A stretch of DNA of 64,000 nucleotides from Bowmanella yangjiangensis (GTDB taxonomy: Bacteria; Pseudomonadota; Gammaproteobacteria; Enterobacterales; Alteromonadaceae): the NCBI RefSeq assembly GCF_017255015.1, contig NZ_JAFKCS010000001.1, positions 244,772-308,771 of the forward strand, in the 5' to 3' direction. Below, piece after piece: positions 1 to 64,000 of the stretch (positions are counted from its first letter, which is position 1; the number at the start of each line of letters is the position of its first letter). A program made the position numbers and the translations under genes. The notes under the pieces were generated by a model, which had not been told where the DNA came from, did not search any database, and saw only the letters and a program-made list of their open reading frames with translations.

Positions 1-906
1 GACTCCATCGAGGTGGGCATTGTGGTAATAGATCGCCAGTTCAGAGTTAAGGTCTGGAATGAGTTTATGCACAATCATAGCGGTATTCAGCCAGACAGTA
101 TTCGCCACCAGTGCTTATTTGATTACTTCGATGAAATTGACCAGGACTGGTTCAGACAAAAAACCGAGCCGGTATTTACCCTTAAGAGCCCGGCTTTTGT
201 CATCTGGGAGCAGCGCCCTTACTTATTCCGTTTCACCAGTTACCGGCCGGTGACCAGCGCCAGCGATGTGATGTACCAAAATATTACCCTGTTTCCTCTG
301 GCGTCCCGCAGTGATGAAGCAGAACATCTATGTGTCGTGGTATACGACGTTACCGACGAAGTAATAAGTAAGCAGCGCTTGGCATCGGCTAATCAGCAGC
401 TTCGCCAGATGAGTCGGGTGGACGGCCTGACCGGACTTTATAATCGCAGATATTGGGAAGAAAGCTGCGAGCAGGAATTTAAGCGCTGCATGCGTAATCA
501 AGGCACATCCTCGGTGGTGCTGCTGGATATTGATTACTTCAAGAATATCAATGATACCTATGGGCACCCGGCCGGTGATCAGGTCATCCGGACCCTGGCT
601 AAAGCGATTCGGCAAATTGTGCGGGAAACCGATCTGGCCGGTCGTTATGGCGGTGAAGAGTTCGCCCTAGTATTGCCCGATACTAGCGCTGAGGCAGCGC
701 TACAAGTGGCAGAGAGAATTCGGGAATTTGTGCAAAAACAAGCGGTTGTTTACGAAGAACACAGCATCCCTTTCACCATAAGTTTGGGCATTTGCCAGTT
801 TAATCCGTCATTTAAAGGCTATATGGCCTGGATTGAGCAAGCGGACAAGGCTCTGTATACCGCCAAAGACAGTGGCCGTAACAACAGTCAGATTCAAGGA
901 CGCTAG
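1..906 (+). CDS. PAS-GGDEF diguanylate cyclase, 5' end cut by window edge
   Basis: The reading frame is open to base 1 and the first codons (DSIEVGIVVIDRQFRV) already look like the start of a PAS domain, so the real start lies upstream. The GTG at 13 is probably not the start. After the PAS domain comes a GGDEF domain with DGLTGLYNRRYW, the metal-binding DIDYFKNINDTYGH and an intact GGEEF signature. An RETD motif five residues before GGEEF matches the inhibitory I-site, so the enzyme should make cyclic di-GMP from two GTP and be subject to product feedback. This is the typical architecture of a signal-responsive cytoplasmic cyclase; the ligand of the PAS domain cannot be told from the sequence. 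Confidence 0.9.
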   Translation, partial: DSIEVGIVVIDRQFRVKVWNEFMHNHSGIQPDSIRHQCLFDYFDEIDQDWFRQKTEPVFTLKSPAFVIWEQRPYLFRFTSYRPVTSASDVMYQNITLFPLASRSDEAEHLCVVVYDVTDEVISKQRLASANQQLRQMSRVDGLTGLYNRRYWEESCEQEFKRCMRNQGTSSVVLLDIDYFKNINDTYGHPAGDQVIRTLAKAIRQIVRETDLAGRYGGEEFALVLPDTSAEAALQVAERIREFVQKQAVVYEEHSIPFTISLGICQFNPSFKGYMAWIEQADKALYTAKDSGRNNSQIQGR

Positions 907-917
907 GGCATATCCCC

Positions 918-1346
918 TTAGTCATCCAACAACCCATCTCGTAAGCGCATTAGGGTGGTCATAAAGTGGTTGACCTGCTCGGCACCCAAGGTATTTCGCA
1001 TTTGTTCCCGCATTAAGGCAGATACCCGCTCAATTTCTTCCAGATGGGGAGCCGCTGCCGCCGTCAGAAAAATCTGATACGCCCGTCTATCGTTAGGATC
1101 CTGCACTCTCTCGATTAACTGCTGATCAGAAAGTTGATCAAGTAACCTGGCCATGGTCATAGGTTGGATTTCAAGAGCATCTGCCAACTCAACTTGCTTC
1201 ACTCCTTCAAAGCGCGAGACATAGAACAACGCCCTAGCCTGAGCCAGAGTGAGTGGACCGCAGCGCAACCGTTGTTGGAAGAACTGTCGAATTAACCTAT
1301 TGGTGTCTGCGATAAGAAACGCCAAATTGTCGTGTTGCTCAGACAT
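918..1346 (-). CDS. MarR-family transcriptional regulator
   Basis: A 142-residue winged-helix protein. The recognition region reads VELADALEIQPMTMARLLDQL, followed by the wing segment QDPNDRRAYQI, both typical of MarR proteins. I chose the ATG at 1346 over the GTG at 1355 because AGGTGA sits five bases in front of it. It is divergent from the DODA-type dioxygenase at 1458, and MarR regulators commonly control an adjacent divergent enzyme gene and themselves in response to an aromatic ligand. That regulatory link is inference. The operator is probably in the short region 1347-1457. Confidence 0.85.
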   Translation of the reverse strand: MSEQHDNLAFLIADTNRLIRQFFQQRLRCGPLTLAQARALFYVSRFEGVKQVELADALEIQPMTMARLLDQLSDQQLIERVQDPNDRRAYQIFLTAAAAPHLEEIERVSALMREQMRNTLGAEQVNHFMTTLMRLRDGLLDD

Positions 1347-1355
1347 AGTGATCAC

Positions 1356-1457
1356 CTATTTAATAAGCTAAGGTTATTATATGCTAAGCGTTCTAATAGT
1401 CCAAGATTGGAAAATACGTAAAATAGCCCACAATGAAAGGACCAAGAGGAGAATCTT
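1356..1457. promoter_or_regulatory. Divergent promoter region with candidate MarR operator
   Basis: This spacer separates the MarR gene from the divergent dioxygenase gene. It contains AATAA and TTATT arms seven bases apart near 1361-1377, and the hexamer GCTAAG occurs twice at a short distance. Either could be the MarR site. An AGGAGA ribosome binding site precedes the dioxygenase ATG. There is no experimental support; the call rests on position and symmetry. Confidence 0.4.
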
Positions 1458-2267
1458 ATGTCCATCAGGCAACCCATACTCTTTGTTTCACATGGTGGCG
1501 GTCCATTACCCTTAATGGGGGACGCCAGCCATCAGGAAATGCTAGAGGCTTTTGCTGAGTTGAGAAGCGGCCTAACAGTGCCCATGGCTGTCTTGCTGAT
1601 CAGTGCCCATTGGGAGGAGACGGAATTTACCCTGACCGGTTCAGCATCGCCTGGGATGATTTACGATTACTATGGATTTCCACCTGAAACTTACCACTAT
1701 CAATATCCTGCGCCGGGTGCGCCGGAATTGGCGATACAGGTGAAGGCTTTATTGCAGGCTGCACAAATAAATGCACACCTGGATTTTCATCGTGGTTTTG
1801 ACCACGGCATGTTTGTGCCCATGATGCTGTTGTTCCCTGAAGCGGACATTCCCGTGGTGCAACTTTCGCTGAAAAAGGGCCTGGATGCGCATGCTCATTT
1901 AGCGTTGGGCGAGGCATTATCAGCACTCAGAGAGCAGGGCATCATGTTGATAGGTTCTGGTTACTCTTTTCATAATTTGTCTGCCATGATGGGGCTGAAA
2001 ACCTCTGAGGTGGTGGAGAAATGTCAGGCATTTCATGGCTGGCTGGATAAGGTGATCACAAATGCTGAGCTGGATGACACTGAGCGGGTGAAACAGCTTG
2101 GCGAATGGCAGGAAGCGCCTTATGCCAGGTTTTGTCACCCCAGGGAGGAACACCTGCTGCCACTGCATGTGTGCTGCACGGCCGCATCAGCCCAGCCAGC
2201 CAGCGCACTTAACTTTAACGTGTTGGGTCTGCCGGCCCGCTGCTACATCTGGTCGGCGGCTGGCTGA
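1458..2267 (+). CDS. DODA-type extradiol ring-cleavage dioxygenase (YgiD/LigB-like)
   Basis: A 269-residue member of the LigB-related DODA family. Conserved histidine-containing motifs are visible: SHGGGP near the N-terminus, SAHWE around residue 50, RGFDHGMFVPM around residue 115 and GSGYSFHNL around residue 170. Together these supply the metal ligands and acid-base residues of this class. Family members open catechol-type rings such as DOPA; the true substrate here is unknown. A good AGGAGA site precedes the ATG. The gene overlaps the end of the convergent PqiA-family gene by about 25 bases, so no terminator separates them. The divergent MarR gene is the likely regulator. Confidence 0.88.
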   Translation: MSIRQPILFVSHGGGPLPLMGDASHQEMLEAFAELRSGLTVPMAVLLISAHWEETEFTLTGSASPGMIYDYYGFPPETYHYQYPAPGAPELAIQVKALLQAAQINAHLDFHRGFDHGMFVPMMLLFPEADIPVVQLSLKKGLDAHAHLALGEALSALREQGIMLIGSGYSFHNLSAMMGLKTSEVVEKCQAFHGWLDKVITNAELDDTERVKQLGEWQEAPYARFCHPREEHLLPLHVCCTAASAQPASALNFNVLGLPARCYIWSAAG

Positions 2268-2821
2268 CGACGAAGGCTGAAGTGCAGTAATTGGCTGGCA
2301 GCCAGGGAGAGAATGCAGTAGCCAACAAAATAATAAAATCCCGGCCCTAGGGTGGATAGGGTGGCACTGCTGATTTCAAAATCGATACGCAAACCAAACA
2401 AGTTTATGGCCTGCGTCGCGGTGGTTTCAGCATGATCGGTGGACAATACGGCCAGGAAAATTGCCACCACAAACACATCTGCCATAGACCACTTGCCGAT
2501 AGCCGCTATCCAGTCTGCCAGTTTCCGACCTTTACCGAGTTTGTGCCAATACCAAGCTAAGCTGACCAGCAAGGTTTTTATCACCGGAATAGCGACGGAG
2601 AAGAAGAAAATCAGTGCAGCAACCAGCAGCCTGTCGTCGCGCCAGAGTTCTTCCACGGTCTGCAGAATAGACAGTTCTTTATCAACTAAATCGGCCGTCA
2701 GTCGACCTTGTCCAAACCAGGCACCCATTTCGCTTTTCAGAGCAAACATCGGCAGCCAGATGCCGGGTACGAATAACCCTAATGCCAATAAATTCATGCC
2801 CAGGCTCAGTTGTCGTAACAA
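2243..2821 (-). CDS. PqiA-family integral membrane protein
   Basis: A 192-residue protein with four predicted membrane segments. The opening segment LALGLFVPGIWLPMFAL and the later DWIAAIGKWSMADVFVVAIF are characteristic of the paraquat-inducible protein A family. Classical PqiA has two such modules and zinc-ribbon motifs and works with PqiB/PqiC in envelope lipid transport. Here there is one module, no cysteine zinc ribbon and no pqiB neighbour, so only a general membrane-integrity role can be suggested. The 3' end overlaps the convergent dioxygenase gene. Confidence 0.8.
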   Translation of the reverse strand: MLRQLSLGMNLLALGLFVPGIWLPMFALKSEMGAWFGQGRLTADLVDKELSILQTVEELWRDDRLLVAALIFFFSVAIPVIKTLLVSLAWYWHKLGKGRKLADWIAAIGKWSMADVFVVAIFLAVLSTDHAETTATQAINLFGLRIDFEISSATLSTLGPGFYYFVGYCILSLAASQLLHFSLRRQPAADQM

Positions 2822-3086
2822 TATGATCTCCTAAATATGATAAATCGCTGTCTAAGGGATCTTTCTTGGAATTTAATACCATGAAATTGATGATTTCTAC
2901 AAGAACGTGATAGGTGAGTAACTTAGCTAAAATACATATATACTGAGGTCTGTGGGAAGATGAAATTGTCATCATTAATCAAACCGCAGGAACTTGAGTA
3001 TTGGGGATTTTATTATCCTAATATAGTCGAAATCTAATGCTGTTCTGTGCTTTTTTGCTAGCTATTTTACTCAAGAATCTCTTATT

Positions 3087-4310
3087 TCATCTCTTCCTAA
3101 ATACGTTGTAAAATATCTCTTTAGACGTGAAGGTAGATAAAATGATCACTAAAGGAATTATAGGTAGCCTATATCTGTAAATGACATAAATAGCTCCATG
3201 AATTAAGCAGTAAAGAAGTATAGTTGACAGTATAAGGTAGTGTTTTCTATTAAACTTTCTAATAAAAAATAGGGAGCCCAAAGCTAGTGATATTATAGTG
3301 CTGTATATAACAAGCCAGACTAATCGAATAAGTGATTCTCCACTAGATTTTTCTCCCTTACCTTCGTGGTAAGGTGGAGTCCAAAAAACAATAACTTTCT
3401 CAATGGATAATTTTATTGTTGAAACGGGATTTTCAAATATATGAGTCAATGCCAACTGCTTAAGATGATTGAAAGCTTTTAATTCTCCCTTCTCTCTTTT
3501 TAGTTCGTACCATTCATCTGCAATAGGCGTGTCCATAATTGACATATAGTAGGCTGTTGAATTTTTGTTGTTACCTAGGTATAAGTTAAAACCACCATTT
3601 GTGGTTAGCACTGGCTCACCTAAATGAGATTTAGTATATATTAACCAAGGAAACAAAGTGATAAAGAATACAATAAAGAAAACCAAAACATTAGAAATGC
3701 TACTTAGGCTTATCCTACTTTTCTCCTTATTAAAATTAATTAGGAAAAATATAATGGGGATTATTGTGAATAAAATAGCGGATCCCACCAGAACTCCTAA
3801 GGCAAAGATCAAACCCAATAAAAAAGTTTTTATCTTTTCTCCTTGGTAATTTAGTAGGAGTAGCGTCTGCCCTAAAAGCAAAGGAGTCATTAGGTTTTCT
3901 TTAGCCAAATATTCTGTATATAGGATGTTTGGTGGATAAAAAATCCAGGCTAAGCAGGATATCAATGCCCAAAAATGGCTTTTCAAAAAAGTCTTTGCAC
4001 AAAAGTATAGTAAGATGGTAGATACTGCGCCTAAAAAAACATTGACAAATTGAGCTACTTCATAAGTTTTTCCAAATAGGCTTATAAATGGAATTAGAAA
4101 TAATGGATAACCAGCACTGTAGAAGGCTAAGTTACCATGTCCATCATCCATAACTCCGGTTTCCATTAAGGATGTTGCCATATTCCAATATGCAATAGCG
4201 TCTGATACTGGAGTTATAGATAAAAAGCTCACAGCCAGTGCTTTCAGTACTATGCTTGTAACCACAACAGCAACAAAGGTGCTTAACTCAAATTTACTCT
4301 TGAAAAACAT
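3087..4310 (-). CDS. GT39/ArnT-type membrane glycosyltransferase
   Basis: A 407-residue polytopic protein. The first periplasmic loop contains SDAIAYWNMATSLMETG, the position where GT-C/PMT-type enzymes carry their catalytic acidic residue, followed by SAGYPLFLIPFISLFG. About ten hydrophobic segments follow, along with a long loop with NLYLGNNKNST. Such enzymes take a sugar from a polyprenyl-phosphate carrier and transfer it to an envelope glycan or protein on the periplasmic side. It is the last gene of a three-gene operon with the HAD-UbiA protein and a small EamA/SMR carrier, and lies 44 bases after the carrier. Base composition is very AT-rich (roughly 27% GC in 3661-3720) compared with the surrounding chromosome, suggesting horizontal acquisition. 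The acceptor glycan is unknown. Confidence 0.8.
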   Translation of the reverse strand: MFFKSKFELSTFVAVVVTSIVLKALAVSFLSITPVSDAIAYWNMATSLMETGVMDDGHGNLAFYSAGYPLFLIPFISLFGKTYEVAQFVNVFLGAVSTILLYFCAKTFLKSHFWALISCLAWIFYPPNILYTEYLAKENLMTPLLLGQTLLLLNYQGEKIKTFLLGLIFALGVLVGSAILFTIIPIIFFLINFNKEKSRISLSSISNVLVFFIVFFITLFPWLIYTKSHLGEPVLTTNGGFNLYLGNNKNSTAYYMSIMDTPIADEWYELKREKGELKAFNHLKQLALTHIFENPVSTIKLSIEKVIVFWTPPYHEGKGEKSSGESLIRLVWLVIYSTIISLALGSLFFIRKFNRKHYLILSTILLYCLIHGAIYVIYRYRLPIIPLVIILSTFTSKEIFYNVFRKR

Positions 4311-4354
4311 CTTTAAAAATCCCTTTTTATTTTACTTATTGATTTAAAATAGTT

Positions 4355-4726
4355 TTAATTTTTTGAAATTAATAGAACACCGGAAACTATCAGCACAGTC
4401 CCTATTACTTTATTTGGTGTTAATGGTTCATGTAAAAACCAATAAGCAAAAAGCATGGTTCCTATAAAGCCAAGGCCAACAAATGGGTAAGCTTTACTAA
4501 CATCAACCTTGGCTAATACGCCTAACCAAACAGCTGCACTAGAAACATAAGCAAGAAGGCCTCCTATAATGAATAGGTTAGTAAAAATAGCTAATACGCC
4601 AGATGTGAGACTGATGCCAAATGAACTCTGAATTTCAGAATTAGACATTCCTTGCTTTAGCAATATTTGTGCTAGCACGGAAAGAGATACGCTAATGAGA
4701 ATGAGTGAAACCGATAAAATGTTCAT
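4355..4726 (-). CDS. Small EamA/SMR-type membrane carrier (candidate lipid-linked sugar flippase)
   Basis: A 123-residue protein with four membrane segments. It contains AQILLKQGM early on and KAYPFVGLGFIGTMLFAYWFLHE in the second half, the pattern of ArnE/ArnF-like and other EamA/SMR carriers. I start it at the ATG at 4726, which forms an ATGA overlap with the stop of the upstream HAD-UbiA gene; the longer in-frame start at 4759 would lie well inside that gene. Its place between a prenyl-phosphate sugar synthase and a GT-C transferase suggests it flips the lipid-linked sugar across the inner membrane. That role is inferred from context. Confidence 0.8.
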   Translation of the reverse strand: MNILSVSLILISVSLSVLAQILLKQGMSNSEIQSSFGISLTSGVLAIFTNLFIIGGLLAYVSSAAVWLGVLAKVDVSKAYPFVGLGFIGTMLFAYWFLHEPLTPNKVIGTVLIVSGVLLISKN

Positions 4727-6147
4727 AATATCTGCGCCGCGATTGCTATTAGGCCACAAAAACCTATGGTTACTAGACTACCTTTATCTTTTAATGAAAA
4801 AACTATTGGGTCGTCGTGCATTTCTCCTCTATGTGTTTTAATCCACATTCGCATAAGCCAATAACAGAGAGCTGGAACTATTAACCATAATATGTTTGGT
4901 TGTTGATATTGGTTAGTTAACACATTGTTGTTTATATAAAAACAGAACATCAAAACAGCAAGCATTGCTGAGGATGTGCCGAAACTCTCTAACACGGCAT
5001 AATCATTAATTTCATAGTCTCTTCCATTCGCTCTTTGTTTCCCTTCAGCTTCCATTGACTGGATTTCAGAGCATCGTTTTACTAACGCTAAACTTAAGAA
5101 AACGAAGATGGAAAAAGCGAACAACCAAAAAGAAACTATTACATTTATGGCTGCGGCTCCTGCTAATATTCTTATCGTATATAATAGCGCAAGAGCTACC
5201 ACATCCATACCAATATATTGTTTAATCTTGAAGGAGTAAAATAAGGTCAGAAACAAGTAAGCGATTAGGACTAATGAAAAGTTATAACCTAAATATGTAG
5301 CTATAAGTACGGATGTAGATAATAGGAATAGACTGGCAAAAACACCATTTTTAATACTTATAGTTCCTGCTGCTAAAGGTCTATTCTTTTTTCTCTTGTG
5401 TACTCTATCAGATTCCAAGTCGAGTAAATCATTTAGTATATATGTTGATGAGGCTAAGAAACTAAAGGCTAGAAACGCACTGATGATCGTGATTACGTTG
5501 TTGAAGTCAGTAAACCCACCAGACACAACTACGGGTACGAAAACTAATAAGTTCTTCAGCCATTGATGTACTCTGAGTTGTTTAGCCCAAACTTTAGTGT
5601 TAGATTTATGCTCATCAAAGACTCTATTTATTGGAATTTTTTTTGCTCTTTTTTTTGCCTTCTTAGTAGGGTTGACCAATAAACTCTCTGATGCTTCTTC
5701 AAATATTTCAAAATCTACTAAATCATTACCGGCATAACTGAACTTTTCGCTAATTTCCTTAATTCTTAATAACTTTGCTTTCCCTTTTAAATTTATTGCA
5801 TCACAACTGCTTATATATCCATCAAAAATATCAGTGTTTTTTACAATCTCTTTGGCGTATTTTTCATTTGAAGCAGTAGCTAAGTATAACTTCCTTCCCT
5901 TTCTTTTTTCTTCTACTAGATATGAAATAAACTCTTGGTTTAGTGGCAATGTGCTTGTATTTATTTCAGCGTGCTCAGAAAGCTTAGATTTTAGAGTGGC
6001 TTTTCCCTTAATTAGCCAAGATATACAATTGAATATGATGAATGGGTTAGCCTTAAAAGCTACTAAAAAACTTTCAAATAACAGGTCAGTCTTTGTATAA
6101 GTTCCATCTAAATCTACAAATAGTGGAACGTCTTTCATGTCTTCCAT
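4723..6147 (-). CDS. HAD phosphatase-UbiA prenyltransferase fusion, DPPR-synthase-like
   Basis: A 474-residue two-domain protein. Residues 1 to about 180 form a HAD hydrolase with the nucleophile motif DLDGT near the N-terminus and a late GNDLVDFEIF motif. The rest is a UbiA membrane prenyltransferase with NDLLDLESDRVHKRKKNRPL as the first Asp-rich motif, then IRILAGAAA and FVFLSLALVKRCSE. The latter segments resemble decaprenyl-phosphate 5-phosphoribosyltransferases more than ubiquinone-pathway UbiA. The natural reading is that the UbiA half attaches 5-phosphoribose from PRPP to polyprenyl phosphate and the HAD half removes the 5'-phosphate. This is family knowledge plus inference. GTG 6150 and ATGs 6147 and 6138 are all possible starts; none has a convincing ribosome site. 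It is the first gene of an AT-rich three-gene operon. Confidence 0.82.
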   Translation of the reverse strand: MEDMKDVPLFVDLDGTYTKTDLLFESFLVAFKANPFIIFNCISWLIKGKATLKSKLSEHAEINTSTLPLNQEFISYLVEEKRKGRKLYLATASNEKYAKEIVKNTDIFDGYISSCDAINLKGKAKLLRIKEISEKFSYAGNDLVDFEIFEEASESLLVNPTKKAKKRAKKIPINRVFDEHKSNTKVWAKQLRVHQWLKNLLVFVPVVVSGGFTDFNNVITIISAFLAFSFLASSTYILNDLLDLESDRVHKRKKNRPLAAGTISIKNGVFASLFLLSTSVLIATYLGYNFSLVLIAYLFLTLFYSFKIKQYIGMDVVALALLYTIRILAGAAAINVIVSFWLFAFSIFVFLSLALVKRCSEIQSMEAEGKQRANGRDYEINDYAVLESFGTSSAMLAVLMFCFYINNNVLTNQYQQPNILWLIVPALCYWLMRMWIKTHRGEMHDDPIVFSLKDKGSLVTIGFCGLIAIAAQIL

Positions 6148-6245
6148 CACACTTTTAGTTTTGTTGTCTATTTGTTGGTTTATGTTAACAGACAGCTTGG
6201 GTAAAGATACTCTTTTGTAAGCTTGCTTGATTACAATGTAATAAT

Positions 6246-7793
6246 TTACATTTTTGCATCAGCAATGGTCTGAATTTTATCGCGGATCATATACAGCAAC
6301 ACCAGGCTGGGAATAACCATTAATGCGGTCAGCACGAAAAAAAGCTGCCAGTTACCGCCTAGCGAGTCGACTATGACACCACTGTATGCCCCCAACGTGG
6401 TGCGACCAAAGGTGCCAATACTGGCGAGCAAGGCGTACTGGCTAGCGGTAAAGGCGCGGTTACACAACACCGAAATAAAGGCCATAAAGGCGACGGTGCC
6501 CCAGGCTGCGGTAAAACCGTCCACCACTATGGTGATAAACAGCAAAGTTTTGTCTGGTCCGACACTGGCCATCAGGGCAAACAACAGGTTGCTGGCCGCC
6601 ATGGCAATACCACCGACAAACAGACCTTTGATAATACCAATGCGTAAGTTTACTAAACTGCCGATGATAGAGGCCACTATGGTCACCGCCCAGGTTAGTA
6701 ATTTTGAGTACGTGGCGATATCTGAATTGCTGAATCCGATTTCTTTGTAAAAGACAATACTCATTCTGCCGAGTATGGCTTCGCCCATTTTAAACAGCAC
6801 CACAAACAACAGTAGTGACAGCGCAAGACGTACCCCATTGCGGTTGAAAAAGTCACGCAGGGGCTCTCCCATGGATACCAGCACCCAAGCCATTGCCTGC
6901 TGCGCTGGCCCGCCCTGCGTGGTTGTGCAGGCATTATGCTGACTAAGCATATGGCTGGTGGTGCGTATGGCATAAACCAGCAATGCCAGGACCAATACAC
7001 TGAATGCCAGGGTTTGGTACTCAAACCAGGTACTACCAAATACGCCGACAAAACAGAGCACAACTGCCGTTGCGATGGCGAGCATCACCAGCATTGCCTG
7101 GTGTCCCTTGGCAACCACTGCCGCCAGATAATGGGACTGCGCTTCCTGGTAGGCTTTATCGCGCATAGACTGAGGTTCTTTTGCCAGCCACACCCCCAGG
7201 GTAAGCAACAACATGATTGCACCTAGTAGCAGATAAACATCCGGCCAGTTCCAACCTGGCATATCTGCGACAAAAAACGGAATTGCCCCTAACAGCGCAT
7301 AGCCCGTCCACCATCCTGAGGTAGACATGGCTGCGGCACTGGATTGTTGTTCATTGTGTTTGGTATCTATGCTGTCGATCCGAAAGGCATCAATGGCAAT
7401 ATCCTGAGTGGCGGAACACAGGGCGATAAAAAGCGCGGCCAGGCCGGCCAGGGTCAGATTGCTGTTGGGGTCCACCTGAGAGAGCAGCAGGCAGCAGCAA
7501 GCAATCACTAGCTGCATACTCAGGATCCAGCCGCGACGTTGTCCTAAACGCTGACACAAAAAGGGAATCTTCAACCTGTCGAGCATGGGAGACCAGAGGA
7601 AATTTACCGAGTAGACGGCAAACACGGCGGTGAAGTAACCAATGGCTGAACGGGTCAATCCGGCATCCTTTAGCCAGGCTGACAGTACCGAGCCAATCAT
7701 GACCCAGGGAAAGCCGCTGGCAATGCCGAACAGGAAGATGCTTAGCATCGTGCGATTGCCAAATTGGCGAAGCTGTGAAATCAATGACTGCAA
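6246..7793 (-). CDS. AmpG-like major facilitator transporter
   Basis: A 515-residue protein of about fourteen membrane segments. The N-terminal region (GIASGFPWVMIGSVLSAWLK, then SVNFLWSPMLDRLK) matches the AmpG muropeptide permease pattern. AmpG imports anhydro-muropeptides for cell-wall recycling. Other AmpG-like carriers in marine Gammaproteobacteria have unassigned substrates, so the substrate is only probable. No peptidoglycan-recycling gene is adjacent. GC content returns to the chromosomal norm here, marking the edge of the AT-rich operon on its left. Confidence 0.8.
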   Translation of the reverse strand: MQSLISQLRQFGNRTMLSIFLFGIASGFPWVMIGSVLSAWLKDAGLTRSAIGYFTAVFAVYSVNFLWSPMLDRLKIPFLCQRLGQRRGWILSMQLVIACCCLLLSQVDPNSNLTLAGLAALFIALCSATQDIAIDAFRIDSIDTKHNEQQSSAAAMSTSGWWTGYALLGAIPFFVADMPGWNWPDVYLLLGAIMLLLTLGVWLAKEPQSMRDKAYQEAQSHYLAAVVAKGHQAMLVMLAIATAVVLCFVGVFGSTWFEYQTLAFSVLVLALLVYAIRTTSHMLSQHNACTTTQGGPAQQAMAWVLVSMGEPLRDFFNRNGVRLALSLLLFVVLFKMGEAILGRMSIVFYKEIGFSNSDIATYSKLLTWAVTIVASIIGSLVNLRIGIIKGLFVGGIAMAASNLLFALMASVGPDKTLLFITIVVDGFTAAWGTVAFMAFISVLCNRAFTASQYALLASIGTFGRTTLGAYSGVIVDSLGGNWQLFFVLTALMVIPSLVLLYMIRDKIQTIADAKM

Positions 7794-7906
7794 GAGAGGT
7801 ACTTGTTGCTTTTATTGTCGGCCTATTGGGCCATGACTTGTGGCGGGGGTCAAGCGAGGGGATTGTTCGTTGCAAACATCCTTAAATCAGACGATTTGCC
7901 AGCAGC

Positions 7907-8239
7907 CTATGGCCTGACGCCGACACAATCCAGAGGATATTGACCGTCACCTTCTAAATAGTCGAGGCAGGTTTGTAGTTCGCTACGCAGGAAAGGGTCT
8001 TCCAGCAGCTTCTGTTCTGACCAGAAATGTACTTGATGTAACAGGTGCCAGAATACGCGCTCCTTGGCGCTGAAAGGCTGGTTATTGCGGTCCTGCATCT
8101 GGTGCCATTCTTCCATGGTGTCCCAGAAATACAGATCTACTTCCCGGTATGGAATCCGTTTGTCCCAAAAGGCTCTTACAAAGTAGGCCAACTGCTTTGC
8201 CTTACGATTGATAAAACCCTGCACTGTCACTGGCACCAC
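7907..8239 (-). CDS. Small conserved protein of unknown function
   Basis: A 110-residue, aromatic-rich soluble protein with no signal peptide or membrane segment. It has a compact, charged, clearly gene-like sequence (KERVFWHLLHQVHFW, ending DCVGVRP), and I believe similar proteins occur in other Alteromonadales, but I cannot name a function. The start is a GTG; AAGGGG lies just upstream, and a second GTG two codons later would have better spacing, so the exact start is uncertain. It stands between ampG-like and DUF3530 genes on the same strand. Confidence 0.65.
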   Translation of the reverse strand: MVPVTVQGFINRKAKQLAYFVRAFWDKRIPYREVDLYFWDTMEEWHQMQDRNNQPFSAKERVFWHLLHQVHFWSEQKLLEDPFLRSELQTCLDYLEGDGQYPLDCVGVRP

Positions 8240-8312
8240 CCCTTTTCACTTTATCCGAGTATAGCTGGGAATTACGGATTCGCTGTATCAGGATGTAACG
8301 GAATAGCGCTAT

Positions 8313-9173
8313 TTACCAACCCATTTGGGTTAACCAACCTAAGATTTCTTTTGCCACATATGCGCTTTGGTTAAGGGCCATTGACTGGCCAACAATTTCC
8401 CGCTGGCGATAATGCAGTTTTAAGGCTTTTTTTGCGGCGACCTGGCGCTGTTTGCGGCTGTGTAGCGTCCAATCATTGTTCCAGGCGTTATAAATATCGA
8501 GCAGAGGGCTTGGCAGGTCGCTGACATACTGACTGAGTTGGTAATTCCACTCGCTGTCCGGCCAGAATGGCGCGATGGTAATCAGGGCATCTGGTGCGTT
8601 TAGTGTCCCTTCGGCATACAGCTTGGTGAGCCAGGCCGCGCTGGTTCCCTGGCTTATGACCAACACAAAACCCGGATATTGCTGGTTAAGTGGTGCAACG
8701 GCCATGAGTTGTTGTTGTAACTTACGCTCCTGCTGATCAAACTGGTCACGGGTCAGCAAGGATTGAAAGGTGCCGGGTTTTAGTGGCTCTGCAGCATCGC
8801 TCGCTGGCTGCTGGGCATCCGCGTCTGGAGTGTCAGTTGTGTCTTTGGCAGGATAAAATTCTGTCTGCGGTGCACTCATCAGCACCGTTGCCCAGCCCGC
8901 TTCATTTAAATATTGCACTAAAGGCTCGAGTGATTGGTCCCCCATATGCCCAAGGCCCAAGTCATTAACTAGTACTGCCATACCCCGGGTGTTGACTGTG
9001 GTGCTGTCATTTACCACGACGGTGAATTCAGTTTCACCCGCCAGCAGAGTTTGATATTGATGGGCAGGCATTGCATGTTGCACGTCTTCTGAATGCATGG
9101 CCTGCCTGTCCAGCTGCTGTGCGCTGGCACTGATTGAAAATAGGGTGAGTATCAGCAGGTAGGGTAACTTCAT
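8313..9173 (-). CDS. DUF3530-family secreted alpha/beta-hydrolase-like protein
   Basis: A 286-residue protein. I chose the ATG at 9173 because it begins a clear signal peptide (MKLPYLLILTLFSISASAQQ); the longer frame to 9236 would bury it. The mature part contains GMAVLVNDLGLG and VLVISQGTSAAWL, the latter resembling an alpha/beta-hydrolase nucleophile elbow but with SQGTS rather than a strict GxSxG. It should be periplasmic. Family members have no defined substrate. It lies directly downstream of rluA on the same strand. Confidence 0.75.
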   Translation of the reverse strand: MKLPYLLILTLFSISASAQQLDRQAMHSEDVQHAMPAHQYQTLLAGETEFTVVVNDSTTVNTRGMAVLVNDLGLGHMGDQSLEPLVQYLNEAGWATVLMSAPQTEFYPAKDTTDTPDADAQQPASDAAEPLKPGTFQSLLTRDQFDQQERKLQQQLMAVAPLNQQYPGFVLVISQGTSAAWLTKLYAEGTLNAPDALITIAPFWPDSEWNYQLSQYVSDLPSPLLDIYNAWNNDWTLHSRKQRQVAAKKALKLHYRQREIVGQSMALNQSAYVAKEILGWLTQMGW

Positions 9174-9236
9174 AGGCCTTCCAGATCTTCTTCTATCAGT
9201 GTATCGGACAGCCACGGCGGAACTTGAAGTTATCAA

Positions 9237-9893
9237 CTAAAACGGACAAGGACTGGTAAAGTGCAGCGGCACATGACTGCGAGGGTGGCTTAGTTGCAGT
9301 TCGCTGGCATGCAATTGCAGACGGTCCGCCATGCGCAGTGCCTGGCCCTTAGCGTACAGCTTGTCGCCCAAAATGGGGTGACCAAGGCTGAGCATATGCA
9401 CCCTAAGCTGGTGCGAGCGACCTGTAACGGGCTCAAGGCGTAGTAAAGACTGATGTTCCTGGCTATCGAGTATCTGCCAGCGGGTCAGGGCCTTTTTACC
9501 ACGCATGAAATCCACCATCTGCCTGGGACGATTAGGCCAGTCACAAATCAGTGGCAGATTGATTTCACCTGAATTTTGACGCGGTATCCCCCAGACTCTG
9601 GCCAAGTACACTTTAGCGGTCTGACGTCGTTCAAACTGCAAGGAAATCTGCTTGTGGCTGTCGCTATTAAGGGCCATCAGCATAATGCCAGAGGTAGCCA
9701 TATCCAGTCTGTGTACCACTGTGGCGCCTGGAAATACCCGCTGCACTCGCAGTTGCAAACTGTCTTTATGCTCGGCCGCTTTACCGGGCACCGACAGCAG
9801 CCCGCTGGGCTTGTTCAGCACCAGCAGGTCGTTATCCTGATAAAGGATCTGCAAATAGGGATGCAGTGGCGGCAGGTATTCCAGTAAGGCCAT
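9237..9893 (-). CDS. rluA: RNA pseudouridine synthase RluA
   Basis: A 218-residue pseudouridine synthase. The catalytic motif is VHRLDMATSG around residue 60, with the conserved Asp, and later motifs EPVTGRSHQLRVHM and GHPILGDKLYA are typical of the RluA subfamily. RluA converts a uridine to pseudouridine in 23S rRNA (746) and in several tRNAs (position 32). There is no N-terminal S4 domain, consistent with RluA rather than RluC/RluD. The start codon overlaps the rapA stop as TAATG, so translation is probably coupled. The rapA-rluA order is a common gammaproteobacterial arrangement. Confidence 0.92.
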   Translation of the reverse strand: MALLEYLPPLHPYLQILYQDNDLLVLNKPSGLLSVPGKAAEHKDSLQLRVQRVFPGATVVHRLDMATSGIMLMALNSDSHKQISLQFERRQTAKVYLARVWGIPRQNSGEINLPLICDWPNRPRQMVDFMRGKKALTRWQILDSQEHQSLLRLEPVTGRSHQLRVHMLSLGHPILGDKLYAKGQALRMADRLQLHASELQLSHPRSHVPLHFTSPCPF

Positions 9894-12715
9894 TAGTGGC
9901 TGTTCACCACCAGACGAATGGCTTCCAGCCTTACTTCTGCCTTTTCAATCGCTTGCAACAAGGCCGCCATCTGTTCACTTAGGTAACTCAATTCTTCTTC
10001 GCGTACCGAAGGATTGAGAGCCTTGAGGGTTTGCAGACGATCCAGTTCATCGCCAAGCAAACTACGCATTTGCTTGCTGGCGTTGTTACTAAGCTCTGCG
10101 GCCTGAGTGGCGGCCTGTTTAGCGGCAAGGGTCACCGCAGCATCGATCTGTGTTTTTAACGCCTCAACCAACTGTCTGCCCATCTTGCCTTTAAGGCGCT
10201 CTAGATTCACAAACTGCTGATTGCTGAGCTTACCGGCGGCGTCCACGCACAAGCGAATGGGGGTTGGTGGCAGGTATCTATGTAATTGCAAAGCGCGTGG
10301 TGCACTGGCACTGAGCACAAACAGACATTCCACCCAGTAACTGCCGTTTGGCAGGCTCTTGTCCTGACTTAGCGCCACGCTGCTCATGCCGATCGTGTCG
10401 GTGAGGATCATATCCAGGGCATGCTGCACCATAGGATGGTCAGCACTTAAAAAGCGCACGTCTTCGCGGGACAGGGCAATGCCACGCTCATAGGTGACGG
10501 TAATACCTTCTTCATCAAGACCGGGCAACTGGCTAATCATCGACTCGCCGGGGCGCAGAATGTAGCAATGCTCGTCCTTATCTTCCTGGGCAATACCTAT
10601 GGCATCAAACAAACGGGTCAGGAATAGCTCCAATTGCGGGCAATCATCCAGTTCGGCAATAGCTTCCACCAGGCTTTCTACATTGCCGCGGCCAGAGGAA
10701 TTAAGCTCCAGCAGCTTATCGCGGCCTTGCTCCAGCTTCTGTTTAAGCTGCTGATGCAGGCTTAAAGTGGTGCTGAGTAAGTCATCCACCCCATCTTCAT
10801 CCTGCTGGTTGATGCAGCGCAGCAGTTTGTCCTGTACCTGCTCAAATACCGCGGTACCCGTCGGACAGGTTTGCTCGAAAGCGTTAAGCCCTTGGTGATA
10901 CCAGTTGAGCATAAGTTGCTGGGCGCTTTGGGCAAAGTAGGGCACATGAATTTGAATATCACGTTTCTGACCAATACGGTCTAATCGGCCGATACGCTGT
11001 TCTAATAAATCGGGCACCAGAGGCAAATCAAACAGCACCAACTGGTTGGCAAACTGGAAGTTACGTCCTTCACTACCAATTTCACTGCAGATCAATACCT
11101 GCGCGCCCTCTTCAGATTGAGCAAAGTAGTTAGCCACACGGTCACGTTCAACTATGCTCAGACCTTCGTGGAACACGCCAGCACGAATACCGGCTTTCAC
11201 CCGCAGGGCTTCGGCCAGTTGCATGGCGGTGCCGGCGCTGGCACAGATGGTCAGGACTTTTTCGCCTTTTAAGCTTTGCAGCAAGCCGATAAACCAATCG
11301 ACACGCGGGTCAAGTTCGGTCCAGTGGCCTTGAATAAGCGGATGGCGCTCAGGGGTGAGGCGAAATTCCATCTTAAGTTCAGGATCGTCAAATAGCTGCG
11401 TATAACGCTCAGGCAAAGGCAGCTCATGAGTTACAAGGTGGCGTACCGGGAAGCCCTGGATACCGGCCCGACTGTTTCTGAATAACAGGCGACCAGTGCC
11501 ATGACGGTCAATCAGGTGTGCCAGCAATTTGCGTTTATCTTCGTCGCTGGCCTGGTTGATATTGGCCAGCGCGGCTTGCTCCTCTGGCGCAAAGTCAACA
11601 ATGGCCTGAATTTGCGCGTTGTCCAGTTGTTGTCCATCAACCAAAGGTGCAATGGCATCGGCCAGCGCCGCGTATTGCTGCTCTTCGGCCAAAAAGGCCT
11701 GGTAATCGTGGAAGCGAGCCGGGTCTAACAAGCGCAAACGAGCAAAATGGCTTTCATGGCCCAGTTGGTCTGGAGTGGCGGTAAGCAGCAGTACCCCTTT
11801 GGTTTGCTCGGCCAGCGCCTCAATGGCCTGGTATTCTTCCGATGCTTGCTCTTGTGACCATTGCAGGTGGTGGGCTTCATCCACCACTAACAAATCCCAG
11901 GGGGCTTCTACGGCCAGTTGACGGTATTGTGGGAAGCGGGTTAGAAAATCCAGGCTGCACAACACCAGTTGCTCAGACTCAAATGGGTTGCCGCCTTCGT
12001 CCGCCAAAGATTGGCAGCGTTCTTCATCAAAAATCGCAAAGGCCAGATTAACCCGGCGTAGCATTTCAACCAGCCACTGATGGACCAAACTGGAAGGCAC
12101 TACAATCATCACCCTGGAAGCGCGACCTGTCAGCAGTTGCTGGTGGATAATCAGCGCCGCTTCTATGGTTTTACCTAAACCAACTTCGTCCGCCAGCAAA
12201 ACCCGTGGGGCGAAACGGCTCGCCACGCTGCGGGCAATATGCAATTGGTGAGGAATGAGATCCACCCGTGCCCCTGTCATACCCAACAGAGGTGAGGTTT
12301 GATGCTGGTGCTGATGGTTAAGGCAAGCCAGGCGCAAATCAAACCAGCGTGGGTCATTAAAGTTGCCGCTATAAAGGCGCTGATCGGGTTTATCTAATTG
12401 GTAGTTGTGGTCAACAAAGGTTTCTTTGAGCTCCACCATTTGGCCATTATCCAGGCGTTTGCCAATATAAGTCAGCTGCCCGGCGCTTTCCTTGCTGCTT
12501 TCCACCTGCATCTGCCAGCCTTCATGGCTTTTTACCTTGTCGCCTACGACGAATTCGATACGGGTCAGCGGCGCGTTATCAGCGGTGTAAGTACGGCTTT
12601 CACCGGTGGCGGGAAACAGCAATGTCAGGGTGCGGCCCTGGGCATCGACTACGGTTCCCAGACCCAGCTCGGTTTCGGTATTACTGATCCAGCGCTGACC
12701 TAAGGCAAACGACAT
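9893..12715 (-). CDS. rapA: RNA polymerase-associated ATPase RapA
   Basis: A 940-residue Swi2/Snf2-type ATPase. The N-terminus MSFALGQRWISNTETELGLG matches RapA, which fixes the start at 12715 rather than the longer 12733. Walker A DEVGLGKT lies near residue 173, the DEAH box in VVDEAHHLQW near 277, LLLTATPDQLG near 315, and the second helicase lobe ends with LDRIGQKRDI. RapA binds core RNA polymerase and promotes its recycling after transcription. The length equals the usual one and no lesion is visible. It is followed without a gap by rluA. Confidence 0.96.
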   Translation of the reverse strand: MSFALGQRWISNTETELGLGTVVDAQGRTLTLLFPATGESRTYTADNAPLTRIEFVVGDKVKSHEGWQMQVESSKESAGQLTYIGKRLDNGQMVELKETFVDHNYQLDKPDQRLYSGNFNDPRWFDLRLACLNHQHQHQTSPLLGMTGARVDLIPHQLHIARSVASRFAPRVLLADEVGLGKTIEAALIIHQQLLTGRASRVMIVVPSSLVHQWLVEMLRRVNLAFAIFDEERCQSLADEGGNPFESEQLVLCSLDFLTRFPQYRQLAVEAPWDLLVVDEAHHLQWSQEQASEEYQAIEALAEQTKGVLLLTATPDQLGHESHFARLRLLDPARFHDYQAFLAEEQQYAALADAIAPLVDGQQLDNAQIQAIVDFAPEEQAALANINQASDEDKRKLLAHLIDRHGTGRLLFRNSRAGIQGFPVRHLVTHELPLPERYTQLFDDPELKMEFRLTPERHPLIQGHWTELDPRVDWFIGLLQSLKGEKVLTICASAGTAMQLAEALRVKAGIRAGVFHEGLSIVERDRVANYFAQSEEGAQVLICSEIGSEGRNFQFANQLVLFDLPLVPDLLEQRIGRLDRIGQKRDIQIHVPYFAQSAQQLMLNWYHQGLNAFEQTCPTGTAVFEQVQDKLLRCINQQDEDGVDDLLSTTLSLHQQLKQKLEQGRDKLLELNSSGRGNVESLVEAIAELDDCPQLELFLTRLFDAIGIAQEDKDEHCYILRPGESMISQLPGLDEEGITVTYERGIALSREDVRFLSADHPMVQHALDMILTDTIGMSSVALSQDKSLPNGSYWVECLFVLSASAPRALQLHRYLPPTPIRLCVDAAGKLSNQQFVNLERLKGKMGRQLVEALKTQIDAAVTLAAKQAATQAAELSNNASKQMRSLLGDELDRLQTLKALNPSVREEELSYLSEQMAALLQAIEKAEVRLEAIRLVVNSH

Positions 12716-13055
12716 GAAGACTCCTGATGACAAAAATTGCGGCGCGGGATCTTATGTGAGAATCCCCGCCGGGGCAATTCGCACCGGGACTTTTAATCAT
12801 CACCCGGGGCAACAAACAGACAAATATTCCATTTAGTACAAATATTGAGCAAACAAACAGGTGTCAGCTCCGCTTCTCTAAAAATAGGTGATTCACCAGA
12901 AAAAGTGTTTTATTGTGAGGTTGTCAGGCCACGGATTTCAGTTAGTCGGCCTGCACAGGGGAATGCGCGGTTCATGACTGGCTTCTGCTGGTCGTGGGCA
13001 TTATCACACCCCGCCAGTAATCGGACGGGGTGGGAACAACCAGCCGGAGATGCGA
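12716..13055. other. Gene-free divergent spacer between rapA and phoH
   Basis: About 340 bases that must hold the promoters of both divergent genes. I see no convincing coding frame. The only strong structure is an inverted repeat at 13007-13032 (CACCCCG and CGGGGTG arms), described separately. Confidence 0.6.
13007..13032 (+). promoter_or_regulatory. Hairpin just upstream of the phoH start
   Basis: Arms CACCCCG (13007-13013) and CGGGGTG (13026-13032) can pair over a 12-base loop. The right arm ends about 14 bases before the GGAGA ribosome site of the PIN-PhoH gene. It could affect translation initiation or be a protein-binding site. It has no U-tract, so it is not an ordinary terminator. 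Function is unproven. Confidence 0.35.
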
Positions 13056-14453
13056 ATGGTCAGAACCAAACCTGCCAACAGCAAAATTTACGTCCTCGAT
13101 ACCAATATTCTTCTTCACGAACCTTTTGCCTTCCTGTCCTTCAAAGAGCATGACGTGGTAGTACCCATGACGGTGCTTGAGGAGCTGGACTATATCAAAG
13201 ACAGTAAAAAAGACGTGTCCCGCGACGCCCGTATATCCATACGAGCGATGGAAGATGTATTACATGAAGCGACGCCGGACCAACTCACCGCTGGCGTGTC
13301 ATTAAAAGGTCTGGGGTCTGGCGAGGCTGCGCCCACCGGGAGACTGTCGATTTTTGCCGATGTCGGTATGCCAAAATCGCAGCAGGTGTTTACCAGCAAC
13401 GAAAACGATAACCGTATAATCAATGCGGCCCTGCATATACAACAGCGTGCCACGCCGCGCCAAGTGGTATTGGTCACCAAAGACATCAATATGCGCCTTA
13501 AAGCCAAAGGTGCCGGCCTTGCCCACGTAGAAGATTATCGAACCGATCAGTTGGTTAGCGATATCAAGTACCTGAGTAAGGGCTATCACAAGTTCACCGG
13601 CAATTTCTGGGACAAGGTCAAGACAGTGGAAAGCCGCACCGAAGGCCGGGAGACTGTTCATGTGTTGGACCGTAAGGTATTCCCTGAGGCCTATATCAAC
13701 GAGTTTTTGATCGACGACAGTAAGGCGTTTGCCGGTATAGTCGAATCGGTGTCAGACTCAACCCTGGAAATTCTCGACCTTGGTTATGAGCGACTAATGT
13801 CTCGTAAAGCCTGGGGCATTCATCCCAAGAATATTGGTCAGGCGATGGCGCTGCACGCCCTGTTAGACCCCCATATTGATCTGATTATTATGACTGGCCC
13901 GGCTGGGTGTGGCAAAACCTTGCTGGCACTGGCAGCAGCGTTGGAGATGGTGGTAGAACGCAAGATGTACGATAAAATCATCGTTACGCGCAATACTCCG
14001 GAAATTGCTGAATCTATTGGCTTTTTGCCCGGCACCGAAGAAGAGAAAATGGCCCCATGGTTGGCGGCTATCACCGATTCATTGGAAGTGCTGCATAAGA
14101 ACGACGAGAACGTGAAAGGCTCCATGAGCTACATCATGGAAAAAGCCAATATTCAGTTTAAGTCGGTGAACTTTATGCGCGGGCGCAGCATTCAGAACTC
14201 TATTGTGATCCTGGATGAGAGTCAAAACCTGACGGCATCACAATTGAAAACTATTATTACCCGTTGTGGCGAAGGAACAAAGTTAATCTGTAGCGGTAAC
14301 CTGGCGCAGATTGACTCAAACTATCTGTCACCCGTTACCTCTGGTTTAACCTACCTAGTTGAAAAATTTAAGAATTTCGCGGGTAGCGCTACAATTAACC
14401 TGGATGGTGTAGTACGTAGTCGCCTGGCAGAGTTTGCCGAAGAACATTTATAG
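13056..14453 (+). CDS. PhoH-family PIN-ATPase (PhoH2-like)
   Basis: A 465-residue protein with a PIN ribonuclease-like domain at the N-terminus (YVLDTNILLHEP, then VLEELDYIK) and a PhoH P-loop ATPase domain at the C-terminus (GPAGCGKTLLAL near residue 280, VILDESQNLTASQLKT later). PIN-PhoH proteins are proposed RNA helicase/ribonucleases. I prefer the ATG at 13056, which has GGAGA five bases upstream, over 13050, where the same site would touch the codon. A REC-GGDEF gene follows 15 bases later, so the two are probably cotranscribed. Confidence 0.9.
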   Translation: MVRTKPANSKIYVLDTNILLHEPFAFLSFKEHDVVVPMTVLEELDYIKDSKKDVSRDARISIRAMEDVLHEATPDQLTAGVSLKGLGSGEAAPTGRLSIFADVGMPKSQQVFTSNENDNRIINAALHIQQRATPRQVVLVTKDINMRLKAKGAGLAHVEDYRTDQLVSDIKYLSKGYHKFTGNFWDKVKTVESRTEGRETVHVLDRKVFPEAYINEFLIDDSKAFAGIVESVSDSTLEILDLGYERLMSRKAWGIHPKNIGQAMALHALLDPHIDLIIMTGPAGCGKTLLALAAALEMVVERKMYDKIIVTRNTPEIAESIGFLPGTEEEKMAPWLAAITDSLEVLHKNDENVKGSMSYIMEKANIQFKSVNFMRGRSIQNSIVILDESQNLTASQLKTIITRCGEGTKLICSGNLAQIDSNYLSPVTSGLTYLVEKFKNFAGSATINLDGVVRSRLAEFAEEHL

Positions 14454-14468
14454 ATTGAGGTAAGTTTT

Positions 14469-15404
14469 TTGACGCCTTTTGTTGACAGCCAGAAGCAAAG
14501 AGTTTTGGTGGTGGACGACGAGCCCATCAATCTGAAAATACTTGGGCAAGCCTTGTCAGGGGATTATCAGGTCTTGGTTGCGTCTAACGCCGAGCAGGCT
14601 ATCCACATTGCTACCACGCAACAGCCTGATCTCGTCCTTCTGGATATCATTATGCAGGGAATGGACGGTTATCAGACTTGTCGCGCATTGAAGCAGGATC
14701 CGCGTACCGTCAATATTCCCATTATTTTTTCCACCTCTATGGACTCTGAAGAGGACGAAGTGAAGGGTTTGGAGGCTGGCGCTTCTGACTATATTACTAA
14801 GCCGTACAATCTGGCTCTGGTCAAGGCCAGGGTCAGAAACCAAATGCAATTGAAGAAAAAAACCGACCTGCTGGAAAAATTGGTTAGCCTTGATGGCCTG
14901 ACCGAAATTCCTAACAGACGTGACTTTGAACAGCAGTTTGAGGTGGAGTGGCGGCGTGCCCAGCGGGCCAACAATTATATCAGCGTGTGCATGCTCGACA
15001 TTGATTTTTTTAAACAATTCAATGACAACTATGGTCATGGCGCAGGTGATATTTGCCTGCAGCGCGTTGCGCGTACCTTGATGGATAATGCTAAACGATC
15101 CGGTGATTTGGTCGCTCGCTACGGTGGTGAGGAGTTTGTAGTTCTGTTGCCGGAAATTGACCTGAAAGAAGCCAAACTTGTGGCAGAGCGTTTGCGTGAG
15201 TCGGTTGAAGCCTTGGCTATTACCCATCAGTTTTCAGCTTGTGCTGGAGTGGTGACTATTAGCGCCGGCTTAGCTACTTGCCGGGCGGGTTTTGGGATGA
15301 ACAAAGGGCTGCTTTTGGAAGAGGCTGATAGGTTGCTTTATGAAGCGAAGCAGCAGGGAAGAAATCGCGTAATAGGGGACACTTACTCGCTGGATGTCAG
15401 CTGA
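14469..15404 (+). CDS. Response regulator-diguanylate cyclase (REC-GGDEF, WspR/PleD-like)
   Basis: A 311-residue protein. Residues 10-130 form a receiver domain with VLVVDDEPIN, phospho-acceptor Asp in LVLLDIIMQGMDG and the conserved Lys in DYITKPYN. The rest is a GGDEF domain with DGLTEIPNRRDF, DIDFFKQFNDNYGH and GGEEF. RSGD five residues before GGEEF is an I-site. Phosphorylation should activate cyclic di-GMP synthesis. The start is a TTG supported by GAGGTAAG seven bases upstream. No sensor kinase lies nearby, so its partner is elsewhere. The 3' end overlaps the convergent transglutaminase gene by 22 bases. Confidence 0.92.
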   Translation: MTPFVDSQKQRVLVVDDEPINLKILGQALSGDYQVLVASNAEQAIHIATTQQPDLVLLDIIMQGMDGYQTCRALKQDPRTVNIPIIFSTSMDSEEDEVKGLEAGASDYITKPYNLALVKARVRNQMQLKKKTDLLEKLVSLDGLTEIPNRRDFEQQFEVEWRRAQRANNYISVCMLDIDFFKQFNDNYGHGAGDICLQRVARTLMDNAKRSGDLVARYGGEEFVVLLPEIDLKEAKLVAERLRESVEALAITHQFSACAGVVTISAGLATCRAGFGMNKGLLLEEADRLLYEAKQQGRNRVIGDTYSLDVS

Positions 15405-16375
15405 GCCAGGCTACCCACCTTCTCATAAGTAAACATATTTCCTGCAATAGCAGACAGACTGGTTGGCGCCGCCTCACCTACCGAGTAGGCCGCCGGTCCA
15501 GTTGGTTCGACGAGTAGATAATCAATACCTTCTATATTAACTGTGGCGTCTTTTTCCCTGTGAGACAACTGAACCCCGAGTAAGGCATGTCCAGGCAGAT
15601 AAAGAATAACCATACTCATATTGGGCAGCATTGAGCGCAATAAGGCGACGGCCAGGGTGGTTTTGCTGTCGCAATCCCCGTGATTGCTGATGAGGACATC
15701 TGCCGGAGGCAAAAAGCCCGAACCATTGGATGTCAGTCGGTTTTCCAGGTTGTCATAGGGAATGCTCTGCAGCCAACTCAGCAATATATTTACATAAGCC
15801 CGGGGTTGGCTGTTATCCAGCAATTTTGCGTAGATGGCATTCGCGGCAGGCAGCAATGTGTCGATACTCTCGTTGGCGTAGCGCAAATGGTCTGGTTTAA
15901 CTCCTTCCTGACCGAGATAATCGTGATAGCGCGCGTAGTAGTTGCTGGCCAGATAGTCAGCGAAGGCCTGGTCTTCAAGACTAAGTAATCTTGTTTTCCA
16001 CTCGTCAATAACCGCCGGGTTTCGCGCACGTACCTGATACTGCAGACTTTGCCCGAGCATACGCACAGATATTCTGGCCTGTTTGGGGTCAACCGCTCGG
16101 GCTGCCCGCTGCATGGCGAGCATAATATGCTGCTGAGCAACAAGGGGTTGGTAGGTTTTGAGTTTCTGGAATTGGCGATTGATTTTTTGTTTGTCCAGAG
16201 TGAAAGATAATGATTGTTCTTGATTTTGAAAGTCCTTCCAGCGGTAGGCCAACTGAATGCTTGAATCGTCTTCGCTGCGCTGAAAATCAAGTTGCTGAGC
16301 GGCACACACTGTTACTGCTGATAGCCACAAGCTACAGCTAAGTAAAGCGAGTCTGAGAAAAGCCACCACGTTCAA
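15383..16375 (-). CDS. Secreted transglutaminase-like (cysteine protease fold) protein
   Basis: A 330-residue protein with a signal peptide ending at VCAAQ. The central region has the transglutaminase-like triad pattern: SNHGDCDSKTTLAVALL with the catalytic Cys near residue 232, then LPGHALLGVQ with the His near 262, then the acidic DYLLVEPTGPA near 285. It should act in the periplasm as a peptidase or amidase-like enzyme; substrate unknown. It overlaps the convergent REC-GGDEF gene by 22 bases at the 3' end. Confidence 0.8.
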   Translation of the reverse strand: MNVVAFLRLALLSCSLWLSAVTVCAAQQLDFQRSEDDSSIQLAYRWKDFQNQEQSLSFTLDKQKINRQFQKLKTYQPLVAQQHIMLAMQRAARAVDPKQARISVRMLGQSLQYQVRARNPAVIDEWKTRLLSLEDQAFADYLASNYYARYHDYLGQEGVKPDHLRYANESIDTLLPAANAIYAKLLDNSQPRAYVNILLSWLQSIPYDNLENRLTSNGSGFLPPADVLISNHGDCDSKTTLAVALLRSMLPNMSMVILYLPGHALLGVQLSHREKDATVNIEGIDYLLVEPTGPAAYSVGEAAPTSLSAIAGNMFTYEKVGSLAQLTSSE

Positions 16376-16462
16376 TTTAATACTCTGGATATTGCATGAT
16401 GTTCAGTATAACGGCTGTTATCACACATCTCTATTCTATATAAAAGTAAATAGAATCAATAA

Positions 16463-16486
16463 CAAAGGCGCCATAAGGCGCCTTTG
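16463..16486 (-). terminator. Stem-loop terminator after the TonB receptor
   Basis: Ten-base perfect arms CAAAGGCGCC (16463-16472) and GGCGCCTTTG (16477-16486) around an ATAA loop, just after the stop of the minus-strand TonB receptor gene. The minus-strand sequence that follows is T-rich but has no long U-run. Confidence 0.7.
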
Positions 16487-16503
16487 CTGGTCTGTCCTGG
16501 CGG

Positions 16504-19059
16504 TTAAAATGACTGACTGAATTCCACTCCCCACATTCTGGGCAGGCCAGGACTGAGGTTTGCAGAGCCGGTATTTTCACCTTGTCCGCCAAAGCCAGAC
16601 AGTACGTATTCTTCATCTGCCAGGTTACGAACGAACAAGGACAACTGCCAATCATCGTCACTACGGTAGGATACCCGGGCATTAATCAGATCATAGCCCT
16701 TAACTCGGTTCTCGCCGGTCAGGCCTGTTACCATTCCTGGGTTGACCGGCAGCAACCGCACAGCATTGATATCGCTGGCGGTGGCGCGTTCGTCCACAGA
16801 GGTCATATCCACATGCAGCATCCATTCACCGTTATCGCCCTGAACAAAGTAATCAGCGCCAAGATACCAGCGGTTTTTGGGTACGCCAGCCAGCGGTGAG
16901 CCGGTTAAATCATCATCGGCTGTTTCCCCCACAAATAATGAGTACTTGGTGTACTCACTGTCGAGGAAGGCGTAATTAAAGTTAATCACCAAATTATCGG
17001 TGGCTGCCCATTCAGATTCCACCTCAAAGCCTTTGCCCGCTGCATCGACATTACGTACGTTGTATACCGGAATATTGCCGGTAGAGCCGGTCAGACGCAG
17101 GATCTGCAAGTTGGTGTAATCATAGTCATACGCAGATAAGTTGAGTTTCAGCCGGTTGTCGAACAAAGTCGACTTCATGCCTACTTCAAGGTTATCAACC
17201 TCTTCCTGATCAAAAGGCGGAGCGGCCCCCAAACTGTTGAAACCTCCGGCCTTAAAGCCACTGGCGGCACTGATATAGGTCATCAGATTGTCGGTCCATT
17301 GATAGTCCACAACAATGCGCGGGGTTAGCTTGGTCCAGGTGTTGGATTGTTCGAATGGTTGGTAGTTACCGTTGCTATCCAATACCGCATCGCCATTGGC
17401 ATCACGCTGATAATATTCAGTACCGAATGCCAAACCGAATGGCATGGCGGGCACGCCTGGCAGTGGAATCGTTACTTCATTCTGATAACGGGACAGAATG
17501 CCAAAGTCTTTTTTATCTTTGGTGTAGCGAAGGCCAAGGGTTAGATCCAGCTTTTCAGTGACCGGATAAGTCACATCGAAAAAGGCCGCGTAGGAGGTAT
17601 AGTCCCCGAAATTTTCCGTCACTTCGCTCCAGGGTTTACCCAGATTGTCACGGGCAATTCGCCAGGCCAGCTCTTCGCTGGATACCCCGGCTAACTGTGA
17701 CAAGTAAGCCAGTTCATTTGGCAGTAAGCTTTGCAGGAAGCCTGCTAGGCCAGTGCCCACGGGCATATCCATAATGCCAGGCACACCTAACTGGGGGGCG
17801 CCAGTGGGGGGAAGCCCAAGCCCCTTCAATTGTTCATTGATGGCAAAGCTATCGAGAGACTCCATCATAAACTCGGCAACGGTGATCTGGTGAATGTCTT
17901 CATTGGCATAAGTTGTGCCGAAGGTCCACTTGGTACCCCCATCAGTCACACCGGTCAGACGAATTTCCTGGCTGAAGTACTTTTGATCTTCTAAGTTATT
18001 GGATCCAAAAAAGCCCCGGGTTTGCGCACTGCCATCATCTTCAGTGTTGTTTTCGGTATTAAAACGACGATATGCGGTGATGGAGGTCAAGGTGCCTATG
18101 TCTAAATCCTTGTTGATCTCCAGTGATGTGCCAAACAAATTGCGGGTTTCCAGTGTGTCCATATCGGTTTCATACACACCAAATGGATTCAAACCACCAT
18201 CGGCCTGAGAGCGATAGTAGCTGCTATTGGCGGAATACGCAGGACGGGCGTCATTATCCAGTTCATCAAACTCGGCGCGCCAGATTAGCTCCAATGTTTC
18301 GCTGGGGATCCAGCGTAAGGCAGCCCGGCCTGACATCACATTTTCAGCGCCAAGTTTGACTTTCTGCGGTTCTCCCTCGGCATTGCCTTTTCTTGGATCC
18401 GGATAACGAAGCGCATCTACATAACCGTCTCTGTCGCTTAAATTGATGCTGCCACGAAAGTACAGTTCATCGGTCAGCGGCAGGTTGTATACCCCTTCAA
18501 ACTGTTTCTTGTCATGACTGCCTAAGGTAACCCGGTAATTACCTTCCTCAATATCAATGGGCTTCTTGTTAATGATACGTACGGCACCCGCTGCGGTATT
18601 TCGACCAAACAAGGTACCTTGCGGGCCTTTTAATACTTCCACACGCTCAACATCATTGAAGTTCATCAGCGCTGAGCCACTGCGTCCTGCGTAAACGTCG
18701 TCGACATAAATACCCACAGCCGGATCGGCACCTATGCCGAAGTCATTGGTTTTGATGCCGCGAATGTCGAACTTGGGTTGGGTTGCAGAGGTAATGTTGG
18801 TTTCAAAACCCGGGGTCAGATTCCCCAGGTCATTAATATTGCTCGCACCGATTTTGCGCAGATTCTGCGCTGAAAAAGCGCTGATCGCGATGGGAACCTG
18901 TTGGATGTTCTCCACCCGTTTCTGGGCGGTAACTTCCAGTACTTCAATACCTATGACTTCTTTGTCTTCGCTCTTGTCCTGAGCCATCGCCTGCGAGCAG
19001 GCCAGAATGGCAGTAACGGCACTGGCTATCAATGTAGGATGCTGGGTCAGATGTTTCAT
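16504..19059 (-). CDS. TonB-dependent outer-membrane receptor
   Basis: A receptor of about 851 residues from the ATG at 19059, which starts a plausible signal peptide ending SQAMAQ; an upstream TTG at 19071 is less likely. The plug domain shows IEVLEVTAQKRVENIQQVP (TonB box region), FDIRGIKTNDFGIG and VERVEVLKGPQGTLFGRNTAAGAVRI. The barrel ends with a C-terminal phenylalanine. This subtype (QVPIAISAFSAQNL) is common in Alteromonadales and sphingomonads for organic substrates as well as siderophores. It is divergent from a cytochrome c/MauG/beta-helix operon, suggesting a joint function, but the ligand is unknown. Confidence 0.92.
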   Translation of the reverse strand: MKHLTQHPTLIASAVTAILACSQAMAQDKSEDKEVIGIEVLEVTAQKRVENIQQVPIAISAFSAQNLRKIGASNINDLGNLTPGFETNITSATQPKFDIRGIKTNDFGIGADPAVGIYVDDVYAGRSGSALMNFNDVERVEVLKGPQGTLFGRNTAAGAVRIINKKPIDIEEGNYRVTLGSHDKKQFEGVYNLPLTDELYFRGSINLSDRDGYVDALRYPDPRKGNAEGEPQKVKLGAENVMSGRAALRWIPSETLELIWRAEFDELDNDARPAYSANSSYYRSQADGGLNPFGVYETDMDTLETRNLFGTSLEINKDLDIGTLTSITAYRRFNTENNTEDDGSAQTRGFFGSNNLEDQKYFSQEIRLTGVTDGGTKWTFGTTYANEDIHQITVAEFMMESLDSFAINEQLKGLGLPPTGAPQLGVPGIMDMPVGTGLAGFLQSLLPNELAYLSQLAGVSSEELAWRIARDNLGKPWSEVTENFGDYTSYAAFFDVTYPVTEKLDLTLGLRYTKDKKDFGILSRYQNEVTIPLPGVPAMPFGLAFGTEYYQRDANGDAVLDSNGNYQPFEQSNTWTKLTPRIVVDYQWTDNLMTYISAASGFKAGGFNSLGAAPPFDQEEVDNLEVGMKSTLFDNRLKLNLSAYDYDYTNLQILRLTGSTGNIPVYNVRNVDAAGKGFEVESEWAATDNLVINFNYAFLDSEYTKYSLFVGETADDDLTGSPLAGVPKNRWYLGADYFVQGDNGEWMLHVDMTSVDERATASDINAVRLLPVNPGMVTGLTGENRVKGYDLINARVSYRSDDDWQLSLFVRNLADEEYVLSGFGGQGENTGSANLSPGLPRMWGVEFSQSF

Positions 19060-19283
19060 TGTGTACCCCAAAGTTGCTACGTCTGTGTTTGGTCGGGTTA
19101 ACCCCCGATTCTCGGGCCGGAAGTAAAAATTCAGTGGTTTATTCTTCCGCCTTGGTGACCTGTCTGGCCCAACCAGTGTAAGGACTGAAAATGTAGGACG
19201 CCAGTACTAAGTTAAAAAAATGTTTTAATTGGTACTATGGTTCCACTAATATGCATGGTACAAATGAATTATGAGAACCTGCC
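19060..19283. promoter_or_regulatory. Divergent promoter region, TonB receptor and cytochrome operon
   Basis: About 220 AT-rich bases between divergent genes. The stretch near 19210-19260 contains GGTACTATGG and GGTACAAATG-type repeats that may be operator half-sites. No match to a Fur box or other well-known site was recognised. Shared regulation of the two units is likely from position only. Confidence 0.35.
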
Positions 19284-19895
19284 ATGAACACAAATACCAT
19301 GCGCTTTATGTTGTCTTGTTTGCTGTTGCTGAGTTTGCCTGCTTTGGCTGAGCCTGCGAAGTTATATGCGACTTGTGGCGCCTGTCATGGGGATAAAGGA
19401 CAGGGGAATCCACAACTGCAGGGGCCGGTGTTAGCTGGTTTGTCAGCCGACTATCTAACCAGGCAAATGCTCGCCTTTGGGCAAGGCTCGCGAGGTCAGC
19501 ACCCAGAGGATAAAGCGGGACAGCAAATGGCGATGATGGCCAAAACACTGCTTCCCGAGGGGACGGATATTCCTGCACTTAGTGCTTACATTGAAGCTAT
19601 GCCGATACCAGAACAAACCATCAGACTGTCTGGTGACCTGAAAACCGGAAATGCGTATTACCAGAATAACTGCGGGGCATGCCATGGCGGACAGGGGCAA
19701 GGAAACCCGGCTTTTAAGGCTCCCCGTTTGGCCGGGCAGGACATAACTTATGTGCGACGTCAGTTTATGCATTTTAAACAGGGCATAAGGGGTACGGCGA
19801 AAGAGGATATGCCTGGCCGCCAAATGGCCATGATGGCCAACACCTTGCCAGAGGATAAAATTGACGACGTAATGGCCTTTATCAGCTCATTATGA
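19284..19895 (+). CDS. Dihaem cytochrome c4-like protein
   Basis: A 203-residue secreted protein with a signal peptide ending PALAEP. It has two CGACH haem-binding motifs, at residues 31-35 and about 130-134, in two homologous halves, each with a downstream Met-rich segment (QQMAMMAKTL, RQMAMMANTL) supplying the distal ligand. This is the cytochrome c4 layout: a periplasmic two-haem electron carrier. It overlaps the next gene by an ATGA junction, so it should be translated together with the MauG-type protein and may be its redox partner. Confidence 0.9.
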   Translation: MNTNTMRFMLSCLLLLSLPALAEPAKLYATCGACHGDKGQGNPQLQGPVLAGLSADYLTRQMLAFGQGSRGQHPEDKAGQQMAMMAKTLLPEGTDIPALSAYIEAMPIPEQTIRLSGDLKTGNAYYQNNCGACHGGQGQGNPAFKAPRLAGQDITYVRRQFMHFKQGIRGTAKEDMPGRQMAMMANTLPEDKIDDVMAFISSL

Positions 19896-21073
19896 AATAC
19901 CTATTCTTATTACTTTTAATCAGTAGTGTGGCCATACATGCCAGCGAGAACTGGGTATTGAAGGAGGGCTGTCCGCCGAGTTTTGAGCTGCGTGACGGTC
20001 AGTGCTTTTTGGTCAATCGTTATCAATTTTACGATTCACTGCAAAATCGTGGGGTAGGGGGGACACAAACCGGATTGCCGGAATTTCGTGACGGCTTCTC
20101 GCCACAACAGATCGATCTTGGCCGCTATTTGTTTTTTGATCCTCTGCTATCAAAAGATGGCTCATTATCCTGTGCCAGTTGTCATCAGCCTGAGCTTGGT
20201 TTTGCCGACGGTCGGCCGCGCAGCATTGGCATGGACGGGCAGGTGGTAAAGCGCGCTGCCCCCAGTTTATGGAATGTCGGCTTTTTAAAAAAACTCTTCT
20301 GGGATGCCAGGGCCAGCACTCTTGAAGAACAAGCGGTTGGCCCCTTGTTCGCTGCGGATGAAATGGCCAATACACCGCAGAAGTTGATGGCTGATCTAGT
20401 TGCCAATCCGCTGTATCCCGAGCTTTTCAAACAGGCATATCCTGGGCAGGCAACACCGCTGAGCCTTGAGAATGTTTTGCATGCCCTGGCCGCTTTTCAA
20501 ACTTCGCTGGTATCTCTTAATAGCCCTTATGACCGCTATGCATTGGGCCATCACGCCGCCCTGAGCGATGAGGAAATCGCCGGTATGAATGTGTATCGGT
20601 CATTTGTCGCGCGCTGCTCTGAATGTCACACGCCACCGCTTTTTACTAATCAGCAGATAGCGGTGATTGGTACACCTGAACCCGAGGGCGTGCCGCTGGA
20701 TATTGGTGCAGAAGAGACTTTTCATGCAGCAAAACTTAAAGGCGGCTTCAAGGTGCCGACCTTGCGTAACATAGTTAAAACCGCACCTTATATGCACTCT
20801 GGCCGCTTTGATTCACTGCGTGATGCGGTGGAGTTTTACACCAAAGGTCGCGGCCATGCAGTGCCTGCCGGTGTGGAAATGCAGATTCATTGGCATATAT
20901 GGGAGCCAAAACTCACCGATCAGGAGATTGACGATATTGTCACCTTCCTGGGCGCATTAACCGATGAAAGCCTGATACCGGAAACGCCGGATAAGGTGCC
21001 GTCTGGCCTATCGCCACTGACGGGGTTTCAACCAACACTCAACCAACAACAAGCGGAGCATACCGATGAGTAA
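19892..21073 (+). CDS. MauG/cytochrome c peroxidase-family dihaem protein
   Basis: A 393-residue secreted protein with haem motifs CASCH (residues 94-98) and CSECH (about 242-246), RAAPSLWNVGFLKKLFWDARA between them, and KVPTLRNIVKTAPYMHSG near the C-terminal haem. These are the hallmarks of the dihaem peroxidase/MauG family. The region before the first haem is longer than in classical peroxidases and contains a Cys pair (EGCPPSF, GQCFLV). Members either reduce peroxide or carry out oxidative modification of partner proteins or small substrates. The start overlaps the cytochrome c4 gene and the end overlaps the beta-helix gene by 8 bases, so the three form one operon. Confidence 0.88.
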   Translation: MKYLFLLLLISSVAIHASENWVLKEGCPPSFELRDGQCFLVNRYQFYDSLQNRGVGGTQTGLPEFRDGFSPQQIDLGRYLFFDPLLSKDGSLSCASCHQPELGFADGRPRSIGMDGQVVKRAAPSLWNVGFLKKLFWDARASTLEEQAVGPLFAADEMANTPQKLMADLVANPLYPELFKQAYPGQATPLSLENVLHALAAFQTSLVSLNSPYDRYALGHHAALSDEEIAGMNVYRSFVARCSECHTPPLFTNQQIAVIGTPEPEGVPLDIGAEETFHAAKLKGGFKVPTLRNIVKTAPYMHSGRFDSLRDAVEFYTKGRGHAVPAGVEMQIHWHIWEPKLTDQEIDDIVTFLGALTDESLIPETPDKVPSGLSPLTGFQPTLNQQQAEHTDE

Positions 21074-22574
21074 GGGCAACATTTTTGCCGTGGTGTTAAT
21101 CGTAGCGGCATTTTTTGTCGGTCGGCACTGGTTTGCCGATACGCCGACCTTGATGACAGACAGTCGAAGCGGTGCCGGTTACAGCGGCGGCACGGAATCG
21201 ACAGGCAGCACCCGAAGTGGTTTGGTGCGGGCTATCCATACCGCACCACGCACAGGTACAGTGCATGAGGTGCGGGAAGGGCAGTTGATCATGGATAAGG
21301 TCAAGATCGCCGAGCCGGGCGATACCATTTTGGTCTACCCCGGCAGCTATTCCGAAACAGTGTACATCGACAAAGACAATATTCGTCTGTCAGGGGTAAT
21401 CGAAGAAGGCAAACGCGCGGTACTTGACGGCAAGGGCCATCTGAATGATGCGGTGCTGTATTCTGGCAATGATATTGTGGTGGAAAACCTGCTGATCACT
21501 AAGTACAAGGGCAATGCCATTATGGGGCAGGCCGGTAATAACTTTGAGATCCGCAATAACATCATTGTTGATACCGGCGTTTACGGCATATTCCCGCAGT
21601 TGGGTAAGAACGGCATTGTCACCCATAACGTGATCTCAGGTATTGAAGATGCGGCTATTTATGTGGGCATGAGCGACAACATTCATGTGGCGCATAACCA
21701 GGTATTTGAGAGTGTGGCCGGTATTGAGATTGAAAACAGCCGCCATGCCATAGTCGAGAATAACTATGTGACCAATAATACCGGCGGCATTCTGGCCTTT
21801 ATTACCCCAGGATTACCGGTGAAAACCACTTATGATGTGATTATCCGCAACAACTTTATTGTAGCTAACAACCATGAGAACTTTGGTGCGCCTGGCAGCA
21901 CGGTGGCGGGCATTCCCCCTGGCACAGGAATTCTGATTATGGCCGCCGATGAGGTGGTGGTAGAAGGCAATATTATCAGCGACAACAAAACCGCCGGGAT
22001 AATTATCACCGACCACAACAATGCCCCGAATACCACTATAGATCCCGAGTCGGATCCTGCGCCGGATAAAGTGGCGATTCTTGATAACCTGATGCACAAC
22101 AACGGCTACGACACTATTGATGAAGCCAAAGCATTGATGCTGACTGAGTTTAAAACCGGTAATCCGGACATTGTCAGAGTGGGTGTCAGCCGCGACAGCT
22201 GTATTATTAATCGCCATCAGTATGTGACTGTGGGTGTGGATAACTGGGCCGAATGTGGTTTTACCCATACCGGCGATATTATGACGTACTTGCTGGACAA
22301 GCCGGTAGAACCCCGTGAGATTGATCCTTCCGAAGCGGGTAAGGTGGCTTACCTGGGAATTTGCGCCGGGTGTCATACCTACACCGGCCGCATGATTGGT
22401 CCACCAGTACAAGTGATCCAAGCGCTGTATATGGAAAACCCTCAGGGTATTGCCGACTATATAGCCAATCCGGTCAAAAAGCGTGATGACTATCCGGAAA
22501 TGCCGCCTCAGGATTATCTTGATCCAGCGACTCGTATGGCGGTAGCGGAGTATATGCTGACTGTGAGTAAATAG
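21066..22574 (+). CDS. Parallel beta-helix protein fused to a C-terminal cytochrome c domain
   Basis: A 502-residue protein with an N-terminal membrane anchor or uncleaved signal. Residues of about 85-380 are NosD/CASH-type right-handed beta-helix repeats (IVENLLITKYKGNAI, FEIRNNIIVDTGVYGI and so on). The C-terminal 80 residues form a monohaem cytochrome c domain with CAGCH at 433-437 and a Met ligand in YPEMPPQDY near 479. This combination of a carbohydrate-binding or hydrolase-like scaffold with a redox module is unusual. It overlaps the MauG gene by 8 bases. The function is unknown; a periplasmic redox enzyme acting on a polymer or a copper/metal centre are both possible. Confidence 0.85.
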   Translation: MSKGNIFAVVLIVAAFFVGRHWFADTPTLMTDSRSGAGYSGGTESTGSTRSGLVRAIHTAPRTGTVHEVREGQLIMDKVKIAEPGDTILVYPGSYSETVYIDKDNIRLSGVIEEGKRAVLDGKGHLNDAVLYSGNDIVVENLLITKYKGNAIMGQAGNNFEIRNNIIVDTGVYGIFPQLGKNGIVTHNVISGIEDAAIYVGMSDNIHVAHNQVFESVAGIEIENSRHAIVENNYVTNNTGGILAFITPGLPVKTTYDVIIRNNFIVANNHENFGAPGSTVAGIPPGTGILIMAADEVVVEGNIISDNKTAGIIITDHNNAPNTTIDPESDPAPDKVAILDNLMHNNGYDTIDEAKALMLTEFKTGNPDIVRVGVSRDSCIINRHQYVTVGVDNWAECGFTHTGDIMTYLLDKPVEPREIDPSEAGKVAYLGICAGCHTYTGRMIGPPVQVIQALYMENPQGIADYIANPVKKRDDYPEMPPQDYLDPATRMAVAEYMLTVSK

Positions 22575-22680
22575 ACTCGCGGATATCAGCTTGCAGTTGG
22601 CAGGGATGTGGCTTCTGCCGACTGCATGCTATTTGTTTGCCGTTCCGGGAAGCTTTGTTATCCCAGGCTATCAGCAAGTT

Positions 22681-22708
22681 AAGGTGTTGGGCTAGTGCCC
22701 AACACCTT
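22681..22708 (+). terminator. Perfect 12-bp stem-loop between convergent genes
   Basis: Arms AAGGTGTTGGGC (22681-22692) and GCCCAACACCTT (22697-22708) flank a TAGT loop between the end of the beta-helix gene and the end of creA. It fits a bidirectional terminator by position, though neither side has a strong T-run. Confidence 0.6.
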
Positions 22709-22745
22709 GTCAGTTAAACCTTAGCAAATCGCTCTCTTGCAGGCT

Positions 22746-23213
22746 TTAGTCAGTCTTTACAATGTTTAGATAAGCTTCTGTTCCCCACAGCGGTACTGTC
22801 GACAAACTGTGTTTAAAACTCCCCGAGGTTTCTTTGGTGGAGTAGGAGACATACATCAGTGTCTGATGTTCAGCATCAAAAATGCGCCTGATTTTCATCG
22901 ATTTAAAGAAAATACTTTTGGATTTGCTGAACAGCACCTCGCCGGACTTACTTTTATCAATCTGGGCAATCATGGCTGCCGTAATGGGGCCAGTCTGACG
23001 GCAAGCTATAGCACTATCTGACGGGTCGGCCAAATCCAGATTGGCCTCAATGCTGGAAACGTGGCAGGTCACTCCGGTTACCACCGGATCAGTAAACGCA
23101 TCCAGCTTGATATCTTTAGTGGTAAATAATCCCAGCGATACATCACCCACTTCGTTGGGGCTGCATGCTGACAAACAGGTCAATGCGGTGAGTAGTAATA
23201 AAGGGCTGCGCAT
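22746..23213 (-). CDS. CreA-family lipoprotein
   Basis: A 155-residue protein of the CreA family, recognised from GDVSLGLFTTKDIKLDAFTDP, VTCHVSSIEANLDLADPSDSAIACRQ and the closing GTEAYL. The ATG at 23213 begins a lipoprotein signal with lipobox LSAC; the ORF can extend to a TTG at 23234, but the lipobox spacing favours the ATG. E. coli CreA is a periplasmic protein of unknown function beside creBCD, which is absent here. Confidence 0.85.
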   Translation of the reverse strand: MRSPLLLLTALTCLSACSPNEVGDVSLGLFTTKDIKLDAFTDPVVTGVTCHVSSIEANLDLADPSDSAIACRQTGPITAAMIAQIDKSKSGEVLFSKSKSIFFKSMKIRRIFDAEHQTLMYVSYSTKETSGSFKHSLSTVPLWGTEAYLNIVKTD

Positions 23214-23547
23214 GGGGGTTATCCAAGTGGCCAATCGTGAGGTTATAGTGCCATAGACTTGGCATAAAACCTTGCTGGAATTGTTAAGAATTTTTAGTCT
23301 TTTAATGCAAATATTCTGCGTATCCCTTTACCAACGGGTGTTCAGGCCGCTCATGGCCTTCAGTCTGAGAGAGTCGATGGTAAATGCGCCAGACCGCAGC
23401 AGCTTAATATCTAGAATGTAAAATGTTCAAGAATAATTATGCTTTAATCTTTAGGAATGGACTGCGAGCAACCCAGGCTGAGCCGGTTGGGTAATTATCC
23501 CTCGCCAACGTGATTTAATCAGGGCCTGAATTGTTGGTTGGAATTGC
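23214..23547. other. Gene-free spacer upstream of creA
   Basis: About 330 bases between the TetR stop and the creA start, both on the minus strand. It must contain the creA promoter. Apart from a short imperfect hairpin around 23470-23492 (CAACC and GGTTG arms) I see no conserved structure or coding sequence. Confidence 0.5.
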
Positions 23548-24228
23548 TTAACCCAATTCGAACAGCGGCCCGGCTAATAATGCGCTGAGTACCGATTCAA
23601 CTAACTGTATATCGGTACCTGACCAGGGATTGGTCAGTAACTGATATTCAAGATGATACAGGGTACCCAATAAAATTTGTGCGCGCTCTTGTGCCTTGTC
23701 CTGGCCTAAGCCGGTAAAAAAGCTTTCGATAGCCCGAGTCATCAACAACTGTGGATATTGATAGAGCTCAGCCAGTTTTTCGTTGCGTAAGGCTTCCTGA
23801 CGGAAAGACCACTCCACTATACGGGCATCTTTATCCTGAACCTGATTTTCGATATGTGAGACCAAAAAGCGCAGTAGATCTCCTTTTAGGCGTTTTTTAT
23901 CTGCGTGTCTCTCGAACTCTTCCAGGGCGATCCAGGCACTACGTTCCAGTAGCTGTACGTGGCTGGCATTTTGTTCGGTAAAGTACACAAACGCGTCGTG
24001 GATCAAACACTCTATGGTGTCGAAGTAATAAGTCGTAGCCGACAGCGGCACTTGCGCTTCTTTGGCGACGGACCTGTGCCTTACCTCACGGATACCGTCT
24101 CGGACCATGATGGTCAATGCCGCACTTAATATGCTGTCGCGTCTTTCCTTGCTGTCCTTGCGTTTGGTGGGACGCCCTGTGTACTGCAGGTTTAACTGGT
24201 CAAGGGCCAGCGTGTTCCTTGTCTGCAT
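23548..24228 (-). CDS. TetR-family transcriptional regulator
   Basis: A 226-residue protein. The HTH is in the segment ILSAALTIMVRDG...VRHRSVAKEAQVPLSATTYYF. The C-terminal ligand domain is hydrophobic and ends LLAGPLFELG. It begins 10 bases after the cysG stop with AAGGTAA as ribosome site, so it is probably cotranscribed with cysG. The ligand and targets are unknown; a link to sirohaem synthesis is not expected from family knowledge. Confidence 0.85.
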   Translation of the reverse strand: MQTRNTLALDQLNLQYTGRPTKRKDSKERRDSILSAALTIMVRDGIREVRHRSVAKEAQVPLSATTYYFDTIECLIHDAFVYFTEQNASHVQLLERSAWIALEEFERHADKKRLKGDLLRFLVSHIENQVQDKDARIVEWSFRQEALRNEKLAELYQYPQLLMTRAIESFFTGLGQDKAQERAQILLGTLYHLEYQLLTNPWSGTDIQLVESVLSALLAGPLFELG

Positions 24229-24238
24229 TCATTTTACC

Positions 24239-25612
24239 TTATGGATTAAACCAGTTGAGTTTATCCCTTAATGTCACCACAGTGCCAACAATGATTAAAG
24301 CGGGTGGTTTAATGTGAGCGGCCTTGTGCTCAATGTCAGCCAGGGTGCCGGCAACCACTTGCTGCTGATTCGTGGTGGCTTGTTCTACCAAAGCAATAGG
24401 CATATCGCTTGGCATACCGTGCGCAATCAGTTCGCGGCAAATCACAGGCAAGCCGGTCAGTCCCATGTAAAACACTAGCGTCTGGCGCTTTTGTACCAGG
24501 GCGGGCCAATCCAGGTTAATACTGTCATCTTTCAAATGGCCGGTGGCGAAGACCACTGACTGGGCATGATCGCGATGGGTTAAGGGAATACCGGCATAGC
24601 TGGACGCGCCGCTGGCGGCAGTGATACCTGGTACCACTTCAAAACCGATATCATGGGCAATCAGCTCTTCAATTTCTTCACCGCCTCGACCAAAAATAAA
24701 TGGGTCACCGCCTTTCAGGCGTACCACGCGCTTACCTGCTTTGGCTTCCCGTACCAGCAACTGATTGATATCTTCCTGCGGCAGGGTATGGTTACTGGCC
24801 GCTTTGCCTACATAGACCTTCTCGGCATCACGACGCACCATATCCAGAATATCCTGCGATACCAGGCGGTCATATACCACCACATCGGCTTTTTGCATTA
24901 AGCGCAGAGCCCGGAAGGTTAACAGCTCAGGATCGCCGGGGCCAGCGCCTACCAGATACACTTCACCTTCAGTTTTTGGTGCGTCCTGCTGCAACTTGGC
25001 TACCATCATTTCCCTGGCTAGCGGGCTATTGCCTTTGAGAACCTGCTCGGCTACTTCACCGTCAAATACTTCTTCCCAAAAATAACGACGCTGGGTGACA
25101 TTGGCAAAGTGCTGCTTGACTTGCTCTCTGAAACTATCGGCGAATTCGGCCAGGCTGCTGATTCGTCTGGGCAAAAAAGCTTCCAGCTTCTGGCGCAAAT
25201 AGCGCAGCAGAACCGGTGCACTGCCACCGCTGCTCATGGCAATCAAAAGCGGTGAGCGGTCAATAATAGAGGGGGTAATAAAGCCGCAGAGCTTAGGGGC
25301 ATCCACCACATTCACCAGCAGTTTGCGCGCTTTGGCCTGGTGGCTGATTTGCGCATTCAGCTCTGTGTCATTGGTGGCAACAAATACCAGTTGTGCCTTA
25401 TCCAAATCCGATTCCAAATAAGGACGTTGTTGCAAGCTGAGCTTGCCACGTGCTGCCAATGCCTGGATAGCTTGGCATGCCTCAGGGGCCACAACTTCCA
25501 CCTGGGCATGAGTACGCATCAGCAATTCCACTTTTCGGGCCGCGACCTCGCCAGCGCCCACCACCAGAACCTGGAGCGTATTGGTATCGACAAAGAGCGG
25601 GAAGTACTGCAT
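24239..25612 (-). CDS. cysG: Sirohaem synthase CysG
   Basis: A 457-residue trifunctional enzyme. The N-terminal Rossmann domain (VVGAGEVAARKVELL, residues 17-31) oxidises precorrin-2 and inserts iron; the C-terminal SUMT domain (YLVGAGPGDPELLTFRALR near residue 220, VVRLKGGDPFIFGRGGEE near 300, VVPGITAASGASSYAGIPLTHR near 325) methylates uroporphyrinogen III. It supplies sirohaem for sulfite and nitrite reductases. The length and all motifs are normal. It shares a divergent spacer with the PQ-loop gene and is followed by a TetR gene. Confidence 0.95.
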   Translation of the reverse strand: MQYFPLFVDTNTLQVLVVGAGEVAARKVELLMRTHAQVEVVAPEACQAIQALAARGKLSLQQRPYLESDLDKAQLVFVATNDTELNAQISHQAKARKLLVNVVDAPKLCGFITPSIIDRSPLLIAMSSGGSAPVLLRYLRQKLEAFLPRRISSLAEFADSFREQVKQHFANVTQRRYFWEEVFDGEVAEQVLKGNSPLAREMMVAKLQQDAPKTEGEVYLVGAGPGDPELLTFRALRLMQKADVVVYDRLVSQDILDMVRRDAEKVYVGKAASNHTLPQEDINQLLVREAKAGKRVVRLKGGDPFIFGRGGEEIEELIAHDIGFEVVPGITAASGASSYAGIPLTHRDHAQSVVFATGHLKDDSINLDWPALVQKRQTLVFYMGLTGLPVICRELIAHGMPSDMPIALVEQATTNQQQVVAGTLADIEHKAAHIKPPALIIVGTVVTLRDKLNWFNP

Positions 25613-25949
25613 CTGACATATTCATTAAGTGGATATAGCCCTCATTTTGGCAGAGCCTCTTATAACTACATAATATTAATTTATAAAAACATATAATCAT
25701 TTTTCAAAATGATGCTCATTTCATAAACGTTTACCGCTGTCGCCCAGAAAGCTCTGCATGTTTTTCAAGAAAGAAAATTCTCTTTTATTAATCTGATAAG
25801 CAGTGCAACGCAACAGAGGGCGGGAAATGGGGGCCTATGTCCATTCAAAAAATTACAATTGTCGACAATAATGGCTTTTAAATTGATTTGTTCTTGTTTA
25901 AAAGCATTTTTAATTTATTATTGTCGACAATGTTTGTTTGGGATTATCT
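25613..25949. other. Divergent spacer cysG / PQ-loop gene
   Basis: About 335 bases without a gene. The right part holds two identical 12-bp palindromes (listed separately). The left part, next to cysG, is AT-rich and presumably contains the cysG promoter. Confidence 0.6.
25858..25931. promoter_or_regulatory. Two identical palindromic operators upstream of the PQ-loop gene
   Basis: The perfect palindrome ATTGTCGACAAT occurs at 25858-25869 and again at 25920-25931. The centre-to-centre distance is 62 bases, close to six helical turns, so two bound dimers would sit on the same face. The second copy lies 18 bases before the ATG at 25950. A one-mismatch copy (AGTGTCGACAAT) lies inside the gene at 26342-26353. 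The symmetry and the GT...AC core recall GntR-family operators. No regulator gene is adjacent, so the binding protein is unidentified. Confidence 0.7.
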
Positions 25950-26642
25950 ATGTCGGCATATGATCTGTTAGGGGCGATTAACAGCCTGTTTATTTTTATT
26001 AGTGTGCTGGGGGTGTATTCCCAATTGCGTAAGATTTGGGGGCGTAAGCGCACTCAGAGAACAGGAGATGCCACTGCAATATTGTCGCTGAATCAATTCA
26101 CCATCAGTTTTCTGGCGTATTTTTCCTTCTTTGTATACGGATACAGTCTGACACCAGTGAATCACTACCTACTTTGGCCGCGTCTTGCTGCTGCGGCATT
26201 AGTGGTAGTGATTTTGTATGAAATATTCCGCGACAGGAGAAGCCGACTGGCGCGTTTTTGCTTTTGCTTAGCAATAATAAGCCTCGTGCTGGGCATTGCC
26301 GGGTTTATCGGTCTGGACAGCATTGGGCCGCGCACTAAGTTAGTGTCGACAATATTGATTGTGGCCATTACCTTGCTACTTGCGCAGGGATATGCCCATC
26401 AAATTCTGCTGATAATACGAAGCGGCAGTACCGGCGCCGTGGATATTCGTATGAGCCAGTTCATCCTAATGATGGATATCTCCACTATTGCTTTTGCTTG
26501 CAGCATGGGCGTCGCGGATGGCTGGCCACTTTTGTTACTGGCTTGTGTCAGTGGCATAACCAAGCTGATCATTATGTATCTGTTTTTCTGGGTGCGAGTC
26601 AGTCCCAGGGCCCTTGCCAGGCGAGAGACCCTTAGGGGTTAA
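25950..26642 (+). CDS. PQ-loop (SWEET-like) membrane protein
   Basis: A 230-residue protein with about seven membrane segments. Two internally repeated motifs resemble PQ-loop repeats: GVYSQLRKIWGRK followed by TGDATAILSLNQF, and AHQILLIIRSGSTGAVDIRMSQF. The family includes sugar carriers and lysosomal amino-acid exporters. I start at the ATG at 25950 with GGGA six bases upstream; the TTG at 25938 is an alternative. It is preceded by paired palindromes and ends overlapping the convergent GNAT gene by 4 bases. The substrate is unknown and the family call is moderately secure. Confidence 0.7.
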   Translation: MSAYDLLGAINSLFIFISVLGVYSQLRKIWGRKRTQRTGDATAILSLNQFTISFLAYFSFFVYGYSLTPVNHYLLWPRLAAAALVVVILYEIFRDRRSRLARFCFCLAIISLVLGIAGFIGLDSIGPRTKLVSTILIVAITLLLAQGYAHQILLIIRSGSTGAVDIRMSQFILMMDISTIAFACSMGVADGWPLLLLACVSGITKLIIMYLFFWVRVSPRALARRETLRG

Positions 26643-27139
26643 TACTGGACGCTATAACAGACGCACTCGGTTCCCAAATGGGCAACCTGTTTTTCGTAGC
26701 GCATGTCGAGTTTTTGCAGTAAGCGGATGGACGGCTGGTTATCCGGCATGGCCAGGCCAATAATCCGCTTCAATCCGAGTTGATGCTGGCCAAATTGCAT
26801 AGCCGCCTGCGCGGCTTCCAATGCTAAGCCTTGCCCCCAATAGTCGGGATGCAGGCGATAACCTATATCTGTTTCCTGCATATCTGCCAGGTACTTCAAA
26901 CCGCAAAAACCGATAAACTCGCCGCTGTCTTTATGGATCACGGCATGGCGACCATAGCCGCAGCGCTGATAGTCACGCAGCGGACTGGTTTGCAGATAAT
27001 AAGCGGTATCTTCCACGCTGTGTTGAAGTGGGCCGATATAACACATCACCCGCTCATCACTGTTTAGGCGGTGCAGTGCTGCTGCATCGTTGAGGGTTAA
27101 CGGACGCAGCAGTAATCTTTCGGTGTACAGACTTTGCAT
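26639..27139 (-). CDS. GNAT acetyltransferase (RimJ/RimL type)
   Basis: A 166-residue N-acetyltransferase. It starts TERLLLRPLTLNDAAAL, has DIGYRLHPDYWGQGLALEA as the acetyl-CoA-binding region and ends with NQPSIRLLQKLDMRYE. The RimJ/RimL-like subgroup acetylates protein N-termini or small molecules; the target cannot be deduced. It is divergent from metT. Confidence 0.88.
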   Translation of the reverse strand: MQSLYTERLLLRPLTLNDAAALHRLNSDERVMCYIGPLQHSVEDTAYYLQTSPLRDYQRCGYGRHAVIHKDSGEFIGFCGLKYLADMQETDIGYRLHPDYWGQGLALEAAQAAMQFGQHQLGLKRIIGLAMPDNQPSIRLLQKLDMRYEKQVAHLGTECVCYSVQY

Positions 27140-27199
27140 GGTGATCTCTCTAAAACGGGAGGAGCAAGGTTAGCAGAAAGCCGCGACAGAAAATAAAGC

Positions 27200-27228
27200 T
27201 TGTTTCACCGATGGTGACTATTTACACT
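27200..27228 (+). promoter_or_regulatory. Candidate metT promoter
   Basis: TTGTTT (27200-27205) and TACACT (27223-27228) are separated by 17 bases and resemble a sigma-70 promoter. The -10 element lies directly before the MetJ boxes, so bound MetJ would cover the transcription start. Confidence 0.5.
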
Positions 27229-27231
27229 TTT

Positions 27232-27247
27232 AGACGTCTAAACGTCT
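27232..27247. promoter_or_regulatory. Tandem MetJ boxes (methionine repressor operator)
   Basis: AGACGTCT (27232-27239), an exact match to the 8-bp met box consensus, is followed immediately by AAACGTCT (27240-27247), a 7/8 match; a weak third box (5/8) precedes them. Tandem 8-bp boxes are the way MetJ-S-adenosylmethionine binds. They sit between the probable -10 element and the ribosome site of the NhaC-family gene, so they should repress it when methionine is plentiful. Confidence 0.85.
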
Positions 27248-27262
27248 TTATGGTAATCACTT

Positions 27263-28582
27263 TTGACCGACCTTCATGCACACTCGGCTCGTGGTAAATA
27301 TGCGCTGTTACCCCTCGGCCTGTTTCTTTTGCTATTCCTCGGCGCTGGTTTTTACTACCAGGTCCAAGGTGTGGAATTTGCTTTTTATCAATTGCCTGCA
27401 CCAGTGGCAATTTTACCCGCGGTCCTGCTGGCGGTGTGGCTTTCCAAAGACTCCTTAAACCGCACTATCGCTCAGTTTACTGAAGGAGCAGGGCATCAGG
27501 ATATCATGACCATGTGTATGATTTTCCTGTTGGCCGGCGGCTTTTCGGCGGTGGCCAAAGCCACAGGGGGCGTAGATGCCACTGTCGCGCTGGGAGTGAA
27601 TTTAATCCCGGCCAAATTCCTGCTGCCGGGCCTGTTCCTGTTGGGGGCTTTTGTTTCTACCGCCATGGGCACATCCATGGGCACCTTAGCGGCCATGGCG
27701 CCAATAGGTATGGGTATGTCGCAGGTGACAGGTATAGATCCAGCACTGATGGCCGGGGTGCTGATGAGCGGTGCGATTTTTGGCGACAACCTGTCGATTA
27801 TCTCCGACACCACCATTGCGGCCACTCGTACGCAAGGCTGTCAGATGCGTGACAAGTTTGTCGAAAACCTCAAGATGGCGCTTCCGGCGGCGCTGGTGAC
27901 GCTGATCCTATTTGCCTGGGTAAGCCCTCATCCAGAGCCTGTTACAGTGGATGATGGAAATCCCTGGCTGGCGATCCCGTATTTGCTGATTTTGGTGTTG
28001 GCGGTATCCGGTGTGAACGTCTTTGTTGTGCTGGTGCTGGGGATTATTTGTAGTGCACTGATGGGCGTATGGCAGGCAGATTACGCATTAAATCAACTGG
28101 GTAAAGATATCTACGCGGGTTTCACCTCCATGCAGGAAATCTTTATGCTAAGCATTCTGATTGGTGGTCTGTCAGGTTTAATGCGTTCTCAGGGCGGGCT
28201 GGATTACCTGGTGGCTAAGTTGCATGCCTTATCGCAAAAACTTTCCCGTCATGCCCATGCCAGTCATAGCTTTGCCATTGCTGCTCTTATCGCCATCAGC
28301 AACCTGTGTATCGCCAATAACTCGGTGTCTATTATTGTGGTAGGTGAGGCGGCGCGAAAACTGGCCGAGCACGGCGAAATTGCCCCCAGGCGCAGTGCCA
28401 GTTTGTTGGATATCTTTGCCTGTATTGTACAGGGGTTAATCCCATACGGTGCGCAGGCGCTGTTATTGGGCGCCAGCTTTGCCATTTCGCCGGTAGAAAT
28501 TATCCCTTACGTGTTCTACTGCTATCTGCTCGCTATTGTGGCCTGCGGCTATATCGTCTGGAACCTGGCGGCCAAGCGCTAA
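27263..28582 (+). CDS. metT: NhaC-family transporter, probable methionine transporter MetT
   Basis: A 439-residue protein with about eleven membrane segments of the NhaC Na+/H+ antiporter superfamily. Motifs include ATAMGTSMGT-like glycine runs (FVSTAMGTSMGTLAAMAPIG), SGAIFGDNLSIISDTTIAATRTQGC and IANNSVSIIVVGEAAR. MetJ boxes directly upstream match the group called MetT by comparative genomics, so methionine uptake is the likely role. The start is a TTG with GGTAA six bases before it; no in-frame ATG is close. It overlaps the stop of the convergent TetR gene by 4 bases. Confidence 0.85.
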   Translation: MTDLHAHSARGKYALLPLGLFLLLFLGAGFYYQVQGVEFAFYQLPAPVAILPAVLLAVWLSKDSLNRTIAQFTEGAGHQDIMTMCMIFLLAGGFSAVAKATGGVDATVALGVNLIPAKFLLPGLFLLGAFVSTAMGTSMGTLAAMAPIGMGMSQVTGIDPALMAGVLMSGAIFGDNLSIISDTTIAATRTQGCQMRDKFVENLKMALPAALVTLILFAWVSPHPEPVTVDDGNPWLAIPYLLILVLAVSGVNVFVVLVLGIICSALMGVWQADYALNQLGKDIYAGFTSMQEIFMLSILIGGLSGLMRSQGGLDYLVAKLHALSQKLSRHAHASHSFAIAALIAISNLCIANNSVSIIVVGEAARKLAEHGEIAPRRSASLLDIFACIVQGLIPYGAQALLLGASFAISPVEIIPYVFYCYLLAIVACGYIVWNLAAKR

Positions 28583-29166
28583 ATTCGTAATAGCTTTTTA
28601 AGGCTCTGCCGGTAAAGCAGAGCCGCTTGCTCCTTGCCTAAGCTGTCGCGCAGCAACAAATGCCCCAAATATAAACTGTAGAGTTCGTAGGCAAGACCCA
28701 CCTGATTGATATCCGTGGGCAGCTTTTGTTGCTCAACGGCTTTGGCCACCTGGCGCTGCAGGTAGCCGAGCAATCGGCTTTGTTGCGCCAGGGCAAACTG
28801 ACGTACCGGGCTGTCCGGGCGGTTTTGGTATTCCACCGCTGCTTTAATCAGCGGGCATCCCATACCACTCTCGCCCATCACCCGTCCGGCCCAGTCGGTC
28901 CAGGCCAGCATCAGGGCTTCAATTCTGACTACGGGGTTGTCCTGGCGGGTCGGGATCAGCACCTGTTGCATAAACTGCTGTTCAATATATTCCAGAATCG
29001 CCATCTGCATGCTTTCCTTGTCCTGGAAGTGCGAAATCACCCCCGTGCGCGACAAGTTGCATAGCTTGGACAAGGTGCCGATGGTGATATCGGCCAGCCC
29101 GTATTTGCTGCTGTGTTTAAAACCGGCATCCAGAATGTGCTGCCGGGTGCGTTCGCCTTTATTCAT
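28579..29166 (-). CDS. TetR-family transcriptional regulator
   Basis: A 195-residue protein. It has a TetR-type HTH (TRQHILDAGFKHSSKYGLADITIGTLSKLCNLSRTGVISHF region) and a C-terminal helix bundle with MGCPLIKAAVEY. Its ATG overlaps the stop of the upstream alpha/beta-hydrolase gene (ATGA), so the two are cotranscribed. Two palindromes in front of the hydrolase gene are its probable operators, giving autoregulation. Confidence 0.88.
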   Translation of the reverse strand: MNKGERTRQHILDAGFKHSSKYGLADITIGTLSKLCNLSRTGVISHFQDKESMQMAILEYIEQQFMQQVLIPTRQDNPVVRIEALMLAWTDWAGRVMGESGMGCPLIKAAVEYQNRPDSPVRQFALAQQSRLLGYLQRQVAKAVEQQKLPTDINQVGLAYELYSLYLGHLLLRDSLGKEQAALLYRQSLKKLLRI

Positions 29167-30029
29167 GTACCGACCAGAATGGACGAGATTTGCTTGATAA
29201 CTCCAGTATCCCTCAACAGTTTGTTATGACCAAGGTTTTGTGTCAGATAAAGGGGCGTACCCTGTTGCTCACTAACATGGCGGATGTGCTCAATGGGGGC
29301 AAATTTATCGTCGGTATCATGGATCAGGTACAAGCGGTCGGCACACTTATGCAAATGATGCTGATATTGCAGTTGTTGCCATTTGGTCTGGTACTGGGCC
29401 GAAATCCGCTCCAGTACCAAGGCCAGCATTTTGTGCGAGATCCCCATGCGCTCAACCTGCACAAACATCAGGTCAAACAAACGTATGGGCATGGCAATCA
29501 GAATAACCTTCAGTCCCTGCAGATACTCCGCTTTAAGGTTTAGCGCGGCAAGCCCGCCCATGGAATGGCCGATAATGGCCGCCACCTGTTCCCCCTGCTG
29601 CTTAAAATGCGCCAGTAAAGCTTCTTTCGCCTCGATAAAAGCCAGGAGGTGGGCATGTTTGCCGGTAGACTGGCCATGGGCCACATGGTCTATGGCGGCC
29701 ACCCGGAAGCCTTGCGCCAATAAAGACGGGATCATAGTTTCAAAGCAGCGGCTGTTATCGGCCCAGCCATGGCTGGTTACTACCCAGGGGCCGCTCTCGC
29801 CAAACAGATGCACCTTAATCTGGCCCTGACGGGTGTTGAATGACCAATGGCTGTGTGGGGTTACCTGCTCAAAATGCCTGACCCTTTTGCCAAAAGGCCT
29901 AAGCAGCATCTGCCTGCCCAACCACAGTGCCAGCCCAGGCATTTTATCGCTTAGAAAACCTGTGGTCTTGTAGAGCAAAGCTTGCGCAAAGTTATGCTTT
30001 GCTCTGTCGGAAAAGTAGTTCAGTGCCAT
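29163..30029 (-). CDS. Alpha/beta-hydrolase
   Basis: A 288-residue soluble hydrolase. The nucleophile elbow GHSMGG lies near residue 155, an oxyanion-loop-like SHGWADNSRCFE near 88 and the late acid/His positions in DTDDKFAPIEHI and LGHNKLL. The substrate is unknown; esterase or lipase-like activity is expected. It is the first gene of a two-gene operon with its TetR regulator, and operators precede it. Confidence 0.85.
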   Translation of the reverse strand: MALNYFSDRAKHNFAQALLYKTTGFLSDKMPGLALWLGRQMLLRPFGKRVRHFEQVTPHSHWSFNTRQGQIKVHLFGESGPWVVTSHGWADNSRCFETMIPSLLAQGFRVAAIDHVAHGQSTGKHAHLLAFIEAKEALLAHFKQQGEQVAAIIGHSMGGLAALNLKAEYLQGLKVILIAMPIRLFDLMFVQVERMGISHKMLALVLERISAQYQTKWQQLQYQHHLHKCADRLYLIHDTDDKFAPIEHIRHVSEQQGTPLYLTQNLGHNKLLRDTGVIKQISSILVGT

Positions 30030-30053
30030 GAGCGCTCCGTGGCGAAATTAAAT

Positions 30054-30089
30054 AGTACAGTTGTACTTTTAAAATAGTTCACTTGTACT
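30054..30089. promoter_or_regulatory. Paired TetR-type operators
   Basis: AGTACAGTTGTACT (30054-30067) is an inverted repeat of AGTACA and TGTACT. A second, slightly degenerate copy AGTTCACTTGTACT lies at 30076-30089, 22 bases further on. They precede the hydrolase-tetR operon by 25 bases and are the most likely binding sites of the TetR protein encoded in it. Confidence 0.72.
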
Positions 30090-30155
30090 ATTTTGGCAAC
30101 AGGGTCTGGAAGCCAATAAGCAAATTCGCCTTATTAGGTGAGTGAGATTTGGAAA

Positions 30156-32123
30156 TTAAAAATGCCAGTCTATGCCAAGGGTCAGTTGGCGCTGTTGTTC
30201 CAGGTAAGGCCAGGTATTGAGCACACGGCGGGTTATTTCGGGCTGCCAACGGTTTTGATCAAGCAGATTTGTTATGTCTAACCAAAAGGATAACTGGCGA
30301 TTGAATTGGTAATTCAGATGAGCCTTCAGGCTGGTATGCGGATTGGTCAGTGGGTTATAAGGCAATGCCCCCGATGGATTCTGCCAGCCCCGGATATGTT
30401 GCATATGCAGGCCGAGTTGAAAACTCTGCCCTAAGGTTTGGATCCAGCCGAGTTTAACCAGGTGACGCGGCATACTGCTGGCATTATCTGTATTGATGCC
30501 ATTTGCCTGATTTTGCTGATAGGTCCAGGCCATTTCCAGACGCATATTGCTATCCAGCGGTTGCCAACGGCCTTCCCATTCCAAGCCTTTAAAGCGTTGC
30601 TCACCAAAGTTAGTATAACTGGCGGTTTGGCCAGGCTGAGTACGGCGAATAATTAAGTCTTGGTTGTGGCTATAAAAAACACTAAGCGCGCTATAGAAGT
30701 CAGCATCGCTGTAAGCCAGTTGGGCATCCCAGGTATCAACGGTTTCAGGCTTCAGGGCATCATTTCCCAGCACCACGCCTGGCAGGGTTATACCTTGTTC
30801 CAACATGGACGGTGCCCGATAGGCTTCGGCATACTGAATTTTCGCCAGCCAACCGTTGTGCCACTGGTAATTGGCTGAAACGCGGCTGGAGAGATGGCTG
30901 CTACCGTGATCCGCTCTGTTTAGTTGCAGGCCAGCAACCAAGGACAGATTCTGACTAAACTGGTAGGCAATTTCGGTAAAAAAGCGCTGTTGACTGTCCT
31001 GGTATTCAGGAACAATAGTGATATGACCTTCCATGACATGATCGCCAGCCGAATCGCCCTGATTGCGCTGCAGTTCAACACCTAAAGTGAAAGTGGTGTC
31101 AGGATTCAGGCTTCGCTGCCAATGCATATCCCATTGCCAATCGTCTGCGTCCATATAACTCGGTTGTGGGCCGGGATTGGTATAGTGGTTATGCATGCCA
31201 TTGTAGGTGAGTGCCAGACTCAGTTGCCCTTGCCATAAATTCTGCTGCGTGGTGAGACTCAACCATTGACGTGTCGCAGTAATTTGCGCTTCTTCACTGA
31301 ATAGCTCAGCAATGGGCAAGGTACCGCCATGCCCTGACTGAGTATCTGCATATAAATAGCTGAACTGCCATTCTTTCCAACCCGCTGTTAGGTGAATGCC
31401 TAAATTCTGTTGCGCGAAGTTACGTGTGAAGGGACGATTGTGCTCGTCCCTGGCGTTAACATTGTTATGGCTATCGTTAAAATATTGAAGATTGATGTTG
31501 GCCCAGGCGGAATCAGACTCCATCCCCTGATTTAGGGCAACAAACTGCCTGCCGCTGGATCCCAGTGCCGCGGTCACGCTGTTACTGCCAACACCTGGCT
31601 CTGTGACGATATTCACCACGCCACTAAAGGCATTGGTGCCATACTGTACCGAACCTGGACCGCGGATAATCTCCAACTGCTTGATACCTTTCAGGGGAAA
31701 AGCCCTTAGCAAGGCTAAGTCCGTACCACCATTCTGGGTTTCGCGTACTGGTTGGCCATTAATCAAGAGCAGCACATGGGTGTTGTACTGGCCTGGCTGA
31801 TCTCCTCGCATACTCAGACTGTTTACCGGAAACATGTAGGTGCCGGTACCCAATATGCCAGGGGCAAGTTCCAGTGCTTCTATCAGACTGCTGGCCCCAT
31901 ATGCTTTTATCTGTTCACGGCTGATAACGGAGAGTACGCCAGGTGCCTGAGATAAGGTCTGCAGCCTGCGACTGGATGTTACCACCTCAATATCCAATAA
32001 CTCTTCGAAGGAGAGCGTAAAAGGATCGACTGGTGCAGCATCCTGGGCGTGAGCGATATGCCCGAGAAATAGCAATAGAACCCCGATTCTTCTGTACAAC
32101 AACTGCGAATGGCGCAAGGTCAT
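30156..32123 (-). CDS. TonB-dependent receptor, BtuB/colicin-I-receptor size class
   Basis: A 655-residue receptor. It has a signal peptide ending HIAHAQ, a plug with LSFEELLDIEVVTSSRR, IEALELAPGILG, MRGDQPGQYNTHVLLLINGQ and QLEIIRGPGSVQYGTNAFSGVVNIV, and a barrel ending in LGIDWHF. No cobalamin riboswitch or Fur-like box precedes it, so the ligand cannot be inferred. A 14-bp palindrome about 65 bases upstream may be its operator. Confidence 0.9.
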   Translation of the reverse strand: MTLRHSQLLYRRIGVLLLFLGHIAHAQDAAPVDPFTLSFEELLDIEVVTSSRRLQTLSQAPGVLSVISREQIKAYGASSLIEALELAPGILGTGTYMFPVNSLSMRGDQPGQYNTHVLLLINGQPVRETQNGGTDLALLRAFPLKGIKQLEIIRGPGSVQYGTNAFSGVVNIVTEPGVGSNSVTAALGSSGRQFVALNQGMESDSAWANINLQYFNDSHNNVNARDEHNRPFTRNFAQQNLGIHLTAGWKEWQFSYLYADTQSGHGGTLPIAELFSEEAQITATRQWLSLTTQQNLWQGQLSLALTYNGMHNHYTNPGPQPSYMDADDWQWDMHWQRSLNPDTTFTLGVELQRNQGDSAGDHVMEGHITIVPEYQDSQQRFFTEIAYQFSQNLSLVAGLQLNRADHGSSHLSSRVSANYQWHNGWLAKIQYAEAYRAPSMLEQGITLPGVVLGNDALKPETVDTWDAQLAYSDADFYSALSVFYSHNQDLIIRRTQPGQTASYTNFGEQRFKGLEWEGRWQPLDSNMRLEMAWTYQQNQANGINTDNASSMPRHLVKLGWIQTLGQSFQLGLHMQHIRGWQNPSGALPYNPLTNPHTSLKAHLNYQFNRQLSFWLDITNLLDQNRWQPEITRRVLNTWPYLEQQRQLTLGIDWHF

Positions 32124-32189
32124 GCTTTCTCAAACAAAGACAGTAGATTGAAGCTAAAAGCTAAATCATCTTGGTCGGGGTTGCAAAAA

Positions 32190-32203
32190 AGATTGCGCAA
32201 TCT
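32190..32203. promoter_or_regulatory. 14-bp perfect palindrome upstream of the TonB receptor
   Basis: AGATTGCGCAATCT reads identically on both strands and is centred about 73 bases before the receptor start at 32123. The position suits an operator. I do not recognise the regulator. It also lies about 60 bases beyond the LysR stop codon. Confidence 0.5.
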
Positions 32204-32256
32204 GGAGATAACCCGCTGTTATACAAAATTAATATTGCTGATCGCAAAAGCCAGTA

Positions 32257-33114
32257 TCAGGCCGCCAAATAACTTAAGCGTGAGCGGATAAATTCCGCCA
32301 GTTTAAGGCTGGCCTGAGGGTGTTTGTTAGACTGAATAAATAAGCTAATACCTACTTTGCCAAGGGGTGGTAGGCTGCGATGGCGGATGAGGGTCAAGTC
32401 GGCGGGTAGGGTACTTTTGGCCAGCACCGTCACCCCCAAACCCTCTTTTAGGGCAGCGGTAATGCCGCCGATATCGGCGTTGGTGTAACTGATGCGCCAG
32501 GGCTGGTTAGCCGCTTGTAATCGCTCCAGGGCACGACGACGATAAATACAACCGTTTGGGGCTACTACCAGGGCAACCTTATCGTCGTTGGGGCGGTATT
32601 GCGGGTTGGCAACCCATACCAATTCGTCCTGTAATACGGTTTCCGGCTGGTTAGGGTGGGGCATATCATCCAGCGCCAGAATCAAATCAAACTGGCGGCG
32701 GCGCTCTTTATCCAGCAAAGACTTACTCAAATCACAGGTGACTTCTAATGTCACATCCGGATAAGCCTTATTAAAGTCACCGATAATGCTCGGCAACAGG
32801 CTGGTGGCAAATTCGCTGGGCAGGCCAAGGCGCAACTGACCACTTAACTGGGTTTGTTCAAACTGGCGGAAAATATCATCGTTAATGGCCAGCATCTGTA
32901 ACGCTTGCTGGTAGAGCTGCATACCTTCGCTATTGACCTGCTGGCGCTGACCCTGGCGGCTGAACAGTTTGCGCCCGAGCTGTTCTTCCAGGCGTTTGAT
33001 CTGCAGGCTGATGGCGGGCTGCGAGCGGCCAAGAAAATCCCCGGCCTTGGCATAACCGCCCATTTCCACCACAGTGACAAAAGCACGTAAATTATCCAGG
33101 GACAGTTGTTTCAT
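32257..33114 (-). CDS. LysR-family transcriptional regulator
   Basis: A 285-residue protein. The N-terminal HTH reads LDNLRAFVTVVEMGGYAKAG then SQPAISLQIKRLEEQLG; the ligand-binding domain starts with LRLGLPSEFATSLLPSI, similar to the LrhA/HexA-type subgroup. It is not GcvA by its N-terminal sequence despite the neighbouring gcv genes. It lies upstream of, and on the same strand as, the TonB receptor gene. Target unknown. Confidence 0.88.
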   Translation of the reverse strand: MKQLSLDNLRAFVTVVEMGGYAKAGDFLGRSQPAISLQIKRLEEQLGRKLFSRQGQRQQVNSEGMQLYQQALQMLAINDDIFRQFEQTQLSGQLRLGLPSEFATSLLPSIIGDFNKAYPDVTLEVTCDLSKSLLDKERRRQFDLILALDDMPHPNQPETVLQDELVWVANPQYRPNDDKVALVVAPNGCIYRRRALERLQAANQPWRISYTNADIGGITAALKEGLGVTVLAKSTLPADLTLIRHRSLPPLGKVGISLFIQSNKHPQASLKLAEFIRSRLSYLAA

Positions 33115-33253
33115 GGTCGTCGCGTTAGGTGTTAGGTGCCAGGCGAGAGGTGTAAAGTGCCTTGCACTAATGTGGGTGAATCGGAGATGGCGGCGATAAA
33201 TAAGGCAAAAGGCGTATCTAGATTGCCTTTTGATTATTGACCCTTATGGTTTC

Positions 33254-33281
33254 CTCACTCCTCACTCCTCACTCCTCACTC
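33254..33281. repeat. Four perfect tandem copies of CTCACTC
   Basis: The heptamer CTCACTC is repeated four times without change, about 140 bases before gcvT. Such short arrays can vary in number by slippage. They sit upstream of the gcvT promoter and so outside the transcript. Confidence 0.8.
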
Positions 33282-33355
33282 CGTTGGCATCAGTATCTTT
33301 AATGATGTGTGGATAATACATAACAAAAGTTAATCATTCCATTTAGATTTCCAAT

Positions 33356-33384
33356 TTGTTGCCCTATGGCGAAGCTCCTATAAT
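33356..33384 (+). promoter_or_regulatory. Sigma-70 promoter of the gcv genes
   Basis: TTGTTG (33356-33361) and a consensus TATAAT (33379-33384) are separated by 17 bases, about 40 bases before the gcvT ATG. This is the strongest promoter match seen in the window. Confidence 0.75.
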
Positions 33385-33423
33385 CAGGCCACATTTTTTG
33401 AACCTCACAAGAGTGCCAAAGCC

Positions 33424-34506
33424 ATGACCAACAAGACTGTGCTGCACCCCAAACATCTTGAAGCCGGTGCCAAAATGGTGGATTTCCACGGTTGGGAAAT
33501 GCCCATCAACTACGGCTCACAGATTGAAGAGCACCATGCTGTGCGTAACGATGCGGGTATGTTTGACGTATCGCACATGACCATTGTTGATATTAAAGGC
33601 GCTCAGGCCAAAGCTTACCTGCGTTACCTGCTGGCTAACGACGTGGACAAACTCAAAGACAAAGGCAAGGCACTGTACAGCGGTATGCTGAATGAAGCGG
33701 GCGGCGTGGTCGACGACCTGATCGTGTACTTCTTCGCAGATGACGATTATCGCCTGGTAGTGAACTCGGCCACCCGTGAGAAAGACATTAACTGGTTGAA
33801 CAAGGTTGCCGAAGGCTTTGACATCCAGATTATCGAACAGCCCAATCTGGCCATGATCGCCATCCAAGGCCCGAATGCCAAAGCCAAAACCGCCGAGCTA
33901 TTCAGCGACGAGCAAAAAGCCGCCGTTGAAGGTATGAAGCCGTTCTTTGGCGTGCAAAGCGGTGAGCTGTTTATTGCCACCACTGGCTATACCGGTGAAG
34001 CCGGTTACGAAGTGATGGTGCCGGCCGAGCAAGCCTGTGATTTCTGGCAAAAGCTGCTGGACCTGGGCATTCAGCCTTGTGGTCTGGGCGCGCGCGACAC
34101 TTTGCGTTTGGAAGCAGGCATGAACTTGTACGGCCAGGATATGGACGAAACCATTTCCCCGCTGGCGGCCAACATGGGCTGGACCATCAGTTGGTTGCCT
34201 GAAGAGCGTGATTTTATGGGCCGTAAGGCACTGGAAGAATACAACCGCAACGGTAAAGACAAGCTGGTTGGCCTGGTGATGGAAGAGAAAGGCGTACTGC
34301 GCGCCGGTCTGACCGTCAAGGTAGAAGGCGGTGAAGGGGTGATTACCTCCGGCACCTTCTCGCCAACCCTGGGTTACAGCATCGCTATGGCTCGCGTGCC
34401 TTCCAGCGTAAGGGATACAGCCGAAGTGGAAATGCGTAAAAAGTGGGTTACAGTAAGAGTGGTTAAACCCAGCTTTGTCCGTAACGGTAAAAAAGTAGAA
34501 CACTAA
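33424..34506 (+). CDS. gcvT: Glycine cleavage system aminomethyltransferase (T protein)
   Basis: A 360-residue protein that transfers the methylene group from the lipoyl arm of GcvH to tetrahydrofolate and releases ammonia. Typical motifs are [63 protein letters not shown] and the closing FVRNGKK. Length and motifs are normal. It is the first gene of gcvT-gcvH-gcvP, with gcvH 17 bases downstream. Confidence 0.96.
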
Positions 34507-34523
34507 GTATTAGAGGAAATACA

Positions 34524-34913
34524 ATGAGCAACATCCCTGCCGAACTGCGTTATGCCGCTTCTCATGAGTGGGTGCGCCCCGAAGGTAACGGTGTTTACAC
34601 CGTAGGTATTAGCGAACACGCCCAGGAACTATTGGGTGATATGGTGTTTGTTGAACTGCCTGAAGTAGGCAGCAATGTCAGCGCCGGTGACGACGTGGCC
34701 GTGGCCGAGTCGGTAAAAGCCGCCTCTGACGTATATGCGCCTATCAGCGGTGAGATCCTGGCAGTAAACGAAGAGCTGGAAGACTCTCCTGAGCTGGTTA
34801 ACTCTGACCCATACGGTGACGGCTGGATGTTCCGCATCAAAGCCGACGACGAGAGCGAGCTGGCTGAGCTGCTGGACGCCGAAGGCTACGAAAACAGCAT
34901 CGACGAAGAGTAA
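34524..34913 (+). CDS. gcvH: Glycine cleavage system H protein
   Basis: A 129-residue lipoyl carrier. The lipoylated lysine is Lys65 in [12 protein letters not shown], within the usual beta-sandwich hammerhead fold. It shuttles the aminomethyl group from GcvP to GcvT. AGAGGAAA precedes the ATG. A terminator-like hairpin follows before gcvP. Confidence 0.97.
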
Positions 34914-34922
34914 CAAATATTG

Positions 34923-34955
34923 AAAGGCCGCGCCGACCAGGTGCCGGCCTTTTTT
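34923..34955 (+). terminator. Terminator-like hairpin between gcvH and gcvP
   Basis: AAAGGCCG (34923-34930) pairs with CGGCCTTT (34945-34952), followed by a run of six T from 34950. It has the form of an intrinsic terminator and would reduce transcription of gcvP relative to gcvTH. Confidence 0.75.
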
Positions 34956-34963
34956 CGTTAAGC

Positions 34964-34983
34964 ACCCTGGGTTTTCCCAGGGT
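34964..34983 (+). promoter_or_regulatory. Second hairpin in the gcvH-gcvP spacer
   Basis: ACCCTGGG (34964-34971), a TTTT loop, then CCCAGGGT (34976-34983): a perfect 8-bp stem, nine bases after the first hairpin. It may be a second terminator or a processing signal shaping GcvP levels. Confidence 0.55.
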
Positions 34984-35021
34984 TTGCTTTTGCAACTTCC
35001 CTAACCGAGATACCAAGCATT

Positions 35022-37913
35022 ATGTCTGACACCAACCTCTCCCTGTCGCAACTTGAACAGAAGCAGGATTTTGTCCGTCGCCATATCGGCCCAGGCCAGG
35101 CAGAAACCGCTGCCATGCTGGACGTGGTAGGCGCTACCAGTCTGGATGACCTGATTGAGCAAACGGTACCTGCGGCCATTCGCTTACCTAAGCCATTGAA
35201 CCTGGGTGAGAGTCAGACAGAAACCGAAGCCCTGGCCGCACTGAAAGCCGTGGCAAGTAAAAACAAGATTTTCCGCAGCCACATTGGTATGGGCTATCAC
35301 GACACCCTGACCCCCAATGTGATTTTGCGTAACGTGATGGAAAACCCAGGTTGGTACACGGCGTATACCCCTTACCAGCCCGAGATTGCCCAGGGCCGCC
35401 TGCAGGCGCTGCTTAACTTCCAGCAAATGACCCTGGATCTGACCGGTTTGCAACTGGCTTCTGCCTCACTATTAGATGAAGGCACTGCCGCCGCCGAAGC
35501 CATGGCCCTGGCTAAGCGTGTTTCCAAGAACAAAAAAGCCAACCTGTTCTTTATTGCCGACGATGTGCATCCGCAAACCATCGACGTGGTAAAAACCCGC
35601 GCCGAGATGTTTGGTTTTGACATTATTGTCGGCCCGGCGGCAGACGCCCCTAACCACGATGTATTTGGTGCGCTGCTGCAATACCCAGGTACCACGGGTG
35701 CCATCAGCGATCTGGAATCTCTGATTGCCACTTTGCAAGGCAACAAGGCCATAGTGTCTGTAGCGGCCGATATTATGAGCCTGGTGCTGCTGAAATCCCC
35801 TGGCGAAATGGGCGCCGATGCGGTTCTGGGCAGTGCCCAGCGTTTTGGCGTACCTATGGGTTACGGTGGCCCGCACGCGGCCTTCTTCGCCACGCGCGAT
35901 GAGCATAAGCGTTCACTGCCTGGCCGTATTATCGGTGTGTCGCAGGATACCCGTGGCAAACCTGCCCTGCGTATGGCGCTGCAAACCCGTGAACAGCATA
36001 TCCGCCGTGAAAAGGCCAACTCCAACATCTGTACTGCGCAGGTGCTGCTGGCCAATATGGCGTCTTTCTACGCTGTGTATCACGGTCCAAAAGGCCTGAA
36101 AACCATTGCCAGCCGTATTCACCGTTTGGCCGATATCCTGGCCGCCGGTTTGCAAGCCAAAGGCCTGGAACTGGTCAACGACACCTGGTTCGACACCATC
36201 ACGGTTAAAACCAGCAATAAAGACGAGATTGTGGCCCGTGCTATCGCCTCCGAGCGCAACCTGCGTACCGACTTAGACGGTGCGCTGGGTGTAAGCCTGG
36301 ATGAAACTACCACTCGTGACGATATCAACAGCCTGTTCGACGCCTTCTTAGGCACAGGCCACGGCTTGGATATCGATGTACTGGATGCACAGATCACCGC
36401 CAGCGGCTCGGCTTCTATTCCGGCTAACCTGCTGCGTACCAGCGAGATTTTGACCCACGAAGTCTTCAATAAGTATCACAGCGAAACCGAAATGCTGCGT
36501 TACATCAAGTCGCTGGAAGATAAAGACCTGGCCCTGAACCACTCGATGATTTCACTGGGCAGCTGCACCATGAAGCTGAACGCCACGGCCGAGATGATCC
36601 CGGTTACCTGGCCTGAGTTCGGTAAACTGCACCCCTTTGCACCACTGGATCAGGCCCAGGGTTACCAGCAAATGATCAACGAGCTGGGTGACGCGCTGGT
36701 AGAAATTACCGGTTACGACAATATCTCCATGCAGCCTAACTCAGGTGCGCAGGGTGAATACGCCGGTTTGATTGCCATTCGTCGCTACCACGAAAGCCGC
36801 GACGAAGGTCACCGCAATATCTGTTTAATTCCAAGCTCTGCCCACGGTACTAACCCGGCGTCTGCGCAGATGATTGGTTACAAAGTGGTGGTGGTTGACT
36901 GTGACAAGAACGGTAACGTTGACCTGGCCGACCTGAAAGCCAAAGCCGCTGAAAGCGCCGACAACCTGGCTTGTATCATGGTGACGTACCCCTCTACCCA
37001 CGGTGTATACGAAGAAACCATTCGCGAGATTTGCGATATCGTGCACCAGCACGGTGGCCAGGTATACCTGGACGGCGCCAATATGAACGCCCAGGTTGGC
37101 CTGACCAGCCCCGGCTTTATCGGTTCTGATGTATCGCACCTGAACCTGCACAAAACCTTCTGTATTCCACACGGCGGCGGCGGCCCCGGTATGGGCCCAA
37201 TCGGTGTAAAATCGCACCTGGCGCCATTCCTGCCAAGCCACCCGGTAATGGAAATCAGCGGTACGCAGCCCACTAACGGTGCCGTATCTGCCGCACCTTG
37301 GGGCAGTGCGTCTATTCTGCCAATCAGCTATATGTACATTAAGATGATGGGCGGCGAAGGGCTGGCTAAAGCCACGGCTATGGCAATTCTGAACGCTAAC
37401 TACGTAGCTAAGCGTTTGTCCGGCCATTATCCGGTACTGTACAAAGGCCGTAACGAGCGTGTTGCGCACGAATGTATTATCGATATGCGCCCGCTTAAGG
37501 AAGCCTCAGGCGTGACCGAAATGGACGTGGCCAAGCGCTTGAACGACTACGGCTTTCACGCCCCGACCATGAGCTTCCCGGTAGCCGGTACGCTGATGAT
37601 CGAGCCTACTGAGTCCGAAGCCAAGGCCGAGCTGGATCGCTTCTGTGATGCCATGATCAGCATCCGTGAAGAAATAGCCAAGGTAGAAAGCGGTGAATGG
37701 AACGACACCGACAACCCGCTGCACAATGCCCCGCACACCCTGGCGGATATTTGTGACGACGAGTGGACCCGTGCCTACAGCCGCACCGAAGCGGCCTACC
37801 CGGTAGACGCCGTGCGCCGTAACAAGTTCTGGCCAAGCGTAAACCGTATCGACGACGTATTCGGTGACCGTAATCTGGTGTGTTCTTGCCCTGCTACTGA
37901 TACTTATCGGTGA
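35022..37913 (+). CDS. gcvP: Glycine dehydrogenase (decarboxylating), P protein
   Basis: A 963-residue single-chain P protein, which decarboxylates glycine with pyridoxal phosphate and loads GcvH. The N-terminal half shows [13 protein letters not shown] and [14 protein letters not shown]; the C-terminal half has [26 protein letters not shown], and the PLP lysine in [17 protein letters not shown] near residue 710. Length is normal for a fused bacterial GcvP. The region immediately after it marks the edge of the defence island. Confidence 0.97.
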
Positions 37914-37936
37914 GTTGGCGGGTTACTGTCGATCTC

Positions 37937-37991
37937 GAATAAAGAATGCAACTATCGGAATTAAGTTTGCAACTCAAATAAAGTTTGCAAC
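37937..37991. repeat. Triple TGCAAC-ended repeats, possible IS21-family end remnant
   Basis: Three related segments end in TGCAAC at 37952, 37973 and 37991, each preceded by an AATAAAG- or AATTAAG-type stretch (for example AATAAAGTTTGCAAC at 37977-37991). Closely spaced, repeated motifs at the terminus are characteristic of IS21-family elements. No transposase gene is present here, so this would be a leftover end, with its outer tip perhaps near TGTCGA at 37927. The IS assignment is inference. Confidence 0.4.
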
Positions 37992-38020
37992 CGGTAGTCG
38001 GATTTTGAGGTCAGTAAAAT

Positions 38021-38052
38021 AAAAAAGCGAACCAGAGATGGTTCGCTTTTTT
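38021..38052. terminator. Bidirectional terminator between gcvP and ptuB-like gene
   Basis: AAAAAAGCGAACCA (38021-38034) and TGGTTCGCTTTTTT (38039-38052) form a 14-base perfect stem with a GAGA loop and T-runs in both directions. It separates the gcv genes from the convergent defence operon. Confidence 0.9.
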
Positions 38053-38076
38053 GATATTTATTAATGTGGTTAATAT

Positions 38077-38946
38077 TTAGGCTACCAGCCTTGAAAGCTG
38101 CGGGTCATTGCGAAACATGACACACCACCTTGCTACTGATGATAGTTCAGCGTTGGGTAAAGTCATATTTCTGATATTTACACAATGCGCTCTGACTTTT
38201 TCTCTGGCAACGGGATTACCACCATTATTGCATCTTGCTTTGTGCTTTAGGTATTCGTCTATTTCTGTTGACACATCCAGCCAAACTTTCCTTCTTGCTT
38301 CTGCAAGGTCATTATGCTCGTTAAGTTTGAGGCGCTTGATAGTTTCCTCTACTCTCATAGTTTCCCATTCAGTAGCGCCGGGTGACGGAACTGCTTTTCC
38401 TTCTTCATCAAAGGATATTAACGATACGTCATCAGCGTCGGCTGGGTCTAACAAATATGGTTCCTCTGACTCTTCATTTTGAGTTTGGAAGGAAGAAACT
38501 AAAGAACCTACTCTTAGAGGAAACCAGTTTCCTTTTTTACGATTACCCACATTTCCACAAAGGCGATAATTTGTGTAATCAAAAGCCAGCCACCAATAAG
38601 CATCTCTTTCTGTACCGTCTGTAGATTTCGACTTGGCTTTCGGGCGAAAGTGTTCAACGTCATAGTGAGAATAGAGGTCTCTAACTTCAGAGAACCAGCA
38701 TTTCCCATAAGATAAAACTTTAAGCCATTCCTTGAGTCTGCCCCAATGAGTTGATCGGGCGTTAATATATTCGTTCCTAGTTTCGAAATCTCCAGCATTA
38801 TGAAGTTCGGTAAGCCGTCTATTGTATAGACGAGATCGACTAAGCCACTCTTGCCATTGTTGTTCCGTCCAAGGAATCCAGCCAGGGAAATCAGGGGTTG
38901 CAGGAGTATTAACCGGAGTAAGGCCATTCATATTTATGTAGCGCAT
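38077..38946 (-). CDS. PtuB-like HNH nuclease of a Septu-type defence pair
   Basis: A 289-residue protein with an HNH-type core: YGKCWFSEVRD (residues 80-90), DVEHFRPK (96-103, the first His of HNH) and NYRLCGNVGNRKKGNWFPL (126-144, with the Asn and later positions). The usual second Cys of the zinc-knuckle CxxC is Ser86 here, giving CWFSE, a variant of the common CxYCE. Its ATG overlaps the stop of the ATPase gene as TAATG. ATPase plus HNH partner is the Septu (PtuAB) layout, in which the nuclease is triggered on phage infection. It is the last gene of the island operon. Subtype identity is inferred. Confidence 0.75.
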   Translation of the reverse strand: MRYINMNGLTPVNTPATPDFPGWIPWTEQQWQEWLSRSRLYNRRLTELHNAGDFETRNEYINARSTHWGRLKEWLKVLSYGKCWFSEVRDLYSHYDVEHFRPKAKSKSTDGTERDAYWWLAFDYTNYRLCGNVGNRKKGNWFPLRVGSLVSSFQTQNEESEEPYLLDPADADDVSLISFDEEGKAVPSPGATEWETMRVEETIKRLKLNEHNDLAEARRKVWLDVSTEIDEYLKHKARCNNGGNPVAREKVRAHCVNIRNMTLPNAELSSVARWCVMFRNDPQLSRLVA

Positions 38947-40730
38947 TACTCTTCCCCATTCAAAATGTCGTCAATGATACTATCGACAATTTCATCCTGC
39001 TCTTTTATTTCATCCGCAGTAAGGGATGGTTTATTGAATTTGCGATGTTGTGCCATCTTCCTAACAAACATTGCATAAACAGGATCTTTGAATTCTGCCA
39101 TTGAGAAACCTAAATCAGCGAGTTCTTGACTTAGTCTGGCCAGTTCGTCGTTTTCTTCAGAGGTTTTTTTTTCTTTGGCGAATAGCTCATTCCGGCGGTA
39201 TAACCTTCGCTCTGTTTCGACATCTAGCGTTGAGGTTAAACCAAATAGCTCGCTTTTTAGTAAGCCTGTTACTCCCATTCCCTGAGGGTGTTCATCCGGT
39301 TGTTCAACAAGAGTTTTATCGCCATTATTTTTGATTATATGAACTTGCTCTTTCTTAAGTGAACCAACCATCATTGGATCGTGAGTGGTGATGAGAATCT
39401 GCGATTCACTTTGTGACTTAGAGTCTTTCTCAGTAGTTAGCACACCCTCGATGTCGTCGAAGTAACGAAGTTTCCAAATTGGATTTAAATGCGTATCTGG
39501 TTCATCAAGCAAAAATAAACATTGGTCTTCTCGGGTTATACGCATAAGGCCAAGAACTGTCAGCATCTGAAGTTCACCCTCCGACAGTTGTGTAAAGCTC
39601 ACTTTTCCACCGTGTTCATCGCGTTTCTTTACGGTAATCCTTACTTCATCAATCAAATCGCCAATGTAAGCACCTTCTGCATAGCGGAAAAAGCTATCTG
39701 GGCTGCCAACCAACTCACCTAGTTCCTTTAGTTTGTGTTTGTCAGGTACAAATAAATAAAGTTGTTTTTGCTTTTCTGTACGACCACGAAAATCAATTTG
39801 CTTAGTTGCTTCTTGTTCAATTGGTGCCCATGAAACTTGCCAGAGTTTATCAAGGAATTCACTGACCACATTACCTCGGGCATACCAGAAGCGAGGGTCG
39901 CCTTCATTGAGTTCATTTTCATCGAACTTCCCATTTCGGCGTTTTTCACGCAAACGGTGGGGCTCTTTAAGAACGAAAAGGGCTGACTCTAACGACTCAA
40001 TATGTAAGTTATCCAAAACTTTTTTAAAAACAGGATCATCAGATAGCAGGCACGCCAATAAAACCAACTGGCTATGGCCGCCACGGCAGTAGAAAAGGCG
40101 ACGAAGTCGATCATCACCAGCTTTCTTAAGTCTCGCTTCTCGACGACGTTTGGCTTCTTCAATTGCGCGAATATCAGCATCGGAGGCGGTGAAGTTTTCT
40201 AGCAGTTCTTCAGATAAAACTTCGTCGGTGGTGATTTCCTGACGTTTGTTAAATCGGCGCTGGTGTTCCTGAAATAACTGTTCGATGCGCTCATTCCTGC
40301 CTGAGTAATAGGCAAATATGTGTGTTGGTAAAAGTCGTGAACCGCGACGCTTATCCTGCGGGACTTTGTCCGGAGGGTCATTTTTAATCAGATATTCTTG
40401 GCTAACACGATCACCATCTACCCAAACGTAAGGGCGCTTCTGTTTGGCAGTATCTGCCTGAATACGCACTATGTGACCACGAATTTCGTACTCGAATGTG
40501 TAATCAAATGCCGCCTCACGGTCGAGATCTATGTCACGAAAGAGCGTAATTAACGCTTCAATTAAATTAGATTTACCTGTGCCGTTCTGTCCTATTAACG
40601 CATGGCTTCGAATACGCTTAGACTCCTCAGATTTGCCGGTACTTGAACTATGTGATAATTCAATGGCAAAGCTCATCTCTACATCTCGTAAGTTGCGAAA
40701 ATGAGGAATGGCTAAATAACGTAACTGCAT
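38946..40730 (-). CDS. PtuA-like AAA/ABC-type ATPase of a Septu-type defence pair
   Basis: A 594-residue ATPase of the OLD/RecF-like ABC type. Walker A GQNGTGKSN lies at residues 47-55, an ABC signature-like QLSEGELQML near 385, Walker B CLFLLDEPDTHLNP near 405 and a switch His in LITTHDPMMVGSL near 448. A long inserted region between Walker A and the signature contains a charged helical segment (EEAKRRREARLKKAG). There is no nuclease or TOPRIM motif, so catalysis is expected from the HNH partner downstream. It starts 11 bases after hsdS, so it probably shares the hsd transcript. Confidence 0.8.
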   Translation of the reverse strand: MQLRYLAIPHFRNLRDVEMSFAIELSHSSSTGKSEESKRIRSHALIGQNGTGKSNLIEALITLFRDIDLDREAAFDYTFEYEIRGHIVRIQADTAKQKRPYVWVDGDRVSQEYLIKNDPPDKVPQDKRRGSRLLPTHIFAYYSGRNERIEQLFQEHQRRFNKRQEITTDEVLSEELLENFTASDADIRAIEEAKRRREARLKKAGDDRLRRLFYCRGGHSQLVLLACLLSDDPVFKKVLDNLHIESLESALFVLKEPHRLREKRRNGKFDENELNEGDPRFWYARGNVVSEFLDKLWQVSWAPIEQEATKQIDFRGRTEKQKQLYLFVPDKHKLKELGELVGSPDSFFRYAEGAYIGDLIDEVRITVKKRDEHGGKVSFTQLSEGELQMLTVLGLMRITREDQCLFLLDEPDTHLNPIWKLRYFDDIEGVLTTEKDSKSQSESQILITTHDPMMVGSLKKEQVHIIKNNGDKTLVEQPDEHPQGMGVTGLLKSELFGLTSTLDVETERRLYRRNELFAKEKKTSEENDELARLSQELADLGFSMAEFKDPVYAMFVRKMAQHRKFNKPSLTADEIKEQDEIVDSIIDDILNGEE

Positions 40731-40741
40731 AATAAATCCTT

Positions 40742-42736
40742 TTATTCTTCTATTTTTTCTAGCATTTCAGCCTTTTCTGGTTCAAGTATCCAGCCATGGG
40801 CAACTTCGACTTTTAATTGCGCGTAAAAGGCATCAATTTCGCCACCAAAACGCTGCCATAAATCTTTCGCACTCATCTCACCACTATGGCGGGCCAGAAT
40901 AGTGGCTAGTGGGGCTTGGGATTTGATACCAGGCGGCGTGCCTAAACGTACAGGCGCCACCAGTTCAGTTTTTGGAGCTTTCATAGGTTCCTCTTCTTGT
41001 TCGGTAGCGATGCCGGTGAGGGTGGCGACGGATGCCGTTGCCAAATGTTCTGAAACAACCAAAGTGCGATGCAATTTGCTTTCTAAGGTATCGCAAAACT
41101 TCATTAACTCAGCGACTCGCGCAACTATTCTTTTTTGCTCGGCAATTGGTGGCAGTGGGATTTCGAATTGCTCAAGTACTTTTTTGCTCAGCCCTTCGCG
41201 GGCCATTCCGACTTGCCGTCCCCAAATCATGGCCTGGGTATAAGGTGACAAAATACAAAGGTGAATGTACTCACGTATTTCTACATCAGTTAAACGAATA
41301 ATCGTTACATGCTGACTGACATTGGCTTCACCGAAATCTGCCGGCACTAACGCACATCTGCCTAACGATGCTCCCGTAATGTTTAATAAAACATCATTGG
41401 CGGCAACCGCAGTTCCCGACATGCGTTCATGGACCTCAGCAGGAATGTAGGCTACATCGTCCAAACGCAATCCATTATTCCAGATGTTTTGAGAGCGCAA
41501 GAATGGAATGCCTTTATTAACATATACTTTTCGACCACCTCTTGGTGTGCTGCCTGAACCAATCTTGTTCGCTATTTCCCCTAATCGAACAAACGCCCAC
41601 CCTTTTGGAAGGGGGAATGGATATTCCTCTTCTGGAACATTGCTGAAAGCAGTTTGCTTCGGAATTAGCTTTTGCTTTACAAGATGGGCTTTAGTCGTTT
41701 TGACTTGCTCCAACCAGGTATCCAGAGGTGTGTCTACATTTGATCGCTCAACTAATAGTCCGTGAACGGCTAAATCTAAAATGAGAGCGCGCAGTTGGGC
41801 CACATCCTCTGGTGTGGAAAACAGTTGGCCGAAGTTAGTTTGCAGGCGTTGCCAGCTTTCTTTCAGTTCTTGTGAGCTTTGGCTGGCAGCGACGGCTTGC
41901 AAAATAGATTGACGTAAGTTGTTTTGCAAAGTGCGACGTTTTTGTTGCTGCACTTCTAGCTGGTCGCATAAAGCCATCAGTTCATCAACTTTGGCGACAA
42001 TGCGGGATTGTTCTTCGGTTGGGGGAAATGGCATTGCGCATAATGCAAAGTAATCCGTCGGTAAACGCTTTTGTCCAGCGGTGCCTGTCATGCTGGCTTC
42101 GCCTTTTGCACGGAATAATGGCGAGCGAATAAAAAGATAAATATAGGCTGGATTAACGTCTTCGCTTATGGGGCGGAAAACATGAAATTCTGTAGAGCCT
42201 GAGCCGATATTGTGTTCAAGCCCACGTACTACGGCCGACTTTCCGTTTTCAAAACACGGGGTGATTTTAGCCAATAACACATCGCCATTTGCGAAATGTG
42301 TGTAACCTTTTTTGATTTCTGACCACGGCCTAACATCGCCAGCTATAGCGATTGAGTGTAATTCGGAAACTGCTGCCATTGGCACAAAAGTGGCCATAAT
42401 CACTGATTCCGAATCTTCTTCAACTTGATTTCGTGGGTTGATTTCCCCCAGATCGAGCAAGCGACTCCAGCGCCAGCTGGGCGGTAGATCAATTAACGGC
42501 GGTACCAATTGTGTTGATTCCAACTTTGGCGAACGCTTAAACTTTTTCTCTGCTATTAACTGTTTACGAATACGAGCTACATTTGTGAGCACGCTGTCTG
42601 CGCCACCATCTTCTTCTCTCTGTTGCGTGAGCTTTCCTGTAACGGCGAATTGATAAACCAATTCCCGCAATCGAGCTATGCCCCCCGGCGCATTGGCAAT
42701 ATGGCCAAACTCGGCCAAAAATTGATTCGCGTCCAT
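40742..42736 (-). CDS. hsdS: Type I restriction-modification specificity subunit HsdS
   Basis: A 664-residue protein with two target-recognition domains, each followed by a long helical conserved region: LPTDYFALCAMPFPPTEEQSRIVAKVDELMALCDQLE in the first half and LEQFEIPLPPIAEQKRIVARVAELMKFCDTLE in the second (quoted here only as landmarks near residues 230-265 and 535-570). The two TRDs set the bipartite recognition sequence. It is longer than a typical HsdS because of extensions at both ends. The start overlaps the hsdM stop as TAATG. Confidence 0.92.
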   Translation of the reverse strand: MDANQFLAEFGHIANAPGGIARLRELVYQFAVTGKLTQQREEDGGADSVLTNVARIRKQLIAEKKFKRSPKLESTQLVPPLIDLPPSWRWSRLLDLGEINPRNQVEEDSESVIMATFVPMAAVSELHSIAIAGDVRPWSEIKKGYTHFANGDVLLAKITPCFENGKSAVVRGLEHNIGSGSTEFHVFRPISEDVNPAYIYLFIRSPLFRAKGEASMTGTAGQKRLPTDYFALCAMPFPPTEEQSRIVAKVDELMALCDQLEVQQQKRRTLQNNLRQSILQAVAASQSSQELKESWQRLQTNFGQLFSTPEDVAQLRALILDLAVHGLLVERSNVDTPLDTWLEQVKTTKAHLVKQKLIPKQTAFSNVPEEEYPFPLPKGWAFVRLGEIANKIGSGSTPRGGRKVYVNKGIPFLRSQNIWNNGLRLDDVAYIPAEVHERMSGTAVAANDVLLNITGASLGRCALVPADFGEANVSQHVTIIRLTDVEIREYIHLCILSPYTQAMIWGRQVGMAREGLSKKVLEQFEIPLPPIAEQKRIVARVAELMKFCDTLESKLHRTLVVSEHLATASVATLTGIATEQEEEPMKAPKTELVAPVRLGTPPGIKSQAPLATILARHSGEMSAKDLWQRFGGEIDAFYAQLKVEVAHGWILEPEKAEMLEKIEE

Positions 42737-44541
42737 TACGCTTCCTTATCGCTAAAGTGGTGAGAAAGCGCGGCGGCCAGTTCGCTTTTTAGTTGGTTTT
42801 CGGTTTCTTCAATTTCACCTAACAACTTTTTGAATTTAATCAGCAGTTCGTCTGGGTCGTGGCTTTCTTCTTCCGGTGCATTGGGGTTTTTTAAATCCAA
42901 GTTATAAATCGGCCAGTAAAGGCGATCGCCAGCGGCTTGTGCATCACGGGCTTTTAAACGCAGTCCTTCACTTTCTGTTTTTAAAACTTCGATGTCATCT
43001 TCTACGCTTTGGCGCTGACTTTTGTCGGTGACGCCTTTAATAGAATCACGCAAATCACGGATGCGATTATCCAGAACGCTTGCTTGATTATTTAAGCTTT
43101 CGGCATTCGCCCAGTGAGGCGCAGCGGCGGCTTCGGCTTGTTCTCGTTTGCTTTTGAAATCAACTTTCCAGGCGAATTCGTTTTCTTCACGGCTAGCAAA
43201 GTCATCACTTTCGTCGCCCCACCAATCCTGCTCAGGTTTAAATTCTTCCAAGCGGATAGGTTTGGTTTTGCTGTAGCTTTTGTAGCCCTGTGGGTAAGGG
43301 TGTTCGTAAAACCAGATGGAATCGGTGTGGAAATATTCGCTGCCGTCGTCTACCCGCGTGCCTTTGGTAAAAAATAACAGGTTGGTTTTAATGGTTGTGT
43401 AAGGGGCGAACACGCCTTTGGGCAGACGAATGATAGTGTGTAGTTTACATTCTTGCAGCAGTAGCTTTTTAAGGGTGCCTTTAATGCCATCGCCAAATAA
43501 AAAGCCATCGGGTAGCACCACAGCGGCGCGGCCATTCTCATTTAATAGCTTTTTAATGATCAACGCCATAAACATATCGGCGGTTTCACGGGTTTTTAAA
43601 TCGGCCGGGTAATCGCTACCTACACCATCGTCTTCATAGCCACCAAAAGGAGGGTTGGTAATGATGCAATCGACCTTTTGGTTTGCGCTCCATTCGTTCC
43701 AGCCGATACCAAGCGTGTTTTTGTGTTCGATCTGACTGGGTATATCTATGCCATGCAGCAGCATATTTGTGGTGCACAGTAGGTGCGGCAGTTGTTTTTT
43801 CTCGATGCCGCGAATGAGGTCTTCAATAGCGCGCTTGTCTTCGGCGCTGGATTTGGTGGTTATTTGGTTGCGCAGGTGATCAATCGCTGCGGTTAAGAAG
43901 CCACCAGTACCGCAGGCTGGATCCATCACGCTTTCGCGTTTATCGAGGCGTGGATTGACACGATCTGCCATAAAGGCGGTGATGGCGCGCGGGGTGTAAA
44001 ATTCACCGGCGTTACCCGCACCGCGCAGATCGTTAAGCAGTTGTTCATATACATCGCCGATATTGGCACGGGTTTTAAAATCATGAAAATTAATGGCTTC
44101 TTCGAGCTTTTCGATTACCGCCAATAATTGGGTGCCAGATTTCATGTAGTTGTTGGCGTCTTCAAAGACACTTCGAATCACTTTGTGGAGGGCAACCGAA
44201 GTTGCATTATCTTTTTCTGCATCGAACACAGGTATTTCCAGTTCTTTTAATGCAGGGAACAGTTGGTTGTTCACAAAGCCAATGATGTCGCTAGCGGCTT
44301 TTTGTGGGGCTTTTTTACCATCTACACCTGGAACATAAGCTGCCCAGTTGCGCCAGCGGAGCGCCTCTGGTAAAGGCGATTTATAGCTTGTGTCATCGTC
44401 TTCCCATTCTTCTTCGCGTTGATCGAATACTTTTAAAAACAGCATCCAAGTTAATTGGCCGAGCCGCTGTGCATCGCCATCAACACCATCGTCTTTGCGC
44501 ATGATGTCTTGAATACTTTTAATAGTGCTACTTAAGTTCAT
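42736..44541 (-). CDS. hsdM: Type I restriction-modification DNA methyltransferase HsdM
   Basis: A 601-residue N6-adenine methyltransferase. The S-adenosylmethionine motif DPACGTGGFL lies near residue 205 and the catalytic NPPFGG near 297; GNAGEFYTPRAI precedes motif I as in other HsdM proteins. A C-terminal helical tail ends near the hsdS start. With HsdS it methylates and, with HsdR, forms the restriction complex. Confidence 0.95.
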   Translation of the reverse strand: MNLSSTIKSIQDIMRKDDGVDGDAQRLGQLTWMLFLKVFDQREEEWEDDDTSYKSPLPEALRWRNWAAYVPGVDGKKAPQKAASDIIGFVNNQLFPALKELEIPVFDAEKDNATSVALHKVIRSVFEDANNYMKSGTQLLAVIEKLEEAINFHDFKTRANIGDVYEQLLNDLRGAGNAGEFYTPRAITAFMADRVNPRLDKRESVMDPACGTGGFLTAAIDHLRNQITTKSSAEDKRAIEDLIRGIEKKQLPHLLCTTNMLLHGIDIPSQIEHKNTLGIGWNEWSANQKVDCIITNPPFGGYEDDGVGSDYPADLKTRETADMFMALIIKKLLNENGRAAVVLPDGFLFGDGIKGTLKKLLLQECKLHTIIRLPKGVFAPYTTIKTNLLFFTKGTRVDDGSEYFHTDSIWFYEHPYPQGYKSYSKTKPIRLEEFKPEQDWWGDESDDFASREENEFAWKVDFKSKREQAEAAAAPHWANAESLNNQASVLDNRIRDLRDSIKGVTDKSQRQSVEDDIEVLKTESEGLRLKARDAQAAGDRLYWPIYNLDLKNPNAPEEESHDPDELLIKFKKLLGEIEETENQLKSELAAALSHHFSDKEA

Positions 44542-44572
44542 TTATTTTCTAATCTCAATCTTTACATGATGA

Positions 44573-47005
44573 CTATGCAGTTAAATCATCTTTATATAAT
44601 TCGGTTTCTAATTCTTTAATAGCGTTTTGGTATTGGTCTACACCGCCAAAAATACCTCTTCGAATCTGAGTTTTACTACCTAACTGATCAAAAGGAGGTA
44701 GCTCTAATACTTTAGGGCTTTCAATATCTTGAACGCCATGTTCAGCAAACTTTTCAACTAACGCTTCAAGTACAGCCTTGGCTTGTTCGCCATATTTCCC
44801 GAATACATCACGTTTTTTAACGTTATTTGCTCGTTCTTTGCGAGTTAAAGGCTTCTGGTTAAAAGCTACGTGTGCTATTAAGTCAAATACATCTAGCTCT
44901 TCACCGTTAGGAATAGCTTGTTGAAGTAATTCTAACTTGATACCTTGCTCTGCCAATTCATCGATTATGGCTTGTTTTTTATCGCTTTCGTTCCAGCGTT
45001 TTAAAAAAACATTAAGCGTACCAAAACTCTCTTTTAATGACTGTTCAATTTGGTCTTTTAACAAGACTCTATAATCTTCAGTGATGAGTTTACCATCCGC
45101 GTCAAGATACTGAGAGCGCTCTGCGGCTAGGTCCACATCCACATCATCTAAATAAAATTTCTTTTTAGGTTCACGGACTTCTGAAGTATCCTCTGGCTGT
45201 AGCGGCAAAGTATCAACTAGCAGCGTTGAATCATCAGGCGCAATACCTTCTTCAGTTTCTTCTGGCGGAACTACTGGATCATCTTCATCGGGTTCATAAA
45301 TAATGACGGGCTCGCCATCAAAGTCAGGATCTGAAAATAGGCGAGTAGCACCCTTGAAGTCCATAATGGTGAAGTAGAGTTTGTTATAGTCTTCTCTTAA
45401 TCGAGTTCCTCTGCCGATGATCTGCTTGAACTCAGTCATTGAGTTTATGTTTTGGTCTAGAACAATCAGTTTACAGGTTTTAGCATCAACACCAGTTGTT
45501 AGTAACTTTGAGGTAGTTGCTATCACTGGGAAAGGTTCGTCGTTATCAATGAAGTATGACAATTGAGCCTTGCCTTCGTTATCGTCGCCAGTAATTCTCA
45601 TAACGTAGCGGCGATTATTTGCAGCGGCAGGTATAAGTTTGACCAACTCTTGGCGCATTCTTTCAGCGTGATCTTGTTCGTCACAAAACACGATAGTTTT
45701 TGCCATTGGATCGGTGTTTTCTAAGTATTCCCATACTTTTTTCGCGACGAATCGCGTGCGCTTTTCTAGAATCAGATTTCGGTCGAAGTCTTTAGTATTG
45801 TATTGGCGTTGCTCCACTTCTTGGCCGTATTTATCCGTCTTTCCCTTTTCTGGGGTGTAGCCTAGGGCATCAACGTTCGTTGCTATACGAACAACCTTAT
45901 AAGGTGCTAGAAAGCCATCTTCTATCCCCTGTTTTAGCGAATAGGTGTAAATGGGCTCGCCGAAATACTTGATATTGAATTCAGGGTTTATAATTTCGCC
46001 ATTAACAGGCTTTTTCTCTTTTGGTGTAGCCGTCAGGCCTATGTGCGTAGCGCTTTCGAAATATTTAAGAATGTCATGCCAAGCAGAGTCTTCTTTTGCA
46101 CTGCCACGATGACATTCATCAATCACAACTAAATCGAAAAAGTCAGCAGGGAATTGACGATAAATCTGCTTCCATTCTTCTTTACCGGTAACAGCTTGGT
46201 AAAGAGCAAGGTATATTTCGTAATTCTTCTTTGCTTCTCGATTGGTAACTTTATGCATCACTTCGCCGAATGGGGCAAAGTCTTGTTGCATTGTCTGGTC
46301 AACCAAGATGTTGCGATCTGCCAAGAATAAGATTCGTTTCTTCGTTTTTGATTTCCATAGTCGCCAAATAATTTGAAACGCGGTATATGTTTTACCTGTT
46401 CCGGTCGCCATAACAAGAAGGATTCTATTTTGTCCTTTGGCAATCGCTTCTATTGTTCTGTTGATGGCAACACGCTGATAGTACCTAGGTTCTTTTCCAC
46501 TCCCATCACTGTAATAGGGTTGAGAAACTATCGGTTCAGATGACTCTGTTGTTAAGCCTTTCCACTGTTGATAAATTGGCCATAACGACTGTAACGTTGG
46601 AAATTCGTCGAGACTTAACTCTCTTTCTACAGGTGATGTAAGTCCTGTTCTGTCATGAAAAAGAAATCCATCGCCATTGCTGCTTATAGCGAATGGAATA
46701 TCTAGCATCTCCGCATAGCTAAGAGCTTGTTGCATTCCATGTCCAATGGATAGTGAATTCTTTTTAGCTTCAATTACGGCGATTGGAAGATTGGGCTTTG
46801 CATATAGGATGTAATCAGCTCTTTTTGGGCCACCTTTTTTTTCGGGGTTTTTAACGCGGGCCGCCAGTCGACCTTTAACCATCACGCGACCATCAGTAAG
46901 TTTTACTTCTTCTCGAAATTGATTTTGTTTCCAATCCGCTTTTTCAATTGCAGGTGTTATATATTTGGTACAAATATCTCTTTCTGATAGTGCTTTTTTA
47001 TCCAT
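44573..47005 (-). CDS. hsdR: Type I restriction endonuclease subunit HsdR
   Basis: An 810-residue protein. An N-terminal PD-(D/E)xK nuclease domain includes ADYILYAKPNLPIAVIEAKK (residues about 63-82), with the EAK catalytic part. The helicase motor has MATGTGKT near 200, VVIDECHRGS near 298, LTATPKE near 322 and the later QIIGRGTRLR. It translocates and cuts unmethylated DNA. It is separated by 17 bases from the Mrr-like gene and by 31 from hsdM. The order R-M-S is as in many type I loci. Confidence 0.94.
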   Translation of the reverse strand: MDKKALSERDICTKYITPAIEKADWKQNQFREEVKLTDGRVMVKGRLAARVKNPEKKGGPKRADYILYAKPNLPIAVIEAKKNSLSIGHGMQQALSYAEMLDIPFAISSNGDGFLFHDRTGLTSPVERELSLDEFPTLQSLWPIYQQWKGLTTESSEPIVSQPYYSDGSGKEPRYYQRVAINRTIEAIAKGQNRILLVMATGTGKTYTAFQIIWRLWKSKTKKRILFLADRNILVDQTMQQDFAPFGEVMHKVTNREAKKNYEIYLALYQAVTGKEEWKQIYRQFPADFFDLVVIDECHRGSAKEDSAWHDILKYFESATHIGLTATPKEKKPVNGEIINPEFNIKYFGEPIYTYSLKQGIEDGFLAPYKVVRIATNVDALGYTPEKGKTDKYGQEVEQRQYNTKDFDRNLILEKRTRFVAKKVWEYLENTDPMAKTIVFCDEQDHAERMRQELVKLIPAAANNRRYVMRITGDDNEGKAQLSYFIDNDEPFPVIATTSKLLTTGVDAKTCKLIVLDQNINSMTEFKQIIGRGTRLREDYNKLYFTIMDFKGATRLFSDPDFDGEPVIIYEPDEDDPVVPPEETEEGIAPDDSTLLVDTLPLQPEDTSEVREPKKKFYLDDVDVDLAAERSQYLDADGKLITEDYRVLLKDQIEQSLKESFGTLNVFLKRWNESDKKQAIIDELAEQGIKLELLQQAIPNGEELDVFDLIAHVAFNQKPLTRKERANNVKKRDVFGKYGEQAKAVLEALVEKFAEHGVQDIESPKVLELPPFDQLGSKTQIRRGIFGGVDQYQNAIKELETELYKDDLTA

Positions 47006-47022
47006 GATGGCGCCTTAATCCT

Positions 47023-47937
47023 TTATCCCTCGAAGAAGTCTTCGTCTATTTTCTTCAGGTGTAATACCTGTTCGTCTCGGCTGCCGATGTTGTATCGCAG
47101 CATGAGCTTTGCTAATTCAGTGCCGTTGATTAGTACAATACGAGTACCTAAGTTTTGTGCAGTTTCGCTGGCTGATACGGTGAAATCTGAGGTGGTAATA
47201 AAAATACCTTTTTGCGCACGCTTAAGGTTGAGTGCGCCATAGAAGTCTCGGATGTCACCAGCACTAACATTGTTACCTTCAGCATAACGTTTGGCTTGAA
47301 TATAAATTTGGTCAACGCCAAGTGGGTCTTGATCTATTACACCATCTACTCCATTGTCGCCGGTTTTACCTAGTGCATGGGCTGCGCCTTCACCTGTACC
47401 GCCATAACCCATGGCGACGAGTAGCTCAATTAATAGGTCTTCAAAAAAGGCTGGAGTGACTTTACGTGTTCTATCGAGAATATCTTGCGCTAGAGCATCG
47501 TTAATCTTTTTGTAAGCGGCTCTTAGTGCTTCATCAGGGGTGATGTCTTTCTCTGACTCTACGTCAACGCTAGTCGTATCAGATTCATTTGTCTTTTGCT
47601 TAAACGCGACAAATTCATCAAATTGCTTGAGATAGTCATTGTCTATTATAACGCTGGGATCTTGCAAAGCTGATATACCACGAGCGGTGATAACAAAATG
47701 AGCTCGTCGCGTGGTTTCAAGCAAGCCAGCTTTGGTTAGGTAAGTCCTAGCCCAACCAACACGGTTATCAAGAATAGATTGTCTGCCGCTTGGCAGTGTC
47801 TCTTCACGTTCAGCTTCAGATAGACAGAACTTATCAGCTAACTGATTTATCACATCGCGTAACCTAACTTCTTTGCCATCAGCTTGATGAGCTATTTCTA
47901 GAAAGGGGCGCATGAATTCTTGATAACTCGGGATCAT
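47023..47937 (-). CDS. Mrr-like restriction endonuclease
   Basis: A 304-residue protein. The N-terminal winged-helix region (residues 1-95) is of the Mrr_N type. The C-terminal catalytic domain starts at FFEDLLIELLVAMGYGG and has GDNGVDGVIDQD followed by YIQAKRY near residue 215, the D...QxK version of the PD-(D/E)xK active site typical of Mrr. Mrr enzymes cut modified DNA. Its position directly before hsdR suggests it is expressed with the type I system; whether it senses foreign methylation or acts otherwise is open. Confidence 0.88.
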   Translation of the reverse strand: MIPSYQEFMRPFLEIAHQADGKEVRLRDVINQLADKFCLSEAEREETLPSGRQSILDNRVGWARTYLTKAGLLETTRRAHFVITARGISALQDPSVIIDNDYLKQFDEFVAFKQKTNESDTTSVDVESEKDITPDEALRAAYKKINDALAQDILDRTRKVTPAFFEDLLIELLVAMGYGGTGEGAAHALGKTGDNGVDGVIDQDPLGVDQIYIQAKRYAEGNNVSAGDIRDFYGALNLKRAQKGIFITTSDFTVSASETAQNLGTRIVLINGTELAKLMLRYNIGSRDEQVLHLKKIDEDFFEG

Positions 47938-47950
47938 ATAACGTCCTTAT

Positions 47951-48136
47951 TTATTCTTTTGGTTGAGGACTCTTTTGTTCTTCAATCCACTTTTCCAAAT
48001 CTACGCGCTTAAATCGCCAACTTCCACCCACTTTAAAACCAGGTAATTTGCCTTCACTTGCAAGACGATATGCCGTCTTTTCATTTAGCTTTAAGTAGCT
48101 TGCGACCTCTTGAATGGTCAAAATATCATCGGCCAT
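47951..48136 (-). CDS. Excisionase/AlpA-type helix-turn-helix protein
   Basis: A 61-residue DNA-binding protein: LTIQEVASYLKLNEKTAYRLASEGKLPGFKVG followed by SWRFKRVDLEKWI, the MerR-like excisionase fold. Such proteins head many RM or mobile loci, either as regulator or directionality factor. It starts the minus-strand island operon, 13 bases before the Mrr-like gene. No integrase is present in the window, so a regulatory role is more likely. Confidence 0.85.
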   Translation of the reverse strand: MADDILTIQEVASYLKLNEKTAYRLASEGKLPGFKVGGSWRFKRVDLEKWIEEQKSPQPKE

Positions 48137-48499
48137 GCTGACCCCCAGTATGTGAACTATTGGATGTTATGAGAAAATTGAGGAGTTATCTATATCTATC
48201 AAGGGAACAGAGATCTTGAACCCATAGCTAATACTTTGTTCTGAACACTGAAAGCGCAGAACTTGTGGTCATCCTAGGGTTTTTTAGCATCACTCTTGTT
48301 GCAAGTAAGCCTGGATCTCAGCAAGCTCACGCTTATTCCCATGCCGCAGAATCTTAGAGATTTCCTGGTCATAACAGAGGTTTTCAGGGAGCGTTGGTAC
48401 TGTCTGCCACATCTGGATTGATGTTTGAGTTCACAGGCTTGATGAATGTGAACATTTCGACTACGTTTTAGCCTCTACGACAGCAAAGGAATGCGACGT
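48137..48499. other. Divergent spacer between the defence operon and an unknown operon
   Basis: About 360 bases that should hold promoters for both divergent units. It also contains a 40-codon open frame on the minus strand (48290-48412) listed separately. No clear operator or repeat was found. Confidence 0.5.
48290..48412 (-). pseudogene. 40-codon open frame, possible gene remnant or leader
   Basis: The frame ATGTGGCAG... to TGA encodes 40 residues with a gene-like composition (NLCYDQEISKILRHGNKREL). It lacks a ribosome site and is preceded by a stop six codons upstream of the ATG. It could be the 3' relic of a lost gene at the island edge or a small leader peptide before the excisionase-like gene. 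I do not recognise the family. Confidence 0.3.
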
Positions 48500-49138
48500 A
48501 TGCAAAGCGAATACATTGCACATGATTTTAAAGCCAGCCCTCTCCAATTTTTGATAAAGCTGATGGACTTGAGTTTGTACGCCAGTGAATTGCAAGAATT
48601 GGATTCTTCACTCAACATTCTGACGGGGTTAGTGTCTTTTCGCAGTCTTGACCGCCTTAGAAAGTCCCAAATATTGTCACTCATTAATGCTATTCCTCCT
48701 GGTCGGCTGCTCGCGAAAATTCATCCAATGCCTGCGCAAATTATTGCCAATCCGTATTGGTACTGTTGGAGCCTTACTGACCAGGAGCTTCGGGAGTATT
48801 ATGAGTACAATCGTGACTTTTCGAAATCCCTCGAAACCCTTGGTGTCAACTTTGGGTCAATAACAGCTATAGGTATTGCTGGCTTGCTTGTTGACCTATC
48901 TAAGTCTGGATTCGCGTCTATGACGGGCAATACAGTGCGAAATGTAAGCTCATATAATAAGCTAATGGACACAACGAGGAAGTTAGGGATATCAGGAGGA
49001 GTGGCCAGAAATATTGGTTTTGCAGGTGCGTTTGTCTCGGTGCTGCTTGGATGTTTACATGCTGGTGCACAAAGCGCCAGAGAAGATGCATTAAAGGAAC
49101 TTTCAATTAGAGGGTTGGTTACGCTGAAGGATTTCTAA
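48500..49138 (+). CDS. Unknown protein with a glycine-rich hydrophobic segment (unknown operon gene 1)
   Basis: A 212-residue protein from the ATG at 48500, which has AAAGGA nine bases upstream; the ATG at 48491 would sit on that site. I do not recognise the family. The first half is helical and charged with an aromatic patch NPYWYCWSLT. The second half has two hydrophobic, glycine-rich stretches (GSITAIGIAGLLVDL and GFAGAFVSVLLGCLHAG) that could insert into a membrane. It overlaps the next gene as TAATG. It is divergent from the defence operon and of low GC for this window, suggesting accessory DNA. Confidence 0.7.
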   Translation: MQSEYIAHDFKASPLQFLIKLMDLSLYASELQELDSSLNILTGLVSFRSLDRLRKSQILSLINAIPPGRLLAKIHPMPAQIIANPYWYCWSLTDQELREYYEYNRDFSKSLETLGVNFGSITAIGIAGLLVDLSKSGFASMTGNTVRNVSSYNKLMDTTRKLGISGGVARNIGFAGAFVSVLLGCLHAGAQSAREDALKELSIRGLVTLKDF

Positions 49139-49437
49139 TGTTTGAGTTGTCATTTGCCAATCTGTTGCATGGCGTTATTGGATTGCTCAGTCTGGGAAAG
49201 CTTGTACATCTTTCAATAAGCTATCGTCCAAGTTTCGGACCAAACAGATCCGTATATTTATCTTCGCTACCTTATAGTCTGTTGCAAGGTTTTCTTCTTG
49301 CAGTGTCCAGCATGATGCTTTTGAATGTGCTCTCGTTCTTTGTATCTATCAGTCTTTTTCTCACCCAGTTTTTACTATTTACTGTCTATTTCTATTCCTG
49401 CGCGCTGTTTAATAGCAAGGAAGTAAAGGATGACTAA
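49138..49437 (+). CDS. Small membrane protein of unknown function (unknown operon gene 2)
   Basis: A 99-residue protein with three likely membrane segments (around residues 5-25, 45-65 and 68-90) and a short charged C-terminus FNSKEVKDD. It shares a base with the stop of gene 1 and overlaps gene 3 by 8 bases, so it is translated with both. The size and topology would fit an immunity- or anchor-type partner, but no function is recognised. Confidence 0.65.
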   Translation: MFELSFANLLHGVIGLLSLGKLVHLSISYRPSFGPNRSVYLSSLPYSLLQGFLLAVSSMMLLNVLSFFVSISLFLTQFLLFTVYFYSCALFNSKEVKDD

Positions 49438-50113
49438 GCCCACTATTGCTCTTCTTCTTGTCACAATAACGGCAAACCCTGATTTAGGGTTGCAAGGGCG
49501 ACATATGGCGTTTCTGATGAGCTGTGCGGAATTTGCTCTTGATGTGAGTGAAGATGATAAGGAGCGGTTCAGAACACTGGGATTTGCAGTGAATGAACGG
49601 GTTAAAAACCATTGGCCTGACAATCAGGACTTTATTGATGGCATGCTCAGCGCTTATGAAGAATTTTCTGAACTGGAACCGATGTCGGCCAATATCAGAG
49701 ACAATAAACAGTTGATGTCAATTAAGCTTACCCCTGATTTCTGCGTATTGCATGCTAGGGGCGCCGAAGCCTTTCTGGAAAATACTATGTCTGCTAAATC
49801 ATCCAGCCGCATTCCAGCACTCGTTGTGGAGCCTATCGTTGTAGATGGTATTCGTTATGAGCAGGTAAAAAATGGCTTAATGGCGGGCTTTGAACAAATG
49901 GGCGGGTTGTTGGCGGCGTTTGAGCAAGATCAGCGGCTATGGGTGATAAAGGTCTACGAGAACCAGCGTGACCCCGCTCGGGAAGGGGATGTGCAGGATG
50001 TGTTTTTTAAAAGCATGACCCTGGAAGCGGATGGACTGCATCTGCGTATTGAGAACGAACGAGGCCGGGTATTTCGTGTTAACCGTGAAACCCGGCAAGT
50101 GACGGAGTTATAA
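49430..50113 (+). CDS. Unknown soluble protein (unknown operon gene 3)
   Basis: A 227-residue protein without a cleaved signal peptide; the opening MTKPTIALLLVTITANP is only mildly hydrophobic. The C-terminal part is beta-rich and charged (LHLRIENERGRVFRVNRETRQVTEL). I do not recognise it. It completes a translationally coupled three-gene unit next to the defence island. Confidence 0.68.
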   Translation: MTKPTIALLLVTITANPDLGLQGRHMAFLMSCAEFALDVSEDDKERFRTLGFAVNERVKNHWPDNQDFIDGMLSAYEEFSELEPMSANIRDNKQLMSIKLTPDFCVLHARGAEAFLENTMSAKSSSRIPALVVEPIVVDGIRYEQVKNGLMAGFEQMGGLLAAFEQDQRLWVIKVYENQRDPAREGDVQDVFFKSMTLEADGLHLRIENERGRVFRVNRETRQVTEL

Positions 50114-50183
50114 CTTTGTCCTAACTTGAGGTAGAAGAAATTACGGCGGCTCCTTGAGTTGTTAGTGCCTTCGCCCAGTGGCC

Positions 50184-51353
50184 CTAAAGCTCGGCCACAG
50201 GGCTGTCTTGGTCGGGTACGCGACGTTTGGCGGTAAGCAGCATATACACGCAGGTGGTGGCTAAGCAGGCTGTCAGATACCAGGGGATGCTGTTGCTTGA
50301 GGTGGTAACGTAAGCGGCTAACAGTGGCCCTATTACCGAGCCCAGGCTGTAGGCCAGCAGCATTAATTCGGTGGCTGATACAATTTTGTTTTGCGCTAAC
50401 GTTTCACATACCAGAGTGATGGCAATGGGATACAGGGCGAAGCTTGCCGCTCCCAGTAACAGGTAACTCGCCACCAATAGCTCAACCTCGGCGGCGTAGA
50501 TAACACCTATCAGGCTCAACACCCCTGCCAGGGAAAACAGCGCCATCAGTAAGCATTTATTCAAGCGCGGTGATAAGTAGCTCACCAGCGGTTGCACCAC
50601 CATACCGCCCAGAATTACCGCCGCCATCAGCAAGCCGGTTTTGGGGGCGTAGTCGGACTGCATAATATACATGGGCAGCAAGCCGTAAATGGGCCCCAGC
50701 AACAACCCGGAAACCAGGCAGCCGACCAGCGCCGGGCGGCTAAGGTTTTTCAGCTCCTGCCACCGTAGTTTATGGGATTGTTGTTGCTTTGGCTGACCGC
50801 GTTTAATCAGCAGCGGCACCAACACCGCCATGCTGAGCAGCGCAATCACAAACAGATAAGGCATGGCGCCTTCCACCCCTAAGGGCTTTATCATCAATTG
50901 CCCCACTGCCGAGCCGCCGTACAGCGAGGTCATATACAGGCCTAATCGCTTGGCGCGCTGTTTGGCGGTGTCGGCCATTAATAGCCAGGACTCTACCACC
51001 ACAAATACGCCTGCTACCGCAATGCCGGCAATAAAGCGGTCTATCAGCCACAGCCAGGCATAAGGCAAGAGAATTTGGGACACCACCGTAGTCAGCAGCA
51101 ACAGCAAAAAGCCAATAAAGGCCAGACGATGGCCGGTCACCGCCACTACGCGCTGGATAAAAAACGCGCCACATAGCAGGCCCAGGTAAAACACGCTGGC
51201 AAGCCAGGGGGCAAGAGCAGGAGTGAGTTGGTTAGCCACTAACGATAGCGGCACTAGGCTCATTAAAAAGCCTGATGCCACAGCATAAAACGACAAGCCA
51301 AGCACAGGCACTAACGGGCTGTTGGGTCTGTTGGCCATCACTACATCGACCAT
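50184..51353 (-). CDS. Major facilitator superfamily transporter (YcaD-like)
   Basis: A 389-residue, twelve-segment carrier. Typical loops are FIQRVVAVTGHRLAFIG and ADTAKQRAKRLGLYMTSLYGGSAVGQL. I start at the ATG at 51353, which has GGA about seven bases upstream; 51338 is the next ATG and 51407 an overlong alternative. The YcaD-like group has no firm substrate. A perfect palindrome lies about 130 bases upstream. Confidence 0.85.
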   Translation of the reverse strand: MVDVVMANRPNSPLVPVLGLSFYAVASGFLMSLVPLSLVANQLTPALAPWLASVFYLGLLCGAFFIQRVVAVTGHRLAFIGFLLLLLTTVVSQILLPYAWLWLIDRFIAGIAVAGVFVVVESWLLMADTAKQRAKRLGLYMTSLYGGSAVGQLMIKPLGVEGAMPYLFVIALLSMAVLVPLLIKRGQPKQQQSHKLRWQELKNLSRPALVGCLVSGLLLGPIYGLLPMYIMQSDYAPKTGLLMAAVILGGMVVQPLVSYLSPRLNKCLLMALFSLAGVLSLIGVIYAAEVELLVASYLLLGAASFALYPIAITLVCETLAQNKIVSATELMLLAYSLGSVIGPLLAAYVTTSSNSIPWYLTACLATTCVYMLLTAKRRVPDQDSPVAEL

Positions 51354-51482
51354 CTTTATTTCCGGGAAAGCCAGCGCCATAAAAGAGACAAAGACGAGAG
51401 GTGGCACTGAGACAGGTATGAAATTGGCGGCGAATGTAGGGCAGGCTAGCCATTAAGTAAAGTGACATTTATTTATCCGATA

Positions 51483-51499
51483 CCTGAATAATATTCAGG
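51483..51499. promoter_or_regulatory. 17-bp palindrome upstream of the MFS gene
   Basis: CCTGAATA (51483-51490), one central A, then TATTCAGG (51492-51499): perfect 8-bp arms. It is placed as an operator for the MFS gene, about 130 bases before its start. The regulator is not known and no regulator gene adjoins. Confidence 0.5.
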
Positions 51500-51651
51500 C
51501 AAAGGGCGTATTTAGCCACTTAGGCTGGCAAAGCCAGAGAAATCGGGCCCAGATTGCCATCCACATTGCAAGTTCGCCGGAAAACATGGGTTATCCTCCG
51601 CGCCTTGCGATGAAGAGGAAGTTTGCTGTGCCAGTGAGGTGTTAGCGCAAT

Positions 51652-51692
51652 AAAAAACACACTTAACAGCCTGGGCTGATAAGTGTGCTTTT
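51652..51692. terminator. Bidirectional terminator after the 1240-residue TonB receptor
   Basis: A compound stem: CACACTTA (51658-51665) pairs with TAAGTGTG (51680-51687) and, inside it, CAGCC with GGCTG around a TG loop. It is flanked by six A on the left and four T on the right, so it can stop transcription in both directions; the six A give the U-run for the minus-strand receptor gene. Confidence 0.8.
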
Positions 51693-51744
51693 ATGTGGTT
51701 AAACAAGCTTATTGGCGACACCAACAAGCTTGTAGTTGGTCGTT

Positions 51745-54700
51745 TTAGAAGGTGTAGTTAATACCCAGGTAGAAACGGCGGCCGTTGGTCCATTCGTTCA
51801 CCACAATTTTATTTAAATGGTTTTCGTAATAGGGCTTCAGGTCGGCCACTGGAATACCGCTGGCTTCAGACAGCATCTCAAACGCGGCATCGCCGGTAAT
51901 GGATGATTCAATAATTTGGTTGCCGTCATCATCTGTAGCGATAACACGGTTGCCGGTGGCGGCACCGTTTTCATCCACCTCATCAATCCACTTCATCTTA
52001 TTGATAACCGGGTCATTGACGATCTGGGTGCTATCCAGGTAGTGAACCACGTTCTCATTGGTCAGGTTGGTAACCGCGAAACTGGCTATCAGGTTGTCCA
52101 TGATTTTGTAGGTTGCTTTAAAGTCTAACTGTGAACGTGCATCGGTGTAGCGGATACCTTCGCTATTGCTCTGATTGGCAAATTCACTGCGATAGTTATA
52201 GGAAAGACGGGCCGAGAAGTCATCGTCTTCATAATAGATCGATGCATTTAAGGTGTCTTTCGACTGGCCAAACATAGGCTCTGTTTGGGTGGTGGTTTTA
52301 GCACTAAAACCGGTAACTTCGAAATATTCACGCTGTGAAGGGTCGCTTTGATGGGTTTCGATATCCGTCATATCGGCGATTTCATAGGCAAAGGTCGAAG
52401 TCGAGAATTTCTGATCCGGCACGTCGGTATAGGTGTAGTTAATCAGACCACCAAAGCCGTTACCTAAGTCATGCTGAAGCTGTACTTCTACCCCTTCGAC
52501 TTTCTGCTCACCGGTATTGAAGTAGGAACTGACTACATAGTCACCAAAAATGGCATAACCGTTATTGTCGGTTCGGCCTTCTTCACCCAGATAATCGAGG
52601 TTCTGCACCCGAGATGTTGAACGCACCATGTTCTTAATATCTTTCTGGAAGGCAGTAACGGCAAAGATCGAGGACTCGGCAAAGTACCATTCCAGTCCCA
52701 CTTCACTGTTTACTGAGGTGTAAGAGCCTAAGTTGGGGTTACCCACAGAGCCTCTGCGCTGCGAGTCCATGGCAAGACGTTCAGCATTACCTTCTGGTGT
52801 CAGATCTTGCTGACGGCCATCGGTGTAAAGTCTTTGTCTTTCGGTGACCAGATAGAAGGTACTTCTTAACTGGCTCAGGCTGGGGTGAGAGATGTTTTTC
52901 GACGCCGCGGCGCGCAAAATCAGATTGTCAGTTAAGTCATACGACAGGTTAAAGCTTGGCAAGTAGTCCTTGGTGGTGCTGGTTTGCACTAATGGTTCGT
53001 ACTTGTTAAAGCCAGCCAGCTCCGCAATGTAGTCAGGGGCGCTGGGGTCTGTGGGGTGAGAAAGTAACTGACCATTTTCGTCTTTGGCCACTTCTCTGCC
53101 AATGGACTCACGCTCGGTATCTACCACCCGCACGCCAACGTTACCACGGAATTTCTCGCCACTGAAGTTGACCATGGCATAGTAAGCCAGCAATTCTTCG
53201 GTCACATCATAGAAGTCACCGGCAGACTCGGTCAGGCCAGAGCGGCAACCGAAGTAGTTGCTGGAGCCCGATGCAGCAATGGCGTCTTCACAGGCGCCTT
53301 TGTTTGGTGCGCCTTCAGAATGCAGCAGCAGGAAGTGATCATTGAGCAGGGTATTTCGCTTATCCTGGTCAATATCAAAATACTCGTCGGGAATATCGTG
53401 ACCAGCTGTATCCAGGCCAGATACCGTGCCACCGACGAGTTGGTCAGCGAGGATTACCGGGAACTTACTGGTTTCGTTGGAATAGCCATGGAAAGTGGCA
53501 TTCTCGGTATAATAGTGTTCCGTACGCTGGATATTACGATACTTGGCACCGAATTTTACGCTATCGATGTAAAAGTCATTATCCAGCTCCCAGGTGACAT
53601 CGCCCTGGAAAAAGTCTTCGGTGTTTTCACGATAACGGGCGGTATTTCGCAGTCCACCTGTCAGCAGGTAGAACTCGTTGGTTGGGGCCAGTAAGAAGTT
53701 TTCAGCACGCTGTTGTGCGGCGGCCAATGCATCACCAGTTAACGAAGGATCAGCATGTAAGCCCCAATAAACCTTCTCGGTATCTGGGTCGTAACCGTAA
53801 CCCAGGTTTACCCCTTCATAGGTGGGGATTTTCAGGGCAGCGATGTCACCAGAATAGGGCGTCTCAGAGTCTCCATAACGGGTGGCAAGGGTGGTGGCCC
53901 TGTCCAGTACCGTACTGTCCGCCGTTGTCCGTCCAGCCTGAAGCTTAACGGTAAAGGCGTCTTTGGCGTAATCCATAGTCAGGTGAACGCGGTCTTGTTC
54001 GGTCTCAGTACCGCTACGATCGTTGGAATCCCTGCGCACCATTTCACCCCAGCGGGTATCACCAGCATAATAGTTGTTGCCGTCCCATACCATCCCGGCG
54101 CCACGTACCAGGTTGACGCCGTCAATAGGGGCTGTCGCTGACAACACGATATCGCTGATGGGATCCATCACCAGACGCGGGTCGATACCTTCTACACTGT
54201 TGCTGTATAGCAACTGGCTGATGCGGAAGGTTTGCGCATACAAGTTATCGTTTTTGTTGTCGCGATCTGAACTGTTGCGGTTTAACTCAAGGTTGAAGCT
54301 TAACGAATCAGACGGTGCCCATTGCAAATTCACCGTGGTATCCAGGCGACTTTCATCGGTAGAAAACGCCGGAGAGTACAGCATATTACCTATATGCCTG
54401 GGGGCTGTTTGTCCTAAGCCGCCGCTCCTTCGATCTCCTAAGAATAAACCCCAAGTGGGATCGATATAAGTGGGATCCATCACTTCATCAAGTTGCCCCC
54501 AGTTATTAGTATGGTTATTCCATACCCCTGAACTGTTAGGGTCATTGGTTAGTGAATAAGCGCCATTGCCTGCTACGGCTTCAAGGTCGCCATAGGTATA
54601 GCCGTTTAACGCCATATGTCTGGTAACAATCAGGTTATGGCCATTCATATGCCTTAACTTGATATCGCTGCTGGCACAGTCTTCCGTAGGGCAGGCGATG

Positions 54701-55467
54701 GGGTTGGTTTGCTGGAAGCCGGTACCTGCACCCATACCACCGGATTCAAACCCCGAGCGAAAAGCATTGCGTTGCTGAAGGCTAACCGCAATGGAGGCAC
54801 CAAACTTTTGGTCTTCAGAAACAAAGTTATAGGCTGTAGAAATCTGTGGAGAGGACTTCTCTGAAGAGTCATTGTATTCGCCCTCAATATTCAAGTAACC
54901 GTAACCGTCTCGTTGTTCTAATGGTTTTTTGGTATGCAGAACAACAGTGCCACCTATGCCGCCGGCATCTAAGTCAGCGCGGGCAGATTTATGCACTTCT
55001 ATCTTTGCCACCCGCTCTGCTGGAATGTTAGAAAAATCAAAGGCATTACTTTCAGCCTGACCTGGCAGGTACGACGCTGATTTGGCCGATTGACCGTTAA
55101 CCAGGGTATTGGTCAGTTCGGGCGAGGTACCACGAATGGAAATTTTAGCGCCTTCACCAAACTGACGTTCAATCTGTACACCGGGTATGCGCTGCAACGC
55201 CTCCGCCATATTTTTATCAGGGTTCTTGGCAATATCTTCGGTGTTGATTGAATCAACAACAGAGTTTGAAAAACGCTTGTTGTTTAAGTTCTCGCGCAGC
55301 GATGAGCGAATACCGGTGACCTGAATAATTTCAACGCCTTCCTTTTCGTTCTCTGCTGCGGTGCCTTGTGCGTCCTGAGCAGCGAAAGCAGCCATTGGCA
55401 TACTCGCGCTCATCACTAATGCAGTGCTTACTGCTAAAGCGGTTTTGGATAGTTGAATAGCCTTCAT
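51745..55467 (-). CDS. Large Caulobacter-type TonB-dependent receptor
   Basis: A 1240-residue receptor with signal peptide ending AAFAAQ. The region IIQVTGIRSSLRENLNNKRFSNSVVD, then AEALQRIPGVQIERQFGEG and SIRGTSPELTNTLVNGQ is characteristic of the large TonB receptors (TIGR01782 type) that import oligosaccharides and related organics in Alteromonadales. The barrel ends RRFYLGINYTF. AAGGA precedes the ATG by six bases. No glycoside hydrolase or sugar gene is adjacent, so the substrate is not assignable. Confidence 0.93.
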   Translation of the reverse strand: MKAIQLSKTALAVSTALVMSASMPMAAFAAQDAQGTAAENEKEGVEIIQVTGIRSSLRENLNNKRFSNSVVDSINTEDIAKNPDKNMAEALQRIPGVQIERQFGEGAKISIRGTSPELTNTLVNGQSAKSASYLPGQAESNAFDFSNIPAERVAKIEVHKSARADLDAGGIGGTVVLHTKKPLEQRDGYGYLNIEGEYNDSSEKSSPQISTAYNFVSEDQKFGASIAVSLQQRNAFRSGFESGGMGAGTGFQQTNPIACPTEDCASSDIKLRHMNGHNLIVTRHMALNGYTYGDLEAVAGNGAYSLTNDPNSSGVWNNHTNNWGQLDEVMDPTYIDPTWGLFLGDRRSGGLGQTAPRHIGNMLYSPAFSTDESRLDTTVNLQWAPSDSLSFNLELNRNSSDRDNKNDNLYAQTFRISQLLYSNSVEGIDPRLVMDPISDIVLSATAPIDGVNLVRGAGMVWDGNNYYAGDTRWGEMVRRDSNDRSGTETEQDRVHLTMDYAKDAFTVKLQAGRTTADSTVLDRATTLATRYGDSETPYSGDIAALKIPTYEGVNLGYGYDPDTEKVYWGLHADPSLTGDALAAAQQRAENFLLAPTNEFYLLTGGLRNTARYRENTEDFFQGDVTWELDNDFYIDSVKFGAKYRNIQRTEHYYTENATFHGYSNETSKFPVILADQLVGGTVSGLDTAGHDIPDEYFDIDQDKRNTLLNDHFLLLHSEGAPNKGACEDAIAASGSSNYFGCRSGLTESAGDFYDVTEELLAYYAMVNFSGEKFRGNVGVRVVDTERESIGREVAKDENGQLLSHPTDPSAPDYIAELAGFNKYEPLVQTSTTKDYLPSFNLSYDLTDNLILRAAASKNISHPSLSQLRSTFYLVTERQRLYTDGRQQDLTPEGNAERLAMDSQRRGSVGNPNLGSYTSVNSEVGLEWYFAESSIFAVTAFQKDIKNMVRSTSRVQNLDYLGEEGRTDNNGYAIFGDYVVSSYFNTGEQKVEGVEVQLQHDLGNGFGGLINYTYTDVPDQKFSTSTFAYEIADMTDIETHQSDPSQREYFEVTGFSAKTTTQTEPMFGQSKDTLNASIYYEDDDFSARLSYNYRSEFANQSNSEGIRYTDARSQLDFKATYKIMDNLIASFAVTNLTNENVVHYLDSTQIVNDPVINKMKWIDEVDENGAATGNRVIATDDDGNQIIESSITGDAAFEMLSEASGIPVADLKPYYENHLNKIVVNEWTNGRRFYLGINYTF

Positions 55468-56038
55468 ACCATTTCCTTCAGTTTAGATGTCGCCACTGTT
55501 GTTATGTCCACTCACTGCGAACCTCAGTTGTCGCCTCGCAGGACCGCAAAACGCGGTACTGATGCTTTATGCATTGACCCTTCCGGTTGTATCTCACCGA
55601 TTCAGATCTGCGCACCTCCTTCTACCGTTGCCGCCTTTTGCCGTGCCGCTTGCAGCCGCTAACTGCGCTAAGTACTGACTAACAAAGCAGAATTAGAGAG
55701 AAAACATCCAGAATAATCTATCACATGGTTAATGGATTGTGAAAAATAAATTATTACTGCGTGGGGAATAATTGTCCAATGTCTGTTTGGCATGGGGATC
55801 TTTGCTAGGCGTTAATGAGGCGTTTAGGGGCGACGCTCAGAGCACACATGCCTCTTTTTGTACACGCAGACTGAGCAACGCTGTCACTTGTTGGGTCTCT
55901 GCCTGAGCGTTGTTGTCTGGCTGGTTCTGGCCGCCTTGGCGGTGAGTGCCTCTTGTCGGCCTTTGAGTTTGGTCGGGCGTTTTGAACTGAGGTTGCAGAG
56001 TTACTTTTGAAATCAAAGTAATCTGGCGCTTTAAAAGC
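55468..56038. other. Long spacer upstream of the large TonB receptor
   Basis: About 570 bases. The right third carries a probable dispersed repeat (55837-56035). The middle has the hairpin arms ACCGC and GCGGT around 55538-55552. The AT-rich stretch 55680-55790 is the likely promoter area of the receptor. No gene was supported. Confidence 0.5.
55837..56035. repeat. Candidate dispersed intergenic repeat
   Basis: This stretch, directly after a GGDEF gene, has a composition and translated pattern (for example PRRPEPARQQ in one minus-strand frame) that I associate with a recurring intergenic element in Alteromonadales and relatives, often mis-called as a short protein. Only one copy is in the window, so the call relies on memory of the pattern. 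Confidence 0.35.
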
Positions 56039-57337
56039 TCACGTCTGGCTTTTTGAAAGTACCACCTGATCGCGGCCGCGTACTTTGGCATCGTACAAGG
56101 CCTTATCTGCCCGCTCTATAAACGCAGTTGGGCTTTCATCGCCTAACTGGGCGACGCCAAAGCTTGACGTTAAGCGAATATTGTTGGTCCATTGGTGGTC
56201 ACGAATTAGCCTGCGTAATGCCTGGGCCAGCTCATAGGCGTCTGATAACGAAGTATTGGGACAAACTAACAAAAACTCTTCTCCGCCCCATCGGGCCAAA
56301 AAGTCAGTGAAGCGGCAATTTTGACTAATGAGTTTTGAAAATTCCTTGAGAATCTCATCACCTACAGCGTGGCCATAGTTGTCATTAATAGACTTGAAGT
56401 GGTCGATATCAATGAACATGAGCGACAGTACCTCAAGTTCTTTAGTGAATATTTTTTCTATTCCAGCGCGATTCAGGGCACCTGTTAAGGGATCTCTCTC
56501 GGCCTGGTTTTTAAGCTCTTTGGTTTTGACGTTTAACAGTTGGTTGAGTTGCCTCAAATCCTCGGCTCTTTTTTCTGTTTCACTCAACTGCTTGTATGAC
56601 AATCTGAGGCTATAAAACAAAAAGCAAGCTGCCGAGCTGACCCACAGCGATATGAGGAAGAGCAAAATCTGACTGTTGGTAAAGTACTTACCATTAAACT
56701 GAATGTACTCTACCTCAATCAGATACTCACCAGGTTGAATGTTGTTGCCTGTTGCCAGCTCTAACATCATGACATTATCAAATTCAGGCACCGCGTATTT
56801 TATCGGCAGTTTTTGTTCAACTATCCACCAAGTCGCAACTTGCAGGCTTTTTAGAGGAATATCATTCCCTTCTGGTGAACGCTGTGGCCAATACTCAATG
56901 CCCACATACTTCCACGTGCCCGGATCGTCCAAACGACCATATGCAGGGTTAAAGTTTCTCAGTTGAAAGCGGAGACTCTCGTGCCCCTTATTGAGATAGC
57001 GTGCTTTGACATGCACAGAAGAAAAAGTCGAAAGATCAATGCCTTCTCCCTTTTGAGAGCCAGGCGCTTGAAAGAAGCCAATCGAAATTTCACAGAAAGG
57101 CCAACTGTATTCAGAGGCAATGATATGGCAGGCTAGTAGCCACTTGCCGTCTTTTTCGATTACCCTGGCAACGGAGCTTCCGCCATTGCTCTGATCTGAT
57201 ATGGCGCTTACATATTTTGTATCGCCAGGGCGAAGTACTAAGGTTCTTTCCAGTAAGAAAAACTGCAGAAATATTGCAACAAAGGTAATAACTAACAGCA
57301 AAACTAACGTGATGCTGTAGAGCTTTCGATGCTCCAT
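56039..57337 (-). CDS. Membrane-bound diguanylate cyclase with periplasmic CBM-like sensor
   Basis: A 432-residue protein. One membrane segment (residues 8-28) is followed by a periplasmic region of about 190 residues with a jelly-roll-like pattern (STFSSVHVKARYLNKGHESLRFQL) resembling carbohydrate-binding or CIA30-like modules, and a second membrane segment near 225-245. The GGDEF domain has DPLTGALNRAGI, DIDHFKSINDNYGH and GGEEF, with RFTD as I-site five residues before. It should make cyclic di-GMP in response to an extracytoplasmic cue, possibly a glycan, which is inference. Confidence 0.87.
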   Translation of the reverse strand: MEHRKLYSITLVLLLVITFVAIFLQFFLLERTLVLRPGDTKYVSAISDQSNGGSSVARVIEKDGKWLLACHIIASEYSWPFCEISIGFFQAPGSQKGEGIDLSTFSSVHVKARYLNKGHESLRFQLRNFNPAYGRLDDPGTWKYVGIEYWPQRSPEGNDIPLKSLQVATWWIVEQKLPIKYAVPEFDNVMMLELATGNNIQPGEYLIEVEYIQFNGKYFTNSQILLFLISLWVSSAACFLFYSLRLSYKQLSETEKRAEDLRQLNQLLNVKTKELKNQAERDPLTGALNRAGIEKIFTKELEVLSLMFIDIDHFKSINDNYGHAVGDEILKEFSKLISQNCRFTDFLARWGGEEFLLVCPNTSLSDAYELAQALRRLIRDHQWTNNIRLTSSFGVAQLGDESPTAFIERADKALYDAKVRGRDQVVLSKSQT

Positions 57338-57687
57338 AACAACCTCAATCTTTAAATAATTTCACGTCCGTTTGTAACTGGTTAAATCACTTTAGCTTAA
57401 CTGGGATACACAAGAATTTGCTGTGACATTAAAAATGACACTATTAAATCATGCTGTTAGTGGATGCTGCGGGAAGCGTGTTATTACATTTTCTGAGTCA
57501 AGGATTTGCCAATACTTCCAAGCAAAAACCACAATAAATGCCAATAGACAATGACCTCTGTACTGTCTTGTCAGGCTCAATATGCTTGAAAATAAAGCAA
57601 AAAGCTATGGTTACCGTGCGTTAGAATCGATGGTTCCGATTTATACTGGTTCTGCTTGCGCTAAAAGTACTGTAAGCACACTAGACT

Positions 57688-57719
57688 TATTAGGGGATCC
57701 ACATTGGAGTCCCCTAATA
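57688..57719 (-). terminator. Strong stem-loop downstream of the chemotaxis receptor
   Basis: TATTAGGGGA (57688-57697) pairs perfectly with TCCCCTAATA (57710-57719); the 12-base loop can itself form a short TCCA/TGGA stem. It lies about 55 bases after the receptor stop. Confidence 0.65.
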
Positions 57720-57753
57720 GGTTATTGACGCCGGAACGTGTTTGGCTCAAGGT

Positions 57754-57772
57754 CGCTCCTCGCTAAGGAGCG
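57754..57772 (-). terminator. Short stem-loop next to the chemotaxis receptor stop
   Basis: CGCTCCT (57754-57760) and AGGAGCG (57766-57772) pair around CGCTA, immediately after the stop at 57774. There is no U-run, so it may be an RNA-stabilising or partial terminator element. Confidence 0.45.
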
Positions 57773-57773
57773 C

Positions 57774-59072
57774 CTATCTGTTGGCTTTAAAGCTATTCAC
57801 TGTGCTATCTAAGTGCTTGGCGATACCGTGTAAGTCTTTCACAGTCTCATTATTGGTGTTGGCTTGCCGTTGGGCTTCATGGGATAAGTCGGTAACCCGG
57901 TGAATATTGTGATTGATATCATTGATCACCGCGCTCTGTTCTTCCGTTGCCGCCGCGATCTGTAAGTTTGAATCAGTTACGCGTTTTAATTTGCTCGTTA
58001 AGGTTTCGAGTTGCTGCGTATTGGTATTCAGCATACCGACCATATTGCCGACTTCTGTTTCCGATGCTTCCATATTCCTTACCGCAGAGGCTGACGCCGA
58101 TTTGAGCGCCAAGATCATCGCCTCAATTTCTTGGGTACTTTGTTGGGTTCTGCCCGCCAAATTGCGAACCTCATCCGCAACAACGGCAAATCCTCGCCCT
58201 TGCTCTCCAGCCCTGGCGGCTTCAATGGCTGCATTCAGTGCCAGCAAATTGGTTTGCTCAGCTATGCCTTGTATGGTTGTCAAAATACTATTGATTTTCT
58301 CTACCTGAGAACCTAGCTCTACTACTTCTTTTGCTGATTCAGCCATACGCGTATTGAGTTTCTCAGTATTGCTCATCATGATTTGGTAGTCGCTGTTCAT
58401 CTGGCTGCTTTGTTCGCTGGCATCCTGAATTTCGGCACTTGCCGCCTGAATATTTTGCGCTATCTCTTTGGCTGAGGCTTGCAGTTGGTTAATGGCTGCG
58501 GCTACGCTGTTCATATTGTCATTTACATGATTAATGCTTTGCATGGACGAGGAAGTGCAGCGTGCCACTTCATCAGCATTGCCCGTAACTTCGGTACTGG
58601 CAGAGCGAATTTCGTTCATCACTGTTTCCAGATCTGCCATCATTTTGTTCAACGCCTGTGCGAGAACACCCAGCTCATTACTTACATCCGTGCTTATCCG
58701 ATAATTTAGTGAGGTCTCAGGATCTGCCATGGTTGATATTTGACTAATCAAACCATCAACATTCGTCATGATTTTGCGCACCAGGAAGAAGCCGCAAGCA
58801 ATCAAAAGTGTCATAAGTACTAAGATTACCGGTATGGCTTTTGACGACAGACTGTCTTTTGCCTGCAGGCCAAAGTTGGTAAAGGTTTCTTCCAGAACCG
58901 CTTCTGAGGTTTCAGAGACAGTATTCAGCTGTACATAGCTCGCAGATTGTTTAGCTTGCTCCCTGATCATCTTGCCCATATCGGTAAGCGCTGCCGCCAC
59001 TATGATGATGGTGATAATCAAGGCAGGTAAAATGGCTACAAGAGTTAACTGAGTACGGATTGATAACTTCAT
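57774..59072 (-). CDS. Methyl-accepting chemotaxis protein
   Basis: A 432-residue chemoreceptor from the ATG at 59072, where [19 protein letters not shown] begins a typical first membrane helix; the longer frame to 59294 is unlikely. Two membrane segments enclose a short periplasmic part of only about 60 residues, followed by a HAMP-like region and the signalling domain with [20 protein letters not shown] at the tip. It relays to CheA/CheW. The small periplasmic part suggests it senses through a partner, the membrane or the cytoplasm. Confidence 0.93.
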
Positions 59073-59629
59073 AAATGGGCTTGTTCCTAAACAGGCAAAA
59101 GTATGACATTCACTACCGGAATGTATGGTTGTAACTTGTCCTACCACATAGGATAAGTCACTGTATGTTAAAGTTTTGTTGATAACAACCGCTTTGACAA
59201 TGTGGTATCGACCTTCGGTGTCATGTTTACACCAAACCAATGCCAAAGTGCGGTTGAGTTGATGGGATTGCGCCAGGTGTACTTGTATTTTCAACAGCGT
59301 CCATACACGCCGCTGGCCTGTACTTTGAAGAGCGGGATCTGCTAAAGCAGTTTGGTAATACTTACCGCAAGTACAAACAGCAAATTGCCACTTTTATCCC
59401 AGGTATTTATTAGTTGTTGCTTATCTGACGTATGGCCCAGGTCATCGTCAGATAGCCCTTTAAGTTCTTTTGATTGATGCAGAGGTTTGTGTTCAAACCA
59501 GGTAACAAGGCATCAGGTCGCTGAATAGCCAAAACTGCAAGACGATATCTGCGATACCTTTCCTTTCTGTTACTCTGAAGGCAGTTTAATCTCTTACTGT
59601 TTTTGGCAAGTGACTGCCGGGAGCCCTTT
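59073..59629. other. Spacer with a decayed gene fragment
   Basis: About 555 bases between the chemotaxis receptor start and the next plus-strand gene. Its middle carries the MddA-like coding remnant (59303-59413). The receptor promoter must lie in 59073-59250. No other supported feature. Confidence 0.55.
59303..59413 (+). pseudogene. C-terminal remnant of an MddA/isoprenylcysteine methyltransferase-like gene
   Basis: A plus-strand frame ending in TAG at 59413 encodes [16 protein letters not shown] followed by [18 protein letters not shown]. The EERDL...FG..Y..Y....P pattern is the conserved C-terminal tail of the NnrU/isoprenylcysteine methyltransferase/MddA family (MddA makes dimethyl sulfide from methanethiol). 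The membrane-spanning body of the protein is missing: a stop lies in frame at about 59257 and the sequence before 59300 does not match. So only a scar of the gene remains. Confidence 0.55.
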
Positions 59630-60034
59630 ATGCCCATCTCATGCATTGCAAAAGCGTTACTGGTTTGGGTGGCAATATTGCTGCTGGCCATTACCAACGG
59701 CATTTTTCGTGAAGCGGTGTTGTTAAGCCTGTTTATAAAAAGCGCGGCGTTTATGCTGAGCGGTTTACTGCTATGCCTGTGTATCTTTGTGGTCACGTAC
59801 CTGACTTTACCCTGGCTGGGCCGAGGTTCCCCTCGTCGCTATTGGGCAGTGGGGATGTTCTGGCTGGTTTTAACCTTGTGCTTTGAGTTTGTGCTGGGCT
59901 ATATCATTCAGGGACATAGCTGGCAGCAGTTGCTGGAACCTTACACATTTAAAGACGGTAATCTCTGGCCCATTGTCTTGCTGGTTACGCTGGCATCTCC
60001 CTATCTGGCGGCCAGAGCTAAAAAATGGCTTTAG
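59630..60034 (+). CDS. Small integral membrane protein, unknown function
   Basis: A 134-residue protein with four membrane segments, charged loops (FREAVLL, GRGSPRRYW) and the C-terminus AARAKKWL. I chose the ATG at 59630 because GGGAG precedes it by six bases; the frame extends to a TTG at 59603. I do not recognise the family. Neighbouring genes give no functional clue. Confidence 0.7.
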   Translation: MPISCIAKALLVWVAILLLAITNGIFREAVLLSLFIKSAAFMLSGLLLCLCIFVVTYLTLPWLGRGSPRRYWAVGMFWLVLTLCFEFVLGYIIQGHSWQQLLEPYTFKDGNLWPIVLLVTLASPYLAARAKKWL

Positions 60035-60219
60035 TACCGCAGAGTTGCGTTTTTTATCAGTCTCTAAGCCATTTTATGGCGAATATCTTTGCCATACCTG
60101 AGTCTTGGCGACTAAGCTTGCCCCCATCGTGATTTTGATGCCAAGCACTGTGTTTAATTGTGCACCATAAATTGGTGGTGATAAGTGCTTGATATTCAGC
60201 GTGTAACAAGGATGCGTTG

Positions 60220-60780
60220 ATGAAGAAACTGCCGGTCGTATTGCTGTTTTTACCTTTACTGTGCGCTGCTGACGCCAAGGTGATTGAGAATTACCGTTAC
60301 TATAATGTGTCGGCAACGGAGAAAGGCCGCCTGCTAAGCGCGCTTAACAAGGCCTCGCCCATTCGTGAGGATGGCGAGATATTCCACGGTCATACCAAAT
60401 ATCATATCGGTTGGCGCTATTGGCGGGATAAGCGCGAAAAGCACTGTGCACTGACCAAGGTCGAGATTACCTTAAATCTGACCTACACCATGCCCAAGCT
60501 GGCATCCGTCAGCGAAGAGGTAAAACAGGTCTGGGATGCCTGGTATCCTAACCTTGCTCTGCATGAAGAGCGCCATGGCAAACTGGCCAAAGATACCGCT
60601 GCATTAATGGATCAAAAACTCAATGCCATAGGCCCACGGGACAACTGCCGGGTTTTGGAAAAAGACGTCAACAAGCAAGCAAATGCCCTGATGGCCGAGC
60701 TGAAGAAAGCCAACAAACACTATGATAACCAGACCAACCACGGCGAAACCGAAGGAGCCTGGCTACATTTACATCTTTAG
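60220..60780 (+). CDS. DUF922-family secreted putative zinc protease
   Basis: A 186-residue protein with a signal peptide ending LLCAADA. The central LALHEERHGKLAK contains an HExxH-type zinc-binding motif, and WRYWRDKREKHCALTKVEITLNL precedes it, as in the DUF922 family of predicted secreted Zn-dependent proteases. AAGGA lies seven bases before the ATG at 60220. It should act in the periplasm; the substrate is unknown. Confidence 0.82.
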   Translation: MKKLPVVLLFLPLLCAADAKVIENYRYYNVSATEKGRLLSALNKASPIREDGEIFHGHTKYHIGWRYWRDKREKHCALTKVEITLNLTYTMPKLASVSEEVKQVWDAWYPNLALHEERHGKLAKDTAALMDQKLNAIGPRDNCRVLEKDVNKQANALMAELKKANKHYDNQTNHGETEGAWLHLHL

Positions 60781-60802
60781 TGTGTTGATTGGCGATGCCT
60801 AA

Positions 60803-61717
60803 TTAGTTATCAGTCTGATGCGGGTTGTCTTCACGGCTTTGCGGCAGATGCTGCTGTAAGTAATCCAGCAGCAGACCAACACCGGGGGCGGTCCAGCGAC
60901 TGGCCGGATACAGCCCCCATATGCCTTCACTATCGGGTCTGTATGGGGCCAATACTTCTACCAGTTGCCCTTGTTGAATCTTGTCCAGCACATATTCTTC
61001 GGGTAATTGAACAATGCCGAGGGCCTTTTCGGCGGCATATAACAGGGAAACGCCGCTATTACAGCGCAAGCTGCCATTCACTGTGATGTTGCGTTCCTGG
61101 CCGTTGTCCTTAAAACGCCAGTAGCCCAGCGAGCCTAGCAAACAATTATGGCGTTTTAGTTGGTTTAATGTGCTGGGCTGGCCATAAGTCTGGATATAAG
61201 CGGGTGAAGCACAAGTGTATACATTGCGGCTGGCCAGTTTACGAAAACGCAAGCGGCTGTCTTCCAGTCGCCCCAGGCGAATAGCCAGATCCAGGCCGCT
61301 ATCGACAATATCCAGGCGGGCATTGGTCAGTTCCACTTCCAGACTGAGCTGTGGATAGTTCTCCTGAAAATCAATTAGCAGCGGCATCAGAATCCGCTCC
61401 CCGTAAGTGATAGGCGCGGTAAGACGAATCTTGCCCTTGGGCGTGCTTTGCAGCTCCTGCAAAGCTTGCTCAGCGTCCTCAAAACCGTCCATCAGTTGGC
61501 GGCACTGCTGATAGTAACGCTGGCCAGTTTCAGATACCCGCACCTTGCGCGTGGTGCGGTGCAGCAGTTGAACGCCCAGACGCTGTTCCAACTGATTGAC
61601 CTGGCGGCTGACTTGGGCGGTGGATACTTGCAAACGTTGGGCGGCAGCGGTAAAGCTGCCGGTTTCCACTATGCAGACAAACTCGGCGATGCCATTCCAG
61701 ACAGGGAGGTAGCTCAT
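60803..61717 (-). CDS. LysR-family transcriptional regulator
   Basis: A 304-residue regulator. The HTH is FTAAAQRLQVSTAQVSRQVNQLEQRLGVQLLHRTTRKVRV, quoted only as a landmark at residues 22-61 (first part FTAAAQRLQVSTAQVSRQV). It is divergent from class III alcohol dehydrogenase, and LysR proteins with a TetA-like CrgA pattern often activate a divergent gene, so control of formaldehyde detoxification is likely but inferred. Confidence 0.9.
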   Translation of the reverse strand: MSYLPVWNGIAEFVCIVETGSFTAAAQRLQVSTAQVSRQVNQLEQRLGVQLLHRTTRKVRVSETGQRYYQQCRQLMDGFEDAEQALQELQSTPKGKIRLTAPITYGERILMPLLIDFQENYPQLSLEVELTNARLDIVDSGLDLAIRLGRLEDSRLRFRKLASRNVYTCASPAYIQTYGQPSTLNQLKRHNCLLGSLGYWRFKDNGQERNITVNGSLRCNSGVSLLYAAEKALGIVQLPEEYVLDKIQQGQLVEVLAPYRPDSEGIWGLYPASRWTAPGVGLLLDYLQQHLPQSREDNPHQTDN

Positions 61718-61734
61718 TGTTACATATGTGTAAT

Positions 61735-61763
61735 AGTGATTTTATTGGGTGGATATTATCACT
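61735..61763. promoter_or_regulatory. Candidate LysR site between lysR and the alcohol dehydrogenase gene
   Basis: AGTGAT (61735-61740) and ATCACT (61758-61763) form an inverted repeat in the divergent spacer, a position expected for the LysR operator. The 17-base gap is longer than the classical T-N11-A box, so it is tentative. Confidence 0.4.
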
Positions 61764-61812
61764 GTGTGGTGGCTAATGTAGGATCCTCTTCATATCATGT
61801 TATGAGGAATAA

Positions 61813-62940
<1,128 letters not shown>

Positions 62941-62955
62941 CTCATTGGTAAGTTG

Positions 62956-62980
62956 AAAAGCCCCTGCATGGGGGCTTTTT
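62956..62980. terminator. Terminator after the class III alcohol dehydrogenase gene
   Basis: AAAAGCCCC (62956-62964) and GGGGCTTTT (62971-62979), with the loop between, end in a run of five T: a clear intrinsic terminator that can serve both convergent genes. Confidence 0.9.
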
Positions 62981-63015
62981 ACTGAGGTTTAGGCTAGTGT
63001 TAACGCAGATACCCT

Positions 63016-63468
63016 TTACCAGTACTCCACTATGCGACTTACCTTATCTCCCTTAAATTCAAACAGTGTAAGACGCAATTCCTGGCCGTTTTTGCCCTGG
63101 TACAAGCGCTGCACGGCAGCGGCTTGCTTGCCCGGTAGCAGACTAACCAATTGATAGCTGTCCGGATCGTCATCCTGATAGCGCCCTTGTTTAAAGAAGC
63201 TGACCGAATTGTTGTAAAGGAGTTCTCTGGAATACCGCCCCCCATAGCCTTCGTGCTGGTAGATATAGTCATCCGTGTACAAGGCAAACAGGGCATCAAT
63301 GGCCGCCAGGGAGGACAAGTTGCTGTAGGCAATACGCTGCGCATTTAGCACCTTGTGGGTCAGGTCGAGCACTTGTTGCTGTTCCGGGCTTAAGGCCGAC
63401 TGGCTGGCCGGTTCGGCTTGGGCCGCGTGGCCTAAGCACAGTGTCAGTAGTAACAGAAAATAACGCAT
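63016..63468 (-). CDS. Secreted NTF2-like protein
   Basis: A 150-residue protein with a signal peptide (MRYFLLLLTLCLGHAAQAEP). The mature part has the SnoaL/NTF2-like pattern: a helical start, IDALFALYTDDYIYQHEGYGGRYSR, and a terminal beta-sheet ending FKGDKVSRIVEYW. These folds bind small ligands or are enzymes of many kinds. It lies 50 bases downstream of a second protein of similar type, so they may be cotranscribed. Confidence 0.7.
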   Translation of the reverse strand: MRYFLLLLTLCLGHAAQAEPASQSALSPEQQQVLDLTHKVLNAQRIAYSNLSSLAAIDALFALYTDDYIYQHEGYGGRYSRELLYNNSVSFFKQGRYQDDDPDSYQLVSLLPGKQAAAVQRLYQGKNGQELRLTLFEFKGDKVSRIVEYW

Positions 63469-63518
63469 AGGTTGTCCTTTATTATCAATGGGGCTGTTGT
63501 GTTTGGAGCCGTCTGTTT

Positions 63519-63962
63519 CTAATCCAGGTAGCGGCGCATATGCTGGATCAAGCCGTTCTTATTGAATTCCAGCACTAAGATGGTGCGGCCTTGAAAGTGT
63601 TTAAGCTGCTCATGCTTATAGTATGTGGACGTTTCCCTGACGACGGCTACGGCGGTATGGGTGCCAAGCACCGTACTTTCCAGCTCTTCGCTGAGCGACA
63701 CCATAGCGTTGGCTTTTTCGGGAATACCCTTTCTTAAATGGGCCTTACCGGTAAAGGAGCGATTGAAAGAAACATGAGTATCTATAAGATCCTCGGCGAA
63801 AAAGCCTAAAAAATGCTCGATATCCTCCTGTGTGGCATGCCGTTGCCTGGCCTTTTCTGAGGCTGATATCAAGGCCTGAACTTGCTCTGTGGTTGGTGTG
63901 GCTTGTGCGCTAACAGCACAGCAGGTCAGAATCAGTAACATCCAGCTAAAGCATTTGTGCAT
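63519..63962 (-). CDS. Secreted NTF2-like protein (paralogue-type neighbour)
   Basis: A 147-residue protein with a signal peptide ending AQATPTT. The mature part reads IEHFLGFFAEDLIDTHVSFN then LVLEFNKNGLIQHMRRYLD, the NTF2-like layout also seen in the next gene. No function can be named. It is close to the right edge; the upstream promoter may be partly outside the window. Confidence 0.68.
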   Translation of the reverse strand: MHKCFSWMLLILTCCAVSAQATPTTEQVQALISASEKARQRHATQEDIEHFLGFFAEDLIDTHVSFNRSFTGKAHLRKGIPEKANAMVSLSEELESTVLGTHTAVAVVRETSTYYKHEQLKHFQGRTILVLEFNKNGLIQHMRRYLD

Positions 63963-64000
63963 ATTCTGCTCTCCGTTTGTTGTTCGGGGCGCACTAACCG

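Follow-up and report, generated by a model that had tools for sequence, protein, structure and literature searches.

This locus raises the question of whether three AT-rich genes form a pathway for a lipid-linked pentose and, if so, which pentose is handled and on which acceptor it might be placed. What is shown here for the genes, which lie in the window (the whole 64 kb stretch of DNA analysed), is their family and predicted fold, the conservation of catalytic residues, their linkage and their insertion at this site; a search of the genome for DprE1 found none. The three-gene operon proposed in the initial annotation is borne out, with all genes on the minus strand, coding for a HAD-UbiA fusion, an EamA/SMR carrier and a GT-C transferase. 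The features are listed below, with residue numbers of the fusion counted from the GTG at 6150.

2830-6245, no strand: AT-rich insert, flanked by a PqiA-like gene (2243-2821) and an AmpG-family gene (6246-7793)
3087-4310, minus: GT-C transferase of the ArnT/PMT type, 407 aa
3168-3176, minus: GT-C motif R379-Y380-R381, invariant in 28 aligned rows
4188-4202, minus: candidate catalytic Asp37 and Tyr41 of the GT-C, after the first helix, invariant in 28 aligned rows
4355-4726, minus: EamA/SMR four-helix carrier, ATG at 4726, 123 aa
4723-6147, minus: HAD-UbiA fusion, 474 aa from the ATG at 6147; a GTG at 6150 opens the frame (475 aa)
4726-5598, minus: UbiA-type phosphoribosyltransferase half, about residues 185-475 (Pfam UbiA 216-447; 8j8j aligned over 184-475)
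5065-5076, minus: loop R359-x2-E362, both residues identical in 87/87 rows
5407-5433, minus: metal/PRPP motif N240-D241-x2-D244-x3-D248, four residues identical in 87/87 rows
5599-6147, minus: HAD phosphatase half, about residues 1-184 (HAD phosphatase structural match over about 1-183); the boundary is placed where the UbiA match begins, at residue 184
6106-6114, minus: HAD nucleophile motif D13-L-D15; in the alignment of 87 HAD-UbiA rows, D13 is kept in 86 (one gap) and D15 in 82

The description of the genes as an overlapping unit applies to the fusion and the carrier, which share an ATGA at 4726-4723, but not to the carrier and the GT-C, which lie 44 bases apart. Promoter-like sites were not above chance (7 found, 14.6 expected).

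Profile searches assigned the fusion to NCBIfam NF006088 over nearly its full length (598.6 bits, cut-off 351), followed by DPPR-synthase models (3e-45 to 8e-31) and then by other UbiA-superfamily models, which begin at 1e-16 (PRK12884) and include UbiA (5e-9) and haem O synthase (7e-8). As its scores stay below the equivalog cut-offs for DPPR synthase and PRK12324 (154.5 vs. 207, 145 vs. 234 and 107.6 vs. 474 bits), the protein is, judged by sequence, related to these enzymes and not an equivalog. Among PDB sequences it matches the DPPR synthase 8j8j (E 2.5e-25) and an archaeal UbiA homologue (4e-5). Similarly, the UbiA half of the predicted model (pLDDT 92.5) reaches a Z score of 27.5 to 8j8j compared with 20.7 to the archaeal UbiA 4tq3, and the HAD half scores 17.4 to 3fvv and 15.1 to phosphoserine phosphatase. 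On all three counts (profiles, PDB sequence match and fold), the UbiA half falls with decaprenyl-phosphate phosphoribosyltransferases rather than with quinone or haem prenyltransferases, in agreement with the initial annotation. Assigned by motif, the counterparts in ORF15 of Citrobacter youngae are D18 for D13, N247/D248/D251/D255 for N240/D241/D244/D248 and R366/E369 for R359/E362, the last two residues not being essential in that prototype (PMC11127046). The fusion is very probably a polyprenyl-phosphate phosphoribosyltransferase with an N-terminal phosphoribose phosphatase. D143 was also considered as a second HAD motif and rejected, since only 10 of the 87 aligned rows carry an Asp at this position.

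The carrier exceeds the cut-off of Pfam EamA (36.6 bits, cut-off 28.2) and falls below those of NCBIfam ArnF (53.2 vs. 99 bits) and ArnE (33.9 vs. 92). It is not filed as an ArnE/ArnF flippase subunit, yet may work like one, and by analogy it is presumed to be the flippase for polyprenyl-P-ribose. In C. youngae, the role of the carrier was likewise inferred, and flippase activity was not proven (PMC11127046).

The transferase had been named GT39-type, a label that does not hold as such: the family matched is Pfam PMT_2 (28.3 bits, cut-off 26.1), which 18 of the 28 aligned members reach at E 0.01 or better. What stands is a GT-C fold similar to ArnT/PMT, as the predicted model (pLDDT 93.1) matches ArnT 5f15 with a Z score of 24.2 and an rmsd of 3.9 over 316 residues. 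Solved structures gave no significant sequence match, either with the single sequence or with a profile. Asp37 and Tyr41 are candidate catalytic residues on the model of D31/Y35 of C. youngae ORF12, and R379-Y380-R381 would correspond to R349/Y350 of the same protein (PMC11127046). The 407 residues, with the last predicted helix ending at 405, leave no extra C-terminal domain, and a C-terminal carbohydrate-binding module of the GT136 type is absent.

The same three-component logic of fusion, carrier and GT-C was proved for C. youngae O1, both in vitro and with mutants (Kelly et al., 2024; PMC11127046). There, ORF15, ORF14 and ORF12 are likewise a HAD-UbiA fusion, a small EmrE/ArnE-like carrier and a GT-C transferase, the system is likewise epimerase-free and yields ribofuranose, and the catalytic motifs of the fusion are common to both. 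All components of this type are present here, namely a UbiA phosphoribosyltransferase with a PRP-type HAD (NF006088, fold, conserved residues), a small EmrE/ArnE-like carrier in the operon (EamA above cut-off, ATGA overlap) and a GT-C in the same operon (ArnT match). ORF12 differs in having at least 652 residues with a carbohydrate-binding module, and it founds GT136; the module is dispensable there (PMC11127046). This distinction follows the description of ORF12, whereas the likeness of the fusion to ORF15 is one of motif. Furthermore, the Citrobacter genes, with ORF15 (AWU66546.1) and ORF12 at one locus, sit in an O-antigen locus, whereas the cassette described here stands alone between the PqiA-like and AmpG-family genes.

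We therefore read the three genes, with a probability of roughly 0.8, as an epimerase-free, ribose-type cassette for three-component pentofuranosylation, the biochemistry of which is predicted. The UbiA half would load phosphoribose from PRPP onto polyprenyl phosphate, the HAD half would remove the phosphate to leave polyprenyl-P-ribose, the carrier would move this product across the membrane and the GT-C would attach the ribose to a sugar chain or a protein at the cell surface. The chemistry of the loading, dephosphorylation and transfer steps, as well as the role of the carrier, is modelled on the Citrobacter prototype. The earlier proposal that a polyprenyl-phospho-pentose is made, flipped and transferred thus stands for ribose, but not as a novelty, as this biochemistry was worked out in C. 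youngae O1 in 2024. The find adds a well-conserved member to a known kind of pathway and no new mechanism. It extends the chemistry defined in Citrobacter by a clean epimerase-free lineage whose transferase is compact and has no binding module.

New is that this GT-C identifies a cassette in which the three genes are linked, free of DprE1/E2 in the DNA examined. A single-sequence scan of genome contigs found no relatives of the GT-C and a plasmid search gave no match, whereas an alignment scan of genome contigs yielded 50 loci, nine distant ones of which (L158-L166) are without fusion and carrier. Fusion and carrier lie within 5 kb of the close GT-C relative in 38 of 41 loci, on the same strand in 35 of these, or in 36 of 39 when the two query genomes (L117, L152) are left aside; at L132, L150 and L151, both are missing from the flanking DNA examined. 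The three genes are thus conserved together, and neither outcome that the initial annotation had named as contrary to its reading, a quinone/haem grouping or a lack of conserved linkage, was observed. The cassette is retained across gamma-, beta- and alphaproteobacterial records, environmental bacteria such as Janthinobacterium and Sphingopyxis being among its bearers. In phages, the fusion had a single, partial match, located in a 6.6 kb record and covering 48% of the query at 30.8% identity. In the family to which G038 belongs, taken here to be Enterobacteriaceae, a search of 343 genomes found no fusion other than that of G038 itself, which is of the DprE type. The phosphatase-synthase fusion had been regarded as unusual in Gram-negative bacteria; this rarity is rejected, as 37 of 299 Pseudomonadota genomes have a protein scoring above the cut-off of the curated NF006088, and the Citrobacter prototype has such a fusion as well (PMC11127046).

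Several known systems share parts of this logic. The mycobacterial decaprenyl-P-arabinose pathway (Rv3806c, Rv3807c, DprE1/E2, Rv3789, Emb/Aft) has a UbiA-type phosphoribosyltransferase (8j8j), a small carrier and GT-C acceptor enzymes, but differs in its separate, unrelated phosphatase, its epimerases and its decaprenyl carrier (PMC11127046). Within the NF006088 family at large, the fusion enzyme is shared with the HAD-UbiA + DprE1/DprE2 loci of Pseudomonadota, which differ by DprE1, usually DprE2 and in some cases GtrA, and for which arabinofuranose is the predicted product. Gtr O-antigen glucosylation cassettes (GtrA, GtrB, serotype-specific Gtr) similarly combine a lipid-linked donor, a flippase and an exchangeable GT-C, but a GtrB-type enzyme makes their donor, starting from a UDP-sugar instead of using PRPP and a UbiA enzyme (PMC11127046).

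As for the pentose, a search of the window's own genome for DprE1 gave weak matches only (24.3 and 18.9 bits), and no DprE1/E2 match was obtained within 9 kb at any of the 41 GT-C loci in the DNA examined around them. Consequently, the product should be polyprenyl-P-ribofuranose and not arabinose. That an SDR epimerase encoded elsewhere, comparable to C. youngae O2 ORF13, yields xylofuranose or another epimer is unlikely. SDR proteins are common in genomes, which favours such a route, but the cassette itself has no SDR gene. The prototype ORF12, for its part, takes ribose and xylose donors alike (PMC11127046). Among the relatives, a generic SDR lies 3.4 kb away at L093, and an SDR-looking gene was seen by eye downstream at L127 and L131.

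Less probable still is an arabinofuranose pathway, in which unlinked DprE1/DprE2 would epimerise the lipid-linked ribose prior to transfer, the route taken in mycobacteria and also proposed for Pseudomonas pilin. It draws on the presence of DprE1 within 7 kb of the fusion in 28 of 36 sampled Pseudomonadota loci (window's locus excluded), and a derived pentose such as arabinose had been entertained from the start. Against it stand the low DprE1 scores in the own genome, the lack of DprE within 9 kb in the DNA examined at all 41 related GT-C loci and a quick tree in which the window groups with seven other rows, all with the carrier and without DprE (SH-aLRT 100), the labels of the tree including L093, scored as DprE from its generic SDR, and L060, scored as DprE-free with carrier from a distant, opposite-strand EamA gene. 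Arabinose was rejected as first-choice product on the genome and locus searches. That the UbiA half is instead a prenyltransferase for quinone, haem or another lipid pathway, in an operon without a glycan role, is hardly credible: Pfam labels the membrane half merely UbiA, but profiles, PDB sequence match and fold prefer DPPR synthase, and the fusion is linked to GT-C and carrier in 38 of 41 loci. Two further UbiA proteins of the same genome match Pfam UbiA far better (232-236 bits), which is what one would expect if other proteins served quinone and haem synthesis.

For the ribofuranose cassette, the acceptor might be sought in the exosortase A system. Exosortase was found in 39 of 41 searched genomes bearing a related GT-C (L117 and L152 as query genomes, L132, L150 and L151 included), but this co-occurrence is confounded by taxonomy. 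At the level of the order, exosortase is present in 6 of 8 genomes with a DprE-free fusion vs. 78 of 386 others (Fisher p 0.0016), or in 5 of 7 once the own genome is left out (p 0.0056), but of the 35 genomes listed for the family to which the window belongs, 30 match an exosortase in any case. G666 and G631 carry fusion and carrier without exosortase. An XrtA O-ligase match lies near the GT-C in 5 of 50 loci (L125, L133, L140, L150, L156), and no exosortase, XrtA kinase or chain-length match was obtained near it in the DNA examined at the 50 loci; with so few XrtA genes nearby, physical linkage is not a general feature. A Vibrio plasmid and one family member have the fusion and carrier within or close to an XrtA locus for exopolysaccharide. 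Subject to the taxonomic confounding, these data no more than hint at an XrtA-linked acceptor. It is conceivable, though doubtful, that the cassette with its GT-C family of ~420 residues is a ribofuranosylation module dedicated to the XrtA/PEP-CTERM system, decorating its exopolysaccharide or PEP-CTERM glycoproteins, with the transferase exchanged while fusion and carrier stay. If so, the PEP-CTERM exopolysaccharide system would have a structural feature open to direct test, in the form of ribofuranose side groups.

The low GC content that had suggested import is confirmed, with 33.6% in 2830-6245 compared with 49.9% in the left flank (1-2829), 52.1% in the right flank (6246-14000) and 48.2% in the window, where the lowest-GC stretch of the same size elsewhere has 41.1%. 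A repeat search at the insert ends gave no long repeats, only short, chance-like ones. Together with the low GC, comparison with four other genomes of the genus (G388, G1096, G309, G355), all of which lack the insert at this site, supports import of the operon. In G388, both flanking genes match and lie ~57 bases apart, and homology ends at 2820 and restarts at 6283 (window coordinates). The distance between the AmpG-family gene and the sequence matching the first gene of the window is 260 bases in G1096 and 74 in G309, the insert being missing along with the genes at 918-2821. G355 keeps both flanks, with homology ending at 2835 and restarting at 6246, and carries a different AT-rich insert between them.

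Three genes at 3087-6147 of the minus strand follow one another in the order fusion, carrier and transferase, which bears out the three-gene AT-rich operon of the initial annotation. The GC content of 2830-6245 is 33.6%, compared with 49.9% and 52.1% in the flanks, and the lowest value for a stretch of the same size elsewhere in the 64-kb window is 41.1%.

6150 (GTG) or 6147 (ATG) to 4723, minus strand: HAD-UbiA fusion gene, an open frame
4726 (ATG) to 4355, minus strand: carrier gene, with an ATGA overlap with the fusion gene
4310-3087, minus strand: transferase gene, after a 44-base gap behind the carrier gene

NF006088, the NCBIfam model of the HAD-UbiA fusion, spans nearly the whole fusion protein at 598.6 bits (cut-off 351). 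NCBIfam models of DPPR synthase come second (154.5, 145 and 107.6 bits, each under its own cut-off), and the remaining UbiA-superfamily models score from 60.9 bits downward, with 36 for UbiA and 32 for haem O synthase. In the PDB, sequence matches below 0.01 are confined to DPPR synthase (8j8j/8j8k) and an archaeal homologue of UbiA. The predicted structure (pLDDT 92.5) aligns with 8j8j at Z 27.5 (rmsd 3.0 over 284 residues) and with 4tq3 at Z 20.7, and its residues 1-183 align with HAD proteins, best with 3fvv (Z 17.4) and also with H. pylori SerB (Z 15.1). Numbered from the GTG at 6150, N240, D241, D244, D248, R359 and E362 are identical throughout 87 aligned fusions, and the HAD nucleophile D13 is kept in 86 of them, the remaining row being a gap. 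Two other UbiA proteins are encoded in the same genome and match Pfam UbiA at 232-236 bits. In a compared genome (G200; locus L060, 6488-8434), the fusion frame comprises 648 residues, of which about 170 are extra N-terminal residues that look thioredoxin-like by eye.

A prototype of this gene set is found in Citrobacter youngae O1, as described by Kelly et al. (2024; PMC11127046). There, the HAD-UbiA protein ORF15 converts PRPP to farnesyl-P-ribose, a mutant of its HAD Asp yields the 5-phosphate product plus a small amount of farnesyl-P-ribose, the small carrier is the likely flippase, and ribose is transferred by ORF12, a GT-C enzyme and the founder of GT136. Since the prototype shows the same logic of fusion, carrier and GT-C, the window operon is a member of this three-component pentofuranosylation kind, a strategy described as widely used (Kelly et al., 2024). 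The pathway proposed at the outset, in which a lipid-linked pentose is made, carried over and transferred, is largely right, and the novelty then claimed for the fusion and its pathway has been gone since 2024 (Kelly et al., 2024). The features still of interest are the compactness of the cassette, its lack of an epimerase and its own transferase family, along with a possible tie to exosortase A.

The carrier exceeds the Pfam EamA cut-off and is similar to ArnF and ArnE, though at scores short of those models' cut-offs; ArnE and EmrE are SMR/DMT proteins. The prototype's ORF14 is filed under MATE yet compared with EmrE and ArnE (Kelly et al., 2024). For the transferase, the single weak Pfam match is PMT_2, common to 18 of 28 aligned members; it matches no NCBIfam family, and weak NCBIfam matches occur in four of the 28. 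Its predicted structure (pLDDT 93.1) has a GT-C fold and aligns best with ArnT (5f15; Z 24.2, rmsd 3.9 over 316 residues), with ALG12, PMT and OST enzymes close behind and the mycobacterial Emb/Aft arabinosyltransferases at Z 14-17. D37, Y41, R379, Y380 and R381 are invariant in the 28 rows. The D-x3-Y spacing and the directly neighbouring R and Y are reminiscent of D31/Y35 and R349/Y350, which matter in C. youngae ORF12 (Kelly et al., 2024), a likeness of motifs and not an alignment.

A scan with the transferase alignment retrieved 50 loci, 41 of them close relatives and nine distant. Fusion and carrier lie within 5 kb in 38 of the 41 (36 of 39 without L117 and L152, the genomes of two query rows), and 35 of these complete loci share one strand, L140, L144 and L156 having opposite strands. 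Neither gene was detected in the stored flanking DNA of L132, L150 and L151, and neither partner accompanies the nine distant matches. The same gene order, with a transferase of 50% identity, occurs in G976, a genome from a separate search that then served as a query row. In other fusion relatives, a different large membrane protein occupies the transferase's place: that of L066 passes PMT_2, and those of L004, L089 and L091, for which no model passed, are GT-C proteins at a guess. Genes adjoining the cassette vary between loci and, read by eye, are unrelated and housekeeping-like in several, which fits a stand-alone modifying cassette. L135 and L136, metagenome-assembled genomes under different names (uncultured Aquabacterium; Pseudomonadota bacterium), encode identical fusion proteins, so that the two are closely related or have a contig in common.

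According to Kelly et al. (2024), the sugar is ribofuranose without an epimerase and xylofuranose with ORF13, and arabinofuranose systems carry homologues of the epimerases DprE1/E2. No DprE1 or DprE2 match occurs within 9 kb in any of the 41 close-relative transferase loci, some of which have short stored DNA. Of 299 Pseudomonadota genomes, 37 have an NF006088 match above the cut-off; among the 36 fusion loci other than the window's, a DprE1 homologue lies within 7 kb in 28, solely a DprE2-like match in two more, and neither in six, of which one lies at the end of a contig. Among 394 genomes of the order to which the window belongs, 14 encode a fusion that reaches E 1e-60 or better. Eight (own included) have fusions at least 50% identical to the window's, with an adjacent carrier and no DprE1; the other six have fusions of 38-44% identity, with DprE1 present. 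A generic SDR lies 3.4 kb from the fusion in L093 (G631). In a quick tree of the 87 fusions, the window falls into an eight-row group, every member of which has the carrier and lacks DprE (SH-aLRT 100), and the label "carrier without DprE" requires six changes versus 28.8 in shuffles, a clustering that near-copies favor. For the sugar of the window's cassette, ribose is the more likely candidate. In L068 and L069 (G235, G232), the DprE2 and DprE1 homologues are on the opposite strand from the fusion gene and do not form one operon with it.

A link between the cassette and the exosortase A (XrtA/PEP-CTERM) system, which might supply the acceptor of the sugar, is tentative and, in our estimate, rather unlikely. 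The genome carries an XrtA/PEP-CTERM exopolysaccharide locus in which each of the ten scanned proteins scores above the threshold of an XrtA-system model, with 325 bits for exosortase A; against a link, this locus is on a different contig (C889) from the cassette. An exosortase match was found in 39 of 41 genomes (own plus 40 with the transferase, leaving out that of L137), those of L135 and L144 having none and that of L136 a weak one (31 bits). However, such matches are common anyway, occurring in 30 of 35 genomes of the window's own family among the matches listed. In the order, exosortase exceeds its cut-off in six of eight genomes with DprE-free fusions versus 78 of 386 others, and in one of six DprE-type genomes (G437); counting against the link, G666 and G631 have no exosortase match. 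Fusion and carrier lie ~16 kb from the exosortase gene in G542, ~11 kb in G346 and ~49 kb in G485 and G457, and are situated between XrtA-system genes on the Vibrio alfacsensis plasmid pYa108 (L004). Across the 50 GT-C loci, however, stored flanks contain an XrtA O-ligase match in just five and exosortase in none. A literature search, its titles partly surveyed, found no paper linking cassette and exosortase A/XrtA, and neither UbiA nor prenyltransferase occurs in the main text of Haft et al. (2006; PMC1569441). The fusion of pYa108 is 68% identical to the window's, and the plasmid also carries a tyrosine recombinase.

The AT-rich stretch with the cassette is an insert at this site. The AmpG-family gene flanking it is present in all four other genomes of the genus compared. 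Homology between G388 and the window ends at 2820 and restarts at 6283, with ~57 bases between in G388. The region matching the window's first gene (1-900) lies 260 bases away from the AmpG-family gene in G1096 and 74 bases away in G309; consequently, both genomes lack the insert along with the genes at 918-2821. A fusion relative at E 1e-40 occurs in just two of 118 family genomes, own and G346, and in none of G309, G355 and G388; this sample did not include G1096. In the closest of the four, G355 (AmpG protein 94% identical), the same gap between PqiA-like and AmpG-family genes is occupied by an AT-rich insert that differs from the window's. It is 2,237 bases long (37.7% GC; L113:7521-9757) and encodes a FeeM-like N-acyltransferase (N-acyl amino acid synthase) together with a methyltransferase of LCM type. 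The gap therefore looks like an insertion hotspot that has been invaded repeatedly. A second AT-rich insert of G355, whose 237-residue ORF has no match in Pfam or NCBIfam at E 0.01, lies at L113:10334-11596 (39% GC), between PqiA-like and LigB-type dioxygenase genes.
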